DNA of 64,000 bases from Methanomassiliicoccaceae archaeon DOK. Its GTDB lineage: Archaea > Thermoplasmatota > Thermoplasmata > Methanomassiliicoccales > Methanomethylophilaceae. Numbering within the stretch: position 1 is the stretch's first letter; each line of letters starts with the position of its first letter. The translations under genes and the position numbers were made by a program. The notes beneath the pieces are model-generated. The model saw nothing but the letters and a program-made list of their open reading frames with translations. It ran no database searches and was not told the origin of the DNA. Positions 1 through 64,000 of the stretch are shown piece after piece. Location of the stretch: the NCBI GenBank assembly GCA_009911715.1, contig CP047880.1, positions 62,001 through 126,000 of the forward strand, written 5' to 3'.

Positions 1-854
1 CCCCTGACGTGCATCGCGGTGACCCCCACGATTATCAGTGCCAGCATCACCAGTCCGATGACCATTATGGAGTGGGTGATGTCCAGCCCGAGGACGAACT
101 CGGAGGTGTTCTGGACCAGCGTCACCGAGTACGCCGAGCCGTGACCCGACTCGACGGCTATCGCCTCGGAGCTCTGGAACCCGGTGCAGCTGACCGTCAT
201 GGTGTACCTGCCGGACGGGCAGTCTATGGAGAAGTATCCGTTGGCCCCGGTGGACGCGGAGTAGCTCATCCCGTCCTCGGACACTATGGTGACGGTGGCG
301 CCGGAGAGGGCGAACGTCTCCCCGCCGGACTCTCCCTGGACGGTCCCGTAGACCGAGCCGGTTGTGACGGCCATGACGATCGCGTGGAGTCCGCCGGACT
401 CCCCGGACAGGGCGTAGTCGCCCTCGCTGTCGACGGCGGTCTCGGCGGGGTCGAAGCTGACGAAGCCCTCGGAGTCCATGTCCATGCTGTCGGGCAGGGA
501 CCTGACCGTGTATCCGGGGTACTCGAACGTCATGTAGTACGTGTCGCCCTCGGTGTGCATGAACGTGAACTCGAAGCGTCCGTTCGCGTCGGTCTTCACG
601 GGGTTGGTCCCGGACGTGACCTGCACGACGTTCTTGTCGGAGTCATACAGGGTGACCTGCACCCCCTGGAGCGGCGTGTTCTCCTCCTGGTCGGACAGGT
701 TGGCTATGAACCCGTATGCTGTCACCTCCGACGTGACGGGCTCCACGGGGTCCTCCCCCGAGGGCGGCGCCCATGCGGACTGCGACACCAGTGGGATCGA
801 CAGCATTACCGCCAGTGCCAGAACGAGTGCGAGCTTCCCGCCGGAGGTTCTCAT
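1..854 (-). CDS. Membrane-anchored surface protein, C-terminus outside window
   Basis: Reading leftward from ATG 854 gives about 284 codons open to the window edge. Residues 1-25 form a signal peptide (basic start MRTSGGK, then an Ala/Leu/Val core). Two beta-sandwich segments follow that resemble carboxypeptidase-regulatory-like (CarboxypepD_reg) domains, with the patterns GVQVTLYD..TDANGRFEF and GATVTIVS..TGANGYFSI. The last visible stretch is a hydrophobic helix (VIGLVMLALIIVGVT) followed by basic residues, so the protein is probably exported and anchored by its C-terminus. The true stop lies left of base 1. A TATA-like tract is not obvious upstream. The substrate or binding partner is unknown. 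Confidence 0.75.
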   Translation of the reverse strand, partial: MRTSGGKLALVLALAVMLSIPLVSQSAWAPPSGEDPVEPVTSEVTAYGFIANLSDQEENTPLQGVQVTLYDSDKNVVQVTSGTNPVKTDANGRFEFTFMHTEGDTYYMTFEYPGYTVRSLPDSMDMDSEGFVSFDPAETAVDSEGDYALSGESGGLHAIVMAVTTGSVYGTVQGESGGETFALSGATVTIVSEDGMSYSASTGANGYFSIDCPSGRYTMTVSCTGFQSSEAIAVESGHGSAYSVTLVQNTSEFVLGLDITHSIMVIGLVMLALIIVGVTAMHVR

Positions 855-986
855 GCGTCTGGAATCCCGCCCAAGGCTTATAATGCCTTCCAGCGGACGC
901 GCGGCACGTGTGGATGAGCCGTCCCACACTCTTTCTCGCAACCCTTAAATCGGACCCTATCATGGGACCTCCGATTGGTGGTCGAG

Positions 987-3900
987 ATGCTGGAGAGAGT
1001 TGACAAGACATACACCAAGGACGAGGTAATGGGCCTGATGGAGCCCCTCATATCCACCTGGTTCAACGAGAGGTTCGACGACCTGACGATCCCGCAGGCC
1101 AAGGCTATCCCCGTCATCCACCAGAGGAGGAACGTCCTCGTGTCGTCCCCGACCGGGTCGGGGAAGACTTTGACCGCGTTCACCAGCATCATCAACGAGC
1201 TCACCCGCTACTCCCGCGAGGGCACCCTGGAGGAGAGGGTATACTGCATCTACGTCTCCCCGCTCAAGGCCCTGGCGAACGACGTCAACCGCAACCTCAA
1301 CACGCCGCTCGCCGAGATGAGGGAGGTCGCGGCCGCCCACGGCATGGACGTCCCGGACATCAGGGTCGCCGTCCGCTCCGGGGACACCCCCCAGAACGAG
1401 AGGCAGAGGATGGTCCGCCATCCCCCGCACATCCTCATCACCACCCCCGAGAGCCTGGCGCTGATCCTGGCCGCCCCCAAGTTCAGGGAGGCGTTCAAGA
1501 AGGTCGAGTGGGTGATCCTGGACGAGATCCACGACATCTGCGACTCCAAGAGGGGCGCGTTCCTGTCGCTCACCCTGGAGCGCCTCAGGCATCACTGCGA
1601 GACGGACTTCGTGAGGATCGGATTGTCCGCCACCCTGGCGCCCATAGAGGCCATAGCCGGGTATCTGGTCGGATGCGAGCCGGACGGGCAGGTGCGCGAC
1701 GTGGTGCTCATTGAGTCGGGCTCCAAGAAGCAGCTCGACCTGAAGGTCATCTGTCCGACGGACGACATGACGACGCTGTCCTCGGACATAGTCAACTCGA
1801 TGATGTACGACACCCTGAAGGACCTGATCGACCAGCACGAGACCACGCTGGTCTTCACCAACACCAGGTCCGGTGCCGAGAGCGTCGTCTACAAGCTGAA
1901 GGAGCGCGGGCTGGAGAACATAGAGGTCCACCACAGCTCCCTGGGGAAGGAGATCAGGCTGGACGTGGAGGAGCGCCTCAAGAGGGGCGAGATCAAGTGC
2001 GTTGTGTCCTCCACATCCCTGGAGCTGGGCATCGACATCGGATCCGTCGACCTGGTGTGCCAGATCGGCTCCCCGAAGTCCGTAGCCAAGGGCCTGCAGA
2101 GGATCGGCCGCAGCGGCCACAGCTTCGGGAAGGTCGCCAAGGGGAGGCTGCTGGTCTTCGACCCCGACGACCTGGTGGAGTGCGCCGTCATGTGCAGGGC
2201 CGCCCACCGCGGGGACATCGACAGGGTCGGCATCCCCGAGAACTGCCTCGACGTGCTCTCGCAGACGGTCGTCGGCATGAGCCTCGACAGCAGATGGGAC
2301 GTGAAGGAGGCCTATGCCCTGGTGAAGGGCTCCTACTGCTACCGCAACCTGTCCGAGGAGAGCTTCCTCGACGTTCTCAGGTACCTCGGGAGCAAGGACG
2401 ACTTCGAGGGTGTGTATTCCAAGATATGGTACGACGAGGAGGACGGGCAGTTCGGCAAGAAGAAGGGCTCCCGCATGATCTACTTCATGAACCTCGGAAC
2501 GATCCCCGAGGAGGCGAACTACCGCGTGGTCACGAACCACGGGTCCACCGCGGGGGAGCTGTCCGAGAAGTTCGTGGAGAGGCTGTCACCCAGGGACGTC
2601 TTCGTCCTCGGGGGCAGGTCGTTCGAGTTCGTCCGCTCCAAGGGCATGACCGCCTACGTCAAGGAGGCCAACGGCAGGAAGCCCACCGTCCCGTCCTGGG
2701 CGGGGGAGATGCTGCCCAGGAGCTTCGACCTGTCCATGGACATCGCCGTCTTCAGGAAGGAGATGGCATCAAGGATCGCCGAGCCGGACGCGCAGGCGAT
2801 CTCCGAGCTCGTCAGCGACTTCGACGTGGACGAGGGGTCCGCCAGGAGCATACTCTCGTACTTCAGGGAGCAGGAGGCCGTCGCCGGTTTCATCCCGGAC
2901 TGCGACCGCCTCGCCGTCGAGGAGTACATCGACCCCTCCGGCAACCAGAAGCTCGTCTTCCACTTCCCCTTCGGGCGCAGGGTCAACGACGCCCTCTCCA
3001 GGGCGTACGCCTACAGGATGACCGGCATGATCGGTGCCAACGTATCTGTGACCATCTCGGACGACAGCTTCATGCTGGGATGCCCCAGGAAGTTCGACCT
3101 CTCGCTGATTCCCGGTCTGATCAAGGCGGGGGAGCTGGAGCAGGTCCTCCGCAGGTCCATCAAGGACTCGGAGATATTCAAGCTCAGGTTCAGGCACACC
3201 GCCGCCCGCAGCTTCATGATCCTCAGGAACTACATGGGGAGGCCGATCTCCGTCAACAGGCAGCAGATCCGCTCCACCTACCTGCTGGAGATGCTGGGCG
3301 ACATGGAGAGGGTGCCCGTCATCGAGGAGACCTACCGCGAGGTCCTGGAGGACGACATGGACATCAAGAACGCCAAGCTGGTCCTGGACACCATAGACTC
3401 CGGCAGGATGGGCGTGGAGCTCATCCACTACACCGGGACGCCCTCCCCGTTCGCGCACTCGGCGATCCTCTCCGGCTTCTCGGACATCGTCCTGATGGAG
3501 GACAGGTCCGCGCTGCTGAGGGAGCTGCACAGGAAGGTCCTGTACAGGGCGCTCGGGGACTCGGTCAGCGAGTTCGAGTTCACCGAGGACCAGGTCGTCC
3601 CGTACTTCGCCCAGAAGCCCCCGAGGGTCATGTCCAAGTCCGACATCCCGAAGCTGCTCTCCGTCACGGGGCCGCTGCAGGCCATGCGCGAGAGGGGCAG
3701 GAACATCTACTCCTACTCCGACGAGGACAAGAAGACCATCGACGGCTGGGTCAGGGAGCTCATCAGGGAGGGGGTCATCGGGACGGTCTTCCTGGACGAG
3801 ACCCACATCATGAACATCGAGGAGGTCCCCTACTACGCTGCGGCCACCCGCAGGGAGAGGGAGCTCACCGACACGGACAGGGCCGTCTACGACCGCATCG

Positions 3901-6353
3901 GGCAGAACACTGCAATGAGCGACATCACGAACGAGCTCGAAATCTCCGAGGACGTCACGTTCAGGTCCGTCAGGAAGCTGGAGTCGATGTACCTTGTCAC
4001 GAGGACCGACGTCACCGGCAACAACAGGTGGTTCTTCTCCAGGGTCAGGTATCCGGACGTGGACAGGAGGAGGGCGGTCGACCGCATCGTCCTGCGCTAC
4101 CTGGAGTGCTTCGCCCCGGCGACGGTGCAGGAGGTCGCGTTCGCGCTGTCGATATCCGACGAGGACGCCAGGACTTCCCTGGAGTCGCTGGTCGCCGCCG
4201 AGGAGGTGTCCAGGGGCAGGTTCCTGATCTCCGAGGACGACCAGTACATGCTGAAGATCGACCACATGAGGCTCAAGGCCGGCAGGGACAACGTTTATGA
4301 CTACGAGACGGTGGAGCGCTACCGCCTGACCAAGGGCGAGAGCTTCGACAGCATCCGCGACTTCTTCGAGTTCTACGGGTCCGCGGGCAGCGAGCTCGAC
4401 GTGTACTCAAGGGTGAAGGGGTTCGACCTCTCCGAGTGGTACGCCATGAGGGCGTCCGGGGAGATCCTCCTGGGCAGATTCGTCAGGGGCAGGGTCAGGT
4501 TCGTCCTCAGGGATGAGGGCGACCGCTACGCCGCCCTGAGGCACGAGGAGGTCACCGACACCGACAGGAAGGTCCTGAACATGATCGACGGCATGGGCCG
4601 CGCCACCATGCGGCAGCTCGTCGCAGCCACCGGCATGGAGAAGGACGACGTCAAGCAATCCGTGATGCGCCTGGACCGCTCGCTGCTGGTCATCCGCGAC
4701 TTCGACGAGAGGGAGGACTGGGGGACAGAGAACACCTACGCCGTCTACGAGCCCGGCGTCCCGGAGGGCGAGCCCGCCAGGGACCTGGTGCGCAGGGCGG
4801 TAAGGGCGTACGGCCCGGTGCCCGTGAGCGCCATGAGGTACCTGGTGGACATCCCGCTGGACGAGATCGAGAGGCTGGCGGCCGAGGAGGGCGCCGTGAC
4901 CATATCCGTCGGCGAGGGCCAGGTGCCGATGCTCGTCATGAAGGACGAGCTCCCGGCGCTGGAGAGAGTGCCGGAGCAGGAGTTCCCGGTCAGGGTGCTG
5001 TCCCTGTACGACCCCGACCTCGGCTCCAAGTGGGCCGAGATATCGTCGCGCTACGGCGACAAGTGGATCTACCCGCTCGTCCGCGGAGACACCGTCGTGG
5101 GTGCCCTGGAGCTGTGGGAGATGTCCGGCTGCATAGAGGTCCGCGCCATGGACCTCGACTCCCCTGACCTGCTGCCGGAGGCGCTCGACGCGATAGACTC
5201 GATGATGGGATTCTACAGGATGAAGGGCACGGACATCGTGCGCATCCGCGAGATCCTCAACACCGACGCCGAGAAGCTGGAGGGTCCGATGGTGGAGGCG
5301 CTGACATCCAGGGACTACCACCTGGTCAACGGCTTCTACGCCAGGGGCAGGTTCGAGCCGTGGACCATGTCCGAGCAGGAGATGCTGAGCTACGTGTTCG
5401 GGAAGCAGCGCATCACCAGGAACGGGAGGTACCAGACTGTCGCCGAGGCGATGGAGCACCGCGGCTATATCCGCGGGGACCAGGAGCTCATGGTCCGCGT
5501 CGCCGAGAGGACCACCATGAAGAGGCAGATGGAGCGCGGGGGGATCCTCAAGATGGCGCTCTCCCCCGCCTACATCGGCTACACCACGATGGAGATGGCC
5601 CAGGTGTACAGGGCGGAGAAGGGCTTCGAGCCCGACAGGCACGCCAGGGACCTGCTAAAGCTGATATCCAGGAAGCAGCCGGCGACCAAGAAGGAGATCG
5701 TCGCGGACTCGGCGTTCTCGCCCGAGAGGACGTCCGAGGTGCTGTCCGAGCTCTCGAAGAACTCCGTGCTCTACCAGGACGGCGACGGGCGCTACAACAT
5801 CGTGCCGGACAACGGCATGGACAGGCACGAGGCCCAGAAGGAGATCGTACGCAGGCACTTCAGGGACTTCGGCATGTTCTCGGCGGAGACGCTGTCGCAG
5901 TTCGTAGGCGGCAGGATGGTCGTCACCAGGACGATACTGAGGGAGCTGGAGGACGAGGGGTTCCTGAGGAAGGGGTTCCTCGTCAGGGACGACCCGACCC
6001 TGTACTGGATCCTCTCGGAGGACGTGGGTGTGAAGCCTGCCAGGGTCCTGGACAACTTCGTGCTGAACTCCCAGGACAACCTGCACATCTACCTCCGCGG
6101 CATGATCAAGGCGGAGACCGGCGCCGGCGCAAACTCGGTGATATTCAGCGGGACCCGCATCGTGGGCAGCTTCAAGGGCAAGGTGTGCGCCTCGGGTGCC
6201 AAGGTGGAGGAGTTCCAGGGCTCTGACAGGGCCGCCAGGATCCTCAAGGAGGCGGCCCAGTCCGTGGGCGTCAGCCTCGAGACCCAGAGGCAGCGCGACG
6301 ACGATGACTGGGACGTCTCGGAGTTCTACCTGAAGGTCAACACCGGGGCTTGA
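987..6353 (+). CDS. lhr: Very long Lhr-type superfamily 2 helicase (about 1788 aa)
   Basis: An ATP-dependent DNA/RNA helicase of the Lhr (large helicase-related) family. The core occupies roughly residues 1-830: Walker A SPTGSGKT near residue 55, the DEIH box (WVILDEIHDI) near 179, the SAT motif, and motif VI (QRIGRSGHS). About 950 further residues carry a series of winged-helix-like units, for example DITNELEISEDV, ATVQEVAFALSISDED, ATMRQLVAATGMEKDD and PATKKEIVADSAFSPE. Typical archaeal Lhr-core proteins stop near 900 residues, so this is closer in size to bacterial full-length Lhr. Start choice: TTG 975, GTG 978 and ATG 987 are in frame. A TATA-like TTAAAT at 945-950 places transcription start near 975, and GGTGG lies 5 nt before ATG 987, so GTG 978 or ATG 987 is most likely. 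Confidence 0.9.
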   Translation: MLERVDKTYTKDEVMGLMEPLISTWFNERFDDLTIPQAKAIPVIHQRRNVLVSSPTGSGKTLTAFTSIINELTRYSREGTLEERVYCIYVSPLKALANDVNRNLNTPLAEMREVAAAHGMDVPDIRVAVRSGDTPQNERQRMVRHPPHILITTPESLALILAAPKFREAFKKVEWVILDEIHDICDSKRGAFLSLTLERLRHHCETDFVRIGLSATLAPIEAIAGYLVGCEPDGQVRDVVLIESGSKKQLDLKVICPTDDMTTLSSDIVNSMMYDTLKDLIDQHETTLVFTNTRSGAESVVYKLKERGLENIEVHHSSLGKEIRLDVEERLKRGEIKCVVSSTSLELGIDIGSVDLVCQIGSPKSVAKGLQRIGRSGHSFGKVAKGRLLVFDPDDLVECAVMCRAAHRGDIDRVGIPENCLDVLSQTVVGMSLDSRWDVKEAYALVKGSYCYRNLSEESFLDVLRYLGSKDDFEGVYSKIWYDEEDGQFGKKKGSRMIYFMNLGTIPEEANYRVVTNHGSTAGELSEKFVERLSPRDVFVLGGRSFEFVRSKGMTAYVKEANGRKPTVPSWAGEMLPRSFDLSMDIAVFRKEMASRIAEPDAQAISELVSDFDVDEGSARSILSYFREQEAVAGFIPDCDRLAVEEYIDPSGNQKLVFHFPFGRRVNDALSRAYAYRMTGMIGANVSVTISDDSFMLGCPRKFDLSLIPGLIKAGELEQVLRRSIKDSEIFKLRFRHTAARSFMILRNYMGRPISVNRQQIRSTYLLEMLGDMERVPVIEETYREVLEDDMDIKNAKLVLDTIDSGRMGVELIHYTGTPSPFAHSAILSGFSDIVLMEDRSALLRELHRKVLYRALGDSVSEFEFTEDQVVPYFAQKPPRVMSKSDIPKLLSVTGPLQAMRERGRNIYSYSDEDKKTIDGWVRELIREGVIGTVFLDETHIMNIEEVPYYAAATRRERELTDTDRAVYDRIGQNTAMSDITNELEISEDVTFRSVRKLESMYLVTRTDVTGNNRWFFSRVRYPDVDRRRAVDRIVLRYLECFAPATVQEVAFALSISDEDARTSLESLVAAEEVSRGRFLISEDDQYMLKIDHMRLKAGRDNVYDYETVERYRLTKGESFDSIRDFFEFYGSAGSELDVYSRVKGFDLSEWYAMRASGEILLGRFVRGRVRFVLRDEGDRYAALRHEEVTDTDRKVLNMIDGMGRATMRQLVAATGMEKDDVKQSVMRLDRSLLVIRDFDEREDWGTENTYAVYEPGVPEGEPARDLVRRAVRAYGPVPVSAMRYLVDIPLDEIERLAAEEGAVTISVGEGQVPMLVMKDELPALERVPEQEFPVRVLSLYDPDLGSKWAEISSRYGDKWIYPLVRGDTVVGALELWEMSGCIEVRAMDLDSPDLLPEALDAIDSMMGFYRMKGTDIVRIREILNTDAEKLEGPMVEALTSRDYHLVNGFYARGRFEPWTMSEQEMLSYVFGKQRITRNGRYQTVAEAMEHRGYIRGDQELMVRVAERTTMKRQMERGGILKMALSPAYIGYTTMEMAQVYRAEKGFEPDRHARDLLKLISRKQPATKKEIVADSAFSPERTSEVLSELSKNSVLYQDGDGRYNIVPDNGMDRHEAQKEIVRRHFRDFGMFSAETLSQFVGGRMVVTRTILRELEDEGFLRKGFLVRDDPTLYWILSEDVGVKPARVLDNFVLNSQDNLHIYLRGMIKAETGAGANSVIFSGTRIVGSFKGKVCASGAKVEEFQGSDRAARILKEAAQSVGVSLETQRQRDDDDWDVSEFYLKVNTGA

Positions 6354-6410
6354 GCGCTCTCATCCCGTGAAGACAACGGCGTTAAATAGTAGGATTGTCT
6401 AGCACGGTGC

Positions 6411-6794
6411 ATGAAGATACCGTGCGAGATAGTGGTCTGGTACGTTCTGCCCATGATACGCAGAGAGGTCTCCAAGGAGCTCGTCTACACCCATGGGATG
6501 ACCCAGGCCGAGGTCGCCCGCAGGTTCGGCGTGACCGACGCCGCGATCTCGCAGTATCTCAAGAAGAAGAGGGGAGGCAACTCCCTGGTCGACGACAGCC
6601 CCCTGTACCCCCAGTTCCAGGAGGAGGTCAGGGTCTCCGCAGCGAAGATAGCGGAGGAGAAGAGCGACTTCTCGACCGAGATGTGCAGGCTCTGCTGCGT
6701 CGTCAAGAAGACCGGCCTGCTGGCGCTGATCTACAAGGCCCAGACCGGCAGCTTCCCGCCTGTGTGCGGTGGCGATGCCGCCGACGAGGCGTGA
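6411..6794 (+). CDS. Small HTH transcriptional regulator with C-terminal cysteines
   Basis: A 127-residue protein with a Cro/XRE-like helix-turn-helix at about residues 28-52 (GMTQAEVARRFGVTDAAISQYL). A charged linker follows, then a cysteine cluster (MCRLCCVVKK, and a later Cys near the end) that could bind a metal or Fe-S cluster or sense redox. It resembles a small family of predicted archaeal regulators, but its target cannot be read from the sequence. A TATA element (GTTAAATAG, about 6381-6389) lies some 27 bp before the ATG, which suggests a leaderless transcript. The stop is 2 bp from the convergent ogg stop. Confidence 0.8.
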   Translation: MKIPCEIVVWYVLPMIRREVSKELVYTHGMTQAEVARRFGVTDAAISQYLKKKRGGNSLVDDSPLYPQFQEEVRVSAAKIAEEKSDFSTEMCRLCCVVKKTGLLALIYKAQTGSFPPVCGGDAADEA

Positions 6795-6796
6795 CC

Positions 6797-7594
6797 TCAT
6801 TCTATGAATCCGCGGTGGTACAGGAACTCCTGCGCGTACCCGGCGTACCTTCCGAACCTCTCGCGGCCATACTGTGACACGACCTTGTACGAGCCTGTGA
6901 CGCCGTAGAGCTCCTCCATGGACTTCTGTATCCTCGCGTCGACGGGGAACGCCTCAAGGTGTCCGTAGGCGAAGAGGGCGACGCAGTCCGCCACCTTCGG
7001 TCCCACGCCCTTTATCCCGATGAGCTCCCCCACGCACCTCTCGTAGTCCAGCTCCGCGATGGCGTCCGGGTCGACCTCTCCGTCTTCCACGCGCTGTGCC
7101 AGCTCCAGGAACCTCTGCTCCCTGAAGCCCAGCCTGCACTCGCCTATGCGGTCGGCGCCGTCGAGGATCTGCGACGGCTCGGGGAACGCGTGCCTGGGGC
7201 CCAGGTCGTCCCCGAACAGCTCGCAGACGGACTCGACCATCTTCCCGATGCGGGCCACGTTGGCGTTCGTCGCCAGGAGGTACGTCGCGAGGCACTCCCA
7301 GTGCGGCTGGTGGAGGATGCGGAGCCCGGGGCAGTGCGCAGAGAGCGATGCCACGTACTCGTCCCTGGACGAAATGTCCTCGACGATCCCGGCGAGGTCG
7401 TCCTCCGCTCTGAAGTAGTTCCTCAGGCGCGCCATGTCCGAGCAGCCCTGGACCTCGGCGCCGTAGTCGGTCTGCCTCATCCTGACGACGTCCCTTCCGA
7501 TGACGCCCGTCCAGACGTCGCCGTCCTTCCTCCAGCGGTGTGCCTGCCCGCATCCGAGGGTCGGGTCCAGGGAGACATCGAGTTCCAGCCTCAT
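6797..7594 (-). CDS. ogg: 8-oxoguanine DNA glycosylase, Ogg family
   Basis: A base-excision-repair glycosylase/lyase of the HhH-GPD superfamily, 265 residues from ATG 7594. The helix-hairpin-helix with the catalytic lysine is seen as GIKGVGPKVADC (around residue 200), and the catalytic aspartate as FPVDARI about 20 residues later. These correspond to the GVGTKVADC lysine and the PVD aspartate of OGG1. The frame stays open upstream to 7684, but ATG 7594 fits better: a TATA box (AATATAATA on the minus strand, about 7618-7626) lies about 28 bp upstream, giving a leaderless mRNA. It is transcribed divergently from an endonuclease IV gene (starts 104 bp apart) whose product would act on the abasic sites this enzyme leaves. 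Confidence 0.9.
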   Translation of the reverse strand: MRLELDVSLDPTLGCGQAHRWRKDGDVWTGVIGRDVVRMRQTDYGAEVQGCSDMARLRNYFRAEDDLAGIVEDISSRDEYVASLSAHCPGLRILHQPHWECLATYLLATNANVARIGKMVESVCELFGDDLGPRHAFPEPSQILDGADRIGECRLGFREQRFLELAQRVEDGEVDPDAIAELDYERCVGELIGIKGVGPKVADCVALFAYGHLEAFPVDARIQKSMEELYGVTGSYKVVSQYGRERFGRYAGYAQEFLYHRGFIE

Positions 7595-7697
7595 GCACCG
7601 ACGATGCGCGCTCTCGGTATTATATTCATTCGCGGGAGGGCATCGCCCGGGGACGGTCTCACAACACTTAACATCGTGAACCATCTACGGGGCACCC

Positions 7698-8507
7698 ATG
7701 AGATTCGGCCCAGCTGGTTACCCCTCCGCGGGCAAGACGCCGGAGGGTTCTTTGGAGTACACGAGGGGTCTCGGACTGGACGCCCTCGAGGTGGAGTTCG
7801 TCCGCGGCGCGAGGATAAAGCCCGAGAGGGCCCAGGAGGTCGGGGCGAAGGCGAAGGCCCTGGACATCAGGCTCAGCTGCCACGCGCCGTACTTCATCAG
7901 CTTCAACTCGGACTCCGACGAGACCAGGGAGAAGAGCATCGGATGGGTCATGGACACCGCCCGGGCAGCCCACAACCTCGGTGCGTACATCATCGTCATA
8001 CACGCGGCGTCCTACGGCAAGTCCCCGGAGACCGCCCTCCCCAACGTCATCGCGGGGCTCTCGAAGTGCAAGGACATGCTGGACGACGAGGGGATCAGGG
8101 ACGTCATCCTGGGTGTGGAGACCATGGGCAAGCTCGGGCAGTTCGGGACGCTGGACGAGATCGGCAGGGTCATGGAGAGCGTCGACGGCGTCCGTCCGGT
8201 GCTGGACGTGGCCCACGTCCACGCGAGGGGCCACGGCTTCCTGAAGACCGAGCAGGACATGAGGGAGCTCACGGACCAGTTCTTCTCCCTCGCTGGCGAC
8301 ATCGCCCACTTCCACATCAGCTGCATAAAGTACGGGGACAAGGGCGAGATCTCCCACCTCCCCCTCGAGACGAAGGACCCGGACCTGCAGCTCCTGGCAA
8401 ACGTCCTGCAGGACTCCAAGCAGGAGTGCACGTTCATCTGCGAGTCCCCGCTCATCGAGAAGGATGCGGTGGTCTTCAGGGACATGTTCCCCCAGTACCG
8501 CGCATGA
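7698..8507 (+). CDS. nfo: Endonuclease IV (AP endonuclease)
   Basis: A TIM-barrel AP endonuclease of family 2, 269 residues. The metal ligands of the family are all visible: His in SCHAPY, His in VIHAAS, Glu in GVETMG, Asp and His in LDVAHVH, His in HFHISC and Glu in CESPL. It would cut the DNA backbone at abasic sites during base excision repair. A TATA-like CTTAAC about 27 bp before ATG 7698 suggests a leaderless transcript. Together with the divergent ogg gene it makes a compact repair locus. A paralogue with a degraded metal site lies at 44444-45490. Confidence 0.93.
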   Translation: MRFGPAGYPSAGKTPEGSLEYTRGLGLDALEVEFVRGARIKPERAQEVGAKAKALDIRLSCHAPYFISFNSDSDETREKSIGWVMDTARAAHNLGAYIIVIHAASYGKSPETALPNVIAGLSKCKDMLDDEGIRDVILGVETMGKLGQFGTLDEIGRVMESVDGVRPVLDVAHVHARGHGFLKTEQDMRELTDQFFSLAGDIAHFHISCIKYGDKGEISHLPLETKDPDLQLLANVLQDSKQECTFICESPLIEKDAVVFRDMFPQYRA

Positions 8508-8541
8508 ATCCCGATATATCCTGAATCGCGATACACCTCCC

Positions 8542-9501
8542 ATGAATCCGAAAAACGTCAGGACGATGGCCGTCGCGGCGGTCGTCATCGTGATCTGCCT
8601 GCTGTTCTCATGGGTGCAGTACGGCGGGTCGCCGTCAGAGGAGCAGGACGGCGGCTTCGACGGCACATGGTATCCCGTGTACAGCTACAACTCGGGGATA
8701 CCCGCCGAGGTGACCGTCCCAGAGAGCCTCACAGCATCATCGGACGATTACAGCGTCACCCTGTCCGACGGGGCGTCCGAGCTGACCTTCACCAAGCTCT
8801 CCGACACGGAGGCGGTGTCCGATTCCACCGGACGCGGGTACCAGATCTACCTCGAGGGCGGCACCCTGTACCTCGTCACCGTGTACGACGACGCGGAGAT
8901 CAACGGGATCATCTACATCGCGATGTCCAGGGACTCCACCGCGACGCTCCCCAGCGACAGGGTGGACCTTACGGGCACAAGCCTGGAGACATCCGTCTCG
9001 ATGTCCGACGGCGAGTCGTTCACCGCCATGCCGTCGGCGATCCTCACGATAGAGAGTCACTCGTTCCACATCGCGAAGGGGACCGTCGCATCCGAGGGCG
9101 GCTCCTACGACTTCACGGGATTCATGAAGAGCGACGGCACCAGGTCGGTGATCGTCGGCTGCTACGTCGCTTCGGACGAATCCGTCGGCATGTTCGACGC
9201 CGTCATCGACGGCGGCGAGGGCGCGTTCGCCCTGGAGGGGATCAACGTCATCGTCGGCCAGACGTCCGGGATGACCTCGGGTCTCCCCGACGGATCGATC
9301 GAGATCGAGACGCACTTCGACACCATGGTGTTCGATGTGGACGTCGAAGGCTGTCTGGCGAACGTGGTGGGAGATGTGATATGCTTCCCCGCATCCGTCA
9401 TGTGGACCCTGGGCGACGACTATCTCCTGTTCGGCACCGGCTCGATCGCGGCCGCAGACGGCTCGGAGTACTTCCTCGTCGTCAACAACCTGGTCGCCTG
9501 A
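8542..9501 (+). CDS. Membrane-anchored secreted protein of unknown function
   Basis: A 319-residue protein starting MNPKNVRTMAVAAVVIVICL, that is, a short basic start and one N-terminal membrane helix (residues 8-25), followed by an acidic, Ser/Thr/Gly/Asp-rich extracytoplasmic domain with alternating beta-strand patterns. No cysteine lipobox or enzymatic motif is visible. ATG 8542 was chosen because the upstream frame (from 8464) overlaps the end of nfo and lacks membrane-protein character. It lies 34 bp downstream of nfo on the same strand. I do not recognise a family. Confidence 0.75.
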   Translation: MNPKNVRTMAVAAVVIVICLLFSWVQYGGSPSEEQDGGFDGTWYPVYSYNSGIPAEVTVPESLTASSDDYSVTLSDGASELTFTKLSDTEAVSDSTGRGYQIYLEGGTLYLVTVYDDAEINGIIYIAMSRDSTATLPSDRVDLTGTSLETSVSMSDGESFTAMPSAILTIESHSFHIAKGTVASEGGSYDFTGFMKSDGTRSVIVGCYVASDESVGMFDAVIDGGEGAFALEGINVIVGQTSGMTSGLPDGSIEIETHFDTMVFDVDVEGCLANVVGDVICFPASVMWTLGDDYLLFGTGSIAAADGSEYFLVVNNLVA

Positions 9502-9550
9502 GCCTTCGGGTCAACCTATTAAATATGGGGATTCTTTCCCCACTTTCAAT

Positions 9551-9625
9551 GCCACTGTGGCTCAGCGGTAGAGCGGCGGTTTCGTAAACCGTAGGCCGGG
9601 GGTTCGATCCCCTCCAGTGGCTCCA
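9551..9625 (+). tRNA. tRNA-Thr (CGT)
   Basis: A full cloverleaf: acceptor GCCACTG pairs with CAGTGGC, the D arm is GCTC..GAGC, the anticodon loop is TTCGTAA (anticodon CGT), the T arm holds GGTTCGATCC, the discriminator is T, and a genomically encoded CCA ends at 9625. A TATA-like TATTAAATA lies about 30 bp upstream. Confidence 0.95.
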
Positions 9626-9650
9626 TACCTTCTCACACACTATGCGATGA

Positions 9651-10703
9651 TCAGTCCGTCCTCCCCATGCCGGCGTCTCCGCGTCTCATGATCACGAGTT
9701 CGGACCCGTCGTCCAGGTCCTCGCGTGACAGCATCGTCATGCCGAGTCCCGCCATCACATCCAGGTACTCCTCGGACGTGGGAAGCCAGGAGCCTCCGAA
9801 CCTGACCTTCCCCTTCTCCTCCGGGTCGTTCACGCGCAGGTTCCACTCCATCACCCTGAGCGGGTCGGTGTCTCCGCGCCTCACATGCCGCCTGAGTATC
9901 AGAATGCCTCCCGGTCTCACCGCGGAGAACACGATGTCGCACATCCTCGAATCCGACACGGAGTGGTTGAACGACGAGAAGACCACGTCGTACGGCCCTC
10001 CCAGATCGTCGGTGTAGAAGTCCCCGTCGATCGTCACGGCGTCGCAGCCGTAGTCATCGAACATCCGTCTCGCCACCGAGGTCATCCCGGGTCTGTCGAA
10101 CAGGAAGCACCTCAGCCCGGGGTATCTCCGCGAGAACGCAACGGTGTAGAGGCCGTGCCCCCCGCCCAGGTCCAGGAACGTGCCGTCGGACGGTATGCTG
10201 ACTGTCCTGCCGACCTCGGAGAGGACCCTCGCGATGCCTCCTCCCATCGAGGACTCCGCTATGGCCTCTATCCATCCCCTCCCGTACACCTCGCCGGACA
10301 TGTCCGTCCTCGGACCGTCGCGCACGATCCCCTCCAGGTCCATCCAGTCGTCCGTGCGGCGGAACATGTTGGACAGCACCGTGCCCTGGTAGCGCGGCGA
10401 TTCCGGGTCCAGGTACAATGAAGCCGCATCGGAGCTGACGTAGATTCCATTCTCCGACGTCAGCAGTCCCATGGACGCGAGGCAGTCGCAGAGCATGTGC
10501 AGCATCACGGGGTCGCACCCCATGTCCTCCGCCAGGCGCTCCGCGGACACGGGCCCGCGGGTGTGCGCGAACAGGGACAGTCCGATGGCGGCCCTCAGAA
10601 CCGCCATCCGTCTGAATCCGTCCATGTATCCTCCGATGATGCCGTCGAACAATTCGTCCGACCGGACGGCCGGCATCTCGGTGATCAGATCAGGGTTCTT
10701 CAT
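9651..10703 (-). CDS. SAM-dependent methyltransferase (O-methyltransferase family 2 type)
   Basis: A 350-residue protein. The N-terminal third looks like the dimerisation/winged-helix domain of plant-type O-methyltransferases (SAERLAEDMGCDPVMLHMLC). The C-terminal Rossmann domain has SAM motif I as FLDLGGGHGLYTVAFSRRYP near residue 175, an acidic end of beta 2 (FLFDRPGM) and the late strand GGILILRRHV. It is the last gene of a four-gene minus-strand operon with an iron/corrinoid-type ABC transporter (3 bp gap to the ATPase gene). The context suggests a substrate linked to the transported metal chelate, but this is inference. Many family members remain uncharacterised. Confidence 0.8.
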   Translation of the reverse strand: MKNPDLITEMPAVRSDELFDGIIGGYMDGFRRMAVLRAAIGLSLFAHTRGPVSAERLAEDMGCDPVMLHMLCDCLASMGLLTSENGIYVSSDAASLYLDPESPRYQGTVLSNMFRRTDDWMDLEGIVRDGPRTDMSGEVYGRGWIEAIAESSMGGGIARVLSEVGRTVSIPSDGTFLDLGGGHGLYTVAFSRRYPGLRCFLFDRPGMTSVARRMFDDYGCDAVTIDGDFYTDDLGGPYDVVFSSFNHSVSDSRMCDIVFSAVRPGGILILRRHVRRGDTDPLRVMEWNLRVNDPEEKGKVRFGGSWLPTSEEYLDVMAGLGMTMLSREDLDDGSELVIMRRGDAGMGRTD

Positions 10704-10706
10704 GTG

Positions 10707-11483
10707 TCATCCTCTGAAGTATCTGGGGGAGTCCTTCGGGACTACCATAGGCACACCGCGGTGCTCCAGGACGTCGACCTCCATTCCGTAGACGTCCCGA
10801 ATGAGGTCCTCGGTTATGATCTCGGGTCCCCCGTAGGCCGCCACGCGTCCGTCCCTGAAGAACAGGAACCTGTCGGAGTAGTGGGCTGCTAGGTTGATGT
10901 CGTGCATCGTCATCATCGTGCACATCCCCCTGGACCTCACGGCGTCCATGATCATGGACATCGTCCTGTGCTGGTTGGAGATGTCCAGGTTGTTCGTGGG
11001 CTCGTCGAGGATCAGCACCGACGGCTCCTGGACGATCGCCCTCGCGATCTGCACCTTCTGGAACTCACCGCCGCTGATCTCGTCGAGGTACTTCAGCGAG
11101 AGGTCGGACATGCCCAGGGCGTCTATGACGTCCGAGACCTTGGACAGGTCCTCATCGGAGGCGAACCAGTCCATGTACGGCTTCCTGCCGACGAGGACCG
11201 CGTCGAAGATGCTCATCCTCGAGACGGGAGTGGACTGCGGCACGAACCCGATCCTCTTGGCAAGCTCCCTCCCCCTGAGCTCCGAGACGTCCGTCCCGTC
11301 GACAGTGATGGTCCCGGACGTGGGGCGCAGGAGTCCGCAGATGCACTTCAGGAAGGTGGTCTTCCCAGTCCCGTTCGGACCCAGTATGGATATGACCGTG
11401 TTCTTCTCGGACCGGAAGGAGATCCCCTTCAGGACCTCCGGCCCCCTGCCGTAGGCGAACCTGATGTCTTCCACGTCGATCAT
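10707..11483 (-). CDS. ABC transporter ATPase, iron-siderophore/corrinoid type
   Basis: A 258-residue ATPase from ATG 11483. Motifs: Walker A GPNGTGKTT (about residue 35), Q-loop VPQS, ABC signature ISGGEFQKVQIARAI, Walker B SVLILDEPTNNLD, and H-loop MTMHDINLAAHYSD. The sequence style is that of FepC/BtuD ATPases that pair with FecCD permeases. The ATG overlaps the permease stop by 4 bp (ATGA), so the two are translationally coupled. An open frame runs upstream to 12353, but that part is antisense-like noise within the permease gene. Cytoplasmic side of the membrane; powers uptake. Confidence 0.92.
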   Translation of the reverse strand: MIDVEDIRFAYGRGPEVLKGISFRSEKNTVISILGPNGTGKTTFLKCICGLLRPTSGTITVDGTDVSELRGRELAKRIGFVPQSTPVSRMSIFDAVLVGRKPYMDWFASDEDLSKVSDVIDALGMSDLSLKYLDEISGGEFQKVQIARAIVQEPSVLILDEPTNNLDISNQHRTMSMIMDAVRSRGMCTMMTMHDINLAAHYSDRFLFFRDGRVAAYGGPEIITEDLIRDVYGMEVDVLEHRGVPMVVPKDSPRYFRG

Positions 11484-12571
11484 CTCCTCACGCGCCCCCT
11501 TATCAGGATCCAGATGAACAGCGGCCCTCCCACGGCAGACGTGATGATGCCCACCGGGATTACCTCCTCTCCGAATCCGAAAGTCCCCACGATGTAGGCC
11601 AGAAGGAGCACTAGCGCCCCCACTGCCATCGATCCCGGCAGGACGTAGCGGTTGTCGTTCCCAACAAGCCTCTTGACCATGTGCGGGCCGACCAGGCCTA
11701 TGAAGCCGATGACCCCCATGAACGAGACGACGATCGCCGTGAGCACGGCCGCCAGGGCCAGACCCAGGTAGCGGGTCAGGCGGACGTTCACACCGAGGCC
11801 CCTGGCGACGTCCTCCCCCGCTTCCATGGCGTTGTAGTCCCAGCGCTTGTGAAGGAAGTACAGCGACACCGGGACGAGGACTGCCAGGATGATGGCCAGC
11901 TGCTCGAAGCTGCATTTGCTGAGGGTCCCGAACTGCCAGTAGACGATGGCGGACAGGGAGTTGTCGTCGGCAGTGTACTGGAGGAACGCCAGCCCCGCCG
12001 AGAAGATCGAGCTCAGTGCGGTTCCGGCCAGCACTATGGTCTCTGGCGTGCATCCGGTGACCCTGACCAGCAGTAACATTACGCCGGTGGCCAGCATCGC
12101 GAATGCGAAGGCGCACAGCGTGATCACGAAAGGGTTGCTGCCGTCCACGAAGGCGGATGCGGACCCCATTATGGAGCTCCCGTTGCCGGCCAGAATGGCC
12201 ACGGCCGCCCCGAACGCGGCCGCGTTGGAAAGCCCGAGGGTGAAGGGAGATGCGAGGGGGTTGCGTAGTATGCTCTGCATCACGGCTCCGGCGATCCCCA
12301 GCGCCGCTCCCGCCAGTATCGCCGCCGCGATCATCCTGAAGCGGAGCTCCCATACCGCGGTCGCGTTCCAGGACCCGTCCGGGAAGAACAGGTACCTCAG
12401 GATCTCCGAGTAGCTAAGGTCCGTGTCGCCGAGGCCCAGTGTGAACAGGGAGAGGAACACCAGCAGGGCGACGCATCCGGCGATGAACAGCACCTTCATC
12501 CTGGAGTACCTGAGGTACCCCTGCATCGTGTCCCCCGGGTCGGACGGGCCCGCAGACCTCTGGAAGCGCAT
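11480..12571 (-). CDS. ABC transporter permease, FecCD family
   Basis: A 363-residue integral membrane protein with about ten hydrophobic helices. The FecCD family pattern is clear: RMIAAAILAGAALGIAGAVMQ, NPLASPFTLG, VSFMGVIGFIGLVGPHMVKRL and a late VGIITSAVGGPLFIWIL. It transports iron-siderophore, haem or cobamide through the membrane together with the downstream ATPase and the upstream binding protein. In a methyltransferase-dependent methanogen cobamide uptake is plausible, but substrate cannot be set from sequence. The in-frame Met near 12526 (MQGYLRYSR) is an alternative start. Confidence 0.92.
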   Translation of the reverse strand: MRFQRSAGPSDPGDTMQGYLRYSRMKVLFIAGCVALLVFLSLFTLGLGDTDLSYSEILRYLFFPDGSWNATAVWELRFRMIAAAILAGAALGIAGAVMQSILRNPLASPFTLGLSNAAAFGAAVAILAGNGSSIMGSASAFVDGSNPFVITLCAFAFAMLATGVMLLLVRVTGCTPETIVLAGTALSSIFSAGLAFLQYTADDNSLSAIVYWQFGTLSKCSFEQLAIILAVLVPVSLYFLHKRWDYNAMEAGEDVARGLGVNVRLTRYLGLALAAVLTAIVVSFMGVIGFIGLVGPHMVKRLVGNDNRYVLPGSMAVGALVLLLAYIVGTFGFGEEVIPVGIITSAVGGPLFIWILIRGRVRR

Positions 12572-12611
12572 CAGACGCCCTCCGTGGAAGTCACCGTGAC
12601 ATCACCGTCTT

Positions 12612-13850
12612 TCAGGCCGCGGCGAAGCGGTACTCGCCTGCTGAAGCGTCGTACTCGATGACGACCTCCTGCAACAGCGGCATCTCCTGTCCGTTCGCCG
12701 AGGACTTCCCATCGAAGAACTCCCTCATGTCGTCGAACACGCCCGAGCCGTGCTCCTCGCCGTAGAAGACCTCGAAGATGTGCACGATCCTGTCCTCGAC
12801 CTCCTGGTCGGTCAGGCATCCATGGACGAGGTGGGCGACGTAGTACGAGCTGGCCAGGGCGCAGTCGTAGTTGACGCTGTCCCACACGATGGGCACCGTG
12901 ATGTAGATCGGGATGTCGTTTGACGGGTCCGAGTCGCTGTTGAGACGGTACACGTACTCCATCAGATACTGACTGTCGGCCTCGCCCACCTTGTCGGATG
13001 ACGACGGGTCCACGATCATCATGTCTATGTCCATGGTCGTGAAGGCCTCGACCCTCAGGACGACCTTGTTCTCCGTGGAGCCATGGTACGCGTTGGAGGT
13101 GCCGGTGAGGTCGAACGGTATGTACACGGGGAACGTTGTGTTCAGAGTGTTGCTCCCGCTGATGGTGACCCCGGCGATGTAGACGTTCTGGTCCGAGGTC
13201 CCAGATATGCTTCTCAGGTCGGAGAGTATCTCCTCGATCCCGGAGATTATCTCGCTGGCTCTGTCCTCCTTCTTCAGAACCTGTCCCAGGAGGTCAACGT
13301 TGAACTCGAAGTAGTCCGCCAGGCCTCCGTCCCCATCCGTCATGTACTGCATCTGCTGATCCTTCAGGACGACGACGGTGCACTGCCCTGCGAGGATCCC
13401 GAAGTTCACGGAGTAGTTCTTCCACACGCTCTCAGTGGTGATGACGAGGCTGGGGCCCTTCTTGACCAAGGACTCCACGGTGGAGCTGTCCAGGGCGTTG
13501 TCGGGATGGGACTGGGTGGACGGGTCGAGGCTGTCGTACGCGAACGCGTAGGAGTACCCCCTCCCGTTCTTGGAATCCGTGATGTCTCCCCTGTCCACCT
13601 CGATTATGTGGTCGAACACGTCGAACATCGACGCGAATCTGAGAGGCCCTGTGCTGCCTATGGTCACGATTCCGTTGTCCAGGTTGTCAGGGATGGCCAC
13701 GGTCCTGCCGAGGGCGTCCGTGACGGTGTCTTCAGTCTGGTCGGTGTTCCCGCCGTCATATCCGTGTCCTGATGTCCAGACCACGGCGATCGCGGCGATT
13801 ATGACGACCGCGGCGAGCACGACCGCAGTTATGGTTGCCTTGGAGCTCAT
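12612..13850 (-). CDS. Periplasmic-binding-type substrate-binding protein for the ABC transporter
   Basis: First gene of the transporter operon. From ATG 13850 the protein has 412 residues: an N-terminal membrane anchor (ITAVVLAAVVIIAAIAVVW) without a lipobox cysteine, then a binding domain starting TVTDALGRTVAIPDN, the usual opening of iron/B12-binding proteins. It would hold the ligand outside the cell and deliver it to the permease. ATG 13871 is also in frame, but an AT-rich TATA element (ATTATTAATTT on the minus strand, about 13870-13884) covers it and sits about 28 bp before ATG 13850, which therefore fits a leaderless start. A 40-bp gap separates it from the permease. Confidence 0.85.
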   Translation of the reverse strand: MSSKATITAVVLAAVVIIAAIAVVWTSGHGYDGGNTDQTEDTVTDALGRTVAIPDNLDNGIVTIGSTGPLRFASMFDVFDHIIEVDRGDITDSKNGRGYSYAFAYDSLDPSTQSHPDNALDSSTVESLVKKGPSLVITTESVWKNYSVNFGILAGQCTVVVLKDQQMQYMTDGDGGLADYFEFNVDLLGQVLKKEDRASEIISGIEEILSDLRSISGTSDQNVYIAGVTISGSNTLNTTFPVYIPFDLTGTSNAYHGSTENKVVLRVEAFTTMDIDMMIVDPSSSDKVGEADSQYLMEYVYRLNSDSDPSNDIPIYITVPIVWDSVNYDCALASSYYVAHLVHGCLTDQEVEDRIVHIFEVFYGEEHGSGVFDDMREFFDGKSSANGQEMPLLQEVVIEYDASAGEYRFAAA

Positions 13851-14073
13851 TGTGCGTAATACGAATTTCAAATTAATAATACCCTACGATTAACAAAAAT
13901 AAATTGGTGCTACTGATGCCCGATGTCCACGGATTGGATGCAAAAGCAGAGGGGGTGGACCGCACAGTAAAGGTGGAACCGGAGGCCAGGTAGCGGTCGG
14001 CATGGATTATATGAAGATGTGTCCAGAAACAAGGTGTTTGAATCGGGGGCGGTGCTGCCGGCCCCCGGCGGGA

Positions 14074-15372
14074 TCAGCAGTCGTGCCTGCCGTCGTCACC
14101 CTTCCTCATGTAGGTGTTGACGATCTTGATGGCGCAGACGTCGCCGCACATGGAGCATCCCTCGCTCTCCTCGGTGCATCCTCTGCACCTGTACCTGCGG
14201 GCCTTCTCCTCGTCTATGCACGTGTCGAACATGGTCTCCCAGTCCAGGGCCTTCCTGGCCTTGGCCATTCTGGTGTCGCGCTCCCTGCCGATGCCTCTGC
14301 AGAGGTCTCCGACGTGTGCTGCGATCTTCGATGCGATGACGCCCTCTCTAACATCATCCACGTCCGGCAGGGAGAGATGCTCCGCGGGTGTCAGATAGCA
14401 CAGGAAGTCGGCCCCGTTCTGCGCGGCGACGGCTCCTCCGATGGCTCCGACGATGTGGTCGTATCCGGGGGCGATGTCGGTGACGAGAGGTCCCAGGACG
14501 TAGAAGGGTGCATGGTCGCACATGCGCTTCTGGATCTGCATGTTCATGGGGACCTGGTCCAGAGGGACGTGCCCGGGGCCCTCGACCATGCTCTGGACGC
14601 CGGCCTCGCGCGCCCTCCTGACGAGATGCCCGAGTGTCATGAGCTCCGTGATCTGGGCCTGGTCGGAGGCGTCGTCAATGCAACCGGGCCTGAAGCCGTC
14701 CCCGAGCGACAGCGTGAACTCGTACTTCCTCGCCATCTCTAGGAGGTAGTCGAAGTTCTTGTAGAGGGGGTTCTCCTCCCCGTTGTGGAGGATCCAGGCC
14801 GTCAGGAACGATCCTCCCCTGGAGACGACGTCCGTGATCCTCTGGCACTTCTCCAGCCAGCCGACGCTCTCCTTAGTGATCCCGCAGTGGACGGTCATGA
14901 AGTCCATCCCGTCCTTGGCGTGCTTCTCGATCCCGTTGAAGATGTCGTCCTCGGTCATCTCGACTACCGCGTTCCTCCTGGCGGCGGTGAGGCCGGTCTG
15001 GTAAATCGGCACGGAACCCATCATGACGGGGCACTCCTTCAGGAGTCTGGCTCTTATGGCGTCGATGTCTCCTCCGGTGCTGAGGTCCATCACAGCGTCG
15101 GCCCCGTACCTCAGGGCCACCTGGAGCTTCTGGAGCTCGGCGTCGAGGTCCACGATGTCCCTGGAGGTGCCCAGGTTGACGTTGATCTTCACCGAGAGTC
15201 CCTCGCCGATGGCCGCCGGTTCGGGGTCGTGGGCTGGATTGCAGGGGGCGCAGATGCGTCCCGAGGCAATTCCGTTGCGGATGAACTCCGGGCTGACGTT
15301 CTCCTTCTCGGCGATCTTCTTCATCATGGGGGTGATCTCACCCCTGCGGGCCGTCTCCATTATGGTGCTCAT
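14074..15372 (-). CDS. thiC: Phosphomethylpyrimidine synthase ThiC (or ThiC-like BzaF)
   Basis: A radical-SAM enzyme of 432 residues that converts aminoimidazole ribotide to the pyrimidine of thiamine. Visible family blocks: VKINVNLGTS, GADAVMDLSTGGD, FMTVHCGI, SLGDGFRPGC, VEGPGHVPLDQ and DIAPGYDHIVGAIGGA. The C-terminal cluster motif reads CSMCGDVC (CX2CX4C). The paralogue BzaF, which makes 5-hydroxybenzimidazole for cobamides, shares these blocks, and the neighbouring corrinoid-type transporter keeps that option open. A TATA box (CTTTATTAA, minus strand, about 15400-15408) lies close to ATG 15372, leaving no room for a TPP riboswitch. A GC hairpin at 14045-14066 just after the stop may end transcription. 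Confidence 0.9.
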   Translation of the reverse strand: MSTIMETARRGEITPMMKKIAEKENVSPEFIRNGIASGRICAPCNPAHDPEPAAIGEGLSVKINVNLGTSRDIVDLDAELQKLQVALRYGADAVMDLSTGGDIDAIRARLLKECPVMMGSVPIYQTGLTAARRNAVVEMTEDDIFNGIEKHAKDGMDFMTVHCGITKESVGWLEKCQRITDVVSRGGSFLTAWILHNGEENPLYKNFDYLLEMARKYEFTLSLGDGFRPGCIDDASDQAQITELMTLGHLVRRAREAGVQSMVEGPGHVPLDQVPMNMQIQKRMCDHAPFYVLGPLVTDIAPGYDHIVGAIGGAVAAQNGADFLCYLTPAEHLSLPDVDDVREGVIASKIAAHVGDLCRGIGRERDTRMAKARKALDWETMFDTCIDEEKARRYRCRGCTEESEGCSMCGDVCAIKIVNTYMRKGDDGRHDC

Positions 15373-15472
15373 TGCGGATCGCTTCCGTATCGTTTCATCA
15401 TTGTTAATAAAGTGTTCTCATTCCCGGCGCGCTTCTTTCCGCACCGTCCCGGCGTCGTCTGACGACTGATAA

Positions 15473-17444
<1,972 letters not shown>

Positions 17445-17448
17445 TATC

Positions 17449-19920
17449 ATGGACGGAGAGAGGAAGCTCATCATCCAGCCCATAGAGAGGGAGATGCACC
17501 GCTCGTACATCGACTACTCCATGAGCGTCATCGTCGGGAGGGCGCTCCCGGACGTCAGGGACGGTCTCAAGCCCGTCCACAGGAAGATCATGTACGCCAT
17601 GTCCGAGCTCGGTCTGGCGTACAACAGGCCCCACAAGAAGTCCGCGACCGTGGTCGGAGAGGTCCTGGGAAAGTACCATCCGCACGGCGACACCGCTGCG
17701 TACGACGCCATGGTCAGGATGGCCCAGCCGTTCTCGCTCAGATACCCGCTGGTGGACGGACAGGGTAATTTCGGTTCAGTGGACGGCGATCCGCCGGCCG
17801 CGATGCGTTACACCGAGGCCCGTCTCTCGAAGGTGGCCAGCGACCTGCTGGCTGACCTGGACAAGGACACCGTCGACATGATGGACAACTACGACGGGTC
17901 CCTCAAGGAGCCCACGGTCCTGCCGTCGAAGTTCCCCAATCTGCTGGTCAACGGCTCGGATGGAATCGCCGTCGGAATGGCCACGAAGATGCCCCCGCAC
18001 AACCTCAGGGAGGTCTGCGACGCCATCGTCTACACCGTGGACCATCCGGACGCCACCCTGGAGGAGCTCATGCAGTTCGTCAAGGGACCCGACTTCCCCA
18101 CAGGGGGCACCATATACGGCATCGGAGGCATCAGGGCGGCGTACGAGACCGGCCGCGGAAGGCTCAAGGTCAGGTCCAACACGCACATCGAGGAGATGGA
18201 GAATGGTAAGGAGAGGATCATCGTCGACGAGATCCCCTACCAGGTGAACAAGGCCCAGCTCATCGCCCAAATCGCCGACCGTGTGAAGGACAAGGAGATC
18301 GAGGGGATCACGGACCTGCGCGACGAGTCCGACAGGCACGGGATGCGCATCGTGATCGAGCTGCACAGGGACGCCCTGTCCAGCGTGGTCCTCGAGAACC
18401 TGTTCAAGAAGACCAACATGGAGGTCACGTACGGGATCATCAACATCGCGCTGGTGGACAACAGGCCCACCACCCTCAGCCTGAAGGCGCTCATCACCCA
18501 CTACATCGCCCACAGGAAGGATGTCGTGGTCCGCAGGACCAAGTACGACCTGGCCCAGGCCGAGAAGAGGTTCCACATCCTGGAGGGTCTGATGAAGGCC
18601 ATCAACATGCTGGACGAGACCATCGCCCTCATCCGCGCGTCCAAGACCGGGGAGGAGGCTAACGAGGGGCTCAGGGACCTGCTCGGAATCGACGAGGAGC
18701 AGGCCAAGGCGATTCTGGACATGAGGCTCCAGAGGCTGACCGGCCTGGAGCTGAACTCCATCAGGGACGAGTACGACCAGCTCAAGGTGCAGATGGACGA
18801 TCTCAGGGACATCCTGGCCAACGAGTCCAGGGTGCTCGCGATCATCAAGTCCGAGACCGAGGAGATGAAGGAGACCTACGGCGACGACCGCAGGACCGTC
18901 ATCGACCCCAACGCCATCGACACCGACGAGGAGGACCTCATCCCCAGGGAGCAGGTGGTCATCACAATCTCGGCTGACAACTACATCAAGAGGATCCCGC
19001 TGAGCACATACAGGCAGCAGTCCCGCGGCGGCGTCGGCCTCACCGCGATGCAGACCAAGGAGGAGGACCATGTGGCGTCCATGTTCGTCACGTCATCCCA
19101 CGACTACGTGATGTTCATCACCAACCACGGCCGCCTGCACTGGCTCAAGGGCTACAGGATCCCGGAGGGGAGCAGGCAGTCCAAGGGCAAGCCCATCGTC
19201 AACCTCCTGGCGGACCTGGAGGAGGGCGAGAAGGTCGTGAACACCGTGTGCGCATCCGGGTTCCCCGAGGACAGGTACCTGGTCTTCTGCACGAGGAACG
19301 GCCTGTTCAAGAAGACCGCCCTCTCCGCCTACGGGAACGTCAGGGCGAAGGGCATCAAGGCCATAAAGCTGGACGACGGCGACGAGCTGATCGAGACCGG
19401 CATCACAGACGGGTCCGACCAGATTATCATCGCCTCGGCGGACGGCCAGGCCGTGAGGTTCGACGAGTCCGACGCTAGGCCCACCGGGAGGGACACGATG
19501 GGAGTGAAGGGCATGACCCTCAACGAGGGCGACCGCGTGGTCTCCATGGCGGTCGTCAAGCCCGGGGACAGGCTCCTGACGGTGTCCGAGAACGGATACG
19601 GCAAGATCTCCGACGTGGACGACTACCGCAAGACGAGGCGCGGCGGCAAGGGCGTCATCACCATCAAGACCGACGAGAGGAACGGCCAGGTGGTGAGCGT
19701 CAGGAAGGTCAACAACGGGGACCAGCTCATGCTCACTTCCGCATCGGGGAAGATCATCCGCATAGACACGGACGAGATCCGCGAGACCGGACGCAACGCG
19801 AAGGGCGTCAGGGTCATGGACATGCGCAACGGTGACAAGGTCGTCGCCGTCGAGCCCGTGATGACGGAGGAGCAGGAAGAGGAGATCGAGGAGGCCGCCC
19901 CGGAGGAGCCTCAGGAATGA
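17449..19920 (+). CDS. gyrA: DNA gyrase subunit A
   Basis: An 823-residue DNA breakage-reunion subunit. The catalytic tyrosine sits in [11 protein letters not shown], preceded by [16 protein letters not shown]. Residues about 500-800 form the six-bladed C-terminal beta-pinwheel with a GyrA-box-like TRRGGKG (first residue T rather than Q), and an acidic tail ends the protein. ATG 17449 was preferred over the in-frame ATG 17437, which lies inside gyrB: it leaves a 4-bp gap after the gyrB stop. Co-transcribed with gyrB. Confidence 0.97.
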
Positions 19921-19990
19921 CCCAGACGGGCCGGCTTCGGCCGGCCTCGTCACAAACTTTATAATGGGGACTTTCATAGGGGGGAATTAC

Positions 19991-20066
19991 GCCGTGGTAA
20001 CTCAGTTGGGAGAGTGCAAGACTGAAGATCTTGAAGTCGCTGGTTCGAGCCCGGCTCACGGCACCA
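19991..20066 (+). tRNA. tRNA-Phe (GAA)
   Basis: Acceptor GCCGTGG pairs with TCACGGC (one G-U), the anticodon stem-loop reads AGACTGAAGATCT with anticodon GAA, the T loop is GGTTCGAGCC, the discriminator is A and CCA is encoded (20064-20066). A TATA box (CTTTATAATG, about 19957-19966) lies roughly 30 bp upstream. Confidence 0.95.
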
Positions 20067-20101
20067 TCTCTTCTCCTATCTACTCATCGGGATGACCCTC
20101 C

Positions 20102-20263
20102 ATGGAGCCAGACCGCGTTTTCATCGACATACGCACATGCGACCTCACCCTCTCGCAGGTCATGAACGAGATCGCCAAGCTTCAGTCCGAGTACCCCGAG
20201 TATGAGATATTCATGGACGGCGACTCCTACGCGATAGTGGGGCGCCGCAGGAACCAGAGGTGA
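20102..20263 (+). CDS. Small conserved-looking protein (53 aa) upstream of DUF531
   Basis: ATG 20102 opens a 53-codon frame ending TGA 20263: starts MEPDRVFIDIRTCDLTLSQV and ends with a basic VGRRRNQR tail. The pattern suggests strand, helix (SQVMNEIAKLQSEYP), then strand-strand (EYEIFMDGDSYAIV), a compact alpha/beta fold. It lies 4 bp before the DUF531 gene, so the two are probably co-translated. No family was recognised. Codon use (GC-rich third positions) matches its neighbours. Confidence 0.65.
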   Translation: MEPDRVFIDIRTCDLTLSQVMNEIAKLQSEYPEYEIFMDGDSYAIVGRRRNQR

Positions 20264-20267
20264 CGTC

Positions 20268-20813
20268 ATGGGACGCGGAAGGATCACGATAGGACTCTAC
20301 AACTCGTACGACCAGAACTTCAGGGAGCCCCACAGGAGGGTCATAGCCCGCGCAGGGGACCTGGCGAGGGCCTATGACATGAGTCTCGCTCTCTTCGGAT
20401 TCCCGATCCCGGAGGACGCCCGCACGCCGAAGGAGATCGCAGAGTGGGTTGCCGGCACCACCAGCATCGGCGGACACGGGAAGAACTTCCTCGAGATGGC
20501 TGAGACAGGGAGGTTCCAGTGCTTCCCGTACCCGGGCAAGGGGTTCCCGCCCCAGCTGGGGGAGGTCATCCTGACGACGAGCAAGCCCGATCCCAAGAAG
20601 CAGATCCCACTGTCCGAGGCGGTGTCCATGGTGGAGCACGGTCAGAGCATCACTCTGCTGTTCGGCATCGGCCCCCACGGGGTCCCGAAGGCAGTCGCAT
20701 CGATCCCGAAGTACAACCTGGACATTACCCCCGGCTGCTTCTCCCTCGAGACGGCGACGGCTCTGGGCGCTGTGTGCGGGGCTTTTGCCGCCAGGATGGA
20801 TTTAATCCAGTGA
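20268..20813 (+). CDS. DUF531-family archaeal protein
   Basis: A 181-residue protein beginning GRITIGLYNSYDQNFREPHR, with LALFGFPIPEDARTP, a glycine-rich middle (GKGFPPQLGEVILTT) and LFGIGPHGVPK. This matches my recollection of the archaea-specific DUF531 family, whose shape (N-terminal Rossmann-like half and a late GIGPHG loop) is reminiscent of SPOUT-like RNA methyltransferases. The function is not established. It forms a two-gene operon with the 53-aa gene before it, and its 3' end overlaps the convergent HipA-like gene by 12 bp. Confidence 0.7.
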   Translation: MGRGRITIGLYNSYDQNFREPHRRVIARAGDLARAYDMSLALFGFPIPEDARTPKEIAEWVAGTTSIGGHGKNFLEMAETGRFQCFPYPGKGFPPQLGEVILTTSKPDPKKQIPLSEAVSMVEHGQSITLLFGIGPHGVPKAVASIPKYNLDITPGCFSLETATALGAVCGAFAARMDLIQ

Positions 20814-21689
20814 TTCGAGTTTCTCGAACGAGTAGTCCAGGATGCGCTCCTTGCGCTCAATTAGCATTGTCGTGTAGAACTCCTTCTGGATATCCAAGAG
20901 ATCCTCGTCGTCGTTTATAACGCTCCATATGCGATCTTGGTCAATTCTCGGATAAATGCGTCTTAGAGCTTCGTTGCAATCCTGATTAGATAGGGAGCTG
21001 ATGAATTCGAAGTAGTTCACCTTCTTGTTATTGACCTTTATCGATGAGTTCGGCCAGTTGTAGACCCTTGCTCTTATTTCAGAAAGGTCGTCAAGGACTT
21101 TCCTATAATCATCGATTCTCAGTTGCGGGAATAGACTGGATGCGCAATCGAAGATGGGCGCAATCCTCGCAGAGTTCTTGTTCTCATCAATCAGGAATCC
21201 CCAGTTCCCGTTGTGGCGGTCAAAATTTCCTATGAGGGAATCGCAAATGAACATATCCCAGAAGAACGAGGACAGGGCCTCGGTGTCCACCCATTTCTGT
21301 TCTTTGATTGCCAATTCAATCTCTGTAAGTTCGGTCCCATATCCGTTCTCTGAAGACGAGTAGCAGGTATTTTTTAGAGTACCGAAATCTGCGAATTTAT
21401 AGCCACCCTCTGTGAAATCTCTGCAAGCAACGACTATCTTTTCATGATATGTTCCGAGAATGGTATTTTGAACATCCATGCCTATTGTGTCAAGAACGCC
21501 GCAACACACATGCTCCGAGAAGCAGTTGTTGGCATATGATCTATCTGTTCTGTTTTTGGCAAGGGATGGGAATTTGAGGACATAGTCATGTCCCTTGTAT
21601 ACTATGGATAGCTTGGATCCGTTAGCTCCATTGAACGAACGGAAAACGTTGACTTCGCAGTCGCTGAAGTCAATCATCGTGCTCACCAT
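20802..21689 (-). CDS. HipA-like Ser/Thr kinase, toxin candidate (copy 1)
   Basis: A 295-residue HipA/CtkA-like protein kinase. The nucleotide-binding front has NGANGSKLSIVYKG and the lysine of YVLKFP. The catalytic loop is GNFDRHNGNWGFL (around residue 155), and the metal-binding Asp follows in PIFDCASSLFP. The family phosphorylates a cytosolic target and stops growth. Its start (ATG 21689 or 21677) overlaps the 3' end of the HTH gene upstream, a classic antitoxin-toxin layout. The gene is visibly more AT-rich than its neighbours and than the paralogue at 22499-23395, suggesting separate recent acquisition. Confidence 0.88.
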   Translation of the reverse strand: MVSTMIDFSDCEVNVFRSFNGANGSKLSIVYKGHDYVLKFPSLAKNRTDRSYANNCFSEHVCCGVLDTIGMDVQNTILGTYHEKIVVACRDFTEGGYKFADFGTLKNTCYSSSENGYGTELTEIELAIKEQKWVDTEALSSFFWDMFICDSLIGNFDRHNGNWGFLIDENKNSARIAPIFDCASSLFPQLRIDDYRKVLDDLSEIRARVYNWPNSSIKVNNKKVNYFEFISSLSNQDCNEALRRIYPRIDQDRIWSVINDDEDLLDIQKEFYTTMLIERKERILDYSFEKLESLD

Positions 21690-22119
21690 AAAGGTACTTC
21701 GAACGGAGGTATTCGGCCTGCTCCTCTGTTATCAGTCCCGCTGATATATTCATGTTAATGGACCCGTAGATTTCATCCAGATAGCAATCCAGATGGAGAC
21801 AGTTCGAATCGCACGCTAGGTACTCGTCTATGGATCTCTGTAGGTCGGATGGCAGGTTCCTTTCCAGATAGTCCTTGTTCACAGGCCTTCCGTTCTTATC
21901 GGTAATGATTCCGGTCTCCAGATCCAGGGTTTCTTCAATGGTCAGGTCTAGTGCATTCGCGAGCTTCTTGATGGTCCCCACGGTGCACTTCTCGAAATCC
22001 GTCTTCCCAGTGCAGATGTTGGACAGCGTGGACCACGGAATTCCACTAATCTTAGACAGTTGGTACCTCGTCAGGCCCTTGCGTTCCATCACGGATTCCA
22101 ATGTGTCGCCCATACACAT
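21670..22119 (-). CDS. XRE-type HTH antitoxin partner of HipA-like kinase 1
   Basis: About 149 residues from ATG 22119 (ATG 22113 also possible). An XRE helix-turn-helix spans residues 5-60 (GLTRYQLSKISGIPWSTLSN, then TIKKLANALDLTIEETL). The C-terminal half (LQRSIDEYLACDS..CYLDEIYGSINMNISAGLITEEQAEYLRSKYL) recurs in the HTH-less partner of the second kinase locus, so it is likely the kinase-binding part. Frame continues upstream to 22161, but a TATA element and repeat operator cover that part. Predicted to repress its own promoter. Confidence 0.85.
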   Translation of the reverse strand: MCMGDTLESVMERKGLTRYQLSKISGIPWSTLSNICTGKTDFEKCTVGTIKKLANALDLTIEETLDLETGIITDKNGRPVNKDYLERNLPSDLQRSIDEYLACDSNCLHLDCYLDEIYGSINMNISAGLITEEQAEYLRSKYLYGEHDD

Positions 22120-22120
22120 G

Positions 22121-22151
22121 TATCGTTGTACCGATATATCAGTATACCGAT
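22121..22151. promoter_or_regulatory. Operator/promoter of the HTH-HipA locus
   Basis: TACCGAT occurs at 22129-22135 and again at 22145-22151 (16-bp spacing), with a partial inverted copy (ATCGTTG) at 22122. A TATA element (GATATATC, about 22133-22140) for the minus-strand HTH gene lies between the two copies, 20-25 bp before its start. The same gap holds the plus-strand promoter of the parvulin gene (GATAAAAG, about 22163-22170). Probably the autoregulatory site. Confidence 0.5.
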
Positions 22152-22193
22152 GCATTCCCAAAACGATAAAAGCGCGATTCCGATGCGACCTCC

Positions 22194-22472
22194 ATGGTTA
22201 GACAGGCACGTTGCTCCCACATCCTCGTGGATACATACGACCAGGCCCTCGACCTCCAGAGGAGGGTCTACGCCGGCGAGAACTTCGCTCAGCTGGCCGC
22301 CCAGTACTCAAAATGCCCCTCCGGAAGGAACGGCGGGGACCTCGGATGGTTCGGCCGCGGACAGATGGTGAAGCCCTTCGAGGACGCCGCGTTCTCGTAC
22401 AACCCCGGTGACATGACCATCGTCCAGACCCAGTTCGGCTGGCATCTGATCTACGTCTACGGTCAGAGATGA
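22194..22472 (+). CDS. Parvulin-type peptidyl-prolyl cis-trans isomerase
   Basis: A 92-residue stand-alone PpiC/parvulin domain: CSHILVDTYDQALDL, FAQLAAQYSKCPSG, NGGDLGWFGRGQMVKPFEDAAF and TQFGWHLIYV cover the whole family fold. No signal peptide, so it acts in the cytoplasm and speeds proline isomerisation in protein folding. It sits between the two HipA-like loci with its own TATA promoter about 28 bp before ATG 22194, which suggests a leaderless mRNA. Confidence 0.93.
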   Translation: MVRQARCSHILVDTYDQALDLQRRVYAGENFAQLAAQYSKCPSGRNGGDLGWFGRGQMVKPFEDAAFSYNPGDMTIVQTQFGWHLIYVYGQR

Positions 22473-22498
22473 AACCCAGGCGGGGATGCACCCCGCCG

Positions 22499-23395
22499 TC
22501 AGCTTCTGTGCTCCATCCTTTCGAAGGCCACGTCCAGGATGCCCTCCTTGCGGGCTCTGATGATCGTCATGTAGAACCTGTGCTGGAGCGGTGTCAGGCC
22601 CGGCGTCTCGTCCAGGATCCCCTCGATCCTGTCGAGATCGATGTGGTTGTAGAGGCGTGCGACGGCCGCATCGCAGTCTATGTCCTCCAGCGATGTGATG
22701 AACTCGAAGTAGTTGATCCTGGCGCGGTTGATCATGAGGGTCGACTTGGGGAACATGTGGACCCTGTCGTCGATCTCGGTCGGTTTGCTGAGGACCCTCT
22801 CCATCCCCTTGTCGTCGAGCTGGGGGAACAGGCAGGATCCGCAGTCGTAGACGGGAGCCAGGTCGGCATGCCTTACGCGCTCGTTGACCAGTATGCCCCA
22901 GTTCCCGTTGTGGCGGTCGAAGTTTGCCAGAAGGGCGTCGCCGATGAACTGGTTCCAGAAGAACGTCCTAAGCCTGTCCGGGATGATGAGGCGCTGCTCG
23001 TCGATGGCCCTCATGATCGAGGCCAGGTCGGTGTTGTATCCGTCCAGGTCGCTGTCCAGGCACGTGTTCTTCAGATGGGCGAACTCGACCAGCGTCTTGT
23101 TCCCCTCCGCGAAGTCCTTGCATGCCACCACGTTCCTGACGTTCCCGTGGGAGTCCTTGAACGTCCCCAGGAGGGTCTCCTGTGCCGCGATGCCCATGGA
23201 CTGGAACACGTGGCATGCGATGTACTCCGTGGTGCACGAGTTGACGTAGCTGAGGTCGGATATCGGCCCGGGCTTGGGAGGGAACTTCAGCATGTAGCCG
23301 TGTCCCTCGTAGATGATGTTGATCTTGTTGCCGCTCGCGCCTCCGTACGCGCGGAACTCATTTCTCTCGCATTCGCTGAAGTCGATCAGTTCCAT
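22499..23395 (-). CDS. HipA-like Ser/Thr kinase, toxin candidate (copy 2)
   Basis: A 298-residue paralogue of the kinase at 20802. The same elements are present: GGASGNKINIIYEG, lysine in YMLKFP, catalytic loop ANFDRHNGNWGIL, metal Asp in PVYDCGSCLFPQ. ATG 23395 matches the start MIDFS of copy 1; GTG 23404 is also in frame. Unlike copy 1 it is GC-rich like the host genome, so it is older or better adapted. It overlaps the upstream short partner gene (ends 23358), and through it is linked to purM. Active-site residues are intact, so it is not obviously dead. Confidence 0.88.
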   Translation of the reverse strand: MELIDFSECERNEFRAYGGASGNKINIIYEGHGYMLKFPPKPGPISDLSYVNSCTTEYIACHVFQSMGIAAQETLLGTFKDSHGNVRNVVACKDFAEGNKTLVEFAHLKNTCLDSDLDGYNTDLASIMRAIDEQRLIIPDRLRTFFWNQFIGDALLANFDRHNGNWGILVNERVRHADLAPVYDCGSCLFPQLDDKGMERVLSKPTEIDDRVHMFPKSTLMINRARINYFEFITSLEDIDCDAAVARLYNHIDLDRIEGILDETPGLTPLQHRFYMTIIRARKEGILDVAFERMEHRS

Positions 23396-23645
23396 TCTCG
23401 TCACCGTAGTTGAAAAGATATCTTCTGCGCAGGCGGTCGGCGAACTCCGCCGTTATGATCCCAGACCACTGGTTCGCGTTTATGGCTCCGTAGAGCTCCC
23501 CCCAGAGGCAGTCCAGGAGGGGCGAGTGCGAGCGCACCCCCTCCTCGAACTCCTCGATGGCTTTGGAGATGTCCGGAGGGAGCCTGTCCCCCTCAAGCAT
23601 CTCGAACTCCCGGATGTCGCGCTCCCCGCGATCAGTAATGGTCAT
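23358..23645 (-). CDS. Short HTH-less partner of HipA-like kinase 2
   Basis: A 95-residue protein related to the C-terminal half of the HTH partner of kinase 1 (compare LLDCLWGELYGAINANQWSGI with LDCYLDEIYGSINMNISAGL). The DNA-binding XRE domain is missing. The gene starts at ATG 23645 inside the end of purM (14-bp overlap) and runs 38 bp into the kinase gene, so all three are probably made from one mRNA. It may be an antitoxin that only neutralises and no longer regulates, with expression now set by the purM promoter. Confidence 0.75.
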   Translation of the reverse strand: MTITDRGERDIREFEMLEGDRLPPDISKAIEEFEEGVRSHSPLLDCLWGELYGAINANQWSGIITAEFADRLRRRYLFNYGDENGTDRLQRMREK

Positions 23646-24648
23646 ACAGTATGTTGCCAGGCTCCAGGAGGACTCCGTCGCCCTTCTCCACCCTGCCGAC
23701 TATGTCGGCGTTGGGGTATCTGGAGGCGATCTCCTCAGCGTCCTCTTCCGGAGCTATTATCGTGAATCCCATGCTCATGTTGAGGGTCTGGTAGATCTCC
23801 CTGTCCTCGATCTCTCCGAGCTCCTGGAGCTTCTGGAAGATGGGGGCGGGCTTGACGGGGTCGCTGATGACGTATCTCAGGCCCTTCCTCATCCTGAGGA
23901 TGTTCCTCAGTCCGCCGCCGGTGATGTCCACCAGGCCGTGGACGGTGTTCTGGGACGTGATCTCCAGGACCTGTCTCACATAGATCTCTGTGGGGGTGAG
24001 GAGCTCCTCGCCGATGCTCTTCGAGAGCCCGGACACCTTGTCCGTCATGGCGATGTTGCTGGCCTCGATGACCTTCCTGGCCAGGGTGAGTCCGTTGGAG
24101 TGTATGCCGGAGGACCTGAGCGAGACGATGAGGTCGCCCTCCTCGCACTTGTCGCCGGTGATGATTCTGTCCTTCGCCACGTATCCGAGGCATGTCCCGG
24201 ACAGGTCGACCCCGTTGATGATTTCCGGCAGGACCGCGATCTCCCCTCCCACGATCTCCATGTTGGAGAGCTCAGCGCCTTTCTGCAGGCCCTTGCCGAT
24301 CTCCTCCGTGATTTCGGGGTTGGGCTTGTCGATGGCGATGTAGTCCACGAAGGAGGTGGGCTCCGCGTTGACGCAGATCGTGTCGTTGACGTTCATCGCG
24401 ATGCAGTCTATGCCCACGGTGTCCCACTTGTTCAGTTCCTCGGCGATGAGCAGTTTCGATCCCACACCGTCGGTGGCCATGGTGATGTATCTGTCGCCGA
24501 AATCGATGAGGCTGGCGAAGAGGCCCGGCATGCGCACTGCCTGTCCGATGCCCTGTCTCTTGTAGCTTACTTCGCTGACGAGTGCCTCGATGGCCTCGGA
24601 TTTCTGGTCAATGTTCACTCCGGATTTGGCGTAGGTCCAACCGCTCAT
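23632..24648 (-). CDS. purM: Phosphoribosylformylglycinamidine cyclo-ligase (AIR synthetase)
   Basis: Fifth step of purine synthesis: FGAM + ATP to AIR. A 338-residue PurM: YAKSGVNIDQKSEAI at the start, ATDGVGSKLLIA (ATP/substrate loop), DCIAMNVNDTICVNAEPTSFVDY, MEIVGGEIAVLPEI, GDLIVSLRSSGIHSNGLTLAR, VDITGGGLRNILRM. A GAGGAT tract 6-10 nt before ATG 24648 could serve as ribosome-binding site. The 3' end overlaps a short antitoxin-like gene, an unusual partner for a housekeeping gene. Confidence 0.96.
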   Translation of the reverse strand: MSGWTYAKSGVNIDQKSEAIEALVSEVSYKRQGIGQAVRMPGLFASLIDFGDRYITMATDGVGSKLLIAEELNKWDTVGIDCIAMNVNDTICVNAEPTSFVDYIAIDKPNPEITEEIGKGLQKGAELSNMEIVGGEIAVLPEIINGVDLSGTCLGYVAKDRIITGDKCEEGDLIVSLRSSGIHSNGLTLARKVIEASNIAMTDKVSGLSKSIGEELLTPTEIYVRQVLEITSQNTVHGLVDITGGGLRNILRMRKGLRYVISDPVKPAPIFQKLQELGEIEDREIYQTLNMSMGFTIIAPEEDAEEIASRYPNADIVGRVEKGDGVLLEPGNILYDHY

Positions 24649-24663
24649 CTTGATCCTCAGGTC

Positions 24664-24692
24664 ACTCTAATTGAGTGAGGGGATATTAGAGT
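24664..24692. promoter_or_regulatory. Nested inverted repeats upstream of purM
   Basis: CACTC-TAATT-GAGTG at 24664-24678 is a perfect 5-bp-arm inverted repeat, and CTCTAAT...ATTAGAG pairs across 24666-24692. They fill the 37-bp gap between the end of the AbiEii gene and the purM start, both on the minus strand, and overlap the region where a purM promoter or an AbiEii terminator must lie. Confidence 0.35.
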
Positions 24693-25543
24693 TCCCCTGG
24701 AGTGTCGGCAGTGATCATGGTCAGAAGGCGTTCAGCGCTGTCGCAGGCATCTTCGAAGGTGATCTCCCCTGCATAGACATGTCCCTGTTGGTATCTTGTC
24801 CAAAGGGATTGCATGACCGGACTTCCACGGACAGATTGAAGTATCTGCATCCAGTCCTCCAGATTTTGGACGGTGCCACGTTCTTCGAATATGTGTCTAG
24901 TCGCAGATGCAACAGCCATGTCATCATATTCATGTTCGTGTTCCAGTATGTAGAAGTCGTAGTAATCTCTCATGCGTGTGTTCTCATCGCCCCTGGTCAA
25001 CATAGCGTGGAGTTTCTCAGCTATCACAGTCTCTATGCGATAGGCTCTAATGGATATGGGAACTCCGCCGAACAGCGGCATGATGAAGTGGTCAACCTCT
25101 TCTGGAACAATCTCCAAGGAGGGTACGACATCTATGTAGAATCTCTCGGTCAGCTTCTCGTATTTGGCGTCGATGAAGAAACGTATGCCAGGGTGGTCTA
25201 GCATCTCCGCCACAGGAGTGGTGCGTATCACCTCCATCGCAAACACATCATCCGCATCGATGGCGCAGATTTCCTGTATTACGGGCAGGATCTCCTCTTT
25301 TTCGAGTGTCAGGGTCTTAGATGTGAGATCCAGGTCCTCTGTAGTCCTTCTGGACATACCCTTCTTGCTGTAAAGTAGGTATCCGCCCTTCAGGACGAAC
25401 CTTTCACGGTAATCGGACCGAGACAGGCGATCCAAGAAACGCTCCATTACGTACATGTGAAGAGTTACGTTCCCCGCAATCCCAAATTCTTTCGATTTGT
25501 TCTTGATAAGGGCTTTCAGCTGACTGGGGCTGCTCATTTTCAC
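24686..25543 (-). CDS. abiEii: AbiEii-like nucleotidyltransferase toxin
   Basis: A 285-residue type IV toxin of the AbiEii family (nucleotidyltransferase superfamily). The catalytic loop reads RFVLKGGYLLYS, then SRRTTEDLDL with the two acidic metal ligands, and later YRIETVIAEKLHAMLTRG and RMRDYYDFYIL. Family members inhibit growth, in known cases by adding nucleotides to tRNA. Start GTG 25543 overlaps the antitoxin stop by 4 bp (GTGA); ATG 25537 is an alternative. Often protects against phage. Confidence 0.92.
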   Translation of the reverse strand: MKMSSPSQLKALIKNKSKEFGIAGNVTLHMYVMERFLDRLSRSDYRERFVLKGGYLLYSKKGMSRRTTEDLDLTSKTLTLEKEEILPVIQEICAIDADDVFAMEVIRTTPVAEMLDHPGIRFFIDAKYEKLTERFYIDVVPSLEIVPEEVDHFIMPLFGGVPISIRAYRIETVIAEKLHAMLTRGDENTRMRDYYDFYILEHEHEYDDMAVASATRHIFEERGTVQNLEDWMQILQSVRGSPVMQSLWTRYQQGHVYAGEITFEDACDSAERLLTMITADTPGEL

Positions 25544-26139
25544 AGCAGAACCTCCATGAATCTGTGGATTTTGGGCCTGACGTTGAGAGCATCGGCGTAC
25601 TCCATCAGCTTGGGTATGTTCGGGCGATCAGACACATACCCTTTCATCGCCTGTTTCACGATATCCATGTCGGCGCCTGTGCCGCGAACTATGTCGCACA
25701 GCGTGCGTTCACGGTCGTAGGTCTGCACGGTGTTCCCATACGGTGTTTCTACCTTTGTCAATCCGATTCCGTACAGCTTTGGAATCACGAATTTAGGGGT
25801 AATCCTGTAGTCATTGTTTTCACTGATGCTTTTAGCATTGTATCCGTGTGGGAAAGTCATGTGGAACTCAGTGGGGATGTAATCCGTCATGTTGTGCAGA
25901 TACAGCGCGGTATATCCGCTGTATATCCCCTTCTTATAGCGCATCTGCAGAAGCAACCATTCATCATCCATGGCCTCCTTGGTGATGTATATCCCGCGCT
26001 GTAAGCGGATCAATGTCCCATCTTCCACATATTTTCTAATCCTGCTGAACGGAACGCCTGAACTGAGGAGCTGTTCAGTCGTCATCATTCCGTCGAATTC
26101 GCCGATAAAGACGTCCTGGCTTGTGAATATCTTTACCAT
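25540..26139 (-). CDS. abiEi: AbiEi-like antitoxin/transcriptional repressor
   Basis: A 199-residue protein from ATG 26139. The N-terminal winged-helix domain (MMTTEQLLSSGVPFSRIRKYVEDGTLIRLQRGIYI) is the AbiEi_4-type DNA-binding domain. The C-terminal part (IYSGYTALYLHNMTD..HMTFPHGYN, RTLCDIVRG) is the usual antitoxin domain. It would repress its own promoter and counter AbiEii. TTG 26157 is in frame, but a TATA box (TTTATATATT, minus strand, about 26169-26178) places transcription start near 26147, which favours ATG 26139. Confidence 0.92.
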   Translation of the reverse strand: MVKIFTSQDVFIGEFDGMMTTEQLLSSGVPFSRIRKYVEDGTLIRLQRGIYITKEAMDDEWLLLQMRYKKGIYSGYTALYLHNMTDYIPTEFHMTFPHGYNAKSISENNDYRITPKFVIPKLYGIGLTKVETPYGNTVQTYDRERTLCDIVRGTGADMDIVKQAMKGYVSDRPNIPKLMEYADALNVRPKIHRFMEVLL

Positions 26140-26151
26140 TGCATCACCGTC

Positions 26152-26239
26152 ATTCAATTGTCAATTGAATATATAAAATGACGTGTATATTTTTTATCAG
26201 CACTTAAACACGTCATATAATAGTAAAATGACGTGTATA
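26152..26239. promoter_or_regulatory. AbiE promoter-operator with repeated ATGACGTGTAT sites
   Basis: A near-perfect palindrome ATTCAATTG-T-CAATTGAAT occupies 26152-26170. Upstream of the TATA box the 15-mer AAAATGACGTGTATA occurs at 26175-26189 and again at 26225-26239 (exactly 50 bp apart), with an inverted copy (AAACACGTCATATA) at 26206-26219. AbiEi antitoxins are known to bind inverted repeats and repress their operon, so these are the likely sites. Confidence 0.65.
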
Positions 26240-26384
26240 ATTTTCAAATCAGAACTTTAACTAAGGCGTTGGAACAAGAACAACGCGATCTGAACGGCCA
26301 CACGGTCATACAGCTGTGTTGAATCCGGGAATCTGTTGTCGGGATACGGACAACTATTTAATTGGGTCACCGATGGTCGTTTCC

Positions 26385-27218
26385 ATGGATCAATCCGAGA
26401 CGGGCCCATGGATGTCTCTTCTCCGCGAGCGTCTGATGGAGACCTTCGGGGACAGAATCATTTTCATTGGCCTTCAGGGAAGCCGTGCTAGGGGAGAGGC
26501 GACAGAGAACAGCGATGTGGATGCCGTCGTCATCCTGGATCGTGTGTCCCATGAGGATGTCGTATCCTACAGGTGCATTCTTGACTCCATGCCCTACAGG
26601 GAACTCGCATGCGGATTCCTGTCTGGTGTCGGGGAACTGTCCGGATGGATGGCGGGTGATTTGTTCCAGTTCAGGCATGATACCATCCCGATTAGTGGCA
26701 GTCTCGATGCGGTGTTGCCTCCAGAGGGGATCGGCGATGCAGCTGAAGCGGCCCTTGCAGGTGCCTGTACCATCTACCACATGTGCGTGCACAACATGGT
26801 TCACGAAAGGTCGTCGGAGATACTGGACGGCTTGTCCAAACAGTGTCGTTTCACCCTGTCCGCAGCGGTTTTTGCCAGGACAGGTGCGTATTACGGATCC
26901 ATTAGCGATCTGAGGGAGGCTGCTGGTGAGGAATCCAGAATCCTTGATCTGCGGGACTCCGTACAGGGGGCTGAGTGGGATAGTCGTATGGATGGGATCT
27001 CATCCGAGATTATCGAATGGACATCGTCCTTAATATCCGAATTCGGATCGGACCGTCGAACAGGCATCAGTACTTGCCAATCCTCTTCAGCCAGGCCTTC
27101 ATGCCCTTCTCGTACCCGTTGTCGGACATCTCGTAGAACCTCCTGCCGACCAGCTCGTCCGGGAGGTACTGCTGGTCCACGTAGTGGTTGGGGTAGTTGT
27201 GCGGGTACTTGTACGTGA
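26385..27218 (+). CDS. MNT-type nucleotidyltransferase with aberrant C-terminus
   Basis: The N-terminal part is a minimal nucleotidyltransferase domain: FIGLQGSRARGEATENSDVDAVVILD holds the GS motif and the paired aspartates. After about residue 225 the frame runs into the 3' end of rarA on the other strand (overlap 27067-27218) and translates as an arginine/serine-rich antisense tail. The native stop may have been lost when this segment was joined to rarA. ATG 26385 was chosen because TATTTAATT at about 26354-26362 lies some 27 bp upstream; ATG 26373 is also possible. It may be a toxin/antitoxin remnant. No HEPN partner is adjacent. Confidence 0.7.
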   Translation: MDQSETGPWMSLLRERLMETFGDRIIFIGLQGSRARGEATENSDVDAVVILDRVSHEDVVSYRCILDSMPYRELACGFLSGVGELSGWMAGDLFQFRHDTIPISGSLDAVLPPEGIGDAAEAALAGACTIYHMCVHNMVHERSSEILDGLSKQCRFTLSAAVFARTGAYYGSISDLREAAGEESRILDLRDSVQGAEWDSRMDGISSEIIEWTSSLISEFGSDRRTGISTCQSSSARPSCPSRTRCRTSRRTSCRPARPGGTAGPRSGWGSCAGTCT

Positions 27219-28386
27219 GGCCCCTGCCCAGCTCCTTCGCCCCGCCGTAGTGGGCGTCCTTCAGGTACGCGGGGATGCCGCCTGTGGGCTCCTCTTTCAC
27301 GGATTTCATCGCGGAGAATATGGCGTTGCAGGCGGAGTTGCTCTTGGGTGCGCATGCGACGTATGTCGCCGCCTGGGACAGGATGATCTGCGACTCGGGC
27401 ATGCCGATGCGCTCCACTGCCTCGGCTGCCGACACGGCGACGACGAGGGCCTGGGGATCCGCGTTGCCGACGTCCTCGGACGCGCAGATCATGATCCTCC
27501 TGGCAATGAACTTCACATCCTCACCCGCGTACAGCATCCTCGCCAGATAGTACACTGCCGCGTCGGGGTCGGAGCCGCGCATGCTCTTGATGAACGCCGA
27601 GATGGTGTCGTAGTGGTTGTCGCCGTCCCTGTCGTAGTTCAGGACCCTGCGCTGTATGCATTCGGAGGCGACGTCCAGGCTGATGCGGATCCTGCCGTCC
27701 GGACCCGGGGGCGTGGTCAGCGCTCCGAGCTCGAGGGCGTTCAGCGCCGCCCTGGCGTCTCCGTTGGAGATGTCCGCGAGGAAGTCGGCGGCATCGTCGT
27801 CCAGGTCGACGTCCATCCTGCCCAGTCCCCTCTCCCTGTCGGAGACCGCCCTCTCGAGTAGCATCCTCACGCTCTCCTTGGAAAGCGGCCTGAGCTCGAA
27901 GATCCTCGACCTGGACACCAGCGCCCTGTTGACCTCGAAGTACGGGTTCTCTGTCGTGGCCCCGATCAGGATCACGGTCCCGTCCTCCACGAACGGGAGG
28001 AGGTAGTCCTGCTGGGCCTTGTTGAAGCGGTGGATCTCGTCGACGAAGAGGATCGTCCTCCTCTCCTCCATGCCGAGGGCGTCCTTCGCCTTCTGGATGG
28101 CCTCCTCCATGTCCTTCTTTCCCGCCGTCGTGGCGTTGATCTGGACGAATCTGGCGTGGGTGGTGTTCGCTATGACCTGTGCCAGCGTGGTCTTCCCTGT
28201 TCCGGGTGGACCATAGAAGATGAGGGACCCAAGCCTGTCCGCGCGTATCGCCCTGGAGAGGAGCTTGTCCTCTCCTATAATGTGCTCCTGGCCCACGACC
28301 TCGTCGAGGGTCCTGGGGCGCATGCGGCTCGCCAGCGGGGCGTCCTTCTCGAGGATGCCCTTGCGCGTGTACTCGAACAGGTCCAT
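27067..28386 (-). CDS. rarA: Replication-associated recombination protein RarA/MgsA (AAA+ ATPase)
   Basis: A 439-residue clamp-loader-like AAA+ ATPase. RPRTLDEVVGQEHI, Walker A FYGPPGTGKTTLA (about residue 60), Walker B ILFVDEIHRFNKAQQD, sensor LIGATTENP and arginine-finger region VSRSRIFEL are visible. The C-terminal RarA/MgsA tetramerisation domain follows (GSDPDAAVYYLARML, PPEGIPAYLKDAHY-like GGIPAYLKDAHYGG). It acts at stalled replication forks. It is a mainly bacterial/eukaryotic family, so possibly acquired by transfer. The minus-strand 3' end is overlapped by the nucleotidyltransferase frame. Confidence 0.95.
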   Translation of the reverse strand: MDLFEYTRKGILEKDAPLASRMRPRTLDEVVGQEHIIGEDKLLSRAIRADRLGSLIFYGPPGTGKTTLAQVIANTTHARFVQINATTAGKKDMEEAIQKAKDALGMEERRTILFVDEIHRFNKAQQDYLLPFVEDGTVILIGATTENPYFEVNRALVSRSRIFELRPLSKESVRMLLERAVSDRERGLGRMDVDLDDDAADFLADISNGDARAALNALELGALTTPPGPDGRIRISLDVASECIQRRVLNYDRDGDNHYDTISAFIKSMRGSDPDAAVYYLARMLYAGEDVKFIARRIMICASEDVGNADPQALVVAVSAAEAVERIGMPESQIILSQAATYVACAPKSNSACNAIFSAMKSVKEEPTGGIPAYLKDAHYGGAKELGRGLTYKYPHNYPNHYVDQQYLPDELVGRRFYEMSDNGYEKGMKAWLKRIGKY

Positions 28387-28424
28387 GTCCCGGGCATCGG
28401 GCAGCCGCCTTTTATGCTATCCGT

Positions 28425-28810
28425 TCAGAGGGCCCTCCAGACGCCACTCTTCCTGGAACCCTCTCTGACTATCAGATTCTTCTCTCTGAGGGAATCCAGT
28501 GCACGTATGACGGTTCTCTCCGAGACTCCGAGGGCATTCGAAGCACTGTCGACGTTTCCGAATGTACCGTTGCGTATCATTGATCCTCTGACGATTCTAG
28601 CCATGACATGAGGTCGGACATCAGATCGGGAACGAGTTCCGGTGGAGGTGCGGAACGAATCAGGTTTTTTTCCAGCGAAGACGTCTGCGCGGACGCGCAT
28701 CGTCTGTACTTGCCGGCCTTCACCGCCACCGTCATAGCGATGACACAGTGGCATCGAACCGGAGGATTCCCCATGCCGGCCCCTCGGATGACGAATGTCG
28801 TTTGCGACAT
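28425..28810 (-). pseudogene. Decayed Fic-domain protein gene
   Basis: Two reading frames overlap here. The upstream one (from ATG 28810 to 28577) ends with SAPPPELVPDLMSDLMSWL, the signature that precedes the Fic domain in Fic/DOC proteins. The downstream one (28604-28425) is the usual C-terminal winged helix of the same family (ALGVSERTVIRALDSLREKN, then GSRKSGVW). The catalytic core with the HPFxxGNGR motif is missing between them, and the frames differ, so the gene has lost its centre by deletion. Fic proteins add AMP to targets and are often toxins. Confidence 0.6.
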
Positions 28811-28841
28811 CAATTTATAAGCGATGCCGATAGCAAACCTC

Positions 28842-29528
28842 ATGGCAGACCTGCACGACCGCTGGGTCGCGGAGCGGAGGAACGAGCACTACTACAAGCT
28901 CGCCAAGAAGCTGAACTACCGTTCCAGGGCATCCTTCAAGCTGATCCAGATCGACGAGCGCTTCGGCATCTTCAAGCCCGGCGACTCGGTCGTCGACCTG
29001 GGGGCGTGCCCGGGCGGTTGGTGTCAGGTCGCGCAGGAGCGCACGTGGCCCAACGGCAAGGTCATCGGTGTGGACCTCAGGTACATCAAGCCCATCGAGG
29101 GGGTCGAGACCTTCATGGGCGACATAACCCACGACTCCACCATGATCGAGCTCATGGACAGGTTCGGCGGCAAGGCCGACGTCGTCCTCTCGGACATGGC
29201 GCCCAACATCGCCGGCCATTACTCCATGGACCACGCCAGGTCGATCAACCTCTGCATGTACGCGGTGGACGTCTGCGACCGCATCCTGAAGAAGGAGGGC
29301 AAGCTGGTCATGAAGGTGTTCATGGGCGACATGTTCGATTCGCTCATGGACGAGCTGAAGAAGCGCTTCCAGTCGGTGAAGGTCCACTCGCCCGACGCCT
29401 CCAGGGACACGTCCTCGGAGGTCTACGTGATCTGTCAGGGGTACTACGGCAAGTCCGGAATAACCCTGAAGAAGCCCGAGGTCGAGGAGAAGAAGCCGGA
29501 GTTCACCGTCAAGGGCGGGTTCATCTGA
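28842..29528 (+). CDS. rlmE: 23S rRNA (uridine-2'-O)-methyltransferase RlmE/FtsJ
   Basis: A 228-residue SAM-dependent RNA 2'-O-methyltransferase. The K-D-K-E tetrad is seen as SRASFKL, SDMAPN, VMKVF and SSEVYV. SAM motif I is VVDLGACPGGWCQVA. ATG 28842 was chosen over 28824 because the TATA box (AATTTATAA, 28811-28819) lies about 26 bp before 28842, so the earlier ATG would precede transcription start. The 3' end overlaps the convergent AlbA_2 gene by 8 bp. Confidence 0.95.
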   Translation: MADLHDRWVAERRNEHYYKLAKKLNYRSRASFKLIQIDERFGIFKPGDSVVDLGACPGGWCQVAQERTWPNGKVIGVDLRYIKPIEGVETFMGDITHDSTMIELMDRFGGKADVVLSDMAPNIAGHYSMDHARSINLCMYAVDVCDRILKKEGKLVMKVFMGDMFDSLMDELKKRFQSVKVHSPDASRDTSSEVYVICQGYYGKSGITLKKPEVEEKKPEFTVKGGFI

Positions 29529-31032
29529 CGGCCTTTCTGCGACATATCCTCTGACGGCTGTCGTTCGGTTTGTCCGGGAACAGGTACTCCAGTTCTCCCT
29601 GGTCGATCAGCTCGTTTATGCACCTCCTCAGGACAGGTGTCACCGAGGTGTATCCCAGCTCCCGGGCAATGGACTTGGACGGCAGGCATCCCTCCCTGTC
29701 CAGGATCCCGATGATGCCCGACCTTATGTCCTCGGATGAGCGTCTCTTCTGCTCTGTCCGGGCTGCTGGTCCGATGGGGTCTTCCTCGAAGTCTGGATGC
29801 ACGGGGATCGTGACACTCAGATACGTCCTGTTGCTGTCTGTCTCGTAGACGGGAGTTCCGGAGCCGTTGCGCTCCAGAGCATCGACAATCATGGTCAGCC
29901 CCGTGTTGCGTCCTTCCGTGAGATGGAGTTCTTTCAGGAAATCGCCCAGACGTTTGTTTCTGTAGAATCTGCCCCTCATTCTGAGGTTGCGTACATCCTC
30001 ATCCGGGATGCCCGGATCCGGGCCCGGAAGGCTCGTGATCTCGATGCGGTCTCCATAGATGTACACCTTGACAGGTTCGGGAATCTCGTAGCTCCTATGG
30101 TAGAGGGCGTTCACCAGCACCTCTCTTATCGCTTCCAGCGGGTAGTTGAAGAATCTGAGTGCCTCAGCCTGACCTGGCACTTTCCGGATCCTCTCGACGA
30201 TCACCCTGTCTCTGATGAATTCCATTGCTCTGACAATCTGCATGTTCACAGGGCCGTTGAATATGGCCTCATCGATCAGCCTTCCAGCCGGATCATGGAT
30301 GATGGCCACCTCCGTCCTGGAGTAGGGGAAATGGATCTCCGGTCTGGGGGAGAACATCATGAGTGCCGCGTTGATCGGTCTGAGGTCCTCCTTCGGCCCA
30401 CTTGTGAGTCTCATCATGTTGTAGAGCTCCGTGTCTGGGATCCCCTGCCCGGCGAGGTTGCTTCCGACGCTGTCCAAGTATTCCTCGACCAGGCTGCGTT
30501 TAACATCCGACAGAGTCCCTGTGGACGAAGCCCTCTCGTCGAAAGAGACTCTCCTGGACAGCTCCATGAGACGGACCTCTTCATCCCTGCCGGCTCTCAC
30601 AGTGTGGGATCCGTGTCTTATATAGTACGCCTTTTCGATGTCGTGTTTCTTCCCAGATCCCAGGGAGACAGGACATTTGAACGGACGTCTGTCATCACTG
30701 GCGGCCCATATAACCACAATCTTTTTCCCTTCAGTCTCCTCCACAGACATCTCCGGCATGTACTTCGGCTCTATGGTGTTGCATACTCTGATTAGCTCAC
30801 GGTCTATGTCCACTACATCCCTGTCTGTAAGGCCGACGGTATTTCCCCTGCAACCGTCGTCATCCTCCACGCCGATCACGACATATCCTCCACCCATGTC
30901 TTCATAATCATTGGCGAACGCACAAACCGTATGCAGAATGCGTTCGGGATTCCAGCTCCTCTTGTACTCCACTCTGCTGCTTTCCACGGTGCGACCGCTA
31001 ATGATGGCTGAAACATTGACCGGCAGCCCCAT
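29521..31032 (-). CDS. Schlafen AlbA_2 / HATPase_c_4 / winged-helix regulator
   Basis: A 503-residue protein of the family often labelled RecG-like or ATP-dependent helicase-related. The N-terminal AlbA_2 domain (about residues 10-150) has ESSRVEYKRSW, ICAFANDYEDMGGGYVVIGVEDD-like residues and RPFKCPV. The central HATPase_c_4 has IREVLVNALYHRSY, YGDRIEITSLPGPDPG and GRNTGLTMIVDAL. The C-terminus is a winged helix (LPSKSIARELGYTSVTPVL). These proteins act as regulators or defence factors in mobile islands. The start follows directly after a TGA (TGAATG) that closes an upstream (Met-Ser)n frame made by a hexamer repeat. Confidence 0.85.
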   Translation of the reverse strand: MGLPVNVSAIISGRTVESSRVEYKRSWNPERILHTVCAFANDYEDMGGGYVVIGVEDDDGCRGNTVGLTDRDVVDIDRELIRVCNTIEPKYMPEMSVEETEGKKIVVIWAASDDRRPFKCPVSLGSGKKHDIEKAYYIRHGSHTVRAGRDEEVRLMELSRRVSFDERASSTGTLSDVKRSLVEEYLDSVGSNLAGQGIPDTELYNMMRLTSGPKEDLRPINAALMMFSPRPEIHFPYSRTEVAIIHDPAGRLIDEAIFNGPVNMQIVRAMEFIRDRVIVERIRKVPGQAEALRFFNYPLEAIREVLVNALYHRSYEIPEPVKVYIYGDRIEITSLPGPDPGIPDEDVRNLRMRGRFYRNKRLGDFLKELHLTEGRNTGLTMIVDALERNGSGTPVYETDSNRTYLSVTIPVHPDFEEDPIGPAARTEQKRRSSEDIRSGIIGILDREGCLPSKSIARELGYTSVTPVLRRCINELIDQGELEYLFPDKPNDSRQRICRRKAVR

Positions 31033-31050
31033 TCAGCATCCCGTCCTTGC

Positions 31051-31126
31051 ACTCATACTCATACTCATACTCATACTCATACTCATACTCATACTCATAC
31101 TCATACTCATACTCATACTCATACTC
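31051..31126. repeat. Hexanucleotide repeat (ACTCAT)12
   Basis: Twelve perfect ACTCAT units (31051-31122) plus ACTC. On the minus strand this is (ATGAGT)n, beginning 18 bp upstream of the AlbA_2 gene start. Read in the AlbA_2 frame it encodes a run of Met-Ser codons that continues ARTGC and stops with the TGA touching ATG 31032. Such perfect short-unit repeats are prone to slippage. Confidence 0.97.
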
Positions 31127-31200
31127 TTCCAGTCGGACCTCTTGTCGTCGAGCCGTCCCTCGTCGACAGATGTAAATCATCCAGTGTCTAATCGCAGGTC

Positions 31201-31827
31201 ATGGCGCCTGGAAAAATCGTCTGCATCGGCTGGAACTATCGCTCCCATGTGAAGGAGCTCGAGTCAGAGCTCCCCAAGGTGCCGACGGTGTTCCTCAAAC
31301 CGTCAAGTTGTCTCATCGGTGACGGCGATGACATCGTCATTCCCGCAGGGGTCACCAACGTCCAGCACGAGGTGGAGCTCGCGGTGGTCTTCGACCGGAG
31401 GTGCAAGGACGCCACCGAGGATGACGCTCTCGACTACGTGTCCCATGTCGCCGTCTTCAACGACGTATCCGCCAGGGACATGCAGACCGAGGCCCGCAGG
31501 TCAGGGAACACATGGGACCTCAGCAAGGGGATGGACACATTCGGGCCCATGTCCGATCCGGTTCCCCTGGACGCGGTCGCCGACATACAGGACCTCGAGC
31601 TGACCCTGACCGTCAACGGTGAGGTCAGGCAGTACGGGAACACGCGCGACATGATCTTCCCCGTCGCCAGGCTGATCGCCTATGTGACCAGGTTCATGAC
31701 GATGGAGCCGGGAGACATCCTGATAACGGGTACCCCCGAGGGGGTGTCGGAGATCCGTCCGGGGGACACGGTCCGTGCCGAGATAGCCGGTGTGGGAACC
31801 GTCACCAACAGGGTCGTCGGATTCTGA
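31201..31827 (+). CDS. Fumarylacetoacetate hydrolase family protein
   Basis: A 208-residue stand-alone FAH domain: start KIVCIGWNYRSHVKEL, VFLKPSSCLIG, metal ligands in QHEVELAVVFD, then HVAVFNDVSARD, and the late block GDILITGTPEGVSEIRPGD. Members are acylpyruvases, oxaloacetate decarboxylases or hydratases that split C-C bonds next to a keto acid with Mg. The substrate cannot be told. A TATA-like TGTAAATC about 27 bp before ATG 31201 suggests a leaderless mRNA. It diverges from the AlbA_2 gene with the hexamer repeat between. Confidence 0.92.
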   Translation: MAPGKIVCIGWNYRSHVKELESELPKVPTVFLKPSSCLIGDGDDIVIPAGVTNVQHEVELAVVFDRRCKDATEDDALDYVSHVAVFNDVSARDMQTEARRSGNTWDLSKGMDTFGPMSDPVPLDAVADIQDLELTLTVNGEVRQYGNTRDMIFPVARLIAYVTRFMTMEPGDILITGTPEGVSEIRPGDTVRAEIAGVGTVTNRVVGF

Positions 31828-31857
31828 CGGCAAACGTCCGGGTCGTCGAGGCATCGT

Positions 31858-34602
31858 TCAGTCCCAGAACCTCTTGTTCTTGGCGTAGAGGATCTCCGCG
31901 TTCATGATGTCGCGGTAGAAGTCGTCCTCGTCCACGTGCATGCTGCGCAGGATCCTCGAGGCGGCGTCCGGGCCTATGCCCCTTCCTGCCAATGCGATCA
32001 CGGCGCGCTTCCCGTGCTCGTTGACCAGATTGGCGTTCCTGGAGAGGCGCAGGCGGTCCTTCTTCTCCTGGGCGGACATTTCCGTAAGCTTCACGAGGCG
32101 TATGTTCTCCCTCTCGTAGCCCTTCAGGACCGCGATCATCACGCCGCCGCACTGCGGGCACTTGAACCTCTTCGGCGCATCGCCGACCCTGAACCTCCAC
32201 TGGGACCCGCAGTTCATGCACGATGCGAACATGACCTCGTCCTCCAGCCTCTTCTTCAGGGCCATCAGGATCGAGTGGTCGGCGCGGACAGGCTGCATCA
32301 GCTCCTTGGACCTGACGATGCCCTCGAGGCCGATCGCGGAGATCCCTCCCAGCTCCACCTTGATGTCGCCGTCGGCGATCATCTTCACGACCCTCTCTGT
32401 GTTGGGGATGTCCAGGTCCTCCCACAGGACCTTGTTGACGGCCTCCTTGTAGGCGGGGGTCCCCTGGTGCATCTCGAAGAGCCTGCCGAAGTTCATGAAG
32501 CGGTGGTCCGCGTTCTTCTCGATGATCCCGAACTTCTTCGCGACGAAGACGAACCTCCACCTGAGGAACGACGAGTTCAGTATCGTGAGCCTGGAGAGCG
32601 CCTCGACGGTGCCGGGTTTCACGGACATGACGGTCTGCATTATGTCGTCGCGCTTCATGTTGCGGGGCAGCTCCAGGATCATCCTGTATGGGTCGGCTGT
32701 CATCCCCACGCTCTCTCCGAGACGGGCGGTCAGAAGCGCGGCGTAGATCTTGCCCAGCGTCTCGTTGACCCTGCTGCCGAAGCACCCGTTCACGATGACC
32801 AGCCTGTCCCCGACCTCGACGGTGACCAGCTTGTCCGTGGGCATTCTGAACCTCTCGTCCTGGTCGGCGAAGTACTTCTCCAGGACCCTCCTGCACCCCT
32901 CGTCCCCGGGGTAGTCCTCCAGGTTCCTGAGGCGGCGCATCCTGCCCACCTCCATGGCGACCTCGAACGGGACGGGGATGTCGGATCCCACCCAGTTGGG
33001 GACCGACCCCACTTCGCGGGCCTCCTCCACGAGGATCTCGTCCTCGCGCATCTCCACGATCCTCCATGTCCTGCCCTTGGCGATGAACATGGCGTACTCT
33101 TCCGCGAAGGACGCCACGAAGCTCTCGTCCAGGGTGCCGATGACTGCACGGGTGCCGATGTCCCTGATCATGTACGAGCGCTCGTCGGGGATCATCGAAA
33201 TGTTCTCGTAGAAGTAGTTCATCCCCTTGCGGGACCTGCGGAAGGCGTCGCCGTCGTCGAACAGCATCTTGATGGACTTGAGCTGCTCGAGGACGTCCTC
33301 GATGTCCTGCCTGGTGATGTCTCTGAACGGGTACGCGCCGGAGAACACCTTGTACGCGGTCTCCCTGTCCACGCCGCCCGACATCGTCATGGCGATGAGC
33401 TGGTTGGCGACGACGGAGAGCGGACACGGCCTACCCTCCCAGAACTCCAGCTCCTTGGAGTCGCACCTCCTGGCGATGACCAGGGCCTCGGCGACCTCGT
33501 CCGGGGCGGTCGCGATGATCTTCGCCCGTATGTGCTCGCCGATCCTGTGTCCGGCGCGTCCAGCCCTCTGGATCATGCGCGACACCTGCCTGGGCGAGTT
33601 GTACTGGATGACCATGTCGGTGGAACCGACGTCTATGCCCAGCTCCAGGGAGGATGTGCATATGAGGGCCCTGATCTCGCCCCTCTTGAAGCGGTCCTCC
33701 ATGTCCATGCGGTTCTCCTTGGACAGCGAACCGTGGTGCACATCGATGGATATCGACTCGTCCCAGAGATGGTAGCGGGCGGCGAGCCATTCGGCGGTCT
33801 CCCTGGTGTTGACGAAGAACAGCGTCGACCTCCCGGACTCGACGATCTCCCTCGCCCTCTTCATCACGGCCAGGATGTCCGGGTCGCTCTGCAGCTTGTC
33901 CAGCAGGACGGGGTCCTCGTCCGGGGCGGGGCTCTCGACGTCGATGTCGAAGTCGCGGTGGGTGTCGTGCTTGCGCACGGTGACGTCGCGCCTGGGTCCC
34001 ACGAGGAACCTCGCGACGCTGTCCACGTTCCCCACGGTGGCGGAGAGTCCGATCCTCTGGTACTCCCCCGCGATGAGGCTGAGCCTCTCCAGGGCGACGC
34101 TGAGCTGAGCGCCCCTCTCGGTGTTGGACAGCTCGTGGATCTCATCGACGACGACCCACTGCACGCCCTTCAGGTGCTGGAGAAGGCGCTTCCCAGTGAA
34201 CATGACCTGCAGGGTCTCGGGGGTGGTGATCAGGATCTCCGGAGGGTTCTGCGACTGGTGGTTCCTCTCCGCCTGGGACGTGTCCCCGTGCCTGACCCCC
34301 ACGGTGATGTGGAGGGCGTTTCCATACTCCTCCATCCTGCGGAGCATGTCCCTGTTCAGGGCGCGGAGGGGGGTGATGTAGAGGCATCTGAACCCGGACC
34401 TGCTGCCCTTCGTGCGGAAGATGGTGTCGAATATCGGCAGCATCGCGGCCTCGGTCTTGCCGATCCCGGTGGGCGCCACCAGGAGGATGTTCCCACCCTT
34501 CAGTATCCTGGGGATGACGTCCGCCTGCGGCGGCGTGGGGTCGGTGATGCCCCTCTTGGCGAGTGCCTGCACGAGCTCGGGGCTCAGTTCGGGAAAAGGC
34601 AT
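31858..34602 (-). CDS. Lhr-core-type archaeal superfamily 2 helicase
   Basis: A 914-residue ATP-dependent helicase of usual archaeal Lhr-core length. Walker A LLVAPTGIGKTEAA (about residue 45), DEIH box VVVDEIHELSNTERGAQ, GLSATVG, TSSLELGIDVGSTDMVIQ and the arginine-finger motif MIQRAGRAGHR. Winged-helix and Lhr domains follow. Near residues 790-820 two CX2C knuckles (CMNCGSQW..FKCPQCGG) form a zinc ribbon. It is distinct from the longer helicase at 987-6353, so the genome has at least two Lhr forms. It lies between hdrD and the FAH gene. Confidence 0.93.
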   Translation of the reverse strand: MPFPELSPELVQALAKRGITDPTPPQADVIPRILKGGNILLVAPTGIGKTEAAMLPIFDTIFRTKGSRSGFRCLYITPLRALNRDMLRRMEEYGNALHITVGVRHGDTSQAERNHQSQNPPEILITTPETLQVMFTGKRLLQHLKGVQWVVVDEIHELSNTERGAQLSVALERLSLIAGEYQRIGLSATVGNVDSVARFLVGPRRDVTVRKHDTHRDFDIDVESPAPDEDPVLLDKLQSDPDILAVMKRAREIVESGRSTLFFVNTRETAEWLAARYHLWDESISIDVHHGSLSKENRMDMEDRFKRGEIRALICTSSLELGIDVGSTDMVIQYNSPRQVSRMIQRAGRAGHRIGEHIRAKIIATAPDEVAEALVIARRCDSKELEFWEGRPCPLSVVANQLIAMTMSGGVDRETAYKVFSGAYPFRDITRQDIEDVLEQLKSIKMLFDDGDAFRRSRKGMNYFYENISMIPDERSYMIRDIGTRAVIGTLDESFVASFAEEYAMFIAKGRTWRIVEMREDEILVEEAREVGSVPNWVGSDIPVPFEVAMEVGRMRRLRNLEDYPGDEGCRRVLEKYFADQDERFRMPTDKLVTVEVGDRLVIVNGCFGSRVNETLGKIYAALLTARLGESVGMTADPYRMILELPRNMKRDDIMQTVMSVKPGTVEALSRLTILNSSFLRWRFVFVAKKFGIIEKNADHRFMNFGRLFEMHQGTPAYKEAVNKVLWEDLDIPNTERVVKMIADGDIKVELGGISAIGLEGIVRSKELMQPVRADHSILMALKKRLEDEVMFASCMNCGSQWRFRVGDAPKRFKCPQCGGVMIAVLKGYERENIRLVKLTEMSAQEKKDRLRLSRNANLVNEHGKRAVIALAGRGIGPDAASRILRSMHVDEDDFYRDIMNAEILYAKNKRFWD

Positions 34603-34644
34603 GGAAAAATGGTAAGGTGCCGGGGCGGACCCCGGCGGTTAGAA

Positions 34645-35865
34645 TCACTCGGAAGCGGGCTCTTCCTTCTTGGGTGCGGTGACCTCGAGGAGAACCTGGG
34701 ACAGGTCCATCACCTTGATCTTGGACCCGATCTTCTTGGCTCCCTGGGTCAGGTTGAGCACGCAGAAGGGGCAGCAGGTGATCAGGATCTCGGCACCGGT
34801 GGCCTCGGCGTCCCTGATCCTCTCGGCCGCGACGTTGGTGGCGAAGTCGTTGAACTGGGACTTGTAGCCTCCTCCGGCTCCGCAGCACCTGGAGTTCTCC
34901 CTGGACCTCTCCATCTCGACGAACTCGACTCCCTTGATCTTCTTGATGACGTTCCTGGGAGCGTCGAAGACTCCGGAGTGCCTTCCGAGGTGGCAGGGGT
35001 CGTGGTAGGTGACCTTGTGCTTGAACTCGTTGTTGAGGGGCAGCTTCCTGTCGTTGATCAGCTGCTCGACGTACTGGGAGAAGTGGTAGACGTTCTGTCC
35101 GACCTTGGCGTAGTACTTGCCGAAGTCGGTGGAGACGGTCTTGTAGCATCCGGAGCAGGTCATGACCATGTCCTTTCCTCCGATTCCGTCGGCCTTCTCG
35201 ACGACGGTCTCGGCGCAGCCCAGGGACTCGGTCTTGGTACCGGTCCTCAGCAGGGGCGAGGAGCAGCACCACTCCTTCTCTCCGAGGCAGTTCATCTTGA
35301 CGCCGGCCCTGGAGAGCACGATGACTCCGGCCTGGGCGATGTTCTGCATCCTGTAGGATCCGGTGCATCCGGCGAAGAAGATGACGTCGGCGGGGACGTG
35401 CCTCTCGACCTCCGCGGGCCACCAGGCGTCCCTCTTGGAGGGGGGCTCGCCGTAGGGGTTGTGGCACTCGGCGACCTTGGCGGCCATTCCCTTGTGGGCG
35501 GAGAGGGGTCCGGCGCCGTTCTCGACGATCCAGGCCCTCATGTCCTCCCAGAAGTCCACCAGGTGGATCTGGGCGTGGCACACGACCTCGCAGTTCCCGC
35601 AGCCGGTGCACTTGTACATGGCGTCGACGAACTCGGGGCTCAGGCTGACCTCTCTTCCCAGCAGGCCGTCCAGCGCTCCGGTTCCGGCCTTGTCGAGCTG
35701 GTTGACGTAGTAGATCTTTCCTCTGGGGGTGACGGACTCCCAGGGGGTCTGGTTGTGCGCCTCGCAGACGTCGATGCAGTATCCGCACTGCAGGCATGCG
35801 GTCAGCACCTTCTGCACGCGGGGGAGTTTGATGAACTCGGGTTTCTTGATGTTGATCTCTACCAT
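34645..35865 (-). CDS. hdrD: CoB-CoM heterodisulfide reductase subunit D (HdrD)
   Basis: A 406-residue Fe-S protein. Two [4Fe-4S] ferredoxin motifs lie in the N-terminal quarter (CLQCGYCIDVCEA and CTGCGNCEVVCHA). Two cysteine-rich CCG domains follow, including FFAGCTGSYR, EWCCSSPLLR, MTCSGCYKTV, YHDPCHLGRH, SRCCGAGGGYKS and CCPFCVLNL. HdrD reduces the CoM-S-S-CoB heterodisulfide, the terminal step of methanogenesis. An in-frame start at 35925 exists, but ATG 35865 has GGAGGAT 8 nt upstream and lies about 50 nt after the start predicted from the TATA element (TTAAATAT, minus strand, about 35938-35945), so it was chosen. Confidence 0.92.
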   Translation of the reverse strand: MVEINIKKPEFIKLPRVQKVLTACLQCGYCIDVCEAHNQTPWESVTPRGKIYYVNQLDKAGTGALDGLLGREVSLSPEFVDAMYKCTGCGNCEVVCHAQIHLVDFWEDMRAWIVENGAGPLSAHKGMAAKVAECHNPYGEPPSKRDAWWPAEVERHVPADVIFFAGCTGSYRMQNIAQAGVIVLSRAGVKMNCLGEKEWCCSSPLLRTGTKTESLGCAETVVEKADGIGGKDMVMTCSGCYKTVSTDFGKYYAKVGQNVYHFSQYVEQLINDRKLPLNNEFKHKVTYHDPCHLGRHSGVFDAPRNVIKKIKGVEFVEMERSRENSRCCGAGGGYKSQFNDFATNVAAERIRDAEATGAEILITCCPFCVLNLTQGAKKIGSKIKVMDLSQVLLEVTAPKKEEPASE

Positions 35866-36033
35866 GTTGCCGATCCTCCGGACATGTACGGCGGCCTTCC
35901 GACGGGTCGCCCGTTTCTGCTTCATCCAAAGTCACGGGATATTTAACCATTATAGGAGGGTGCTCTTGCCCGGCGCCCGGGGGCCCCTTGGAAAATGAGA
36001 TTGAATGAGATAACGTCCATCAGCGGATGACAC

Positions 36034-37986
36034 ATGATATACGTCCGTGGCACCATCCAGCAGACCGGAGGGATCGGCTTGGACATAACGCGCAGGGTCT
36101 TCGGAGGGAGGGCTGTGACGGTGTACTCATTGGGCGTCGATCGCGCCCCGACGGTGTACGTCAGCATGTACGAGGAGGCGGGCGCCGCCGTGGTCTCCCG
36201 CTGCACGGAGCTCGGATGCCCGGCGTTCAATCTCGTCTCGGTCTCCGGCCTGGACTGGAACAGGGATCTCTCGCCCTGGCCGGCCGACCCGGTCATGAAC
36301 GGCGGGGAGGGGTTCTCCGGCGGCGCCGATGATTACATGGGGTTCCTCGTCGGGGACGTGGTCCCCTACGCGGAAGGCATCCTGGGCGGAGGCGACAGAG
36401 TCATCGCGGGCTACTCGATGGGCGGGCTTTTCGCCGTGTACGCGCCATTTGTCACCGATGCCTTCTCCGCCTGCGTGTCCGCATCCGGGTCGCTCTGGTA
36501 CCCCGGTTTCGCCGAGTTCGCGGAGTCGCATCCGTTCAGGTCGAGGCCGAGGTCGGTGTACCTGTCCGTGGGGAGCAGGGAGCACCGCACGCCGAACCCA
36601 GTCATGCGCACGGTCAACGACTGCACGTCCCGCATCCTCGACCGCTGCGTGTCCGAGGGCATTGAGGCGGTGTTCGAGACCAATCCCGGCAATCACTTCA
36701 GGGACGGGGACCTGAGGCTCGCCAGGGGCATAGCATGGACGCTCTCCAGGCGAGGGCCCCATTATGTAGAGGCACGCCGATGCGGGACCATGAGTGCCCC
36801 TAGGCTTTACGAGGACTGGACCGGCAACATCGTCAACGGAGCCGACATCAGAAGTCTCGACCCGGGGGCGGTCAGGGCCGCAAGGGCGGCGTTCTGCGAG
36901 AGGTTCCCCGACCGCGCCGAGGAGAGCGCGCAGTGGGACGACGTCACGTTCCTGTCGAGGGCAGGGGTCTTCAAGAGGGGCAAGGTCACCGTCGCGGCGC
37001 TGATTCTGCTCGGGAAGCCGGGCGAGCGCATGATTCCGTCGTCTGTCTGCATCAGGTGGAGGCTCCTGGATCCGGACGGTTCCGTCATCGACTCCAGGAC
37101 GTTCGAGGGTCCGGCCGTGCTCACGTCCACCCACGCGGTGTCCATGATCAGGAACTGGTCGTGCAGGGTCGGACCGGAGGGTTCCGAGTCCGTCGTGAGC
37201 GCCTACCGCACCGCGACGCTCCTGGAGGCTGTCAGGAACGCCGTCGTGCACCAGGACTACGGTCTCGGGGGCACGGTGGAGATCGTCGAGCGGGAGAACG
37301 AGTCCGTCACCGTGATCAGCATGGGCTCTTTCCCCGACCGCAGCCCGGAGTCCTTCGTCACCGGTCCGCCTCCGGGTGCGCCTCGCAGGAACGCCTTCCT
37401 GTACAACGCCATGGCCGGTCTGGGGATCATCCCGGCCGCCGGCAGCGGCATCAGGTCCATGTACCTCTCCCAGGCGCATCGCCGCTTCCCGATGCCGGAC
37501 TTCGACATCCTCGGGGAGAGGGTCGCCGTGAGGCTCTCGGGTCTGAGGGGAGGGTCATACGCGAGGGTCATGGACCTGCGCGGGGATCTGGACCTGAAGT
37601 CCGTCATGGACCTTGACCGCGTGGCTAAGAACCGCTATGTGCCAGACAGGCGTCTCAAGGCGCTCGTGAGGAGGGGGCTGGTGGAGATGATCGGCGACCT
37701 GCCGTGCATAGCCTCCGGAGCCGGCCAGGAGGTAGCATCGGCGTACACGTCCGGAACCGACCAGGACGCTGTGATGGGGCTCATCCGTTCGAAGGGCTAC
37801 GTCACACGTTCGGACGTGGCGGAGGTCCTGGCGTCCAGGGACGGGAAGGGGCTCACCGAGGAGCAGCTCAGGGTGAAGGCCACGAACCTCCTCCAGACCA
37901 TGAGGAAGGCGGGGATGGTCCGCAAGGCGGACGGAAGCACAAGGTCCGCGAGGTACATAGCCTCGGACCCCTCTCGCAGTGATTAA
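36034..37986 (+). CDS. Alpha/beta-hydrolase esterase fused to HATPase_c_4/winged-helix module
   Basis: One continuous 650-codon frame with two unrelated parts. Residues 1-240 are an alpha/beta hydrolase resembling enterobactin-esterase-like enzymes: nucleophile elbow GYSMGG (Ser near 128) and a late His in NPGNHFRDGD (about 220). Residues 265-560 match the ATPase/regulatory part of AlbA_2-type proteins: LLEAVRNAVVHQDYGLGGTVEI, SMGSFPDRSPESF and GSGIRSMYLS. Winged-helix segments close the protein (VTRSDVAEVLASRDGKGL). The AlbA_2 domain itself is absent. I know no described protein with this architecture. Ends TAA, unlike most neighbours. Confidence 0.8.
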   Translation: MIYVRGTIQQTGGIGLDITRRVFGGRAVTVYSLGVDRAPTVYVSMYEEAGAAVVSRCTELGCPAFNLVSVSGLDWNRDLSPWPADPVMNGGEGFSGGADDYMGFLVGDVVPYAEGILGGGDRVIAGYSMGGLFAVYAPFVTDAFSACVSASGSLWYPGFAEFAESHPFRSRPRSVYLSVGSREHRTPNPVMRTVNDCTSRILDRCVSEGIEAVFETNPGNHFRDGDLRLARGIAWTLSRRGPHYVEARRCGTMSAPRLYEDWTGNIVNGADIRSLDPGAVRAARAAFCERFPDRAEESAQWDDVTFLSRAGVFKRGKVTVAALILLGKPGERMIPSSVCIRWRLLDPDGSVIDSRTFEGPAVLTSTHAVSMIRNWSCRVGPEGSESVVSAYRTATLLEAVRNAVVHQDYGLGGTVEIVERENESVTVISMGSFPDRSPESFVTGPPPGAPRRNAFLYNAMAGLGIIPAAGSGIRSMYLSQAHRRFPMPDFDILGERVAVRLSGLRGGSYARVMDLRGDLDLKSVMDLDRVAKNRYVPDRRLKALVRRGLVEMIGDLPCIASGAGQEVASAYTSGTDQDAVMGLIRSKGYVTRSDVAEVLASRDGKGLTEEQLRVKATNLLQTMRKAGMVRKADGSTRSARYIASDPSRSD

Positions 37987-38012
37987 AAGGGTCCAGGTCG
38001 GTTACGGCATCC

Positions 38013-39026
38013 ATGAACACCAAGGACGAGATCGTGGATGTTTTCGATGACCAGCCCGGAGACGGCTGCCCACCTCCCGCCGTGTTCACGCAGACCGGGA
38101 CTGCCGGACAGATGATGGCGTGCGGCGCGTACTGGCCGGACGCCAACTTCGACGCCAGGGGAATGGAGGCCCTGGCACTCCAGTTCTCAAGGCAGTTCGG
38201 TTTCGCCACAGCCAGGGTCCCGTACTGCCTCACCGTGGAGGCCGAGAGGCTGGGGGCGACCGTGTCCCCCGGCAGGGACAACTCCCAGCCGAGCGTCGTC
38301 GACTCGCCCTTCAGGACAGGGGACATGGTGCCGGGGCCTGTGCCCGACGACCTGATCACGCCGGACGAGTTCGTCTCGGGAGGCCGCTGCGCCATGGTGG
38401 CCGAGGTCGCTGGCAGGATCATGAGGGATCACGAGGACCTGTTCGTCACCGCTGGCATGCAGGACCCCTCATGCGTTGCCGGCCAGATCCTCGGGGCGGA
38501 GAACATGATGATGGGATACATGCTGGATCCCGACGCCGTGAGGGCATGGGTTGACGCGATGGTTCCCTACACCTGCGCCTACGGGAAGCTTCTGTCGGAG
38601 AACGCTGACAACGTCACGGTCATCGCGGCGGCGAACACAGACCTCTACTCCCCGGAGATGTACGCCGACCTCACCGAGTCCCAGCTCAGGAGGACGCTGT
38701 CGTCCATCTCATGCTTCAGCACGATTCATTCATGCGGTCGTTCGTTCGATTTCATCGACAGCCTGGTCACCCTGGGGGCCGACGGCCTCAGTCTGGAAGC
38801 TTCCCACGAGACGGACAAGTACATGGAGCGGGTGGCGGGCCGCTGCAAGATGTTCGGGACGGTGAATCCTGTGCAGACACTGCTTATGGGGACTCCTGAG
38901 GACGTCGTCGCAGAGGCCAGAAGGTCCGCGGTCGCCGGTTTCGACATCATCACGCCGGAGTGCGGGGTTCCGCCGATGACCCCGGACGCGAATCTGCTTG
39001 CACTGTCGCAGTATCGCGAGCGCTGA
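38013..39026 (+). CDS. MtaA/MtbA-type methylcobamide:CoM methyltransferase (UroD family)
   Basis: A 337-residue member of the uroporphyrinogen decarboxylase superfamily, methyltransferase branch. The zinc ligands of MtaA/MtbA are present: HxC in IHSCGRSFDF and the distal Cys in TPECGVPP. TIM-barrel blocks GADGLSLEASHE and MFGTVNPVQTLLMGTPEDV fit. These enzymes move the methyl group from a corrinoid protein to coenzyme M in methylotrophic methanogenesis. No corrinoid protein or substrate-specific methyltransferase is adjacent, so it is an orphan copy here and its substrate branch is open. TATA-like GATTAAAAG at about 37981 lies near 30 bp upstream. Confidence 0.85.
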   Translation: MNTKDEIVDVFDDQPGDGCPPPAVFTQTGTAGQMMACGAYWPDANFDARGMEALALQFSRQFGFATARVPYCLTVEAERLGATVSPGRDNSQPSVVDSPFRTGDMVPGPVPDDLITPDEFVSGGRCAMVAEVAGRIMRDHEDLFVTAGMQDPSCVAGQILGAENMMMGYMLDPDAVRAWVDAMVPYTCAYGKLLSENADNVTVIAAANTDLYSPEMYADLTESQLRRTLSSISCFSTIHSCGRSFDFIDSLVTLGADGLSLEASHETDKYMERVAGRCKMFGTVNPVQTLLMGTPEDVVAEARRSAVAGFDIITPECGVPPMTPDANLLALSQYRER

Positions 39027-39053
39027 TGAACGGGAAGTGCGGAGAAGGGTGAG

Positions 39054-39127
39054 TGGGCCCTGCCGGATTTGAACCGACGGCCATCTGGTTATGAGCCAGA
39101 CGCTCTACCTAGCTAAGCTAAGAGCCC
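39054..39127 (-). tRNA. tRNA with CAT anticodon, elongator Met likely
   Basis: Minus-strand cloverleaf: acceptor GGGCTCT pairs with AGGGCCC (one U-G), D arm AGCTTAGCTAGGTAGAGC, anticodon loop CTCATAA (CAT), T arm with GGTTCAAATCC, discriminator A. CCA is not encoded. CAT could also be a tRNA-Ile2 read after lysidine-like modification; the body looks like elongator Met. Confidence 0.88.
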
Positions 39128-39182
39128 GTTGAGGCACCTCTATAGGGGTGACCGATAAAAATGTATCGAAGGTTAGAAGGGA

Positions 39183-39258
39183 TGGCGCCGCCGCACGGAT
39201 TTGAACCGAGGACCTTGTGATTAACAGTCACACGCTCTACCTACTGAGCTACAGCGGC
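39183..39258 (-). tRNA. tRNA-Asn (GTT)
   Basis: Minus-strand cloverleaf: acceptor GCCGCTG with CGGCGGC, D arm AGCTCAGTAGGTAGAGC, anticodon loop CTGTTAA (GTT), T arm GGTTCAAATCC, discriminator G and encoded CCA (39183-39185). The two adjacent tRNAs face the same way, about 55 bp apart. Confidence 0.94.
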
Positions 39259-39352
39259 TTGTTGTAAGAGTGCGAATGAAGGACCTGTATAAAAAACTTA
39301 GCATGACAGGGATGAAGGTGCGGGGGTCCGTCCCCCGCGATTGTGGGTGGTA

Positions 39353-39697
39353 TCAGGACTTGGAGCGCTTCTTGGACTTCTTCTCCGACTTCTCGGACGC
39401 GGTCCCCTCCTCGAAGTCCAGGTTCCCGTAGTAGATCTCGCGGCACTCGGACATGCGCTTCCCGATGGCCTTGCCCTTGGGTGTGAGCTCGTAGATCTTC
39501 ATCAGGCGCCTGCCCGCCTCGAGGTGCATGGTCATGAGGCCCATGTCGACGAGCTGGTCGGCCGTTTTGATCACGGTCTTGTAGTTCTTGGCGATCCTGA
39601 GCATGTCGGTGGCCATGATCTTCTCGTTCTCGTACACAAGCGCCAGGATGTCGACAGCGTAACGGCTGGACAGGGGCGACTGGTAATCCGTCATCAT
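39353..39697 (-). CDS. Winged-helix DNA-binding regulator
   Basis: A 114-residue protein from ATG 39697 (or 39694). One winged-helix domain fills residues 5-85 (SSRYAVDILALVYENEKIMA, NYKTVIKTADQLVDMGLMTM, wing LMKIYELTPKGKAIGKRM), like archaeal MarR/PadR-type regulators. The C-terminal tail is highly charged and lysine-rich (EKSEKKSKKRSKS). A TATA box (CCTATATAG on the minus strand, about 39719-39727) lies about 27 bp upstream, so the mRNA is probably leaderless. It diverges from the larA homologue and might control it. Confidence 0.85.
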   Translation of the reverse strand: MMTDYQSPLSSRYAVDILALVYENEKIMATDMLRIAKNYKTVIKTADQLVDMGLMTMHLEAGRRLMKIYELTPKGKAIGKRMSECREIYYGNLDFEEGTASEKSEKKSKKRSKS

Positions 39698-39773
39698 GTT
39701 TCTAAGTAGCACTTGATGCTATATAGGCGTAAGGGGTGGAACTTCCACCATCGATGCGGCTGTGCGACATACT

Positions 39774-39819
39774 TACACGCGCGTGTAGGGAAGGCACGCG
39801 CGAGCGCACGAATTTATAT
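39774..39819 (+). promoter_or_regulatory. Promoter and 14-bp palindrome upstream of the larA homologue
   Basis: TACACGCGCGTGTA at 39774-39787 is a perfect palindrome 25 bp before a TATA box (AATTTATATT, 39811-39820). That box lies 26-34 bp before ATG 39849. The palindrome sits between the divergent winged-helix gene and larA, as expected of a shared operator. Similar CG palindromes precede gyrB. Confidence 0.55.
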
Positions 39820-39848
39820 TTCAGTCGGTTATGCGTCCCACGGTCCAC

Positions 39849-41090
39849 ATGATCGTTGATGTGAAGTACGGCAAGGACGGGATCCAGAAGGTTGAGATCC
39901 CCGACCAGAACTATATCGGCACGTTCTACCCCAAGGACGTCGAGTGCGGTGACCCGGACGAGGTCATCGGCGAGTCCATCGACAACCCCATCGGCTACGA
40001 GTCGATGGAGGATTTCCTGAAAGGAGGGGAGGACGTGGTGTTCATCGTCAACGACGGAACCCGCCCCACACCCACCGCGAAGGTCCTGGACGCTCTCTCC
40101 AAGAGGATGGACCTCAGGTCCGCCAGGTACCTCATCGCCACCGGGACCCACAGGGACATGACCCCCGAGGAGTACGACTTCGTCTTCGGGTCGCACTACG
40201 AGGAGCTCAAGGACCGCATCATCTGCCACGACGCCAAGAACTCCGAGTGCGTCTACCTCGGGGCGTCGAAGAACGGCACCCCGATGGAGGTCAACAAGGT
40301 GGCCGTCGACGCGGACAGGCTCATCATCATCACGTCCGTCGAGCCCCACTACTTCGCAGGGTACACCGGTGGGAGGAAGTCCTTCCTGCCCGGTGTGGCA
40401 TCCTACAGGACCATCGAGGCCAACCACAAGCTCGCCATGAGCATGGAGGCCCAGTCCCTGGCCCTCAAGGGGAACCCTGTCCACGAGGACATGATGGACG
40501 CACTGGAGGTCGTGAAGGACAAGGCGATCTTCTCCATCCAGATGGTCCTCGACAGGCATCAGAACATCTACAAGGTGGCCTCCGGAGCCCTCAACCCCGC
40601 CTTCGAGAAGGCAGTCGGATGGGCGAACGAGGTATTCTCCGTGCCCATCCCCGAGAAGGCGGATGTCGTCATATCCGTGGCGCCGTACCCCATGGACGTC
40701 GACCTCTACCAGTCGCAGAAGGCTCTGGACAACGGGAAGTGGGCCCTCAAGGAGGGCGGGAAGATCATCATGGTCTCCAAGTGCAGGGAGGGGATCGGCC
40801 ACGCCACGTTCCTCACCCAGCTGTCGAGCTCCAAGGACCCCAAGCAGGTCCTGGAGAACCTCAGGGCCGAGTACAAGCTCGGATACCACAAGGCCGCCAA
40901 GATGGCGGAGATCGCGACCTGGGCCTCGATCTGGGCGGTCACCGACCTGGACCCGGAGCTCCTCAGGAATGCGAACATCACCCCGTTCCCGACCGTCGCC
41001 GACGCGATGGCTGAGGCGTTCAGGGAGAACCCCGACGCCAGGGTGATGGTGCTCATGGACGGTAGCGTCACAATACCGAGGTTGGAATGA
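39849..41090 (+). CDS. LarA-family (DUF2088) nickel-dependent racemase homologue
   Basis: A 413-residue LarA-like protein. Conserved blocks seen: VFIVNDGTRPTPTAKVLD, ATGTHRDMTPEEYDFVFG, VEPHYFAGYTGGRKSFLPG (with the His and the Lys that holds the nickel-pincer cofactor in LarA) and the long helix FLDR-like region. LarA interconverts lactate enantiomers; relatives act on other 2-hydroxy acids. ATG 39849 fits the TATA box better than ATG 39831, which would lie before the transcription start. The stop overlaps the next gene by 4 bp (ATGA). The cofactor genes larB, larC and larE are not in this window. Confidence 0.85.
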   Translation: MIVDVKYGKDGIQKVEIPDQNYIGTFYPKDVECGDPDEVIGESIDNPIGYESMEDFLKGGEDVVFIVNDGTRPTPTAKVLDALSKRMDLRSARYLIATGTHRDMTPEEYDFVFGSHYEELKDRIICHDAKNSECVYLGASKNGTPMEVNKVAVDADRLIIITSVEPHYFAGYTGGRKSFLPGVASYRTIEANHKLAMSMEAQSLALKGNPVHEDMMDALEVVKDKAIFSIQMVLDRHQNIYKVASGALNPAFEKAVGWANEVFSVPIPEKADVVISVAPYPMDVDLYQSQKALDNGKWALKEGGKIIMVSKCREGIGHATFLTQLSSSKDPKQVLENLRAEYKLGYHKAAKMAEIATWASIWAVTDLDPELLRNANITPFPTVADAMAEAFRENPDARVMVLMDGSVTIPRLE

Positions 41091-42187
41091 ACATGTCGGA
41101 ATTCAAGGTAGACAAACTCGAGGAGGTTAGGAAGGCGGTCAACTGCTGCACAATGTGCGGCTTCTGCAAGAGCGTCTGCCCCTCCTTCAAATCGATCGGA
41201 TGGGACTCGGCCCTCTCCAGGGGACGCATCGTGCTGACCTACGGTCTCCTCACCGGAGACCTCCAGCCGGACGAGTCCCTCGTCAGGAACATGTACACCT
41301 GCACCACCTGCGCGGACTGCGTCCGCAGGTGCCCCTCCAAGGTGGAGATCGTAGACATCATCGAGATGTGTCGCGCCGACCTCGTCAAGGCCGGATGCAT
41401 CCTGCCCAAGCACAAGGCGATGTGCGAGAACATCCTCGCCGACGGCAACCCGTTCGGAGAGAAGCAGTCCAGGGAGGAGGCCCTCGGCAAGAAGCCGCAC
41501 GCGGCGAAGGTCGGGTACTTCGCCGGATGCACCGCCACCTACAGGTCCACGGAGACCGCAAGGGCCACGATGTCCATCCTGGACAAGCTCGGCGTCGACT
41601 ACACCACCCTGGACGAGACCTGCTGCGGCTCCGTCATGCAGAGGGTAGGATGGCCCCAGGAGGACGTCACGAAGCTGATGCAGAAGAACGTCGAGGCCAT
41701 CAAGGCGATGGGCGTCGAGACGCTCGTGCTCTCCTGCGCCGGATGCTACAGAATGTTCAAGATCGAGTACCCCAAGTACGTCGACGTCCCCTTCGAGGTC
41801 CTCCACATCACCGAGTACCTCGCGAGGATGGACCTCAAGCTGAAGCCCATGTCCGGCGTCGTGACGTACCACGACCCCTGCCACCTGGGCAGGCACTGCG
41901 GCGTGTACGAGCCTCCGAGAGAGGTCATCGCCAAGATCCCGGGGATCGAATTCAAGGAGATGGACTTCAACAGGAAGACCAGCCACTGCTGCGGAGGCGG
42001 CGGAGGCGTGAGGTCCGCCTACCCCGAGGAGTCCATGGACATCGCATCCACCAGGCTGGACGAGGCCTCGTTCGCGGACGTCATCATCACCACCTGCCCC
42101 TTCTGCGTCAACAACCTCGACGCCGCCAAGGGGGACAGGAAGATCCAGGTGAGGGACCTCGTCGAGATCATCGACGAGCTCCTCTGA
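41087..42187 (+). CDS. HdrD/GlpC-like Fe-S oxidoreductase with two CCG domains
   Basis: A 366-residue protein with two ferredoxin motifs (CCTMCGFCKSVCPS and CTTCADCVRRCPS) and two CCG domains: YFAGCTATYR, DETCCGSVMQR, LSCAGCYRMF, TYHDPCHLGRHCG, SHCCGGGGGVRS and TCPFCVNNL. It is a paralogue of HdrD at 34645 but with GlpC/lactate-oxidase-like spacing. Its gene overlaps the larA homologue, so the pair may oxidise a 2-hydroxy acid or pass its electrons on; this is inference. ATG 41093 is an alternative start. Confidence 0.88.
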   Translation: MNMSEFKVDKLEEVRKAVNCCTMCGFCKSVCPSFKSIGWDSALSRGRIVLTYGLLTGDLQPDESLVRNMYTCTTCADCVRRCPSKVEIVDIIEMCRADLVKAGCILPKHKAMCENILADGNPFGEKQSREEALGKKPHAAKVGYFAGCTATYRSTETARATMSILDKLGVDYTTLDETCCGSVMQRVGWPQEDVTKLMQKNVEAIKAMGVETLVLSCAGCYRMFKIEYPKYVDVPFEVLHITEYLARMDLKLKPMSGVVTYHDPCHLGRHCGVYEPPREVIAKIPGIEFKEMDFNRKTSHCCGGGGGVRSAYPEESMDIASTRLDEASFADVIITTCPFCVNNLDAAKGDRKIQVRDLVEIIDELL

Positions 42188-42198
42188 AACCCATTGAA

Positions 42199-43026
42199 AT
42201 GACATTCCTTCCGAGGAGGTCCCCCTCCGGGGGCCCCCTCATCATGGGGATACTCAACGTAACCCCAGACTCATTCTCCGACGGCGGCATGTGGACGGAT
42301 GTCGACGTCGCCGTCTCGCATGCGCTGGACATGGTCGACCAGGGCGCATCCATAATCGACGTTGGGGCGGAGTCCACCCGTCCCGGCTCCAGCCCAGTGG
42401 GCGCGGACGAGGAGATGCGCAGGCTGAGGCCCGTCCTGGAGGCGCTGCTTCCGGTCGTCGACGTGCCGGTTTCCGTGGACACGATGAAGACCGAGGTGGC
42501 CGAGATGTGCGTCGCCATGGGTGCGGACATCGTCAACGACGTCAACGGGCTCCGTGCCCCCGGCATGGCGGAGTTGTGTGCATCTGCGGGTGTCTGCGCG
42601 ATAATCATGCACATGCCCGTGCCCGAGGACATGGGCGCGGTCCACTCCTCAGAGATGGGCGACGGCTTCGCCGAGGACATCCGCGGTGAGCTCAGGTCCC
42701 TGACGGAATCGGCCGTGGAGCGTGGGATGGACCGCGACATGATAGTCCTCGATCCCGGGATAGGCTTCGGGAAGACCCCGGAGCAGAACATGTGGCTCCT
42801 CTCGCACAGCTCATACTTCTCAGACGGCCTGCCGGTGCTGTCCGCGTCGTCCCGCAAGAGGTTCCTCTCCGTGATGTATCCGGGAATGGACAGGGACGAG
42901 GCCTCGGCGAGGGCCGCGCTGGTCGCGGCGGAGTCAGGCGCCGACATCGTGAGGGTCCACAACGTCGCGGCAACCGCGGAGATGCTGAGGGGACTCAATA
43001 GGCGATCAGGCCGGCAACGACGATGA
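42199..43026 (+). CDS. folP: Dihydropteroate synthase
   Basis: A 275-residue TIM-barrel enzyme that joins pterin and p-aminobenzoate. All family signatures are present: LIMGILNVTPDSFSDGG, DVGAESTRPGSSPV, PVSVDTMK, IVNDVNGLRA, VLDPGIGFGKTPEQN and SASSRKRFL, with the final RVHNV. It supports synthesis of folate or a folate-like C1 carrier. It follows the HdrD-like gene by 11 bp on the same strand. The last 32 bp overlap the convergent DUF2116 gene. Confidence 0.95.
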   Translation: MTFLPRRSPSGGPLIMGILNVTPDSFSDGGMWTDVDVAVSHALDMVDQGASIIDVGAESTRPGSSPVGADEEMRRLRPVLEALLPVVDVPVSVDTMKTEVAEMCVAMGADIVNDVNGLRAPGMAELCASAGVCAIIMHMPVPEDMGAVHSSEMGDGFAEDIRGELRSLTESAVERGMDRDMIVLDPGIGFGKTPEQNMWLLSHSSYFSDGLPVLSASSRKRFLSVMYPGMDRDEASARAALVAAESGADIVRVHNVAATAEMLRGLNRRSGRQRR

Positions 43027-43201
43027 CGATGATGGCCACTCCGGCGCTTGCGTAGAACATGAGATCCCTGCGCCTCTCCTTCGCGACGCGTTCGGCCTCT
43101 CCTCTCCTGCACTCATCGTCACAGTACTCTTCGCCGAACGGGGTGGGGTCCCCACAGAACTTGCAGTGCGAGTGTTCCGGCAATCTGATGCCTGCTGCCA
43201 T
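42995..43201 (-). CDS. DUF2116-like small zinc-ribbon membrane protein
   Basis: A 68-residue protein: N-terminal treble-clef-like zinc site (HCKFCGDPTPFGEEYCDDEC), a charged helix, then one membrane helix (LMFYASAGVAIIVIVVAGLIAY) at the very C-terminus. This layout matches the archaeal DUF2116/COG4068 family, whose role is unknown; tail-anchored with the zinc knuckle in the cytoplasm. A TATA-like TTTAATAAC (minus strand, about 43223-43231) is 25 bp upstream. Confidence 0.85.
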   Translation of the reverse strand: MAAGIRLPEHSHCKFCGDPTPFGEEYCDDECRRGEAERVAKERRRDLMFYASAGVAIIVIVVAGLIAY

Positions 43202-43276
43202 GCCGTCCTCATTAACCTCGCTAGTTATTAAAGCGTAGCTAGTCTGCTTTTATCCCGACGGAACATCATGACTGTG

Positions 43277-43292
43277 CCGCACACGTGCGGCG
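43277..43292 (+). promoter_or_regulatory. GC palindrome at the start of the 43303 operon
   Basis: GCCGCA-CACG-TGCGGC has perfect 6-bp arms and ends 10 bp before ATG 43303. A TATA-like CTTTTATCC at about 43249-43257 puts transcription start at its centre. The 12-mer CGCACACGTGCG inside it recurs exactly at 45541-45552. Confidence 0.45.
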
Positions 43293-43302
43293 GGTGGATG
43301 AG

Positions 43303-43548
43303 ATGGTAAGATTCACATTGTCGTGCAGGGGCCGCGGTTCCAACATGAGGATGGAGTTCTCCGGGGACGACGCGGTATGGGAGATAGACGAGGCGGTCAG
43401 GGAGACGTTGGGATGCGACGGGTTCATCCTCCGCAACGGGTACAGCCTTCTCGACCCGGGATTGAACGTCGGAGACTCGATATCCGAAGGCGACACCGTC
43501 GAGGTGATCCCGGACCCCGAAGCGTATTTCACGGAGATGTCGCTCTGA
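43303..43548 (+). CDS. Small protein with possible ubiquitin-like (beta-grasp) fold
   Basis: An 81-residue protein from ATG 43303. The order strand (MVRFTLSCRG), strand (MRMEFSGDDA), helix (VWEIDEAVRETLG), strand (GFILRNGYSLLDP), and a last strand (EGDTVEVIPDPE) is that of a ubiquitin-like beta-grasp. Phrases like LRNGYSLLDPGLNVGDSISEGDTV look like the ubiquitin L..G..L.D...L.....GDT.. pattern. It lacks a C-terminal Gly-Gly, so conjugation is not indicated unless processed. The fold call is by eye. It overlaps the next gene (TGATG). Confidence 0.6.
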   Translation: MVRFTLSCRGRGSNMRMEFSGDDAVWEIDEAVRETLGCDGFILRNGYSLLDPGLNVGDSISEGDTVEVIPDPEAYFTEMSL

Positions 43549-43901
43549 TGCGTATGAGCGGTCTCAGAGCGGGAGCGGATATAGTGATGACGCCTGTCGC
43601 GGTGGAGGGGATTGTATCCGCCGCGGAGGACGGGCTGAGGTCCCTGTGGATCCTGGGGGAGAGGGTCGACGACGACTCTGGCACATACTACAAAGTAACA
43701 GGAGCGGGCGATGCCAGGATAGGCTTGGCGGCGGTACCCGAAGATGGTGGTACGGAGCCCGACGACGGGATCCTGTCCATATTCTCGGAGTCGTTCTCCG
43801 ATGGGGTCCTGATGGTGGTGGACCCGTATGCAGGCGAGTTCGCGCTCTACGTCTCGGAGGACGGGGAACTCAGGCACGCGTCCGCCGTGATGTCGGAATG
43901 A
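43548..43901 (+). CDS. Protein of unknown function, partner of the ubiquitin-like gene
   Basis: A 117-residue acidic protein whose ATG overlaps the previous stop, so it is made from the same message. The N-terminus has a helix (AGADIVMTPVAVEGIVSAAEDG), then strands around LWILGERVDDDSGTYYKVTGAG and a C-terminal beta region (VLMVVDPYAGEFALYVSEDG). The alternation DGILSIF..GVLMVVDPYAGEFALYV resembles one half of a JAB/MPN-like sheet, but no zinc-binding His-x-His motif is present, so that enzyme is not supported. Stop lies 1 bp from the convergent hexuloisomerase stop. Confidence 0.65.
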   Translation: MRMSGLRAGADIVMTPVAVEGIVSAAEDGLRSLWILGERVDDDSGTYYKVTGAGDARIGLAAVPEDGGTEPDDGILSIFSESFSDGVLMVVDPYAGEFALYVSEDGELRHASAVMSE

Positions 43902-43902
43902 T

Positions 43903-44451
43903 TCAGACCCAGATTGCGTGCCTGTTCCTCATGTCCTCCTCGCTGTTGCCGGTGCGGCGCATGAGTTCGCTGACGACGCAGTCGAAGAAGAGGAGTGTTG
44001 CATCCTCGAAAATGGTTCCGAGGGGGGCTACCCTGCGGACCTCATCTCCTTGAGGGACGTCCAGGACGACGGACACGTCCGAGACGCTGGTGAGCGGGCT
44101 TCCCGGGGTTCCGGTCACGCAGATTATGCGGGAGCCTATCCTCTTGGCGATCTGGGCGGTCTGGACCACAGACGACGTCCTTCCCGTGTAGGAGATCAGG
44201 ACGGTGAGGTCCTCCTTCCCGATGATCGGGGTGGTCATCTCGCCGACGAAGTGGACATCTAGCCCCAGCTGGACCAGACGGACGGCGAACAGCTGTCCGA
44301 CCAGTCCGGACCTTCCGGAGCCGTATATGAACACCTTGCGGCTTTTCTGGATGCCGTCTATGAGGTCGTCGCGACAGGAAGTGCTGACGGACCCCACGGC
44401 GGAACGGCAGCTGACGAGGATCTGCTCCAGCGTCGTGTTCAACTCACTCAC
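43903..44451 (-). CDS. phi: 6-phospho-3-hexuloisomerase (SIS domain)
   Basis: A 182-residue SIS-fold isomerase of the ribulose-monophosphate pathway, converting hexulose-6-phosphate to fructose-6-phosphate; in archaea it runs in reverse to make pentose phosphates. Family blocks: VFIYGSGRSGLVGQLFAVRLVQLG, VLISYTGRTSSVVQTAQIAK, ICVTGTPGSPL, APLGTIFEDATLLFFDCVV. It overlaps by 8 bp the end of the endonuclease-IV-like gene upstream on the same strand. The hexulose-phosphate synthase partner is not in the window. Confidence 0.93.
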   Translation of the reverse strand: MSELNTTLEQILVSCRSAVGSVSTSCRDDLIDGIQKSRKVFIYGSGRSGLVGQLFAVRLVQLGLDVHFVGEMTTPIIGKEDLTVLISYTGRTSSVVQTAQIAKRIGSRIICVTGTPGSPLTSVSDVSVVLDVPQGDEVRRVAPLGTIFEDATLLFFDCVVSELMRRTGNSEEDMRNRHAIWV

Positions 44452-45490
44452 CGGTGGCGGCCGCGGCGCTGGCCTCGGCCTTCCTCTTCTCCTTGAGGTC
44501 CTTGGCGACCTTCTTGCTCAGGACCCTCTCGTGGATGACCCTCATGTAGACGGCGTCGTGCTCCAAGAGCGGGGACGTGGAGATGACGGTGCAGTTGGGC
44601 TTCATCTCGATCAGAGCCTCCGCGAAGGGCTCGAACTTGAGGTCCCCTTTCTTGATCGGGGTGAGCCTCCTCTCGTTGCCGTCGAGGTAGTCCACGCCGG
44701 CGAACGCGGTGTGGATCCTGCCGTCGCTCATGGGCTCGACCATCTCCAGGACGTTCAGGAAGTCGTCCATCTCGATGAGGGAGCCGTTGGTGCGGGAGTG
44801 CAGATGGGAGAAGTTGATGACGGGTGTGAGGCCGTCGATCTGCTCGCAGATGTCCAGGACCTGGTCCAGGGATCCGAAGACATCCTGCTGCCCGGTGATC
44901 TCGATGCCGAGCCTGGGCTTGAGGCCGTTGCCGTGCCACCAGTCCATGAGGTCGGCCACGTTGCCGTAGATGTGGTCCTCGATGTCCTCGGGGTCGCGCT
45001 TGCCGTCGTACAGGCCGAGGCTGGTCACGACGATGTCGCCGTCGAGGGCGTTCATGATGAGGCCGGCGTACCTGATGCTGTTCATGCACTCCATGCAGAG
45101 CTCGTCGTCCGATCCCAGGTCCATGTAGTACGGGGTGTGGATGGACATGTTCACGTCCAGCCTCTTGGCCATCTCCCCGATGGGGTACAGGTCCCCGAAC
45201 GTGGACGCCACTCCGGACGGCATGTACACGAGGTCGTCGTCCTCCTCGATGGGCTCGTCGGGGTCGCAGACGGACTCCCCGTCCCTGAGGATCTCGATCA
45301 CGAAGTCCTCCTCGATGTCCTTGATGGTCATCCCGACCTCCTCGTCCTCAGGGGGCCTGGTGTAGGCGCCGGCGCGGACGAGCTGGATCTCCAGCGCTCC
45401 GAGGCTGAGGTTGTGGACGTCTTCGATGCCGTCCTCGAGGGTACGACCTTTGCATGACAGAGGGATTCCTGCGGGACCGAACCTTATCAT
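44444..45490 (-). CDS. Endonuclease-IV-like TIM-barrel protein with degraded metal site
   Basis: A 348-residue paralogue of nfo at 7698 (same start style: MIRFGPAGIPLSCKG). Metal ligands are only partly kept: His in SIHTPYY, Glu in GIEITG, His in NFSHLHSR and His in RIHTAF remain, but the second His is lost (VVTSLGL), the Asp of LDVAH is Asn (INFSH), and the last Glu is lost (ISTSP). An acidic insertion occupies residues 60-110. It probably no longer cuts abasic DNA; a sugar-phosphate isomerase-like or regulatory role is possible, given the operon with hexuloisomerase. TATA box (GATTTAATAG, minus strand, about 45518-45527) supports ATG 45490. Confidence 0.85.
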   Translation of the reverse strand: MIRFGPAGIPLSCKGRTLEDGIEDVHNLSLGALEIQLVRAGAYTRPPEDEEVGMTIKDIEEDFVIEILRDGESVCDPDEPIEEDDDLVYMPSGVASTFGDLYPIGEMAKRLDVNMSIHTPYYMDLGSDDELCMECMNSIRYAGLIMNALDGDIVVTSLGLYDGKRDPEDIEDHIYGNVADLMDWWHGNGLKPRLGIEITGQQDVFGSLDQVLDICEQIDGLTPVINFSHLHSRTNGSLIEMDDFLNVLEMVEPMSDGRIHTAFAGVDYLDGNERRLTPIKKGDLKFEPFAEALIEMKPNCTVISTSPLLEHDAVYMRVIHERVLSKKVAKDLKEKRKAEASAAAATGE

Positions 45491-45762
45491 ATAAATCAAG
45501 CCGAGGAAACGCACCCACCTATTAAATCATAGTGGGGGCGCGCACACGTGCGCAAGGCCTCCGCGGACCCTGCCCGGGAGGCGCATCGGACAGATCTGGC
45601 ACATGTCACGTCAGGGGCAGCACGGACGTCCCGCGGGGGTGCGGGGCGCGCTCTCACGCCCTTCTTTGTATAAAGGGAGGGCTTAGCATACCTTTATAAA
45701 CGAGTCCCGTATAGCGAGCCCTTACCCAAACCGTTTACCGAAATGTCGGGAGAGTCAGAAAT
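45491..45762. promoter_or_regulatory. Intergenic promoter region of the ribosomal operon, possible structured RNA
   Basis: No gene seen. From left: the minus-strand TATA of the 44444 gene; palindrome GCGCA-CACG-TGCGC at 45540-45553; a very GC-rich stretch 45554-45660 with pairing arms (GCCTCC with GGAGGC near 45557-45583); a TATA-like TTTGTATAAAGG at 45663-45674; and CCTTTATAAACG at about 45690-45701. That last box predicts a start near 45720 and a 43-nt leader before rpl18e. The GC-rich block could be a small ncRNA, but nothing shows it is transcribed. Confidence 0.5.
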
Positions 45763-46122
45763 ATGAAGAGCTGCAAGACAAATCCCCAGCTCATCGCCAC
45801 CATCGACACGCTGAAGGCGAAGACTAGGGAGACAGAAGCTGCCATCTGGCGAGACATCGCGCTTAGGCTCGAGAAACCCAAGAGGAACTGGGCCGAAGCG
45901 AATCTCAGCAAACTGGAGAGGTACGCACAGGACGGGGAGACCATCGTCGTCCCCGGGAAAGTCCTCGCCGCAGGCAACATCAGCAAGAAGATCACAGTCG
46001 CCGCGTACGACTTCTCGGACGCTGCCGCCAAGGCCATCGTCGCCGCAGGCGGAAAGACGCTCACACTCGAGGAGCTGGCTGAGTCCAACCCCAAGGGAAC
46101 CGGCGTCAGGATCATGAGGTGA
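45763..46122 (+). CDS. rpl18e: Ribosomal protein L18e (eL18)
   Basis: A 119-residue large-subunit ribosomal protein found in archaea and eukaryotes: TNPQLIATIDTLKAKTRETEAAIW, RNWAEANLSKLERYA, TIVVPGKVLAAGNISKKITVAAYDFS. It is first in the L18e-L13-S9-RpoN operon, the usual archaeal order. The leader predicted from the TATA box at about 45690 is about 43 nt. Confidence 0.97.
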   Translation: MKSCKTNPQLIATIDTLKAKTRETEAAIWRDIALRLEKPKRNWAEANLSKLERYAQDGETIVVPGKVLAAGNISKKITVAAYDFSDAAAKAIVAAGGKTLTLEELAESNPKGTGVRIMR

Positions 46123-46127
46123 TTTGG

Positions 46128-46553
46128 ATGGTTACTGTTATCGACGGAAGGAACCTGATCCACGGAAGGCTGGCCAGCGTGGTCGCCGAGAGGATCATGG
46201 ATGGAGAGGAGATCGTTGTCCTCAACGCCGAGGCCATCGTCATCACCGGTGTCAAGGAGCAGGTCTTCGCCGACTTCAAGGCGAAGGTCGACCGCGGAGA
46301 CACCACCAAGAGGAAGGGACCCTTCTACCCCCGCAGGGCGGACCTCCTGTTCAAGAGGTGCGTCAGGGGAATGATCCCTTGGACCACCACCTCCGGAAGG
46401 GACGCCTACAGGAGACTCCACGTCTTCGTCGGCACCCCCAAGCAGTTCCAGGACTGCGAGAAGGAGAGGCCCGAGGAGGCCTGCAGGAAGATCACCGGCA
46501 AATACACGACCCTGGGAGCCGTATCCAAATTCCTGGGTTCCAACGTGAGATGA
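46128..46553 (+). CDS. rpl13: Ribosomal protein L13 (uL13)
   Basis: A 141-residue ribosomal protein: MVTVIDGRNLIHGRLASVVAERIM, EEIVVLNAEAIVITG, GPFYPRRADLLFKRCVRGMIPW, YRRLHVFVGTP. ATG 46128 (GGTGATTTGG ahead) was preferred over ATT/ATG readings starting within the L18e end. 5-bp gap from L18e. Confidence 0.97.
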   Translation: MVTVIDGRNLIHGRLASVVAERIMDGEEIVVLNAEAIVITGVKEQVFADFKAKVDRGDTTKRKGPFYPRRADLLFKRCVRGMIPWTTTSGRDAYRRLHVFVGTPKQFQDCEKERPEEACRKITGKYTTLGAVSKFLGSNVR

Positions 46554-46557
46554 TCCC

Positions 46558-46959
46558 ATGGTTGAGTGCGTGAACACAAGCGGAAAGAGGAAGACCGCCA
46601 TCGCCAGAGCCACCGTCAAAGAGGGCTCCGGAAGGGTGACCATCAACAAGGTCCCCATCGAGGTCTTCACACCCGAGCTGGCTAGGCTCAAGATCGAGGA
46701 GCCTCTGGGACTCGTTCCCGAGAAGGCCGAGAAGGTCGACATCGCCGTCACCGTCAACGGCGGAGGCGTCATGGGACAGGCTGCTGCCGCCAGGACCGCC
46801 ATCGCCAGGGGACTCGTGGAGTTCTACAAGGACGAGGAGCTCGAGGCCATCTTCAGGGCCTACGACAGGACCCTCATCATCAACGATGACAGGCGCAAGC
46901 TCCCCAAGAACCCGCTCGGACCCGGTGCCCGTGCCAAGAAGCAGAAGTCCTACCGTTGA
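46558..46959 (+). CDS. rps9: Ribosomal protein S9 (uS9)
   Basis: A 133-residue small-subunit protein: SGKRKTAIARATVKEGSGRVTIN at the N-terminus, GGGVMGQAAAARTAIARGLVEF in the middle and the basic C-terminal tail GPGARAKKQKSYR that reaches the P-site tRNA. 4-bp gap from L13. Confidence 0.97.
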   Translation: MVECVNTSGKRKTAIARATVKEGSGRVTINKVPIEVFTPELARLKIEEPLGLVPEKAEKVDIAVTVNGGGVMGQAAAARTAIARGLVEFYKDEELEAIFRAYDRTLIINDDRRKLPKNPLGPGARAKKQKSYR

Positions 46960-46968
46960 GGTGCTGGT

Positions 46969-47160
46969 ATGATAATTCCTGTGAGATGCTTCACTTGCGG
47001 AAGGGTCGTCGGTTCGGCGTATCCCGAGTATGTGAAACGCGTGAGCATGGGCGAGGATCCTAAAGCGGTTCTCGACGACCTCGGATTCGAGAGGTACTGC
47101 TGCCGCAGGATGATCGTTTCCCACGCCGACCTCATCGGAGAGATTGCTCCGCTCGGATGA
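46969..47160 (+). CDS. rpoN: DNA-directed RNA polymerase subunit N (Rpo10)
   Basis: A 63-residue zinc-binding assembly subunit of archaeal RNA polymerase: [14 protein letters not shown] and the second half of the zinc site in [10 protein letters not shown]. Last gene of the ribosomal operon; the rpoK/S2 genes that often follow are not here, replaced by tRNA-Pro and the integrated element. Confidence 0.97.
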
Positions 47161-47238
47161 AACTCCAGCTGGGGCGGGACCATGGTCCCTGTCCCAGCGT
47201 CAACTTTTTATCTGAAAACCTGTTCCCCCGTTTCACAC

Positions 47239-47311
47239 GGGCCCGTGGGGTAGCTTGGTATCCTTCGTGCTTGGGGTGCACGTAACTCCAGTTCAAATCT
47301 GGGCGGGCCCA
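47239..47311 (+). tRNA. tRNA-Pro (GGG), likely integration target
   Basis: Acceptor GGGCCCG pairs with CGGGCCC, anticodon stem CGTGC/GCACG encloses loop TTGGGGT (anticodon GGG), T arm CCAGTTCAAATCTGG, discriminator A; CCA not encoded. The element with a tyrosine recombinase begins directly downstream of its 3' end, the usual attB arrangement. Confidence 0.94.
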
Positions 47312-47578
47312 CTTCTCACCCCTCTGTCTTCGAACGCTTTCCCCGCCGTCTCTTTATAAACATCCGGCCGTCGGACCGGATGGAAAGTTAACTCCGGCAC
47401 GGACATTTCCCTTCAGGGGTGGCCAGACGTCGGATTTTTTCAAGAATGGGCGGTAATGGTCGACAGCGGGAATCCCGCCGTCGGCGAGTTTGTGCCGGCG
47501 GTCCTCAGACCGTCGGCGGAGGGATCGGATCTGTCAGCCCTCGGCCTGTGCGGTCGGTCGAACGGGGCCTGGGCACGC
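47312..47578. other. Gap between tRNA-Pro and first element gene
   Basis: A TATA-like TCTTTATAAACA at about 47350-47361 faces right, but I see no convincing gene after it: the GC-rich open frames here (47419 and 47456) run antisense into the next gene. An imperfect hairpin (GCGGGAATCCCGC) is at 47465-47477. This is where an att core or a small RNA could lie. Confidence 0.3.
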
Positions 47579-47944
47579 TCATGCCCTTCCCTCCCTCAAA
47601 AGGTAGATGCCCCATGCCATGTCCGCCTGCTCGTTCTCCGTCATCCCGTCATCGAACATATCTGGGTACTTCCCGCGCATCCTCCCTATCATGGCGCGGT
47701 CCTCCGCTGTGACCTCCGGTTCAGGTCCATGGTCCTTCCGGTCCCTGTATTCGAGCCGCAGGATCTCCAGGCACTGGCGGTCCGACACATCCTTTCCGAA
47801 CATCTGCGGGAACCTGTGGCGAGCCATCTCCACCGCACGACGTTCCTCCTCGGTCAGCGGGACGTCGTACAGGTCGTAGTAGTCCCTGGCGAATTTGCTG
47901 GCCTCCTCGAAGTCCAGCTTGCCTTTGATGATGAGTCCGCTCAT
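47579..47944 (-). CDS. Hypothetical protein of the element (121 aa)
   Basis: A 121-residue acidic, mostly helical protein. Two similar segments stand out: RRAVEMARHRFPQMFGKDVSDRQ and DRAMIGRMRGKYPDMFDDGMTENE, an internal duplication of about 25-30 residues. No family was recognised. It follows the recombinase gene on the same strand (40 bp), like an excisionase or small accessory protein, although no helix-turn-helix is clear. Confidence 0.65.
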   Translation of the reverse strand: MSGLIIKGKLDFEEASKFARDYYDLYDVPLTEEERRAVEMARHRFPQMFGKDVSDRQCLEILRLEYRDRKDHGPEPEVTAEDRAMIGRMRGKYPDMFDDGMTENEQADMAWGIYLLREGRA

Positions 47945-47984
47945 GATCCCGCCTCCCCGGACATTCCTGCGACGTAAAGCGGGT

Positions 47985-48968
47985 TCATAGGTGCCCCCTC
48001 CATGTGCGTCTGTGGGCCATGCTGCGGTTCCGGCTCACGTCTATTGCGGCGGAGTATTTGGTCAGGGTCTTCCCGCTGGACGCCTTCCTGACCCTGGCAT
48101 AGAACATGTCCGTGGTCTTGGCGCACTTGTGGCGGAGCTCGTCCGAGACGTTCTGGAGCAGGTCGCTGTCGTATTCGCAGAACCATGTGGCGACGGTGGC
48201 GCGCCAGGTCTTGAGGGTGAACTGGATTCCGGTGGCCTCACTGACCTTGCGCATCTTCGCGTTGACCGATTTGAGCGTGTATGTCCCCACATCGCCTTTG
48301 TAGAGCCTGGGGAACAGCCAGTCGCTCTCGATGTTGTTTCTCCTGAGATACCTCTCCCTTTCCTCAAGGTAGCGGATCAGCGTGTCCACTGATCCCTCGA
48401 AGAGCAGCTGGACCCATTCGCTGTCCGCGTATCTTCCGTTGCCCTTGGGGTTCGTGATGCGGAAACGTCTGCCGTAGATGTCCAGGTCGTTCACCTTGGC
48501 GAGCCTGATCTCCGACGGCCTGGCCATCGTCTGGTACGCGAGGTATATCATCCCGCGGACGATGGATCCGTTCCATCCGGGCAGGCCGTCGATGTAGTTC
48601 ATGACGGTGAGCGCTTCCTCCTTGCTCAGGTGTTCGATACCCTTCAGCGGAACGGAGAGGCCGGCGTTGCTCCTGACGCGCATGGCCGAGTAGTTCTCGA
48701 AATGCTGGAGGTACTGGTCGACCAGTTGTAGGTACTTCTTCATGGTGGATGTCTCCAGACGACTGTCCCTCATGGACTTGAGAAACTCCTGGATGTCCCT
48801 CCTGGTCATCTTGTCGGCTTCCAGTGTGCTGATCTTGCCGTCGGAGTGCAGCTTCTCCATTCTCGTCGCTATGGTGCCCAGTTTGCATCTGCGCTCCTCT
48901 GATGTGGCCTCGTTCCAGAAGCCGGTCTGGGCATCGATAAACCCATCGATCCCGTCTCTGAAGTTCAT
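47985..48968 (-). CDS. Tyrosine recombinase / integrase
   Basis: A 327-residue site-specific recombinase. An N-terminal SAM-like core-binding domain (MTRRDIQEFLKSM, TSTMKKYLQLVDQYLQHFE) precedes the catalytic domain. First Arg in TMARPSEIRLAKVNDL; the second box is degenerate in its histidine (FTLKTWRATVATWF, so Lys replaces the usual His of HxxR); the nucleophile Tyr is in TTDMFYARVRK. It should insert the element at tRNA-Pro. ATG 48968 opens the frame. Inverted GTGAACG/CGTTCAC halves upstream (49051-49080) could be arm-type or operator sites. Confidence 0.9.
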   Translation of the reverse strand: MNFRDGIDGFIDAQTGFWNEATSEERRCKLGTIATRMEKLHSDGKISTLEADKMTRRDIQEFLKSMRDSRLETSTMKKYLQLVDQYLQHFENYSAMRVRSNAGLSVPLKGIEHLSKEEALTVMNYIDGLPGWNGSIVRGMIYLAYQTMARPSEIRLAKVNDLDIYGRRFRITNPKGNGRYADSEWVQLLFEGSVDTLIRYLEERERYLRRNNIESDWLFPRLYKGDVGTYTLKSVNAKMRKVSEATGIQFTLKTWRATVATWFCEYDSDLLQNVSDELRHKCAKTTDMFYARVRKASSGKTLTKYSAAIDVSRNRSMAHRRTWRGHL

Positions 48969-49086
48969 CTCGTCCAGCCTCCCGAGACGGGTGATGATGT
49001 TCCGGATCCGTTAACTACGTTCACTTTCAGGGATGTCCAGGCATTGTGTGAACGCCCAGTTACCGATGTGGTCCGTTCACCAGAAG

Positions 49087-50691
49087 TCATTCCGCATCCA
49101 CCTCCCTGCATGAGGGTTCGGACTTTCTAGTGGGGGATTCTATCTTGCCAAAGAACATGAGGTTGTCGTAATCCCCGAATGTTTCGATGGCAGTCAGGAA
49201 GTTCCTGTCGAAGGACTTCGCATCGGTGTTTATCCGCCTGTGGTTTCCGTACGCCTGTTTGAGATCGAACCCGAGGGATACAAGTCTTGTCGTCAGGGTA
49301 GTTGCGGAGTAGGGTACGGAATGGCCCAGGTCCCTCTCCCTGTCGGTGTATTCGTCTCTAATGTCTTTCGTCGTTATTCTGTTAAGCAGTTCCTTGCAGT
49401 CTCTCAAAGACACCTCCGTTTTCTTCACGTCGAGGGGGTGTGAATCCATGTATCCTCTCTGTATGAGCCTGAGCATGGCGTTGAACATGCCCCCTTCGAC
49501 CGAGTCTATGTTTCTAAGGCGGATGCCATCGATGCTCTGCTGGATCAATGAGAGCATCTCCCGCTCCGATTTCGTTGTGCACCCGATGGTTGCGAACAGC
49601 AATGCACGGTCCATGTCGCGCCCCATTATCGGAACGGACGGCAAATCGTGCACGTATGCATACTTGTATTTCCCCAACTCGGGTATGGTCCTGGTCAGCT
49701 GATCCTTTATTATGTTCCTGAACCGTTTGAACCAGATTCCACCCAGTTCAAGGTTCTCGTATTCGGTTCCCCTGTGTGATTCGGTCAATAGTTTCAGGCA
49801 ATGCAGGTCCTCCAGGATCATCTCAGGGTCGTCCTCAGGATATTCCCAAGGCACATCCTCAAGGTAATTGACCGAGTAGACCATGCTGTCGTTTCCAAGT
49901 CTTCCCAATTCGATCGGCAGCCCGCGGTTGCAAATGTCCTCTGGGACGGAATCCCCACGTGTGGCGTAAACCACAGGGGTGTATGCTTTGCAGACTTCGA
50001 TTTTGCGTGTGTCGTTGATGAAGCGTATGGTTCCGCCTTCTTTGCTGCACACGTCCAGGAGGAATTGGTACAGGTCGCCGCCACGTGACTTGCTCTCCAT
50101 GTTGCGACCCATCTCGTCCAATGCGAGGGATACGTCGTAGTCATGGACCAACCGGGTAAGTGCCGCCGAACTGTAGTTGGTCCGGTACACCCCCCTGTAC
50201 ATCACTTTGCTGATGGCCATTAGCAGCGTGCTCTTACCAGATCCAGTAAAGCTGTTCACCACCAAGTGTGGGATCACTGCGAACTGGTCTTTGAAATAGC
50301 TCCCTATTACGTAGTTGGCTGAGGCGACGGCCTGGTTGTCATCGGCGAAGCATACCAGTTTCTGGAGGTACCTGGTCAGTCTCTCGGCGATTCCAGACAT
50401 TATCCTGATCGTACGTTCTTCGATAATGTCCGCGGCCTCCGACTCACTCGATCCAAGCGGCCCTCCGAGTTCGGATTTCCAATGTTCAAGGCGTGTGAAT
50501 GTCGGAAGTTTCCAACAGATGGAAGCTTCCAGATCCCTGAGCATCTTGATTTCCGACTCACTGAGATTCTGGCACCATTCGGAGTACGGCATCATCTCTA
50601 TGCCGCCTCCTTCGTGGATGACCGCCATGCCCTTCGATCCGGACTTATCCTTGTAGGGTTCGATCAATATGGCATCATTAATTGTAGCCAT
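49087..50691 (-). CDS. P-loop NTPase, putative replication helicase of the element
   Basis: A 534-residue ATPase from ATG 50691. Walker A is VNSFTGSGKSTLLMA (about residue 160), Walker B VSLALDEMGRN, a sensor-like VVYATRGDSVPEDI follows, and the C-terminal part looks like a winged-helix segment (YSATTLTTRLVSLGFDLK). This layout resembles DUF927/SF3-like helicases of plasmids and viruses. A replication role is inferred. ATG 50709 is in frame, but the stop of the preceding gene overlaps ATG 50691, which supports the latter. The N-terminal 120 residues show no primase motif. Confidence 0.75.
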   Translation of the reverse strand: MATINDAILIEPYKDKSGSKGMAVIHEGGGIEMMPYSEWCQNLSESEIKMLRDLEASICWKLPTFTRLEHWKSELGGPLGSSESEAADIIEERTIRIMSGIAERLTRYLQKLVCFADDNQAVASANYVIGSYFKDQFAVIPHLVVNSFTGSGKSTLLMAISKVMYRGVYRTNYSSAALTRLVHDYDVSLALDEMGRNMESKSRGGDLYQFLLDVCSKEGGTIRFINDTRKIEVCKAYTPVVYATRGDSVPEDICNRGLPIELGRLGNDSMVYSVNYLEDVPWEYPEDDPEMILEDLHCLKLLTESHRGTEYENLELGGIWFKRFRNIIKDQLTRTIPELGKYKYAYVHDLPSVPIMGRDMDRALLFATIGCTTKSEREMLSLIQQSIDGIRLRNIDSVEGGMFNAMLRLIQRGYMDSHPLDVKKTEVSLRDCKELLNRITTKDIRDEYTDRERDLGHSVPYSATTLTTRLVSLGFDLKQAYGNHRRINTDAKSFDRNFLTAIETFGDYDNLMFFGKIESPTRKSEPSCREVDAE

Positions 50692-51176
50692 GGTAGCTAG
50701 CTCCATCATCGAACAGGACGATTGTGCCTAGTCTGCGCCCGCCATGTCTATCTATGGCTCTGAAGCGAACGTCTTCTGACAGGAATGCGTCCAGTTGTGT
50801 CTGGTAGGTCTGCTTAGCAACCCTGTTCAAGGCGATCGACCCCAGGAATCCTCTGGTTGGGAGAAGGCCGGAATTCCGGTATTCCTGCGGTCAAGTCCAA
50901 GGCGTAGTGGTCTTTGCAATCCAGGTTTTTGGTCAATAGGAGGAATGCTGGGCGGTCCAGTGACTCTGCGAAAGATGACATCAGGGCCACGGATTTGTTG
51001 ATGAGTTCGCTCTTTCCGATGTAGAAGATCGATCTCATCTGGTTTATGGAAGTCACGGTGTTGGGGCTGAGCGAGTATGTGTGTCTGGTAAACGTAACGT
51101 CTTCCAGTGGTTTCGGTTTAGTATCAAGTCTGATGCAAAGATTAACGTCTATATATTCAGCATCGTATTTGTCCAT
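50678..51176 (-). pseudogene. Element gene with a frameshift (about 165 codons)
   Basis: Reading left from ATG 51176 (good ribosome site GGAGGTG 4 nt before), the frame codes 120 residues and stops at 50814. A second frame, offset by one base, takes over somewhere in 50830-50885 and reads LLPTRGFLGSIALNRVAKQT through DVRFRAIDRHGGRRLGTIVLF to a TAA at 50678 that overlaps the ATPase start. The coding style of both halves and the overlap say they were one gene. Either a true frameshift mutation, a sequencing error or programmed slippage near CCTTCTCCCAA. Function unknown. Confidence 0.6.
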
Positions 51177-51189
51177 TCACACCTCCATC

Positions 51190-51222
51190 ATCTGCCCCTG
51201 GCAATCCCCAGGGGCGATTTTT
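51190..51222 (+). terminator. Hairpin followed by T-run
   Basis: GCCCCTGG-CAATC-CCAGGGGC-type stem directly followed by GATTTTTG on the plus strand. It looks like an intrinsic terminator for rightward transcripts, yet no rightward gene ends here. On the minus strand it lies in the leader between the RHH gene and the frameshifted gene, where it could act as an attenuator or protect an mRNA end. Confidence 0.5.
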
Positions 51223-51236
51223 GTATTCATTTCCTC

Positions 51237-51386
51237 TCACTCCTTTTTGTGGTTGGCGATGTAGTCGCGGATAGCACAGCGGACGAGGTCCGATCTGCTC
51301 CTCGCATACCCCTCCTCCACGAGCCTGTCGATCTCTGCGAGGTCCATAGGGCTCGGGTTTGTTGTTATACGGATGACTTTGGTCAT
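51237..51386 (-). CDS. Ribbon-helix-helix (CopG-type) regulator, 49 aa
   Basis: From ATG 51386: strand TKVIRITTNPS, helix MDLAEIDRLVEEGYA, helix SRSDLVRCAIRDYIANH, a complete RHH fold. The frame is open upstream to 51428, but TATA-like CTAAATAG (minus strand, about 51417-51424) puts the start near 51394. Likely a repressor of the element's replication genes that follow on the same strand. Confidence 0.8.
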   Translation of the reverse strand: MTKVIRITTNPSPMDLAEIDRLVEEGYARSRSDLVRCAIRDYIANHKKE

Positions 51387-51486
51387 CACCCTAGAATAAA
51401 CTTTCACATATTTGATACTATTTAGCATCAGATAATCGCTAAGTACGAGTGAAACTGTCTATAATCGAGAGGATTACGATTAAATC

Positions 51487-52032
51487 ATGTTGGACTGGTA
51501 TAAGGGTGTGGTCGGAGTCGAAACAAGAAGGATATTGATCGCGGTGCCTGTGGAACTGCACAGCGATTTGCTCAAGCTCTACCCTAATTCCAGTCCGTTA
51601 TTTTCCAACATGTCGGATGTGTTCAATTCCGCTCTGCGCTGGCATTTGGAGGCAGTCTACCTGGACATTAGTGCCTCGTTCTTTTCAAAATGGCTTGAAA
51701 TTGAGAAGGAAAGTGGGAAGGATTCGTTTCCTGAGTTTATGTATGTCCATAGGGAAGAAGTGGGTTTCGACAGTTTCAAGGATTTAATCGATATGTACAT
51801 GGAGCAGGTCGAGGACTATAAACCGGACATCTCTCGTCTGCAAGTAACGGTTCCGTTGGGGTTAATCAAGAGGGTTCTGGACACATACCCTGTGTTTGTA
51901 GAATATGCAAAGGAAGATGGCCGCATAACTGGCAAGATGTCGGAGACGCGTTACTATACCATAATTATAGCTGCTTATCTCAATCACGTCCATGAGGATT
52001 GGGAGAAGTTAATCATAATCAACAATGACTGA
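51487..52032 (+). CDS. Single-chain double ribbon-helix-helix protein (1)
   Basis: A 181-residue protein with two segments that each follow the RHH order. First: strand RRILIAVPVELHSD, helix, then NMSDVFNSALRWHLEAVY. Second: strand RLQVTVPLGLIKRV, helix, then KMSETRYYTIIIAAYLNHV. The two repeats are joined by about 70 mostly helical residues. RHH domains normally dimerise to make one DNA-binding sheet, so this could fold as an intramolecular dimer. TATA TCTATAATC (51455-51463) lies 25-30 bp before the ATG. AT-rich codon use. Fold call is by eye. Confidence 0.6.
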   Translation: MLDWYKGVVGVETRRILIAVPVELHSDLLKLYPNSSPLFSNMSDVFNSALRWHLEAVYLDISASFFSKWLEIEKESGKDSFPEFMYVHREEVGFDSFKDLIDMYMEQVEDYKPDISRLQVTVPLGLIKRVLDTYPVFVEYAKEDGRITGKMSETRYYTIIIAAYLNHVHEDWEKLIIINND

Positions 52033-52033
52033 T

Positions 52034-52156
52034 TCATAATCGTAAAAAATCATCCCTCTCTCGTTGCCTCTGAGCGCAAACGATGGCTCTGCCAGTTGCC
52101 AGCACCTTGACCTTCACGATTTCGATATGGGCGGGGAACGAGGGGTTTTCGGCCAT
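52034..52156 (-). CDS. Possible small protein (40 aa)
   Basis: ATG 52156 opens a 40-codon frame: MAENPSFPAHIEIVKVKVLA, then TGRAIVCAQRQRERDDFLRL and TGA. A TATA-like element (TTTTATC, minus strand, 52182-52188) is about 29 bp upstream, as for leaderless genes elsewhere in the window. The protein would have a strand (IEIVKVKVLA) and a basic helix. Convergent with the double-RHH gene. No family recognised; may be spurious. Confidence 0.4.
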   Translation of the reverse strand: MAENPSFPAHIEIVKVKVLATGRAIVCAQRQRERDDFLRL

Positions 52157-52489
52157 GTGCAGATTTATTCCATTTAGTATTGATAAAACACTATTTGTGG
52201 CTAAGCAACAATTATAATTAATATTCTAAAGCCATGCCCATAGTGCTCCGCCGCATCTAGCATCGTCCGGGGTCACAACACCAATGGCTGGATAGAATGG
52301 CGCACCGACGACGGTATTATCCTGGACGAGGTTCTTCGTATGGCACCACAAAACGAATGACACGGTCTAACTGGAACCGTATCTGGACCTCAAGTGAGTT
52401 CCTGGAATCTTCGGTAGCTCGTTTTACCATGTATTCGGAGGATGTGGTTGCAAACATCATTATTAAGTCTATAAATGATACCATTATTG
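52157..52489. other. Intergenic stretch with promoter elements
   Basis: Mostly non-coding in appearance. It holds the minus-strand TATA at 52182-52188 and AT-rich TTATTAAGT / CTATAAATG at 52459-52477, upstream of the next RHH gene. A plus-strand frame from 52297 (83 codons) runs through the promoter and 58 bp into the next gene; its product shows no family features, so I do not call it. Confidence 0.4.
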
Positions 52490-53026
52490 ATGGAAGCACT
52501 CTACGTCATCTTCTTCACGATGAGTCCGGAGATCAGATACAGGATTGACCGTCTCGTCGAGGTCGGCCTGTATCCGAGTCTGAACGATTTCGTGAAGAGC
52601 TCGTGCAGAACGATCCTGTACTCCATGTCCAGGGCCTCTGTGGAGGGTCCGAGGTCTCTGGCGGATTGGACGGTAGCTGCCGTGGCGCTGTCCCTCACTT
52701 ACCCGTGCTCCAAGGATGACCCTCGCGTGAGTACCAGGCTTCCTCTGGGTCTGTCCAACGTCTTGTCTCATACCGCTGAATCCATCGGCATGTCCGTAAC
52801 GGCGCTGAAGCGGGCGGGGGTGATGGCCGAGCTGATGAACGCCGAGCAGTTCCTCAAGGAATACGAGATCGTTGGTAGCAAGGGCGCCGATTCCATGAAG
52901 GTCATGAGGATGAGGTACAAGGAATCCCACCGTGCAGGGGAGAGGGTCCCCGGAGGATGTGGCCGGCTGAACATGAAGAAGATCGACCGGGAATTCCATT
53001 CGATGATGGTGCAGAAGCGGCTCTAG
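52490..53026 (+). CDS. Single-chain double ribbon-helix-helix protein (2)
   Basis: A 178-residue protein from ATG 52490 (ATG 52475 also in frame). Two RHH-like segments: ALYVIFFTMSPEIRYRIDRL then SLNDFVKSSCRTIL, and RVSTRLPLGLSNVLSHTAES then MSVTALKRAGVMAELM. The linker is shorter than in the 51487 protein and the two are not obvious close copies. The C-terminus is basic. Stop is TAG; reading through it would add about six residues. Followed by 210 bp without a gene, AT-rich, with a weak AGCCC/GGGCT hairpin near 53110. Confidence 0.6.
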   Translation: MEALYVIFFTMSPEIRYRIDRLVEVGLYPSLNDFVKSSCRTILYSMSRASVEGPRSLADWTVAAVALSLTYPCSKDDPRVSTRLPLGLSNVLSHTAESIGMSVTALKRAGVMAELMNAEQFLKEYEIVGSKGADSMKVMRMRYKESHRAGERVPGGCGRLNMKKIDREFHSMMVQKRL

Positions 53027-53236
53027 ACATCATTTTCCCAGAAATAATGTCGAATCAGCATTCGTTTCCATTAGCACTGAAAAAAGGTAGCCAGAACGAA
53101 GTGTCCATAGCCCACGGGGGGCTTTCGAACATATCATATATATTTCTAGGGCGACACAGAGTTATATCGTATAATTCGGTCATACATTTCTTCAGTTGTA
53201 GGGGATAATGGGTTTGTACTCGACATCAGTGCCGGC

Positions 53237-55210
53237 CTAAGTGACATAGCTCCTGCTGTGGTAAGGTGTAAATGACGATTCCGATAGGGTCCATCCTGAT
53301 CGGTTTCGTCGTCTAGATATTTTGAACTCTCCGTCCTCCTTCACATCGTCGGGGGTCTTCCCTGCAAGCAGGAGCCCTGCCACCGTTTTTTCGTCCTCCG
53401 TCTCCATCATTCTGAAGAGCACCTCGTCCCAGCGGCGGACTATGCCCAGTTCCACTAGGTACTGCATAGACCTGTAGATCCTCGACGCCGTGTAGATGTC
53501 CGTGGACTCGTAAAGCACCGGCTCCCCCTCGGCGTCGGGGAAGAGTTTTCTCATCACGGCGTCCGTCTTCATCTTGGAGCCGTACTTCTCAAGAAGGTTG
53601 GGACAGTTTCCCCTTATGAGAGCTCCGACACTGGGGTAGACAAACTTTCTGACGATGTCTTCTGGCGCATTGTACGGGGTAAGTTTCCCGTCCAATGGGT
53701 TGACATAGATATGGTTGAAGAAATCGACGTCCACTATACACCCGTGGATCGTCCCCCATCCTCCAAGGGCCTTTACCTTTTTCGACACCTTGGAGGTGAG
53801 GCTCATGTAGCCGGCGGTGAACCTGCGGACGCACTCGGCGTATTCAGTCAGTCTGTCATAGTAGTAGCGCAGGTCCCTTGTCTTTGCGTTTCTCAACATA
53901 CCCCCAGATAGCATGTAGAACGATCCGCGTGGGAGGCTGACGAAGAACATGTAGACTCCTCCGCGCTTGACCATGTAGAACGTCCCTATCTGGCTGCAGG
54001 TCATGCTGACGTGCCTTGAGCGGTAGAAGTCGTACATCTGGGCCTTGGTTATCTCGTGGATCCCGTCGGGGTAGTAACCCAGGGCGTCGCTGCGCCAGTA
54101 GGTGTCATCGTCTGCCATCGGATGGAACGACTTCAGCGAAACCCTCCCGCCGTACCCGATCTGGTTGTCAGCCAGCTCCACCGTACTCTCATCGATCGTG
54201 ATGCGGTTACTGTGGTCGTGTCCGCGGACGTAGATCCAGTTCGGGTTCCTGGGGGCATCCGTCCAGTCGTGGAGGGGCATGTGGGTAAGCACCACCATGT
54301 CGTAGCGCTGGACGGCGGAGAGGAGCTGGCGGTACAGCCTGTCCATCCCTTCGGACAGACGGACCTCCTCGTCGCGGTCCATGCCCTCGCGGTACATGCC
54401 CGAGTCAGTGTTGTGATCCCCTCTCAGGCCGGAGAACCCCACTCCCCCGAAGACGGCGAGCCTGGCGCTCCTCAGAAGACGCTGGAATCCCTCGGGCGGG
54501 AACGAGCGCATGTACTGGCGCTTGACAACCTCGACGCCAGTGTCCTTGAAGACGATGAGATCCCCCTCCAACAGATGTATCCCGGCGCGCTCGGCCATGG
54601 AGCGGTACCACGCTATCGCCGAATCGCACGGATGACCTCCTCCACAATGGGTCTCCGGGTCCCAGAACTCGTGGTTCCCAAGGACTGCGACGATGCGCTC
54701 GCCGCCGATGCGGTGCGCGAGAGCGGTGTAGAACGCCTCAACGAGGCGGCAGTGATTGGACACGTCCCCTCCCACGAGGAGTACGGGGTCGCTGTCGTCG
54801 TCCGTGATGAAATCCTCGGCGATGCGCTCAACAACTTCCTCCACTAACGCCGAGACCTGTTCGGGTGTGGCGCCGTCCGGATGACGTTTCATTATCTTGG
54901 AGTCCAGGTGGATGTCGGTGACGTAGAACGCCGTCATGCGCTTCTGGAGGGCGAGGGAGCGCCCGGTTGATTCGATCAGGGCGTCGTTGGATGTCTCCGG
55001 AAGGGAGTATGGGGTGGCCTTACACAGGGCCATCCGACTCGGTTCGGGGACGTAGCCGTTCAGCTCCGCGTCTGACAGGTCATAGTCGCACGCTTTCAGG
55101 AACGGTTCAAAGTCATCGAATGTCCATGTCGTCCAGCCCTCGTCGTCATCGTACTTCTCTACGATGAACCTCCCCGTCCCGGGATCGTACCGCTTGCTCA
55201 CGAACTCCAA
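53237..55210 (-). CDS. Calcineurin-like metallophosphoesterase, long form (657 aa)
   Basis: All five metallophosphoesterase motifs are present: VTDIHLDS (DxH), VGGDVSNH (GD), LGNHEFWD (GNHE), LTHMPLHD (H) and VRGHDHSN (GHxH), about residues 95-335. Some 90 residues precede and 300 follow; the latter have a winged-helix-like end (DIYTASRIYRSMQYLVELGIVRR). Substrate may be nucleic acid, a nucleotide or protein. The likely start is TTG 55210 with GGTGG 4 nt ahead; GTG 55198 is another choice. The stop is TAG; readthrough would add 14 residues before TGA. Confidence 0.8.
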   Translation of the reverse strand: MEFVSKRYDPGTGRFIVEKYDDDEGWTTWTFDDFEPFLKACDYDLSDAELNGYVPEPSRMALCKATPYSLPETSNDALIESTGRSLALQKRMTAFYVTDIHLDSKIMKRHPDGATPEQVSALVEEVVERIAEDFITDDDSDPVLLVGGDVSNHCRLVEAFYTALAHRIGGERIVAVLGNHEFWDPETHCGGGHPCDSAIAWYRSMAERAGIHLLEGDLIVFKDTGVEVVKRQYMRSFPPEGFQRLLRSARLAVFGGVGFSGLRGDHNTDSGMYREGMDRDEEVRLSEGMDRLYRQLLSAVQRYDMVVLTHMPLHDWTDAPRNPNWIYVRGHDHSNRITIDESTVELADNQIGYGGRVSLKSFHPMADDDTYWRSDALGYYPDGIHEITKAQMYDFYRSRHVSMTCSQIGTFYMVKRGGVYMFFVSLPRGSFYMLSGGMLRNAKTRDLRYYYDRLTEYAECVRRFTAGYMSLTSKVSKKVKALGGWGTIHGCIVDVDFFNHIYVNPLDGKLTPYNAPEDIVRKFVYPSVGALIRGNCPNLLEKYGSKMKTDAVMRKLFPDAEGEPVLYESTDIYTASRIYRSMQYLVELGIVRRWDEVLFRMMETEDEKTVAGLLLAGKTPDDVKEDGEFKISRRRNRSGWTLSESSFTPYHSRSYVT

Positions 55211-55212
55211 CG

Positions 55213-55266
55213 TACCACCGATATCGAAGGATGGTACGAATAGATGAAACAGTACGCTCAGCGTAC
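55213..55266. promoter_or_regulatory. Inverted repeats before the metallophosphoesterase gene
   Basis: CGTACCA and TGGTACG form an inverted pair across about 55213-55240, and GTACGCT-C-AGCGTAC at about 55251-55265 is a perfect palindrome with the same GTAC half-site. They sit in the 160-bp gap before the gene start, where its promoter must be. Candidate binding sites for one of the RHH regulators. Confidence 0.45.
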
Positions 55267-55370
55267 CTGAGAATTAGACCTGGGAAGACTCGGTGACGAG
55301 ATGAGTAGATGAAAATGGTCTCCGATTATTCAGATGCGATGGAGCATGTCGTTATCGAATCTTAACGAAA

Positions 55371-56390
55371 TCAATCAACTTTGGTTTCGATATCTTCTTT
55401 CAACCATCTTCTCGCTGTGGAGTACGGGACGCCAGCAATTGCCGATGCTGTCTTGACATCTATGTCCAAGTCAATTGCACGTCTGATTGTAAGTAGTTTG
55501 TATGCTTTTGGTGCATCAATCTTCTTTTCGTCCGATTCGGTGCAGTTCTCGGCGTAGAACCTCTTGATTGTGTCGATGACCCTGATGGAGCTGACACCTC
55601 CGACCGTGCGGTTGAAAAGGTTCCAGTCGAACCCATCCCCAACGTAGAACGACGCCGAGGCCTCGTGGTCATAGCAAAATTCTCCCTCTTCCAGGTCCTC
55701 CTTCCTTCCGGTCCACTCCGTGACGGGCACTATGATGAGGACGGGCGAGTCCATATCGTAGTTCTGGAACGCGATAAGCTCCTCCGGACGCAGGTTAAGA
55801 TGCTCCGTCTCTATGTACCGTTTGTTGAAGGCCAGGTCCTTCCTGAACTTCCCGGTGAGGTTTCCTGCATATTCCTTGTTGTTTATGAAGTTCCTGAACG
55901 CGGGGCCCACGGACCTGCTGGAGGGGGTCAGGAACCAAACCATCATGCGGAACTTGCGTATGATCCCCAGGAACCCCTTCATCATCACGCTGGCGTTGGT
56001 CTGGTTGGAGTCGCCCCCTATGAAGTTCTGGGCCTCGTCCAGGATCAGCAGGAACAGAACGTTTTCGCGTCCGTAGCGCTCCATGTTCTCGACCACCAGC
56101 GGGAACACCTCCTTCATGGTCCTGATGTGATATACCCCGTCCGGGGTCCCCTCCGTGAGCTTCCCGCTGCGCTTCGTGAAGAAGATGATGTTCGTAAGGA
56201 GGATGACCTTCCCCAGCCCGGGGAAGCGTCCCGTGACCATCTTCTCCGCGATGGCCACGGCCGTGTGGGTCTTGCCACCGCCTCTGAACCCGGATGTCAG
56301 CCAGACCGCACCGGGTTTGGCCATCCCCTCGATTAGCCTTCCGAACCGTCCCGTCTTCGTATTTCCGGATGTTACAGACTCCTTTTCCAC
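55371..56390 (-). CDS. P-loop ATPase, Zot/packaging-type, with C-terminal HTH
   Basis: A 339-residue ATPase: Walker A VWLTSGFRGGGKTHTAVA (about residue 35), Walker B FLLILDEAQNFIGG, then a polar sensor-like MVWFLTPSSRS. The style is that of Zot/FtsK-HerA-like ATPases of filamentous phages and archaeal viruses or plasmids. A short helix-turn-helix ends it (VKTASAIAGVPYSTARRWLKE). It could drive DNA movement or packaging; an ATPase for the neighbouring metallophosphoesterase is another thought. No membrane helix is visible. Confidence 0.75.
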   Translation of the reverse strand: MEKESVTSGNTKTGRFGRLIEGMAKPGAVWLTSGFRGGGKTHTAVAIAEKMVTGRFPGLGKVILLTNIIFFTKRSGKLTEGTPDGVYHIRTMKEVFPLVVENMERYGRENVLFLLILDEAQNFIGGDSNQTNASVMMKGFLGIIRKFRMMVWFLTPSSRSVGPAFRNFINNKEYAGNLTGKFRKDLAFNKRYIETEHLNLRPEELIAFQNYDMDSPVLIIVPVTEWTGRKEDLEEGEFCYDHEASASFYVGDGFDWNLFNRTVGGVSSIRVIDTIKRFYAENCTESDEKKIDAPKAYKLLTIRRAIDLDIDVKTASAIAGVPYSTARRWLKEDIETKVD

Positions 56391-56461
56391 AGTATCCCGA
56401 CCAATTCCCTACGTCACCGAGAGGAGACACAGCGATGATGGAATCATGATGTCAATCTATA

Positions 56462-56481
56462 AATATTCTTATAAGAATATT
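56462..56481. promoter_or_regulatory. Perfect 20-bp palindrome between divergent genes
   Basis: AATATTCTTA and its exact reverse complement form a 20-bp AT-only-rich palindrome, 71 bp from the ATPase start (56390) and 50 bp from the Sel1 start (56532). A third half-copy (GAGAATAT) follows at 56493-56500. The site fits a dimeric repressor controlling both genes. Confidence 0.55.
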
Positions 56482-56531
56482 TTATTAGATATGAGAATAT
56501 CGAAAATGCACTTGAGAAGGGAGGGGATATC

Positions 56532-57605
56532 GTGAGGAACAGATTCGTGAAGGTCAAGGGTACGAATATCAGTCTGAACGCCACCAGGATAACAGAACTT
56601 GCGGAGGCGGGTGATCCGCTGATGCAGACCACTCTGGGGATGATGATCCTGTCCAAGACGCTCCCCCTCCGCAGGAGGGAGGAGGGAGTCACGTGGCTGA
56701 AGAGGGCGGCGGAGGGCGGAGATCCTCTGGGCATGTACGTGCTTGCGAGAGCATACGGAGTGGAGGGAGAACTGGATCCAGACGGATCCGAGGCGAGGAT
56801 GTGGATGGAGCGCTCTGCGAAAGCCGGACACCCTGCCGCACAGGCCGAGTACGGGATGTCCCTGCTCGACGAGGGGGCGGACATCGACCAGGTGGATTAC
56901 TGGGTGACTTCGGCATTCAACGGCGGCGACTGTAGGGGCGTGTACGCGCTTGGCTCTCATCTCGTGAAAAGCAATCCTCCGGAATCCGACGACTACAGGT
57001 ACGGGGTGATGAAGCTTACCAACGCCGCCTTCGGTGGCATCTCCGACGCCACAATGGAACTTGTCGGAGTATACCTGAATGACGACAACCGCTTCATGGC
57101 CGCCCGCTTGCTCAGGAAGGCTTCTTCCCAGGATCACCCTCTGGCGAACTATATACTCGGAACTCTGTTGGTACGGGGGACTCCGTACATCGAGAAGGAT
57201 CAGACCGAGGCATTTGCTCTGCTTTCAAGGTCCATGGAGCAGGGGTGCAGGGAGGCGGGGTGGACGCTGGGATCAATGTACCTATACGGGGTGGGTGTCG
57301 AAGTAGACCCTGGTAAAGCACTCGGATTGCTGGCCGACGGATATGAGAACGACCATCCGATCTCAATCCTTAATCTGGGCGTGATGTTCCTCGAGGGCAT
57401 CGGTGTCGAGAAAGATCCCGAAATCGCGGCGAACCTGTTCCAACGGGCGTCCGAACTCGGCTCCAGGGAGGCCACGAACAATCTCGGCGTGATGTACGCT
57501 GTCGGCATAGGGATTCCCCGGGACTTGGATAGGGCCGAGAAGCTCTTCAGAGAAGCCGCGGACGAGGGAGAACCAAATGCCGAAATCAACATTGGCCTAC
57601 TATGA
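56532..57605 (+). CDS. Sel1-repeat protein
   Basis: A 357-residue solenoid made of about eight Sel1/TPR-like repeats of 36-40 residues, seen as AAEGGDPLGMYVLARAYG, SAKAGHPAAQAEYGMSLL, MEQGCREAGWTLGSMYLYG, NLGVMFLEGIGVEKDPE and NLGVMYAVGIGIPRDLD. No signal peptide. Sel1 proteins are scaffolds in signalling or secretion. The start is GTG 56532, preceded by a strong ribosome site GGGAGGGG 6 nt upstream; it overlaps the stop of a nine-codon frame (ATG 56506), so coupling is possible. Confidence 0.88.
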   Translation: MRNRFVKVKGTNISLNATRITELAEAGDPLMQTTLGMMILSKTLPLRRREEGVTWLKRAAEGGDPLGMYVLARAYGVEGELDPDGSEARMWMERSAKAGHPAAQAEYGMSLLDEGADIDQVDYWVTSAFNGGDCRGVYALGSHLVKSNPPESDDYRYGVMKLTNAAFGGISDATMELVGVYLNDDNRFMAARLLRKASSQDHPLANYILGTLLVRGTPYIEKDQTEAFALLSRSMEQGCREAGWTLGSMYLYGVGVEVDPGKALGLLADGYENDHPISILNLGVMFLEGIGVEKDPEIAANLFQRASELGSREATNNLGVMYAVGIGIPRDLDRAEKLFREAADEGEPNAEINIGLL

Positions 57606-57787
57606 ACACGGTATTGCCCCATTGTCCAAAAGTGTCAATTTCCGAGAGTAAACACAGATTCATATTTTCTGTTATACTCTGATTCATAACTGATACTATA
57701 TATCCTCCATAATCAAACATATTTTTAAGTCTGCAAAGAAATAAACTTGTTAGAGCATGGAATGCAGACAATGCTCAGGGGGAGAGA
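57606..57787. promoter_or_regulatory. Promoter region of the giant surface protein
   Basis: AT-rich 180 bp without a gene. A TATA-like TATTTTTAAG at about 57720-57729 predicts a start near 57752 and a leader of roughly 35 nt, with purine-rich GGGGGAGAG just before ATG 57788 as ribosome-binding site. Confidence 0.45.
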
Positions 57788-60700
57788 ATGAAAGGAACCC
57801 GCGCATTAATCCTGGGCGGTGTCATGATGGTGACATTGCTGCTTTGCCTTTCCCTTCCGTCGGACCCGACTTGGGATGCCGAACGGGGGGGGGAGGAGGT
57901 GATGTCTTTGCGGACACCATAACCACACCCCAGGGATACACGATAAACACAGACGGACTCCAAGACACGGAGTTGTACACTTCTACCACGATTAGCGAAA
58001 TCGAGAACCTCATCACGGTCACGGATTCCAGAGATCAGCCAGTTACCGATTTTGTAGTCGCCACTGGGGAGACCACGTTGCACGCTGGTTCGAACACCGT
58101 CCACGTCTATGTCAACGGCGTTTCCATCGCATCGTTCAGCGTCAATGTAACGGCCGTGGAGATAGAGAGCATGACGGCAGACCTCGCCGACGATTTCGAG
58201 ATATACTCGTCCTACGACACGATGACCGAACTCATAAAGGAGCATCTAACCGTCACCGCTACCTTCAACGATGGGATCAAGAGAGAACTCGGTGGGAGCG
58301 AATACACTATCACTGGAGCATTCACGCCCGGCGTCGAGAACACGTTCACCGTAACCTACAACGATGATCCTACCAAGAGTTGCACCTTCGCGGCCTATGT
58401 GAACGAGCAGGTCTACGAGAGTCTGAGGGTAGAGGTGAATCAGACTAGCCCCATCAAATCCAGCACCTCGATGTCCATGCTGAAACTCACAACCTCGGAG
58501 GAGTTCGGAGACCATTCCGTGACCGTGAAGGTCTTCGGAAAATACGCCGACGGCAGAGAGGAACAGCTGGACTACACCCAGTACGATTTCACCGGCAGCC
58601 TCAACGTCAACGAAGGCACTCCCAACGGAGATGGGACGTACAAGGTCACGGTGACCGTTGTGGATTCCGCCACCGGACTCCTGTCAGAAACCTTCCAGCT
58701 GAGGGTCACGGCATCGGTCCCAACGTCCCTGACATACACCGGCGAGATCATCGGCTACATGGTAGGCGACAGGTACGTCGTCAACGCCGAGAACTTCACC
58801 GTCAGTTTCCAGGGAGGCGGTTCACGCAATCCCATCCAGAGTGAGCTGAATGTGTCATTCCCCGAAGGCTCCGTCGACGATGAAGGGTGCTTCACGACGA
58901 CGGGTCTGAAGACCCTCACAGTATCCTACACGGAGGGAGTCGACGAAGATGGCAATCCCATAACGGTCTCCTGTAAGGTGAACGTGACCGTTTCGGCCGC
59001 TTTGGTCGACAGACCGTCCTTCGACTCCACTCCGGCGACCTACGACAACGGACAGGAGTTCGACAGGACCATGACCGGTTACGACGAATCCATAATGGAC
59101 CTCGCCGTGACCCGCGACGGGGAGGCCCTCACCAATGGAGATGGGTACAGATACACAATCAGCGAGGATGGCACGCTCATCTTCCATGCTTCCGACGCTG
59201 GGGTGTACACCATAACCGTCGTTCTCGACGACAACCACAGGTGGAGCACATCAGCTGGAACTAATCCGGTGTGGACCTGGACGATATACAAGGCGTCCAT
59301 CGACGCCGTCCTGGAGATCGATGGATGGGAGTACGACGGGGGGCTCCAGACACACGACTACGCCATCCATCAGAGGGGCGACGAAAGCATCGTCTACACA
59401 GATTTCAGCATAGTCTACTACTACGGGGAGTCCAACGACGGGACTGTGGACCTAGCCAGAGGTCAGGCAGTGACGCAACAGCCGACCCTCGCCGGGTCCT
59501 GGCACGCGTACGCGGTCGTCACTGAGAGCGACAACTACTACGGCGACACCACGGATGATGTGGACTTCACCATCGACAGGCAGGACGTGGTGCCGATATC
59601 GATAGCAGACATCACCTATGACAGCAGTGAGCATGACGTCTCGGGAAGCTTTGAGAACTACACCATCTCGGCCACTCCCCAGACCGTCGTGGGCGATTAC
59701 ACTGCCACCGTGACAATGACTGATGACTACTATCACAACCACGAGTGGTCGAATACGCACAGCAGTGTCACCACAGTCGAGTGGAGCATCGTCAAGGCCA
59801 CGGTGCCGATCCCCACAATCGCCGGGGGGCCTTGGACCTATACCACAGATGCCGAAGGCAACGCAATCGAATACACCGTGAGCCTGGAGAATGAGTTCGA
59901 GGGGCTCGTGATAATGAAATGCGCCCAGGTAGACGTCACCATCGACGGCATAACGGCAACGTCCTCGCAGGCCGGGGTATACAGCCTGTCCGTGAGCCTG
60001 TCCGATTCCGACAACTACAGGTGGGAGGGCACAGGGGATGACATCTCTATCAAGACCATCACCTGGACCATCGGCAAGGCAGAGGTGAGTAAACCGACCC
60101 TGATTACTGACCAGCCGAAGTACACGGGCAACATCATCCAGTACACGGAGGCCATCGAAGTCCCAGAGCCATCGCTGGTGACCGTGTCCGGAAAGACGTC
60201 CGGAACCGATGCCGCGTCGTACACGGTGACAATCGAACTCGAAGATGCGGACAACTACAAGTGGGCCGAGACCGACGACTCCTCTCAGTTCACTCTGACC
60301 TGGTCGATCGTCCAGGCGTCCAACAGCATCTCGAACGTGACTGTCGATACAGATCCGTCACTGACTTACAACGGGTTTGGTCTGGACGTGTTCTCGGCAA
60401 CAGCCGAGTTCGGACAGGATCAGATAACATATCTCTTCTCAACCGAACAGGATGGGGATTACACCGAGATGCAGCTTCCTCTGGGGGCCGGCGACTGGTA
60501 CGTCAAGGCTCATGTGGATGCTACCAGCAACTACGCAGCGGCGACCTCGGCCGAAGGCACGCTTTTCCATATTGACAAGGCGGAGAACACTATCGTGCTA
60601 ACCCCTTACGCCGACAACACCGTGACGTACGGGGAAAGCTGCGAGGCACCCGCCATCGACAGCGCCGACTACAGAACCGGTCTGGAGTTCCAGTACTCGG

Positions 60701-63700
60701 ACTCCGAGGTCGGTGGGTACACGGAAGGGCTCCCGACGGACGCCGGCCTCTGGTACATCAGGGCACACGTGCCGGAGTCCGACAACTACCTCGAGGGACA
60801 CTCCGAACCGGTGGAGATCGACATAGAGCGGTTTGCCATACCCTATCCTACGTTCTCGTACACCGGCTACTCGGTAGCCGAAGACGGTTCTTCGTTCATA
60901 TACAACGGCACCGTAAGGACGCCGAATGTGGTCCTGGATGTAAAGGACTACCCGTATGAGGATGGCATAGTGGATGCCATCAAGTACACGCTGGTCTCCC
61001 AGACCAACGCCAACACCTACAACGTGACCTTCAAGCCGGGCGACAACTACAGGTGGGCAGACTCCTCGAACCCCGCAGGGGTGACAGGAGCGTACACCGC
61101 GGGATGGACCATTTCCAAGAGCGTCGTTGTGATCGGATCCTTCGACAGGACGATGGTGTACGACGGCAGCCAGTTCACTCCAGGGATCCCCAGGAATGAC
61201 AACCTCTACAAAACCTACATCCCAGGGGCCCTGGAGATGAACGAGTACACGGCCACGCTGACCCTGATCTATCCGGAGAACTACGAATGGGGGATCAACA
61301 GTGATAGGAAGGATGACGGGACCACGCCGTGGGACTCCATAGACGGTACGAATCCCGCCGTCCTCCATGTCGGGTTCGCGATCACCAACCAGACCTACAC
61401 GATAACCATCACGGTGTCGGATGTCACGTATCCAAATGCGCCCTCGCCAGATGTTGAGAGCATAGTTCCCAGCATCATCGGGTCCGACATCACGCAGATT
61501 GAGAATGCCTTGGAGGATGGATATTTCCAGTACTACTACAGGGTCCAGGGCGAAGACGGAAACGGTTCCACGGACGTTCCCACCGGAGTCGGACACTACG
61601 AGGTTAGGATCCATGTCGATGCTACGACGAGCTTCGACCAGGCTTATTCCGCATGGGTCCAGTTCAGTATCGATCCAGCGACCATCGAAATAACCAAAGT
61701 GCAAGGATTCGACAAGACTTATGACGGGACTGCGTTCTTCGTCGAGAGGAACGCAACACTTGAGGCCACAGTCCAGAATCCGGCGCAGAACGCGCTCGAC
61801 TGGAAGTTCAGCCTGTCGCTGGACGGAGAGTTCACGGACGACCTTTCGCTCACCGATGTGGACACCTACACTGTGTACTACACCGTGTCGGCCCCCAACC
61901 ACACGACCATAGGTCCGGATGAGGACCACTACTTCACGGTGAAGATCTCGCCCGTGGCCATTCCCGTGGACCTGGGAACGGGATCGATCGACTACGACGG
62001 CGAGACTCCGACGGCCGACGACCTTTGGGTCGTGTTCGGCGGAACGGTCACCGACCAGGTCACCGGTTATCTCGTACCGGGCGACACGGTCGAAAGGCTG
62101 GACATAACCCTGTTCGTTCCAGAGGATTCCGAGGACGTCTCCGAAACGCCCTACACGGTCGACGGAGACTGCGGGAACGGGAACTACGCGATAACCTTCA
62201 CCCACGGGTCCCTGACCATCCGGCCGGTGGACCTGGAAACGCCGAATCCCACCATCGCGGCAGGCACAGGCCTCGTTTACAACAACACAGACTATGCGGT
62301 GAGCGACTACATCACCGGGCTCCCTCAGTATACAGACGAGGGCGACCCGATCACCTGGACATTCAGCACCTCTGCGGACGGATCGTACAGTGAGGGTCTG
62401 TCAGTGAGCGATGCGGACGACTACATAATCTACTACAGGGGTTCCGCCCCCAACCACAACGACTTCGTGAGTTCGGCCCAGACCACAGGCCAGTACCTTA
62501 CACTGACCGTCGAGAAACGCCAGCTGATCATAACCCTGGAAGGTGTTCAAGTCGAGTACGGGGACGTACCGGTCTACGGAACCCCGGCGGTGAGCGGGTT
62601 CGCCAAAGACGAGAACCAGAGCGGTCTGCACATGGTGGTCACCCCGTCCAGCGGTTACGAACAATGGGAGACAGCCGCTGGTGTAACCCTGGACATCACC
62701 GTCGGTGTCACCGGTGACCTGGACAACTACACCTGGAAGTTCGGCGGTGCCGACCTCACAGTCACGGAACGCGGCATCACCGTGATTATCGATGACAAGA
62801 GCTCCGGATACGGGGAGGATCTGGAAGATCTCACCTGTCATCGGGACACCGGATCCACCATCAGGGATGGAGATTCACTCAGCAGCATCGTATTCGTCGG
62901 GTTCAAGAACGGCATCACTCCCACAGATGTCAGGGCGGGAGGATACCGCATCGTAGGAACCGATGTTCCGAACGACAACTACGACGTCACGTTCGTGGGT
63001 TCCGGGGACAGAAACAGGGACTACGGGATATACACCATAACTGCCGCCTCTGTGACGATCAGCTTCCTCGAGTTCACCGATGACGTCTATGACGGCGAAG
63101 AGAAGGTTTTCGGATACGAGCTCAGCGTCTCCGATGTTCCGCAGGATTCCGTCTCCGTCACCTACTACAGGCTAGTGGACGGAGCCCCGGCGGATCAGGT
63201 GGACAACGTCGTGGACGCCGGAACCTACAGGGTCACGGTCACGCTCAGCGGTAACTACACCGGTAGCGCGTCCAACGACTACACCATCTCTCCGGCGGAC
63301 TACGAGGAGTACTACGACATAAGCATCACCTTCACCGACTCACAGCCCACCTACAACCGCAAGATGCAGTATCCGAATCTCAACCTGGAGAGCATGGAAG
63401 ACTCTGCTCTGCACAGACTCGGATGGAGCTACTCGAAGGGTGCCACCAACGTCAGCGACGGTCGCGTGGAGGTGACAGTGACGTTCACGCTCCCCGACGA
63501 AATATCCGGGAACATCAGCGTCCCCGACTCCATGACGGCTTACGTCACGGTCCAGCCCGTCACGGTCGATGTTAATTGGGATAATGCCGATTTCGTCTAC
63601 GACGGGACAGAACAGACCGTCCTGGCATGGTACTACCATGTGGATGACACGGAACATACGTCTCCGGTGTACTTGGACACCTCTGATGTGCGCACCTACA

Positions 63701-64000
63701 TCGGAAACGAGGTTGCTGAGTTCAAGGATTGGGTCAACGGCGGGTATCTAATCACAGCCGATTTCAGGTCCGACGACAACCTGGAGAGGAACTACGCTCT
63801 CAGTCACTCCGACGACGTCAACGCAGAGAACTGTGACCGCAGCGTCTTCATTATGGCTCAGCGCCCCGTGACCGTGGTTGCGAACAGCTACACGATCACC
63901 TACGGCGATGAGCCTCCGGCCCTGTCCTGGCACTACCAGGAAGGCACCACAGATGCGGGGAAGTTCGTCCTGGACGGGGGCACCGTGGTCCAGGCCAGCG
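57788..64000 (+). CDS. Giant MBG-like repeat surface protein, frame broken by G9 tract, open at window end
   Basis: ATG 57788 codes a signal peptide (MKGTRALILGGVMMVTLLLC, cleavage before about residue 30). At 57885-57893 a run of nine G throws the frame, and a TAA follows at 57920-57922. In the frame one base away, starting GGDVFADTITTP, the code runs open from about 57895 to 64000 (over 2030 codons). That part is a chain of beta-sandwich repeats with YDG/MBG-like hallmarks (ITYDSSEHDVSG, LTYNGFGLDVFS, KTYDGTAFFV, FVYDGTEQTVL) and frequent SDNY/NDNY. Likely a cell-surface adhesin. Ten or seven G would join the parts, so the copy is off as read, by slippage or by a sequencing error. Confidence 0.85.
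57885..57893 (+). repeat. Homopolymer tract G9, candidate phase-variation switch
   Basis: Nine consecutive G right after the signal-peptide code of the giant surface protein, flanked by GAAC and AGGAGG. The downstream coding frame is out by +1 relative to the ATG; ten or seven G would restore it. Confidence 0.9.

Follow-up and report, generated by a model that had tools for sequence, protein, structure and literature searches.

The second half of a 650-codon open frame in Methanomassiliicoccaceae archaeon DOK probably encodes a transcription regulator of an hdrD-like and a glcD-like gene, which would act through an 18-bp direct repeat, AATGAGANNNAATGAGAT, and repress its own synthesis. This small putative regulon around the second half of the frame, and not the fusion, is the valuable finding in the window, the 64,000-nucleotide stretch of contig CP047880.1 that was analysed. 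Judged by comparison with its relatives, the apparent fusion protein is two adjacent genes merged by one missing stop codon in the genome of one gut methanogen. The second-half gene, which carries a HATPase_c_4 domain and a probable winged helix and no AlbA_2 domain, is named HAT here. HAT probably regulates heterodisulfide-reductase-type genes, because a rare motif marks its promoter and theirs genus-wide. The names hdrD and glcD are based on CCG/Fer4 and on FAD_binding_4/FAD-oxidase_C domains, respectively, with NCBIfam matches (TfrB, GlcD) below cut-offs. The coding features of the locus are as follows.

34645 to 35865, minus strand: hdrD-like iron-sulfur gene with two CCG domains and Fer4_17, divergent from HAT.
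36115 to 36780, plus strand: esterase-like hydrolase gene; probable start GTG at 36115, alternatives at 36034 and TTG at 36079; codon 36778-36780 is CGA.
36790 to 37986, plus strand: HAT, proposed regulator of 398 aa, native start ATG at 36790; free-standing in 24 of 28 loci; 28 orthologues were aligned.
37300 to 37536, plus strand: HATPase_c_4 match in HAT (Pfam), residues 171-249.
37750 to 37968, plus strand: probable winged helix of HAT, residues 321-393, from structure model and structural alignment.

Translation of positions 36034 to 37986 on the plus strand gives 650 codons without a stop, bearing out the open frame that the earlier note had read as an esterase-HATPase fusion; however, the closest relatives, G023 and G014, have separate genes. 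When 60 genomes (the window genome and its relatives) were searched with the entire frame, G023 was the sole other genome to match it over almost its whole length (residues 2-645), the match containing two TGA codons. G023 is the nearest relative, its HAT being 92% identical to that of the window, and its junction reads GCA AGG TGA, then TGC GGG ACC ATG, against GCA CGC CGA TGC GGG ACC ATG in the window. The missing stop is thus codon 36778-36780, which lies between the two reading frames and is CGA in the window and TGA in G023; a stop missed at the junction, with two genes in relatives, is what the earlier note had named as evidence against its fusion. In G014, the next nearest relative, the hydrolase stops earlier and in another frame, overlapping an upstream extension of the HAT frame. 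Conservation does not extend to the ATG at 36034: in G023 the hydrolase frame has as its first start a GTG that matches window position 36115 and is preceded by GGAGG. A survey for the same architecture recovered a single continuous hydrolase-HAT frame from the window genome only, which is one of 147 genomes of the order (HAT as query, 60 of them also searched with the whole frame) and one of 389 in a phylum sample, and a conserved hydrolase-regulator fusion was rejected on these counts. The genus has two other long HAT frames (G028 and G021), which were discarded as additional fusions since they extend downstream of HAT and contain no esterase match. False positives are discussed in an archaeal fusion survey (PMC11237513).

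At best the fusion is a recent loss of a stop codon confined to one genome, and at worst it is a base error. An assembly error at 36778, with TGA as the true codon and no fusion at all, is somewhat unlikely. It would account for the one base by which the window and G023 differ in the 13 bases spanning the HAT start; however, the genome is assembled as a single, highly complete contig, and adjacent bases of the same codons also differ between the two species, so divergence is to be expected.

HAT alone matches PF13749 (HATPase_c_4) with an E value of 9.4e-6 and 26 bits, exactly the cut-off of 26, and the whole frame reaches 25.1 bits against the same cut-off, which makes the match borderline; the 28 orthologues all match PF13749 at E<=1, the best at 5e-9. 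N-box and GxGIR-like motifs are conserved across the orthologues; ATP binding by this GHKL-like domain is putative. Pfam matches to a winged helix in the C-terminus are weak and all under cut-off. Structure prediction gave poor models (mean pLDDT 47.3 for each half), in which residues 321-393 of HAT are the best-modelled stretch and align with winged-helix chains at Z scores up to 8.0, a borderline value. A C-terminal winged helix is likely on this modelling, one helix within it is well conserved, and action of the second half on DNA, for which the earlier note had proposed DNA or RNA, is also likely.

The assignment of this half to the C-terminal part of AlbA_2-type proteins is upheld by a profile match to PDB 3lmm (E 1.9e-5), by alignment of the model with residues 174-575 of 3lmm (Z 8.0, yet at an rmsd of 11.8; supporting evidence only, as the model is weak) and by a distant homologue, L030, that combines SLFN_AlbA_2, HATPase_c_4 and HTH_24 domains. 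HAT is collinear with AlbA_2/Schlafen proteins (PF04326 plus PF13749; PDB 3lmm from Corynebacterium diphtheriae) in the HATPase_c_4 region and the probable C-terminal winged helix, and it keeps their N-box and GxGIR-type motifs. Unlike these proteins, all 28 HAT orthologues lack an AlbA_2 domain, and HAT has a fixed divergent partner, hdrD, and a proposed conserved operator. AlbA_2/HTH proteins usually appear under COG2865 as predicted transcriptional regulators. Replacement of AlbA_2 by the hydrolase, another part of the earlier reading, was rejected as unsupported: no HAT orthologue matches AlbA_2 (PF04326) in Pfam at E<=1, a threshold at which L030, as control, does match, and 24 of the 28 loci carry no insert, so that AlbA_2 is missing without any hydrolase. 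Redox sensing through an invariant cysteine was considered and rejected, as no cysteine is invariant among the 28 orthologues (best 23/28).

Named relatives with the second half include Candidatus Methanomethylophilaceae and other Methanomassiliicoccales/Thermoplasmata records (L031-L036). At E<=1e-60, HAT has matches in 29 of the 31 genus genomes; a single genome from outside the genus, G093, also passes this threshold (E 2.2e-62, 34% identity). The two genus members without HAT, G002 and G015 (61% and 88% complete), also lack an hdrD orthologue, and the locus has therefore probably just not been assembled. Outside the genus, matches at E<=1e-30 sit in frames of 556-746 aa, and weaker matches include shorter frames such as one of 410 aa in G099; the domain check of outside proteins covers one, L030, in which AlbA_2 is present.

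The proposed regulatory elements around HAT in the window are as follows.

35940 to 35946, minus strand: TATA-like box of hdrD (TATTTAA on the plus strand), separated from the repeat by 46-48 nt at every one of the 28 loci.
35994 to 36011, no strand assigned: proposed operator AATGAGATTGAATGAGAT, a direct repeat with a 10-bp period; exact match, with its genus and order distribution as support.
36761 to 36768, plus strand: ATTATGTA, remnant TATA-like box of HAT, kept in the window, G023 and G014, 21 nt before the ATG and inside the hydrolase frame.

The 18-bp repeat lies between hdrD and HAT. Exact copies number two in the genome of the window and 36 across the 31 genus genomes, 27 of them between hdrD and HAT (L001-L027) and nine upstream of glcD; the reversed pattern, used as control, has no exact match in the same 31 genomes. 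Among the 147 order genomes searched, the exact repeat is present in 28 of 31 genus members vs none of the 116 others. With one mismatch allowed, 44 of 50 sites are at hdrD/HAT or glcD, and the six elsewhere comprise one orthologous site in the three members of the window clade and three singleton-like sites. A two-mismatch criterion was abandoned, because 57 of 60 relatives then match and specificity is lost. The orthologous one-mismatch site (G000:C1:684930-684947, L051; also L114 and L115) lies near two ORFs, one short and Cys-rich and the other radical-SAM/SPASM-like, by eye a candidate RiPP locus; on its other side, in the window genome and G023, is a gene beginning MFGYTVPAYGRLSP or similar.

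HAT is divergent from the hdrD-like gene in all 28 loci. The hdrD ORF is open from 35925, its relatives starting at MVEI.. (35865), and it matches Pfam CCG with E 1.2e-33 and, as the best of its NCBIfam matches, TfrB with E 1.6e-60, all NCBIfam matches being below their cut-offs. The 46-48 nt between repeat and hdrD TATA-like box are maintained in 28 of 28 loci despite a poorly conserved spacer. The hdrD genes of nine genomes from other genera have no such repeat upstream, the best candidates showing 5-7 mismatches; five of these nine have an upstream neighbour that is NifS-like by eye. Of the 25 genomes evaluable at the unlinked glcD gene, 18 have a repeat with at most two mismatches, a level that 0.04% of shuffled upstream regions reach, and 16 of these 18 have no more than one mismatch; the remaining seven evaluable genomes (G001, G005, G006, G017, G025, G026 and G029) have no glcD repeat. 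The distance from repeat to glcD TATA-like box is 21 nt (nine loci) or 24-27 nt (eight loci) in the 17 of 17 measured, and the orientation of the repeat relative to the gene is the same at glcD and hdrD, the exception being the opposite orientation at glcD of G016. G015, the genome at 88% completeness in which HAT was not found, keeps a one-mismatch repeat at glcD. The constant spacing between the repeat and the TATA boxes that follow it at hdrD and glcD points to activation of these genes.

In the loci without an insert, the repeat AATGAGANNNAATGAGA(T) is followed directly by a TATA-like stretch, clear in 20 of 24 and weak by eye in L020, L021, L022 and L024. A HAT start codon lies 24-31 nt past the repeat in 23 of these 24 loci, G011 having none there, and this distance, with the TATA between, fits a leaderless transcript. 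The position of the repeat against the TATA box of HAT would be consistent with auto-repression.

Another, unlinked regulator could bind the repeat, with HAT itself as a further target, since adjacency is no proof of binding; adjacency together with common ancestry within one genus could account for the co-occurrence of repeat and HAT. This alternative appears unlikely, however, given the divergent arrangement of regulator and target at all 28 loci, the probable winged helix of HAT with its conserved helix, and the restriction of both the repeat and close HAT orthologues to the genus.

At the 24 other genus loci HAT is free-standing, and the flanking sequence retrieved there contains no match to the hydrolase. 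The window, G023 and G014 have the repeat upstream of the hydrolase, with no TATA following it. With the repeat upstream and ATTATGTA downstream, the hydrolase sits between operator and TATA box, and the end of its frame is therefore the old HAT promoter. The best reading of this arrangement is that the hydrolase gene was inserted between the proposed operator and HAT in this three-member clade. In G006, the repeat is 736 nt from the HAT start and a different ORF, 258 aa long and by eye carrying a membrane anchor and an InlB-like repeat, occupies the same slot between operator and HAT (L050 1366-2142, G006:C69); it represents a second, independent insertion at the same place as the hydrolase. 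On the 3' side of HAT, the window contains a URO-D protein related to MtaA/MtbA methyltransferases (38013-39026, plus strand), also matched beside HAT in G023, G014, G020 and G008, and, some 3 kb further on from HAT, another iron-sulfur ORF that is by eye HdrD/GlcF-like (41087-42187, plus strand, 366 aa).

As the earlier note had it, the first part of the frame contains the GYSMGG elbow and resembles esterases. Its score against PF00756 (Esterase) is 20.7 bits for the hydrolase part alone (E 3.9e-4) and 18 bits for the whole frame, both under the curated cut-off of 22; PDB 6guo matches the hydrolase part with E 2.1e-4, and the best structure match of its model, a poor one with mean pLDDT 47.3, is EstB (E 6.0e-5), these model matches to esterases serving as supporting evidence only. 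The hydrolase is like IroE/EstB-type siderophore esterases (PDB 6guo, 6gud; NCBIfam PRK10439.1) in its GxSxGG serine elbow and overall resemblance, however the similarity is weak, under the PF00756 and PRK10439.1 cut-offs. Both genes are under purifying selection, with dN/dS of 0.178 (window-G023) and 0.284 (against G014) for the hydrolase and 0.055 and 0.105 for HAT. Hydrolase homologues are also located elsewhere in several genomes with insert-free HAT loci, and free-standing ones occur at unrelated places in many genus members (for example G028:C8, G009:C30 and G030:C1:562106); comparison by eye of the surroundings of eight of these revealed no common neighbour. Nothing was found in favour of the hydrolase as an input or sensor domain, and a functional fusion in the window species, with the hydrolase lending the regulator an enzymatic or sensing role beside or instead of free HAT, is very unlikely: the frame is open, the hydrolase is under purifying selection between species and all three clade members retain GYSMGG and the histidine motif NPGNHF, but the fusion occurs in one genome, both closest relatives have separate genes, HAT retains its ATG and TATA-like box, and the linker is the old HAT promoter and leader.

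In the proposed scheme, HAT would be the older gene, with an ancestral layout in which the repeat stood directly against its TATA box. The winged helix of HAT would bind AATGAGANNNAATGAGAT, switching the divergent hdrD and the distant glcD and repressing HAT itself. The GHKL-like domain is the likely input, and we infer a nucleotide- or heterodisulfide-linked signal. In one small clade the esterase-like gene would have arrived between operator and TATA box, and in the window genome its stop would then have changed from TGA to CGA, giving the single open frame. As the window clade has no TATA next to the repeat, self-control of HAT is doubtful there. The case illustrates how an apparent fusion may originate, by a gene landing inside a promoter followed by stop loss.

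An HdrD-like protein has been proposed to take part in energy conservation in Methanomassiliicoccales and others, and for Verstraetearchaeota a complex of HdrD with GlcD has been put forward (both in PMC6783470), while hdrD without hdrE is described for three genomes of the order (PMC4153887). The glcD of the genus (e.g. L043 3-2747) is about 915 aa long with two FAD_binding_4 stretches, most outside genomes matching its C-terminal ~530 aa only. PMC11619418 describes the coupling of methanogen gene control to heterodisulfide and ATP supply as largely unknown even in Methanosarcina, and implicates MsrC. The Methanosarcina Msr regulators, such as MsrC, resemble the HAT proposal in tying regulation to heterodisulfide reduction in a methanogen, however they are described there (PMC11619418) for methyltransferase genes, whereas HAT is proposed for hdrD and glcD. 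No paper was noticed on an hdrD regulator in the order or on AlbA_2-less HATPase_c_4 proteins in a search that covered mainly openly available papers and in one part returned mostly work on Alba chromatin proteins, which is weak evidence of absence.

More tentatively, HAT may found a group of AlbA_2-less GHKL/winged-helix transcription factors that sense the energy or heterodisulfide state by way of the nucleotide-binding-like domain and coordinate the unlinked hdrD and glcD of these methanogens. A putative two-target regulon and its probable regulator can be read from sequence; the regulon links hdrD with glcD, and both its 18-bp site and the 398-aa protein are open to direct testing. If the proposal is true, the shared operator would be independent genetic evidence for cooperation of HdrD and GlcD in this order.
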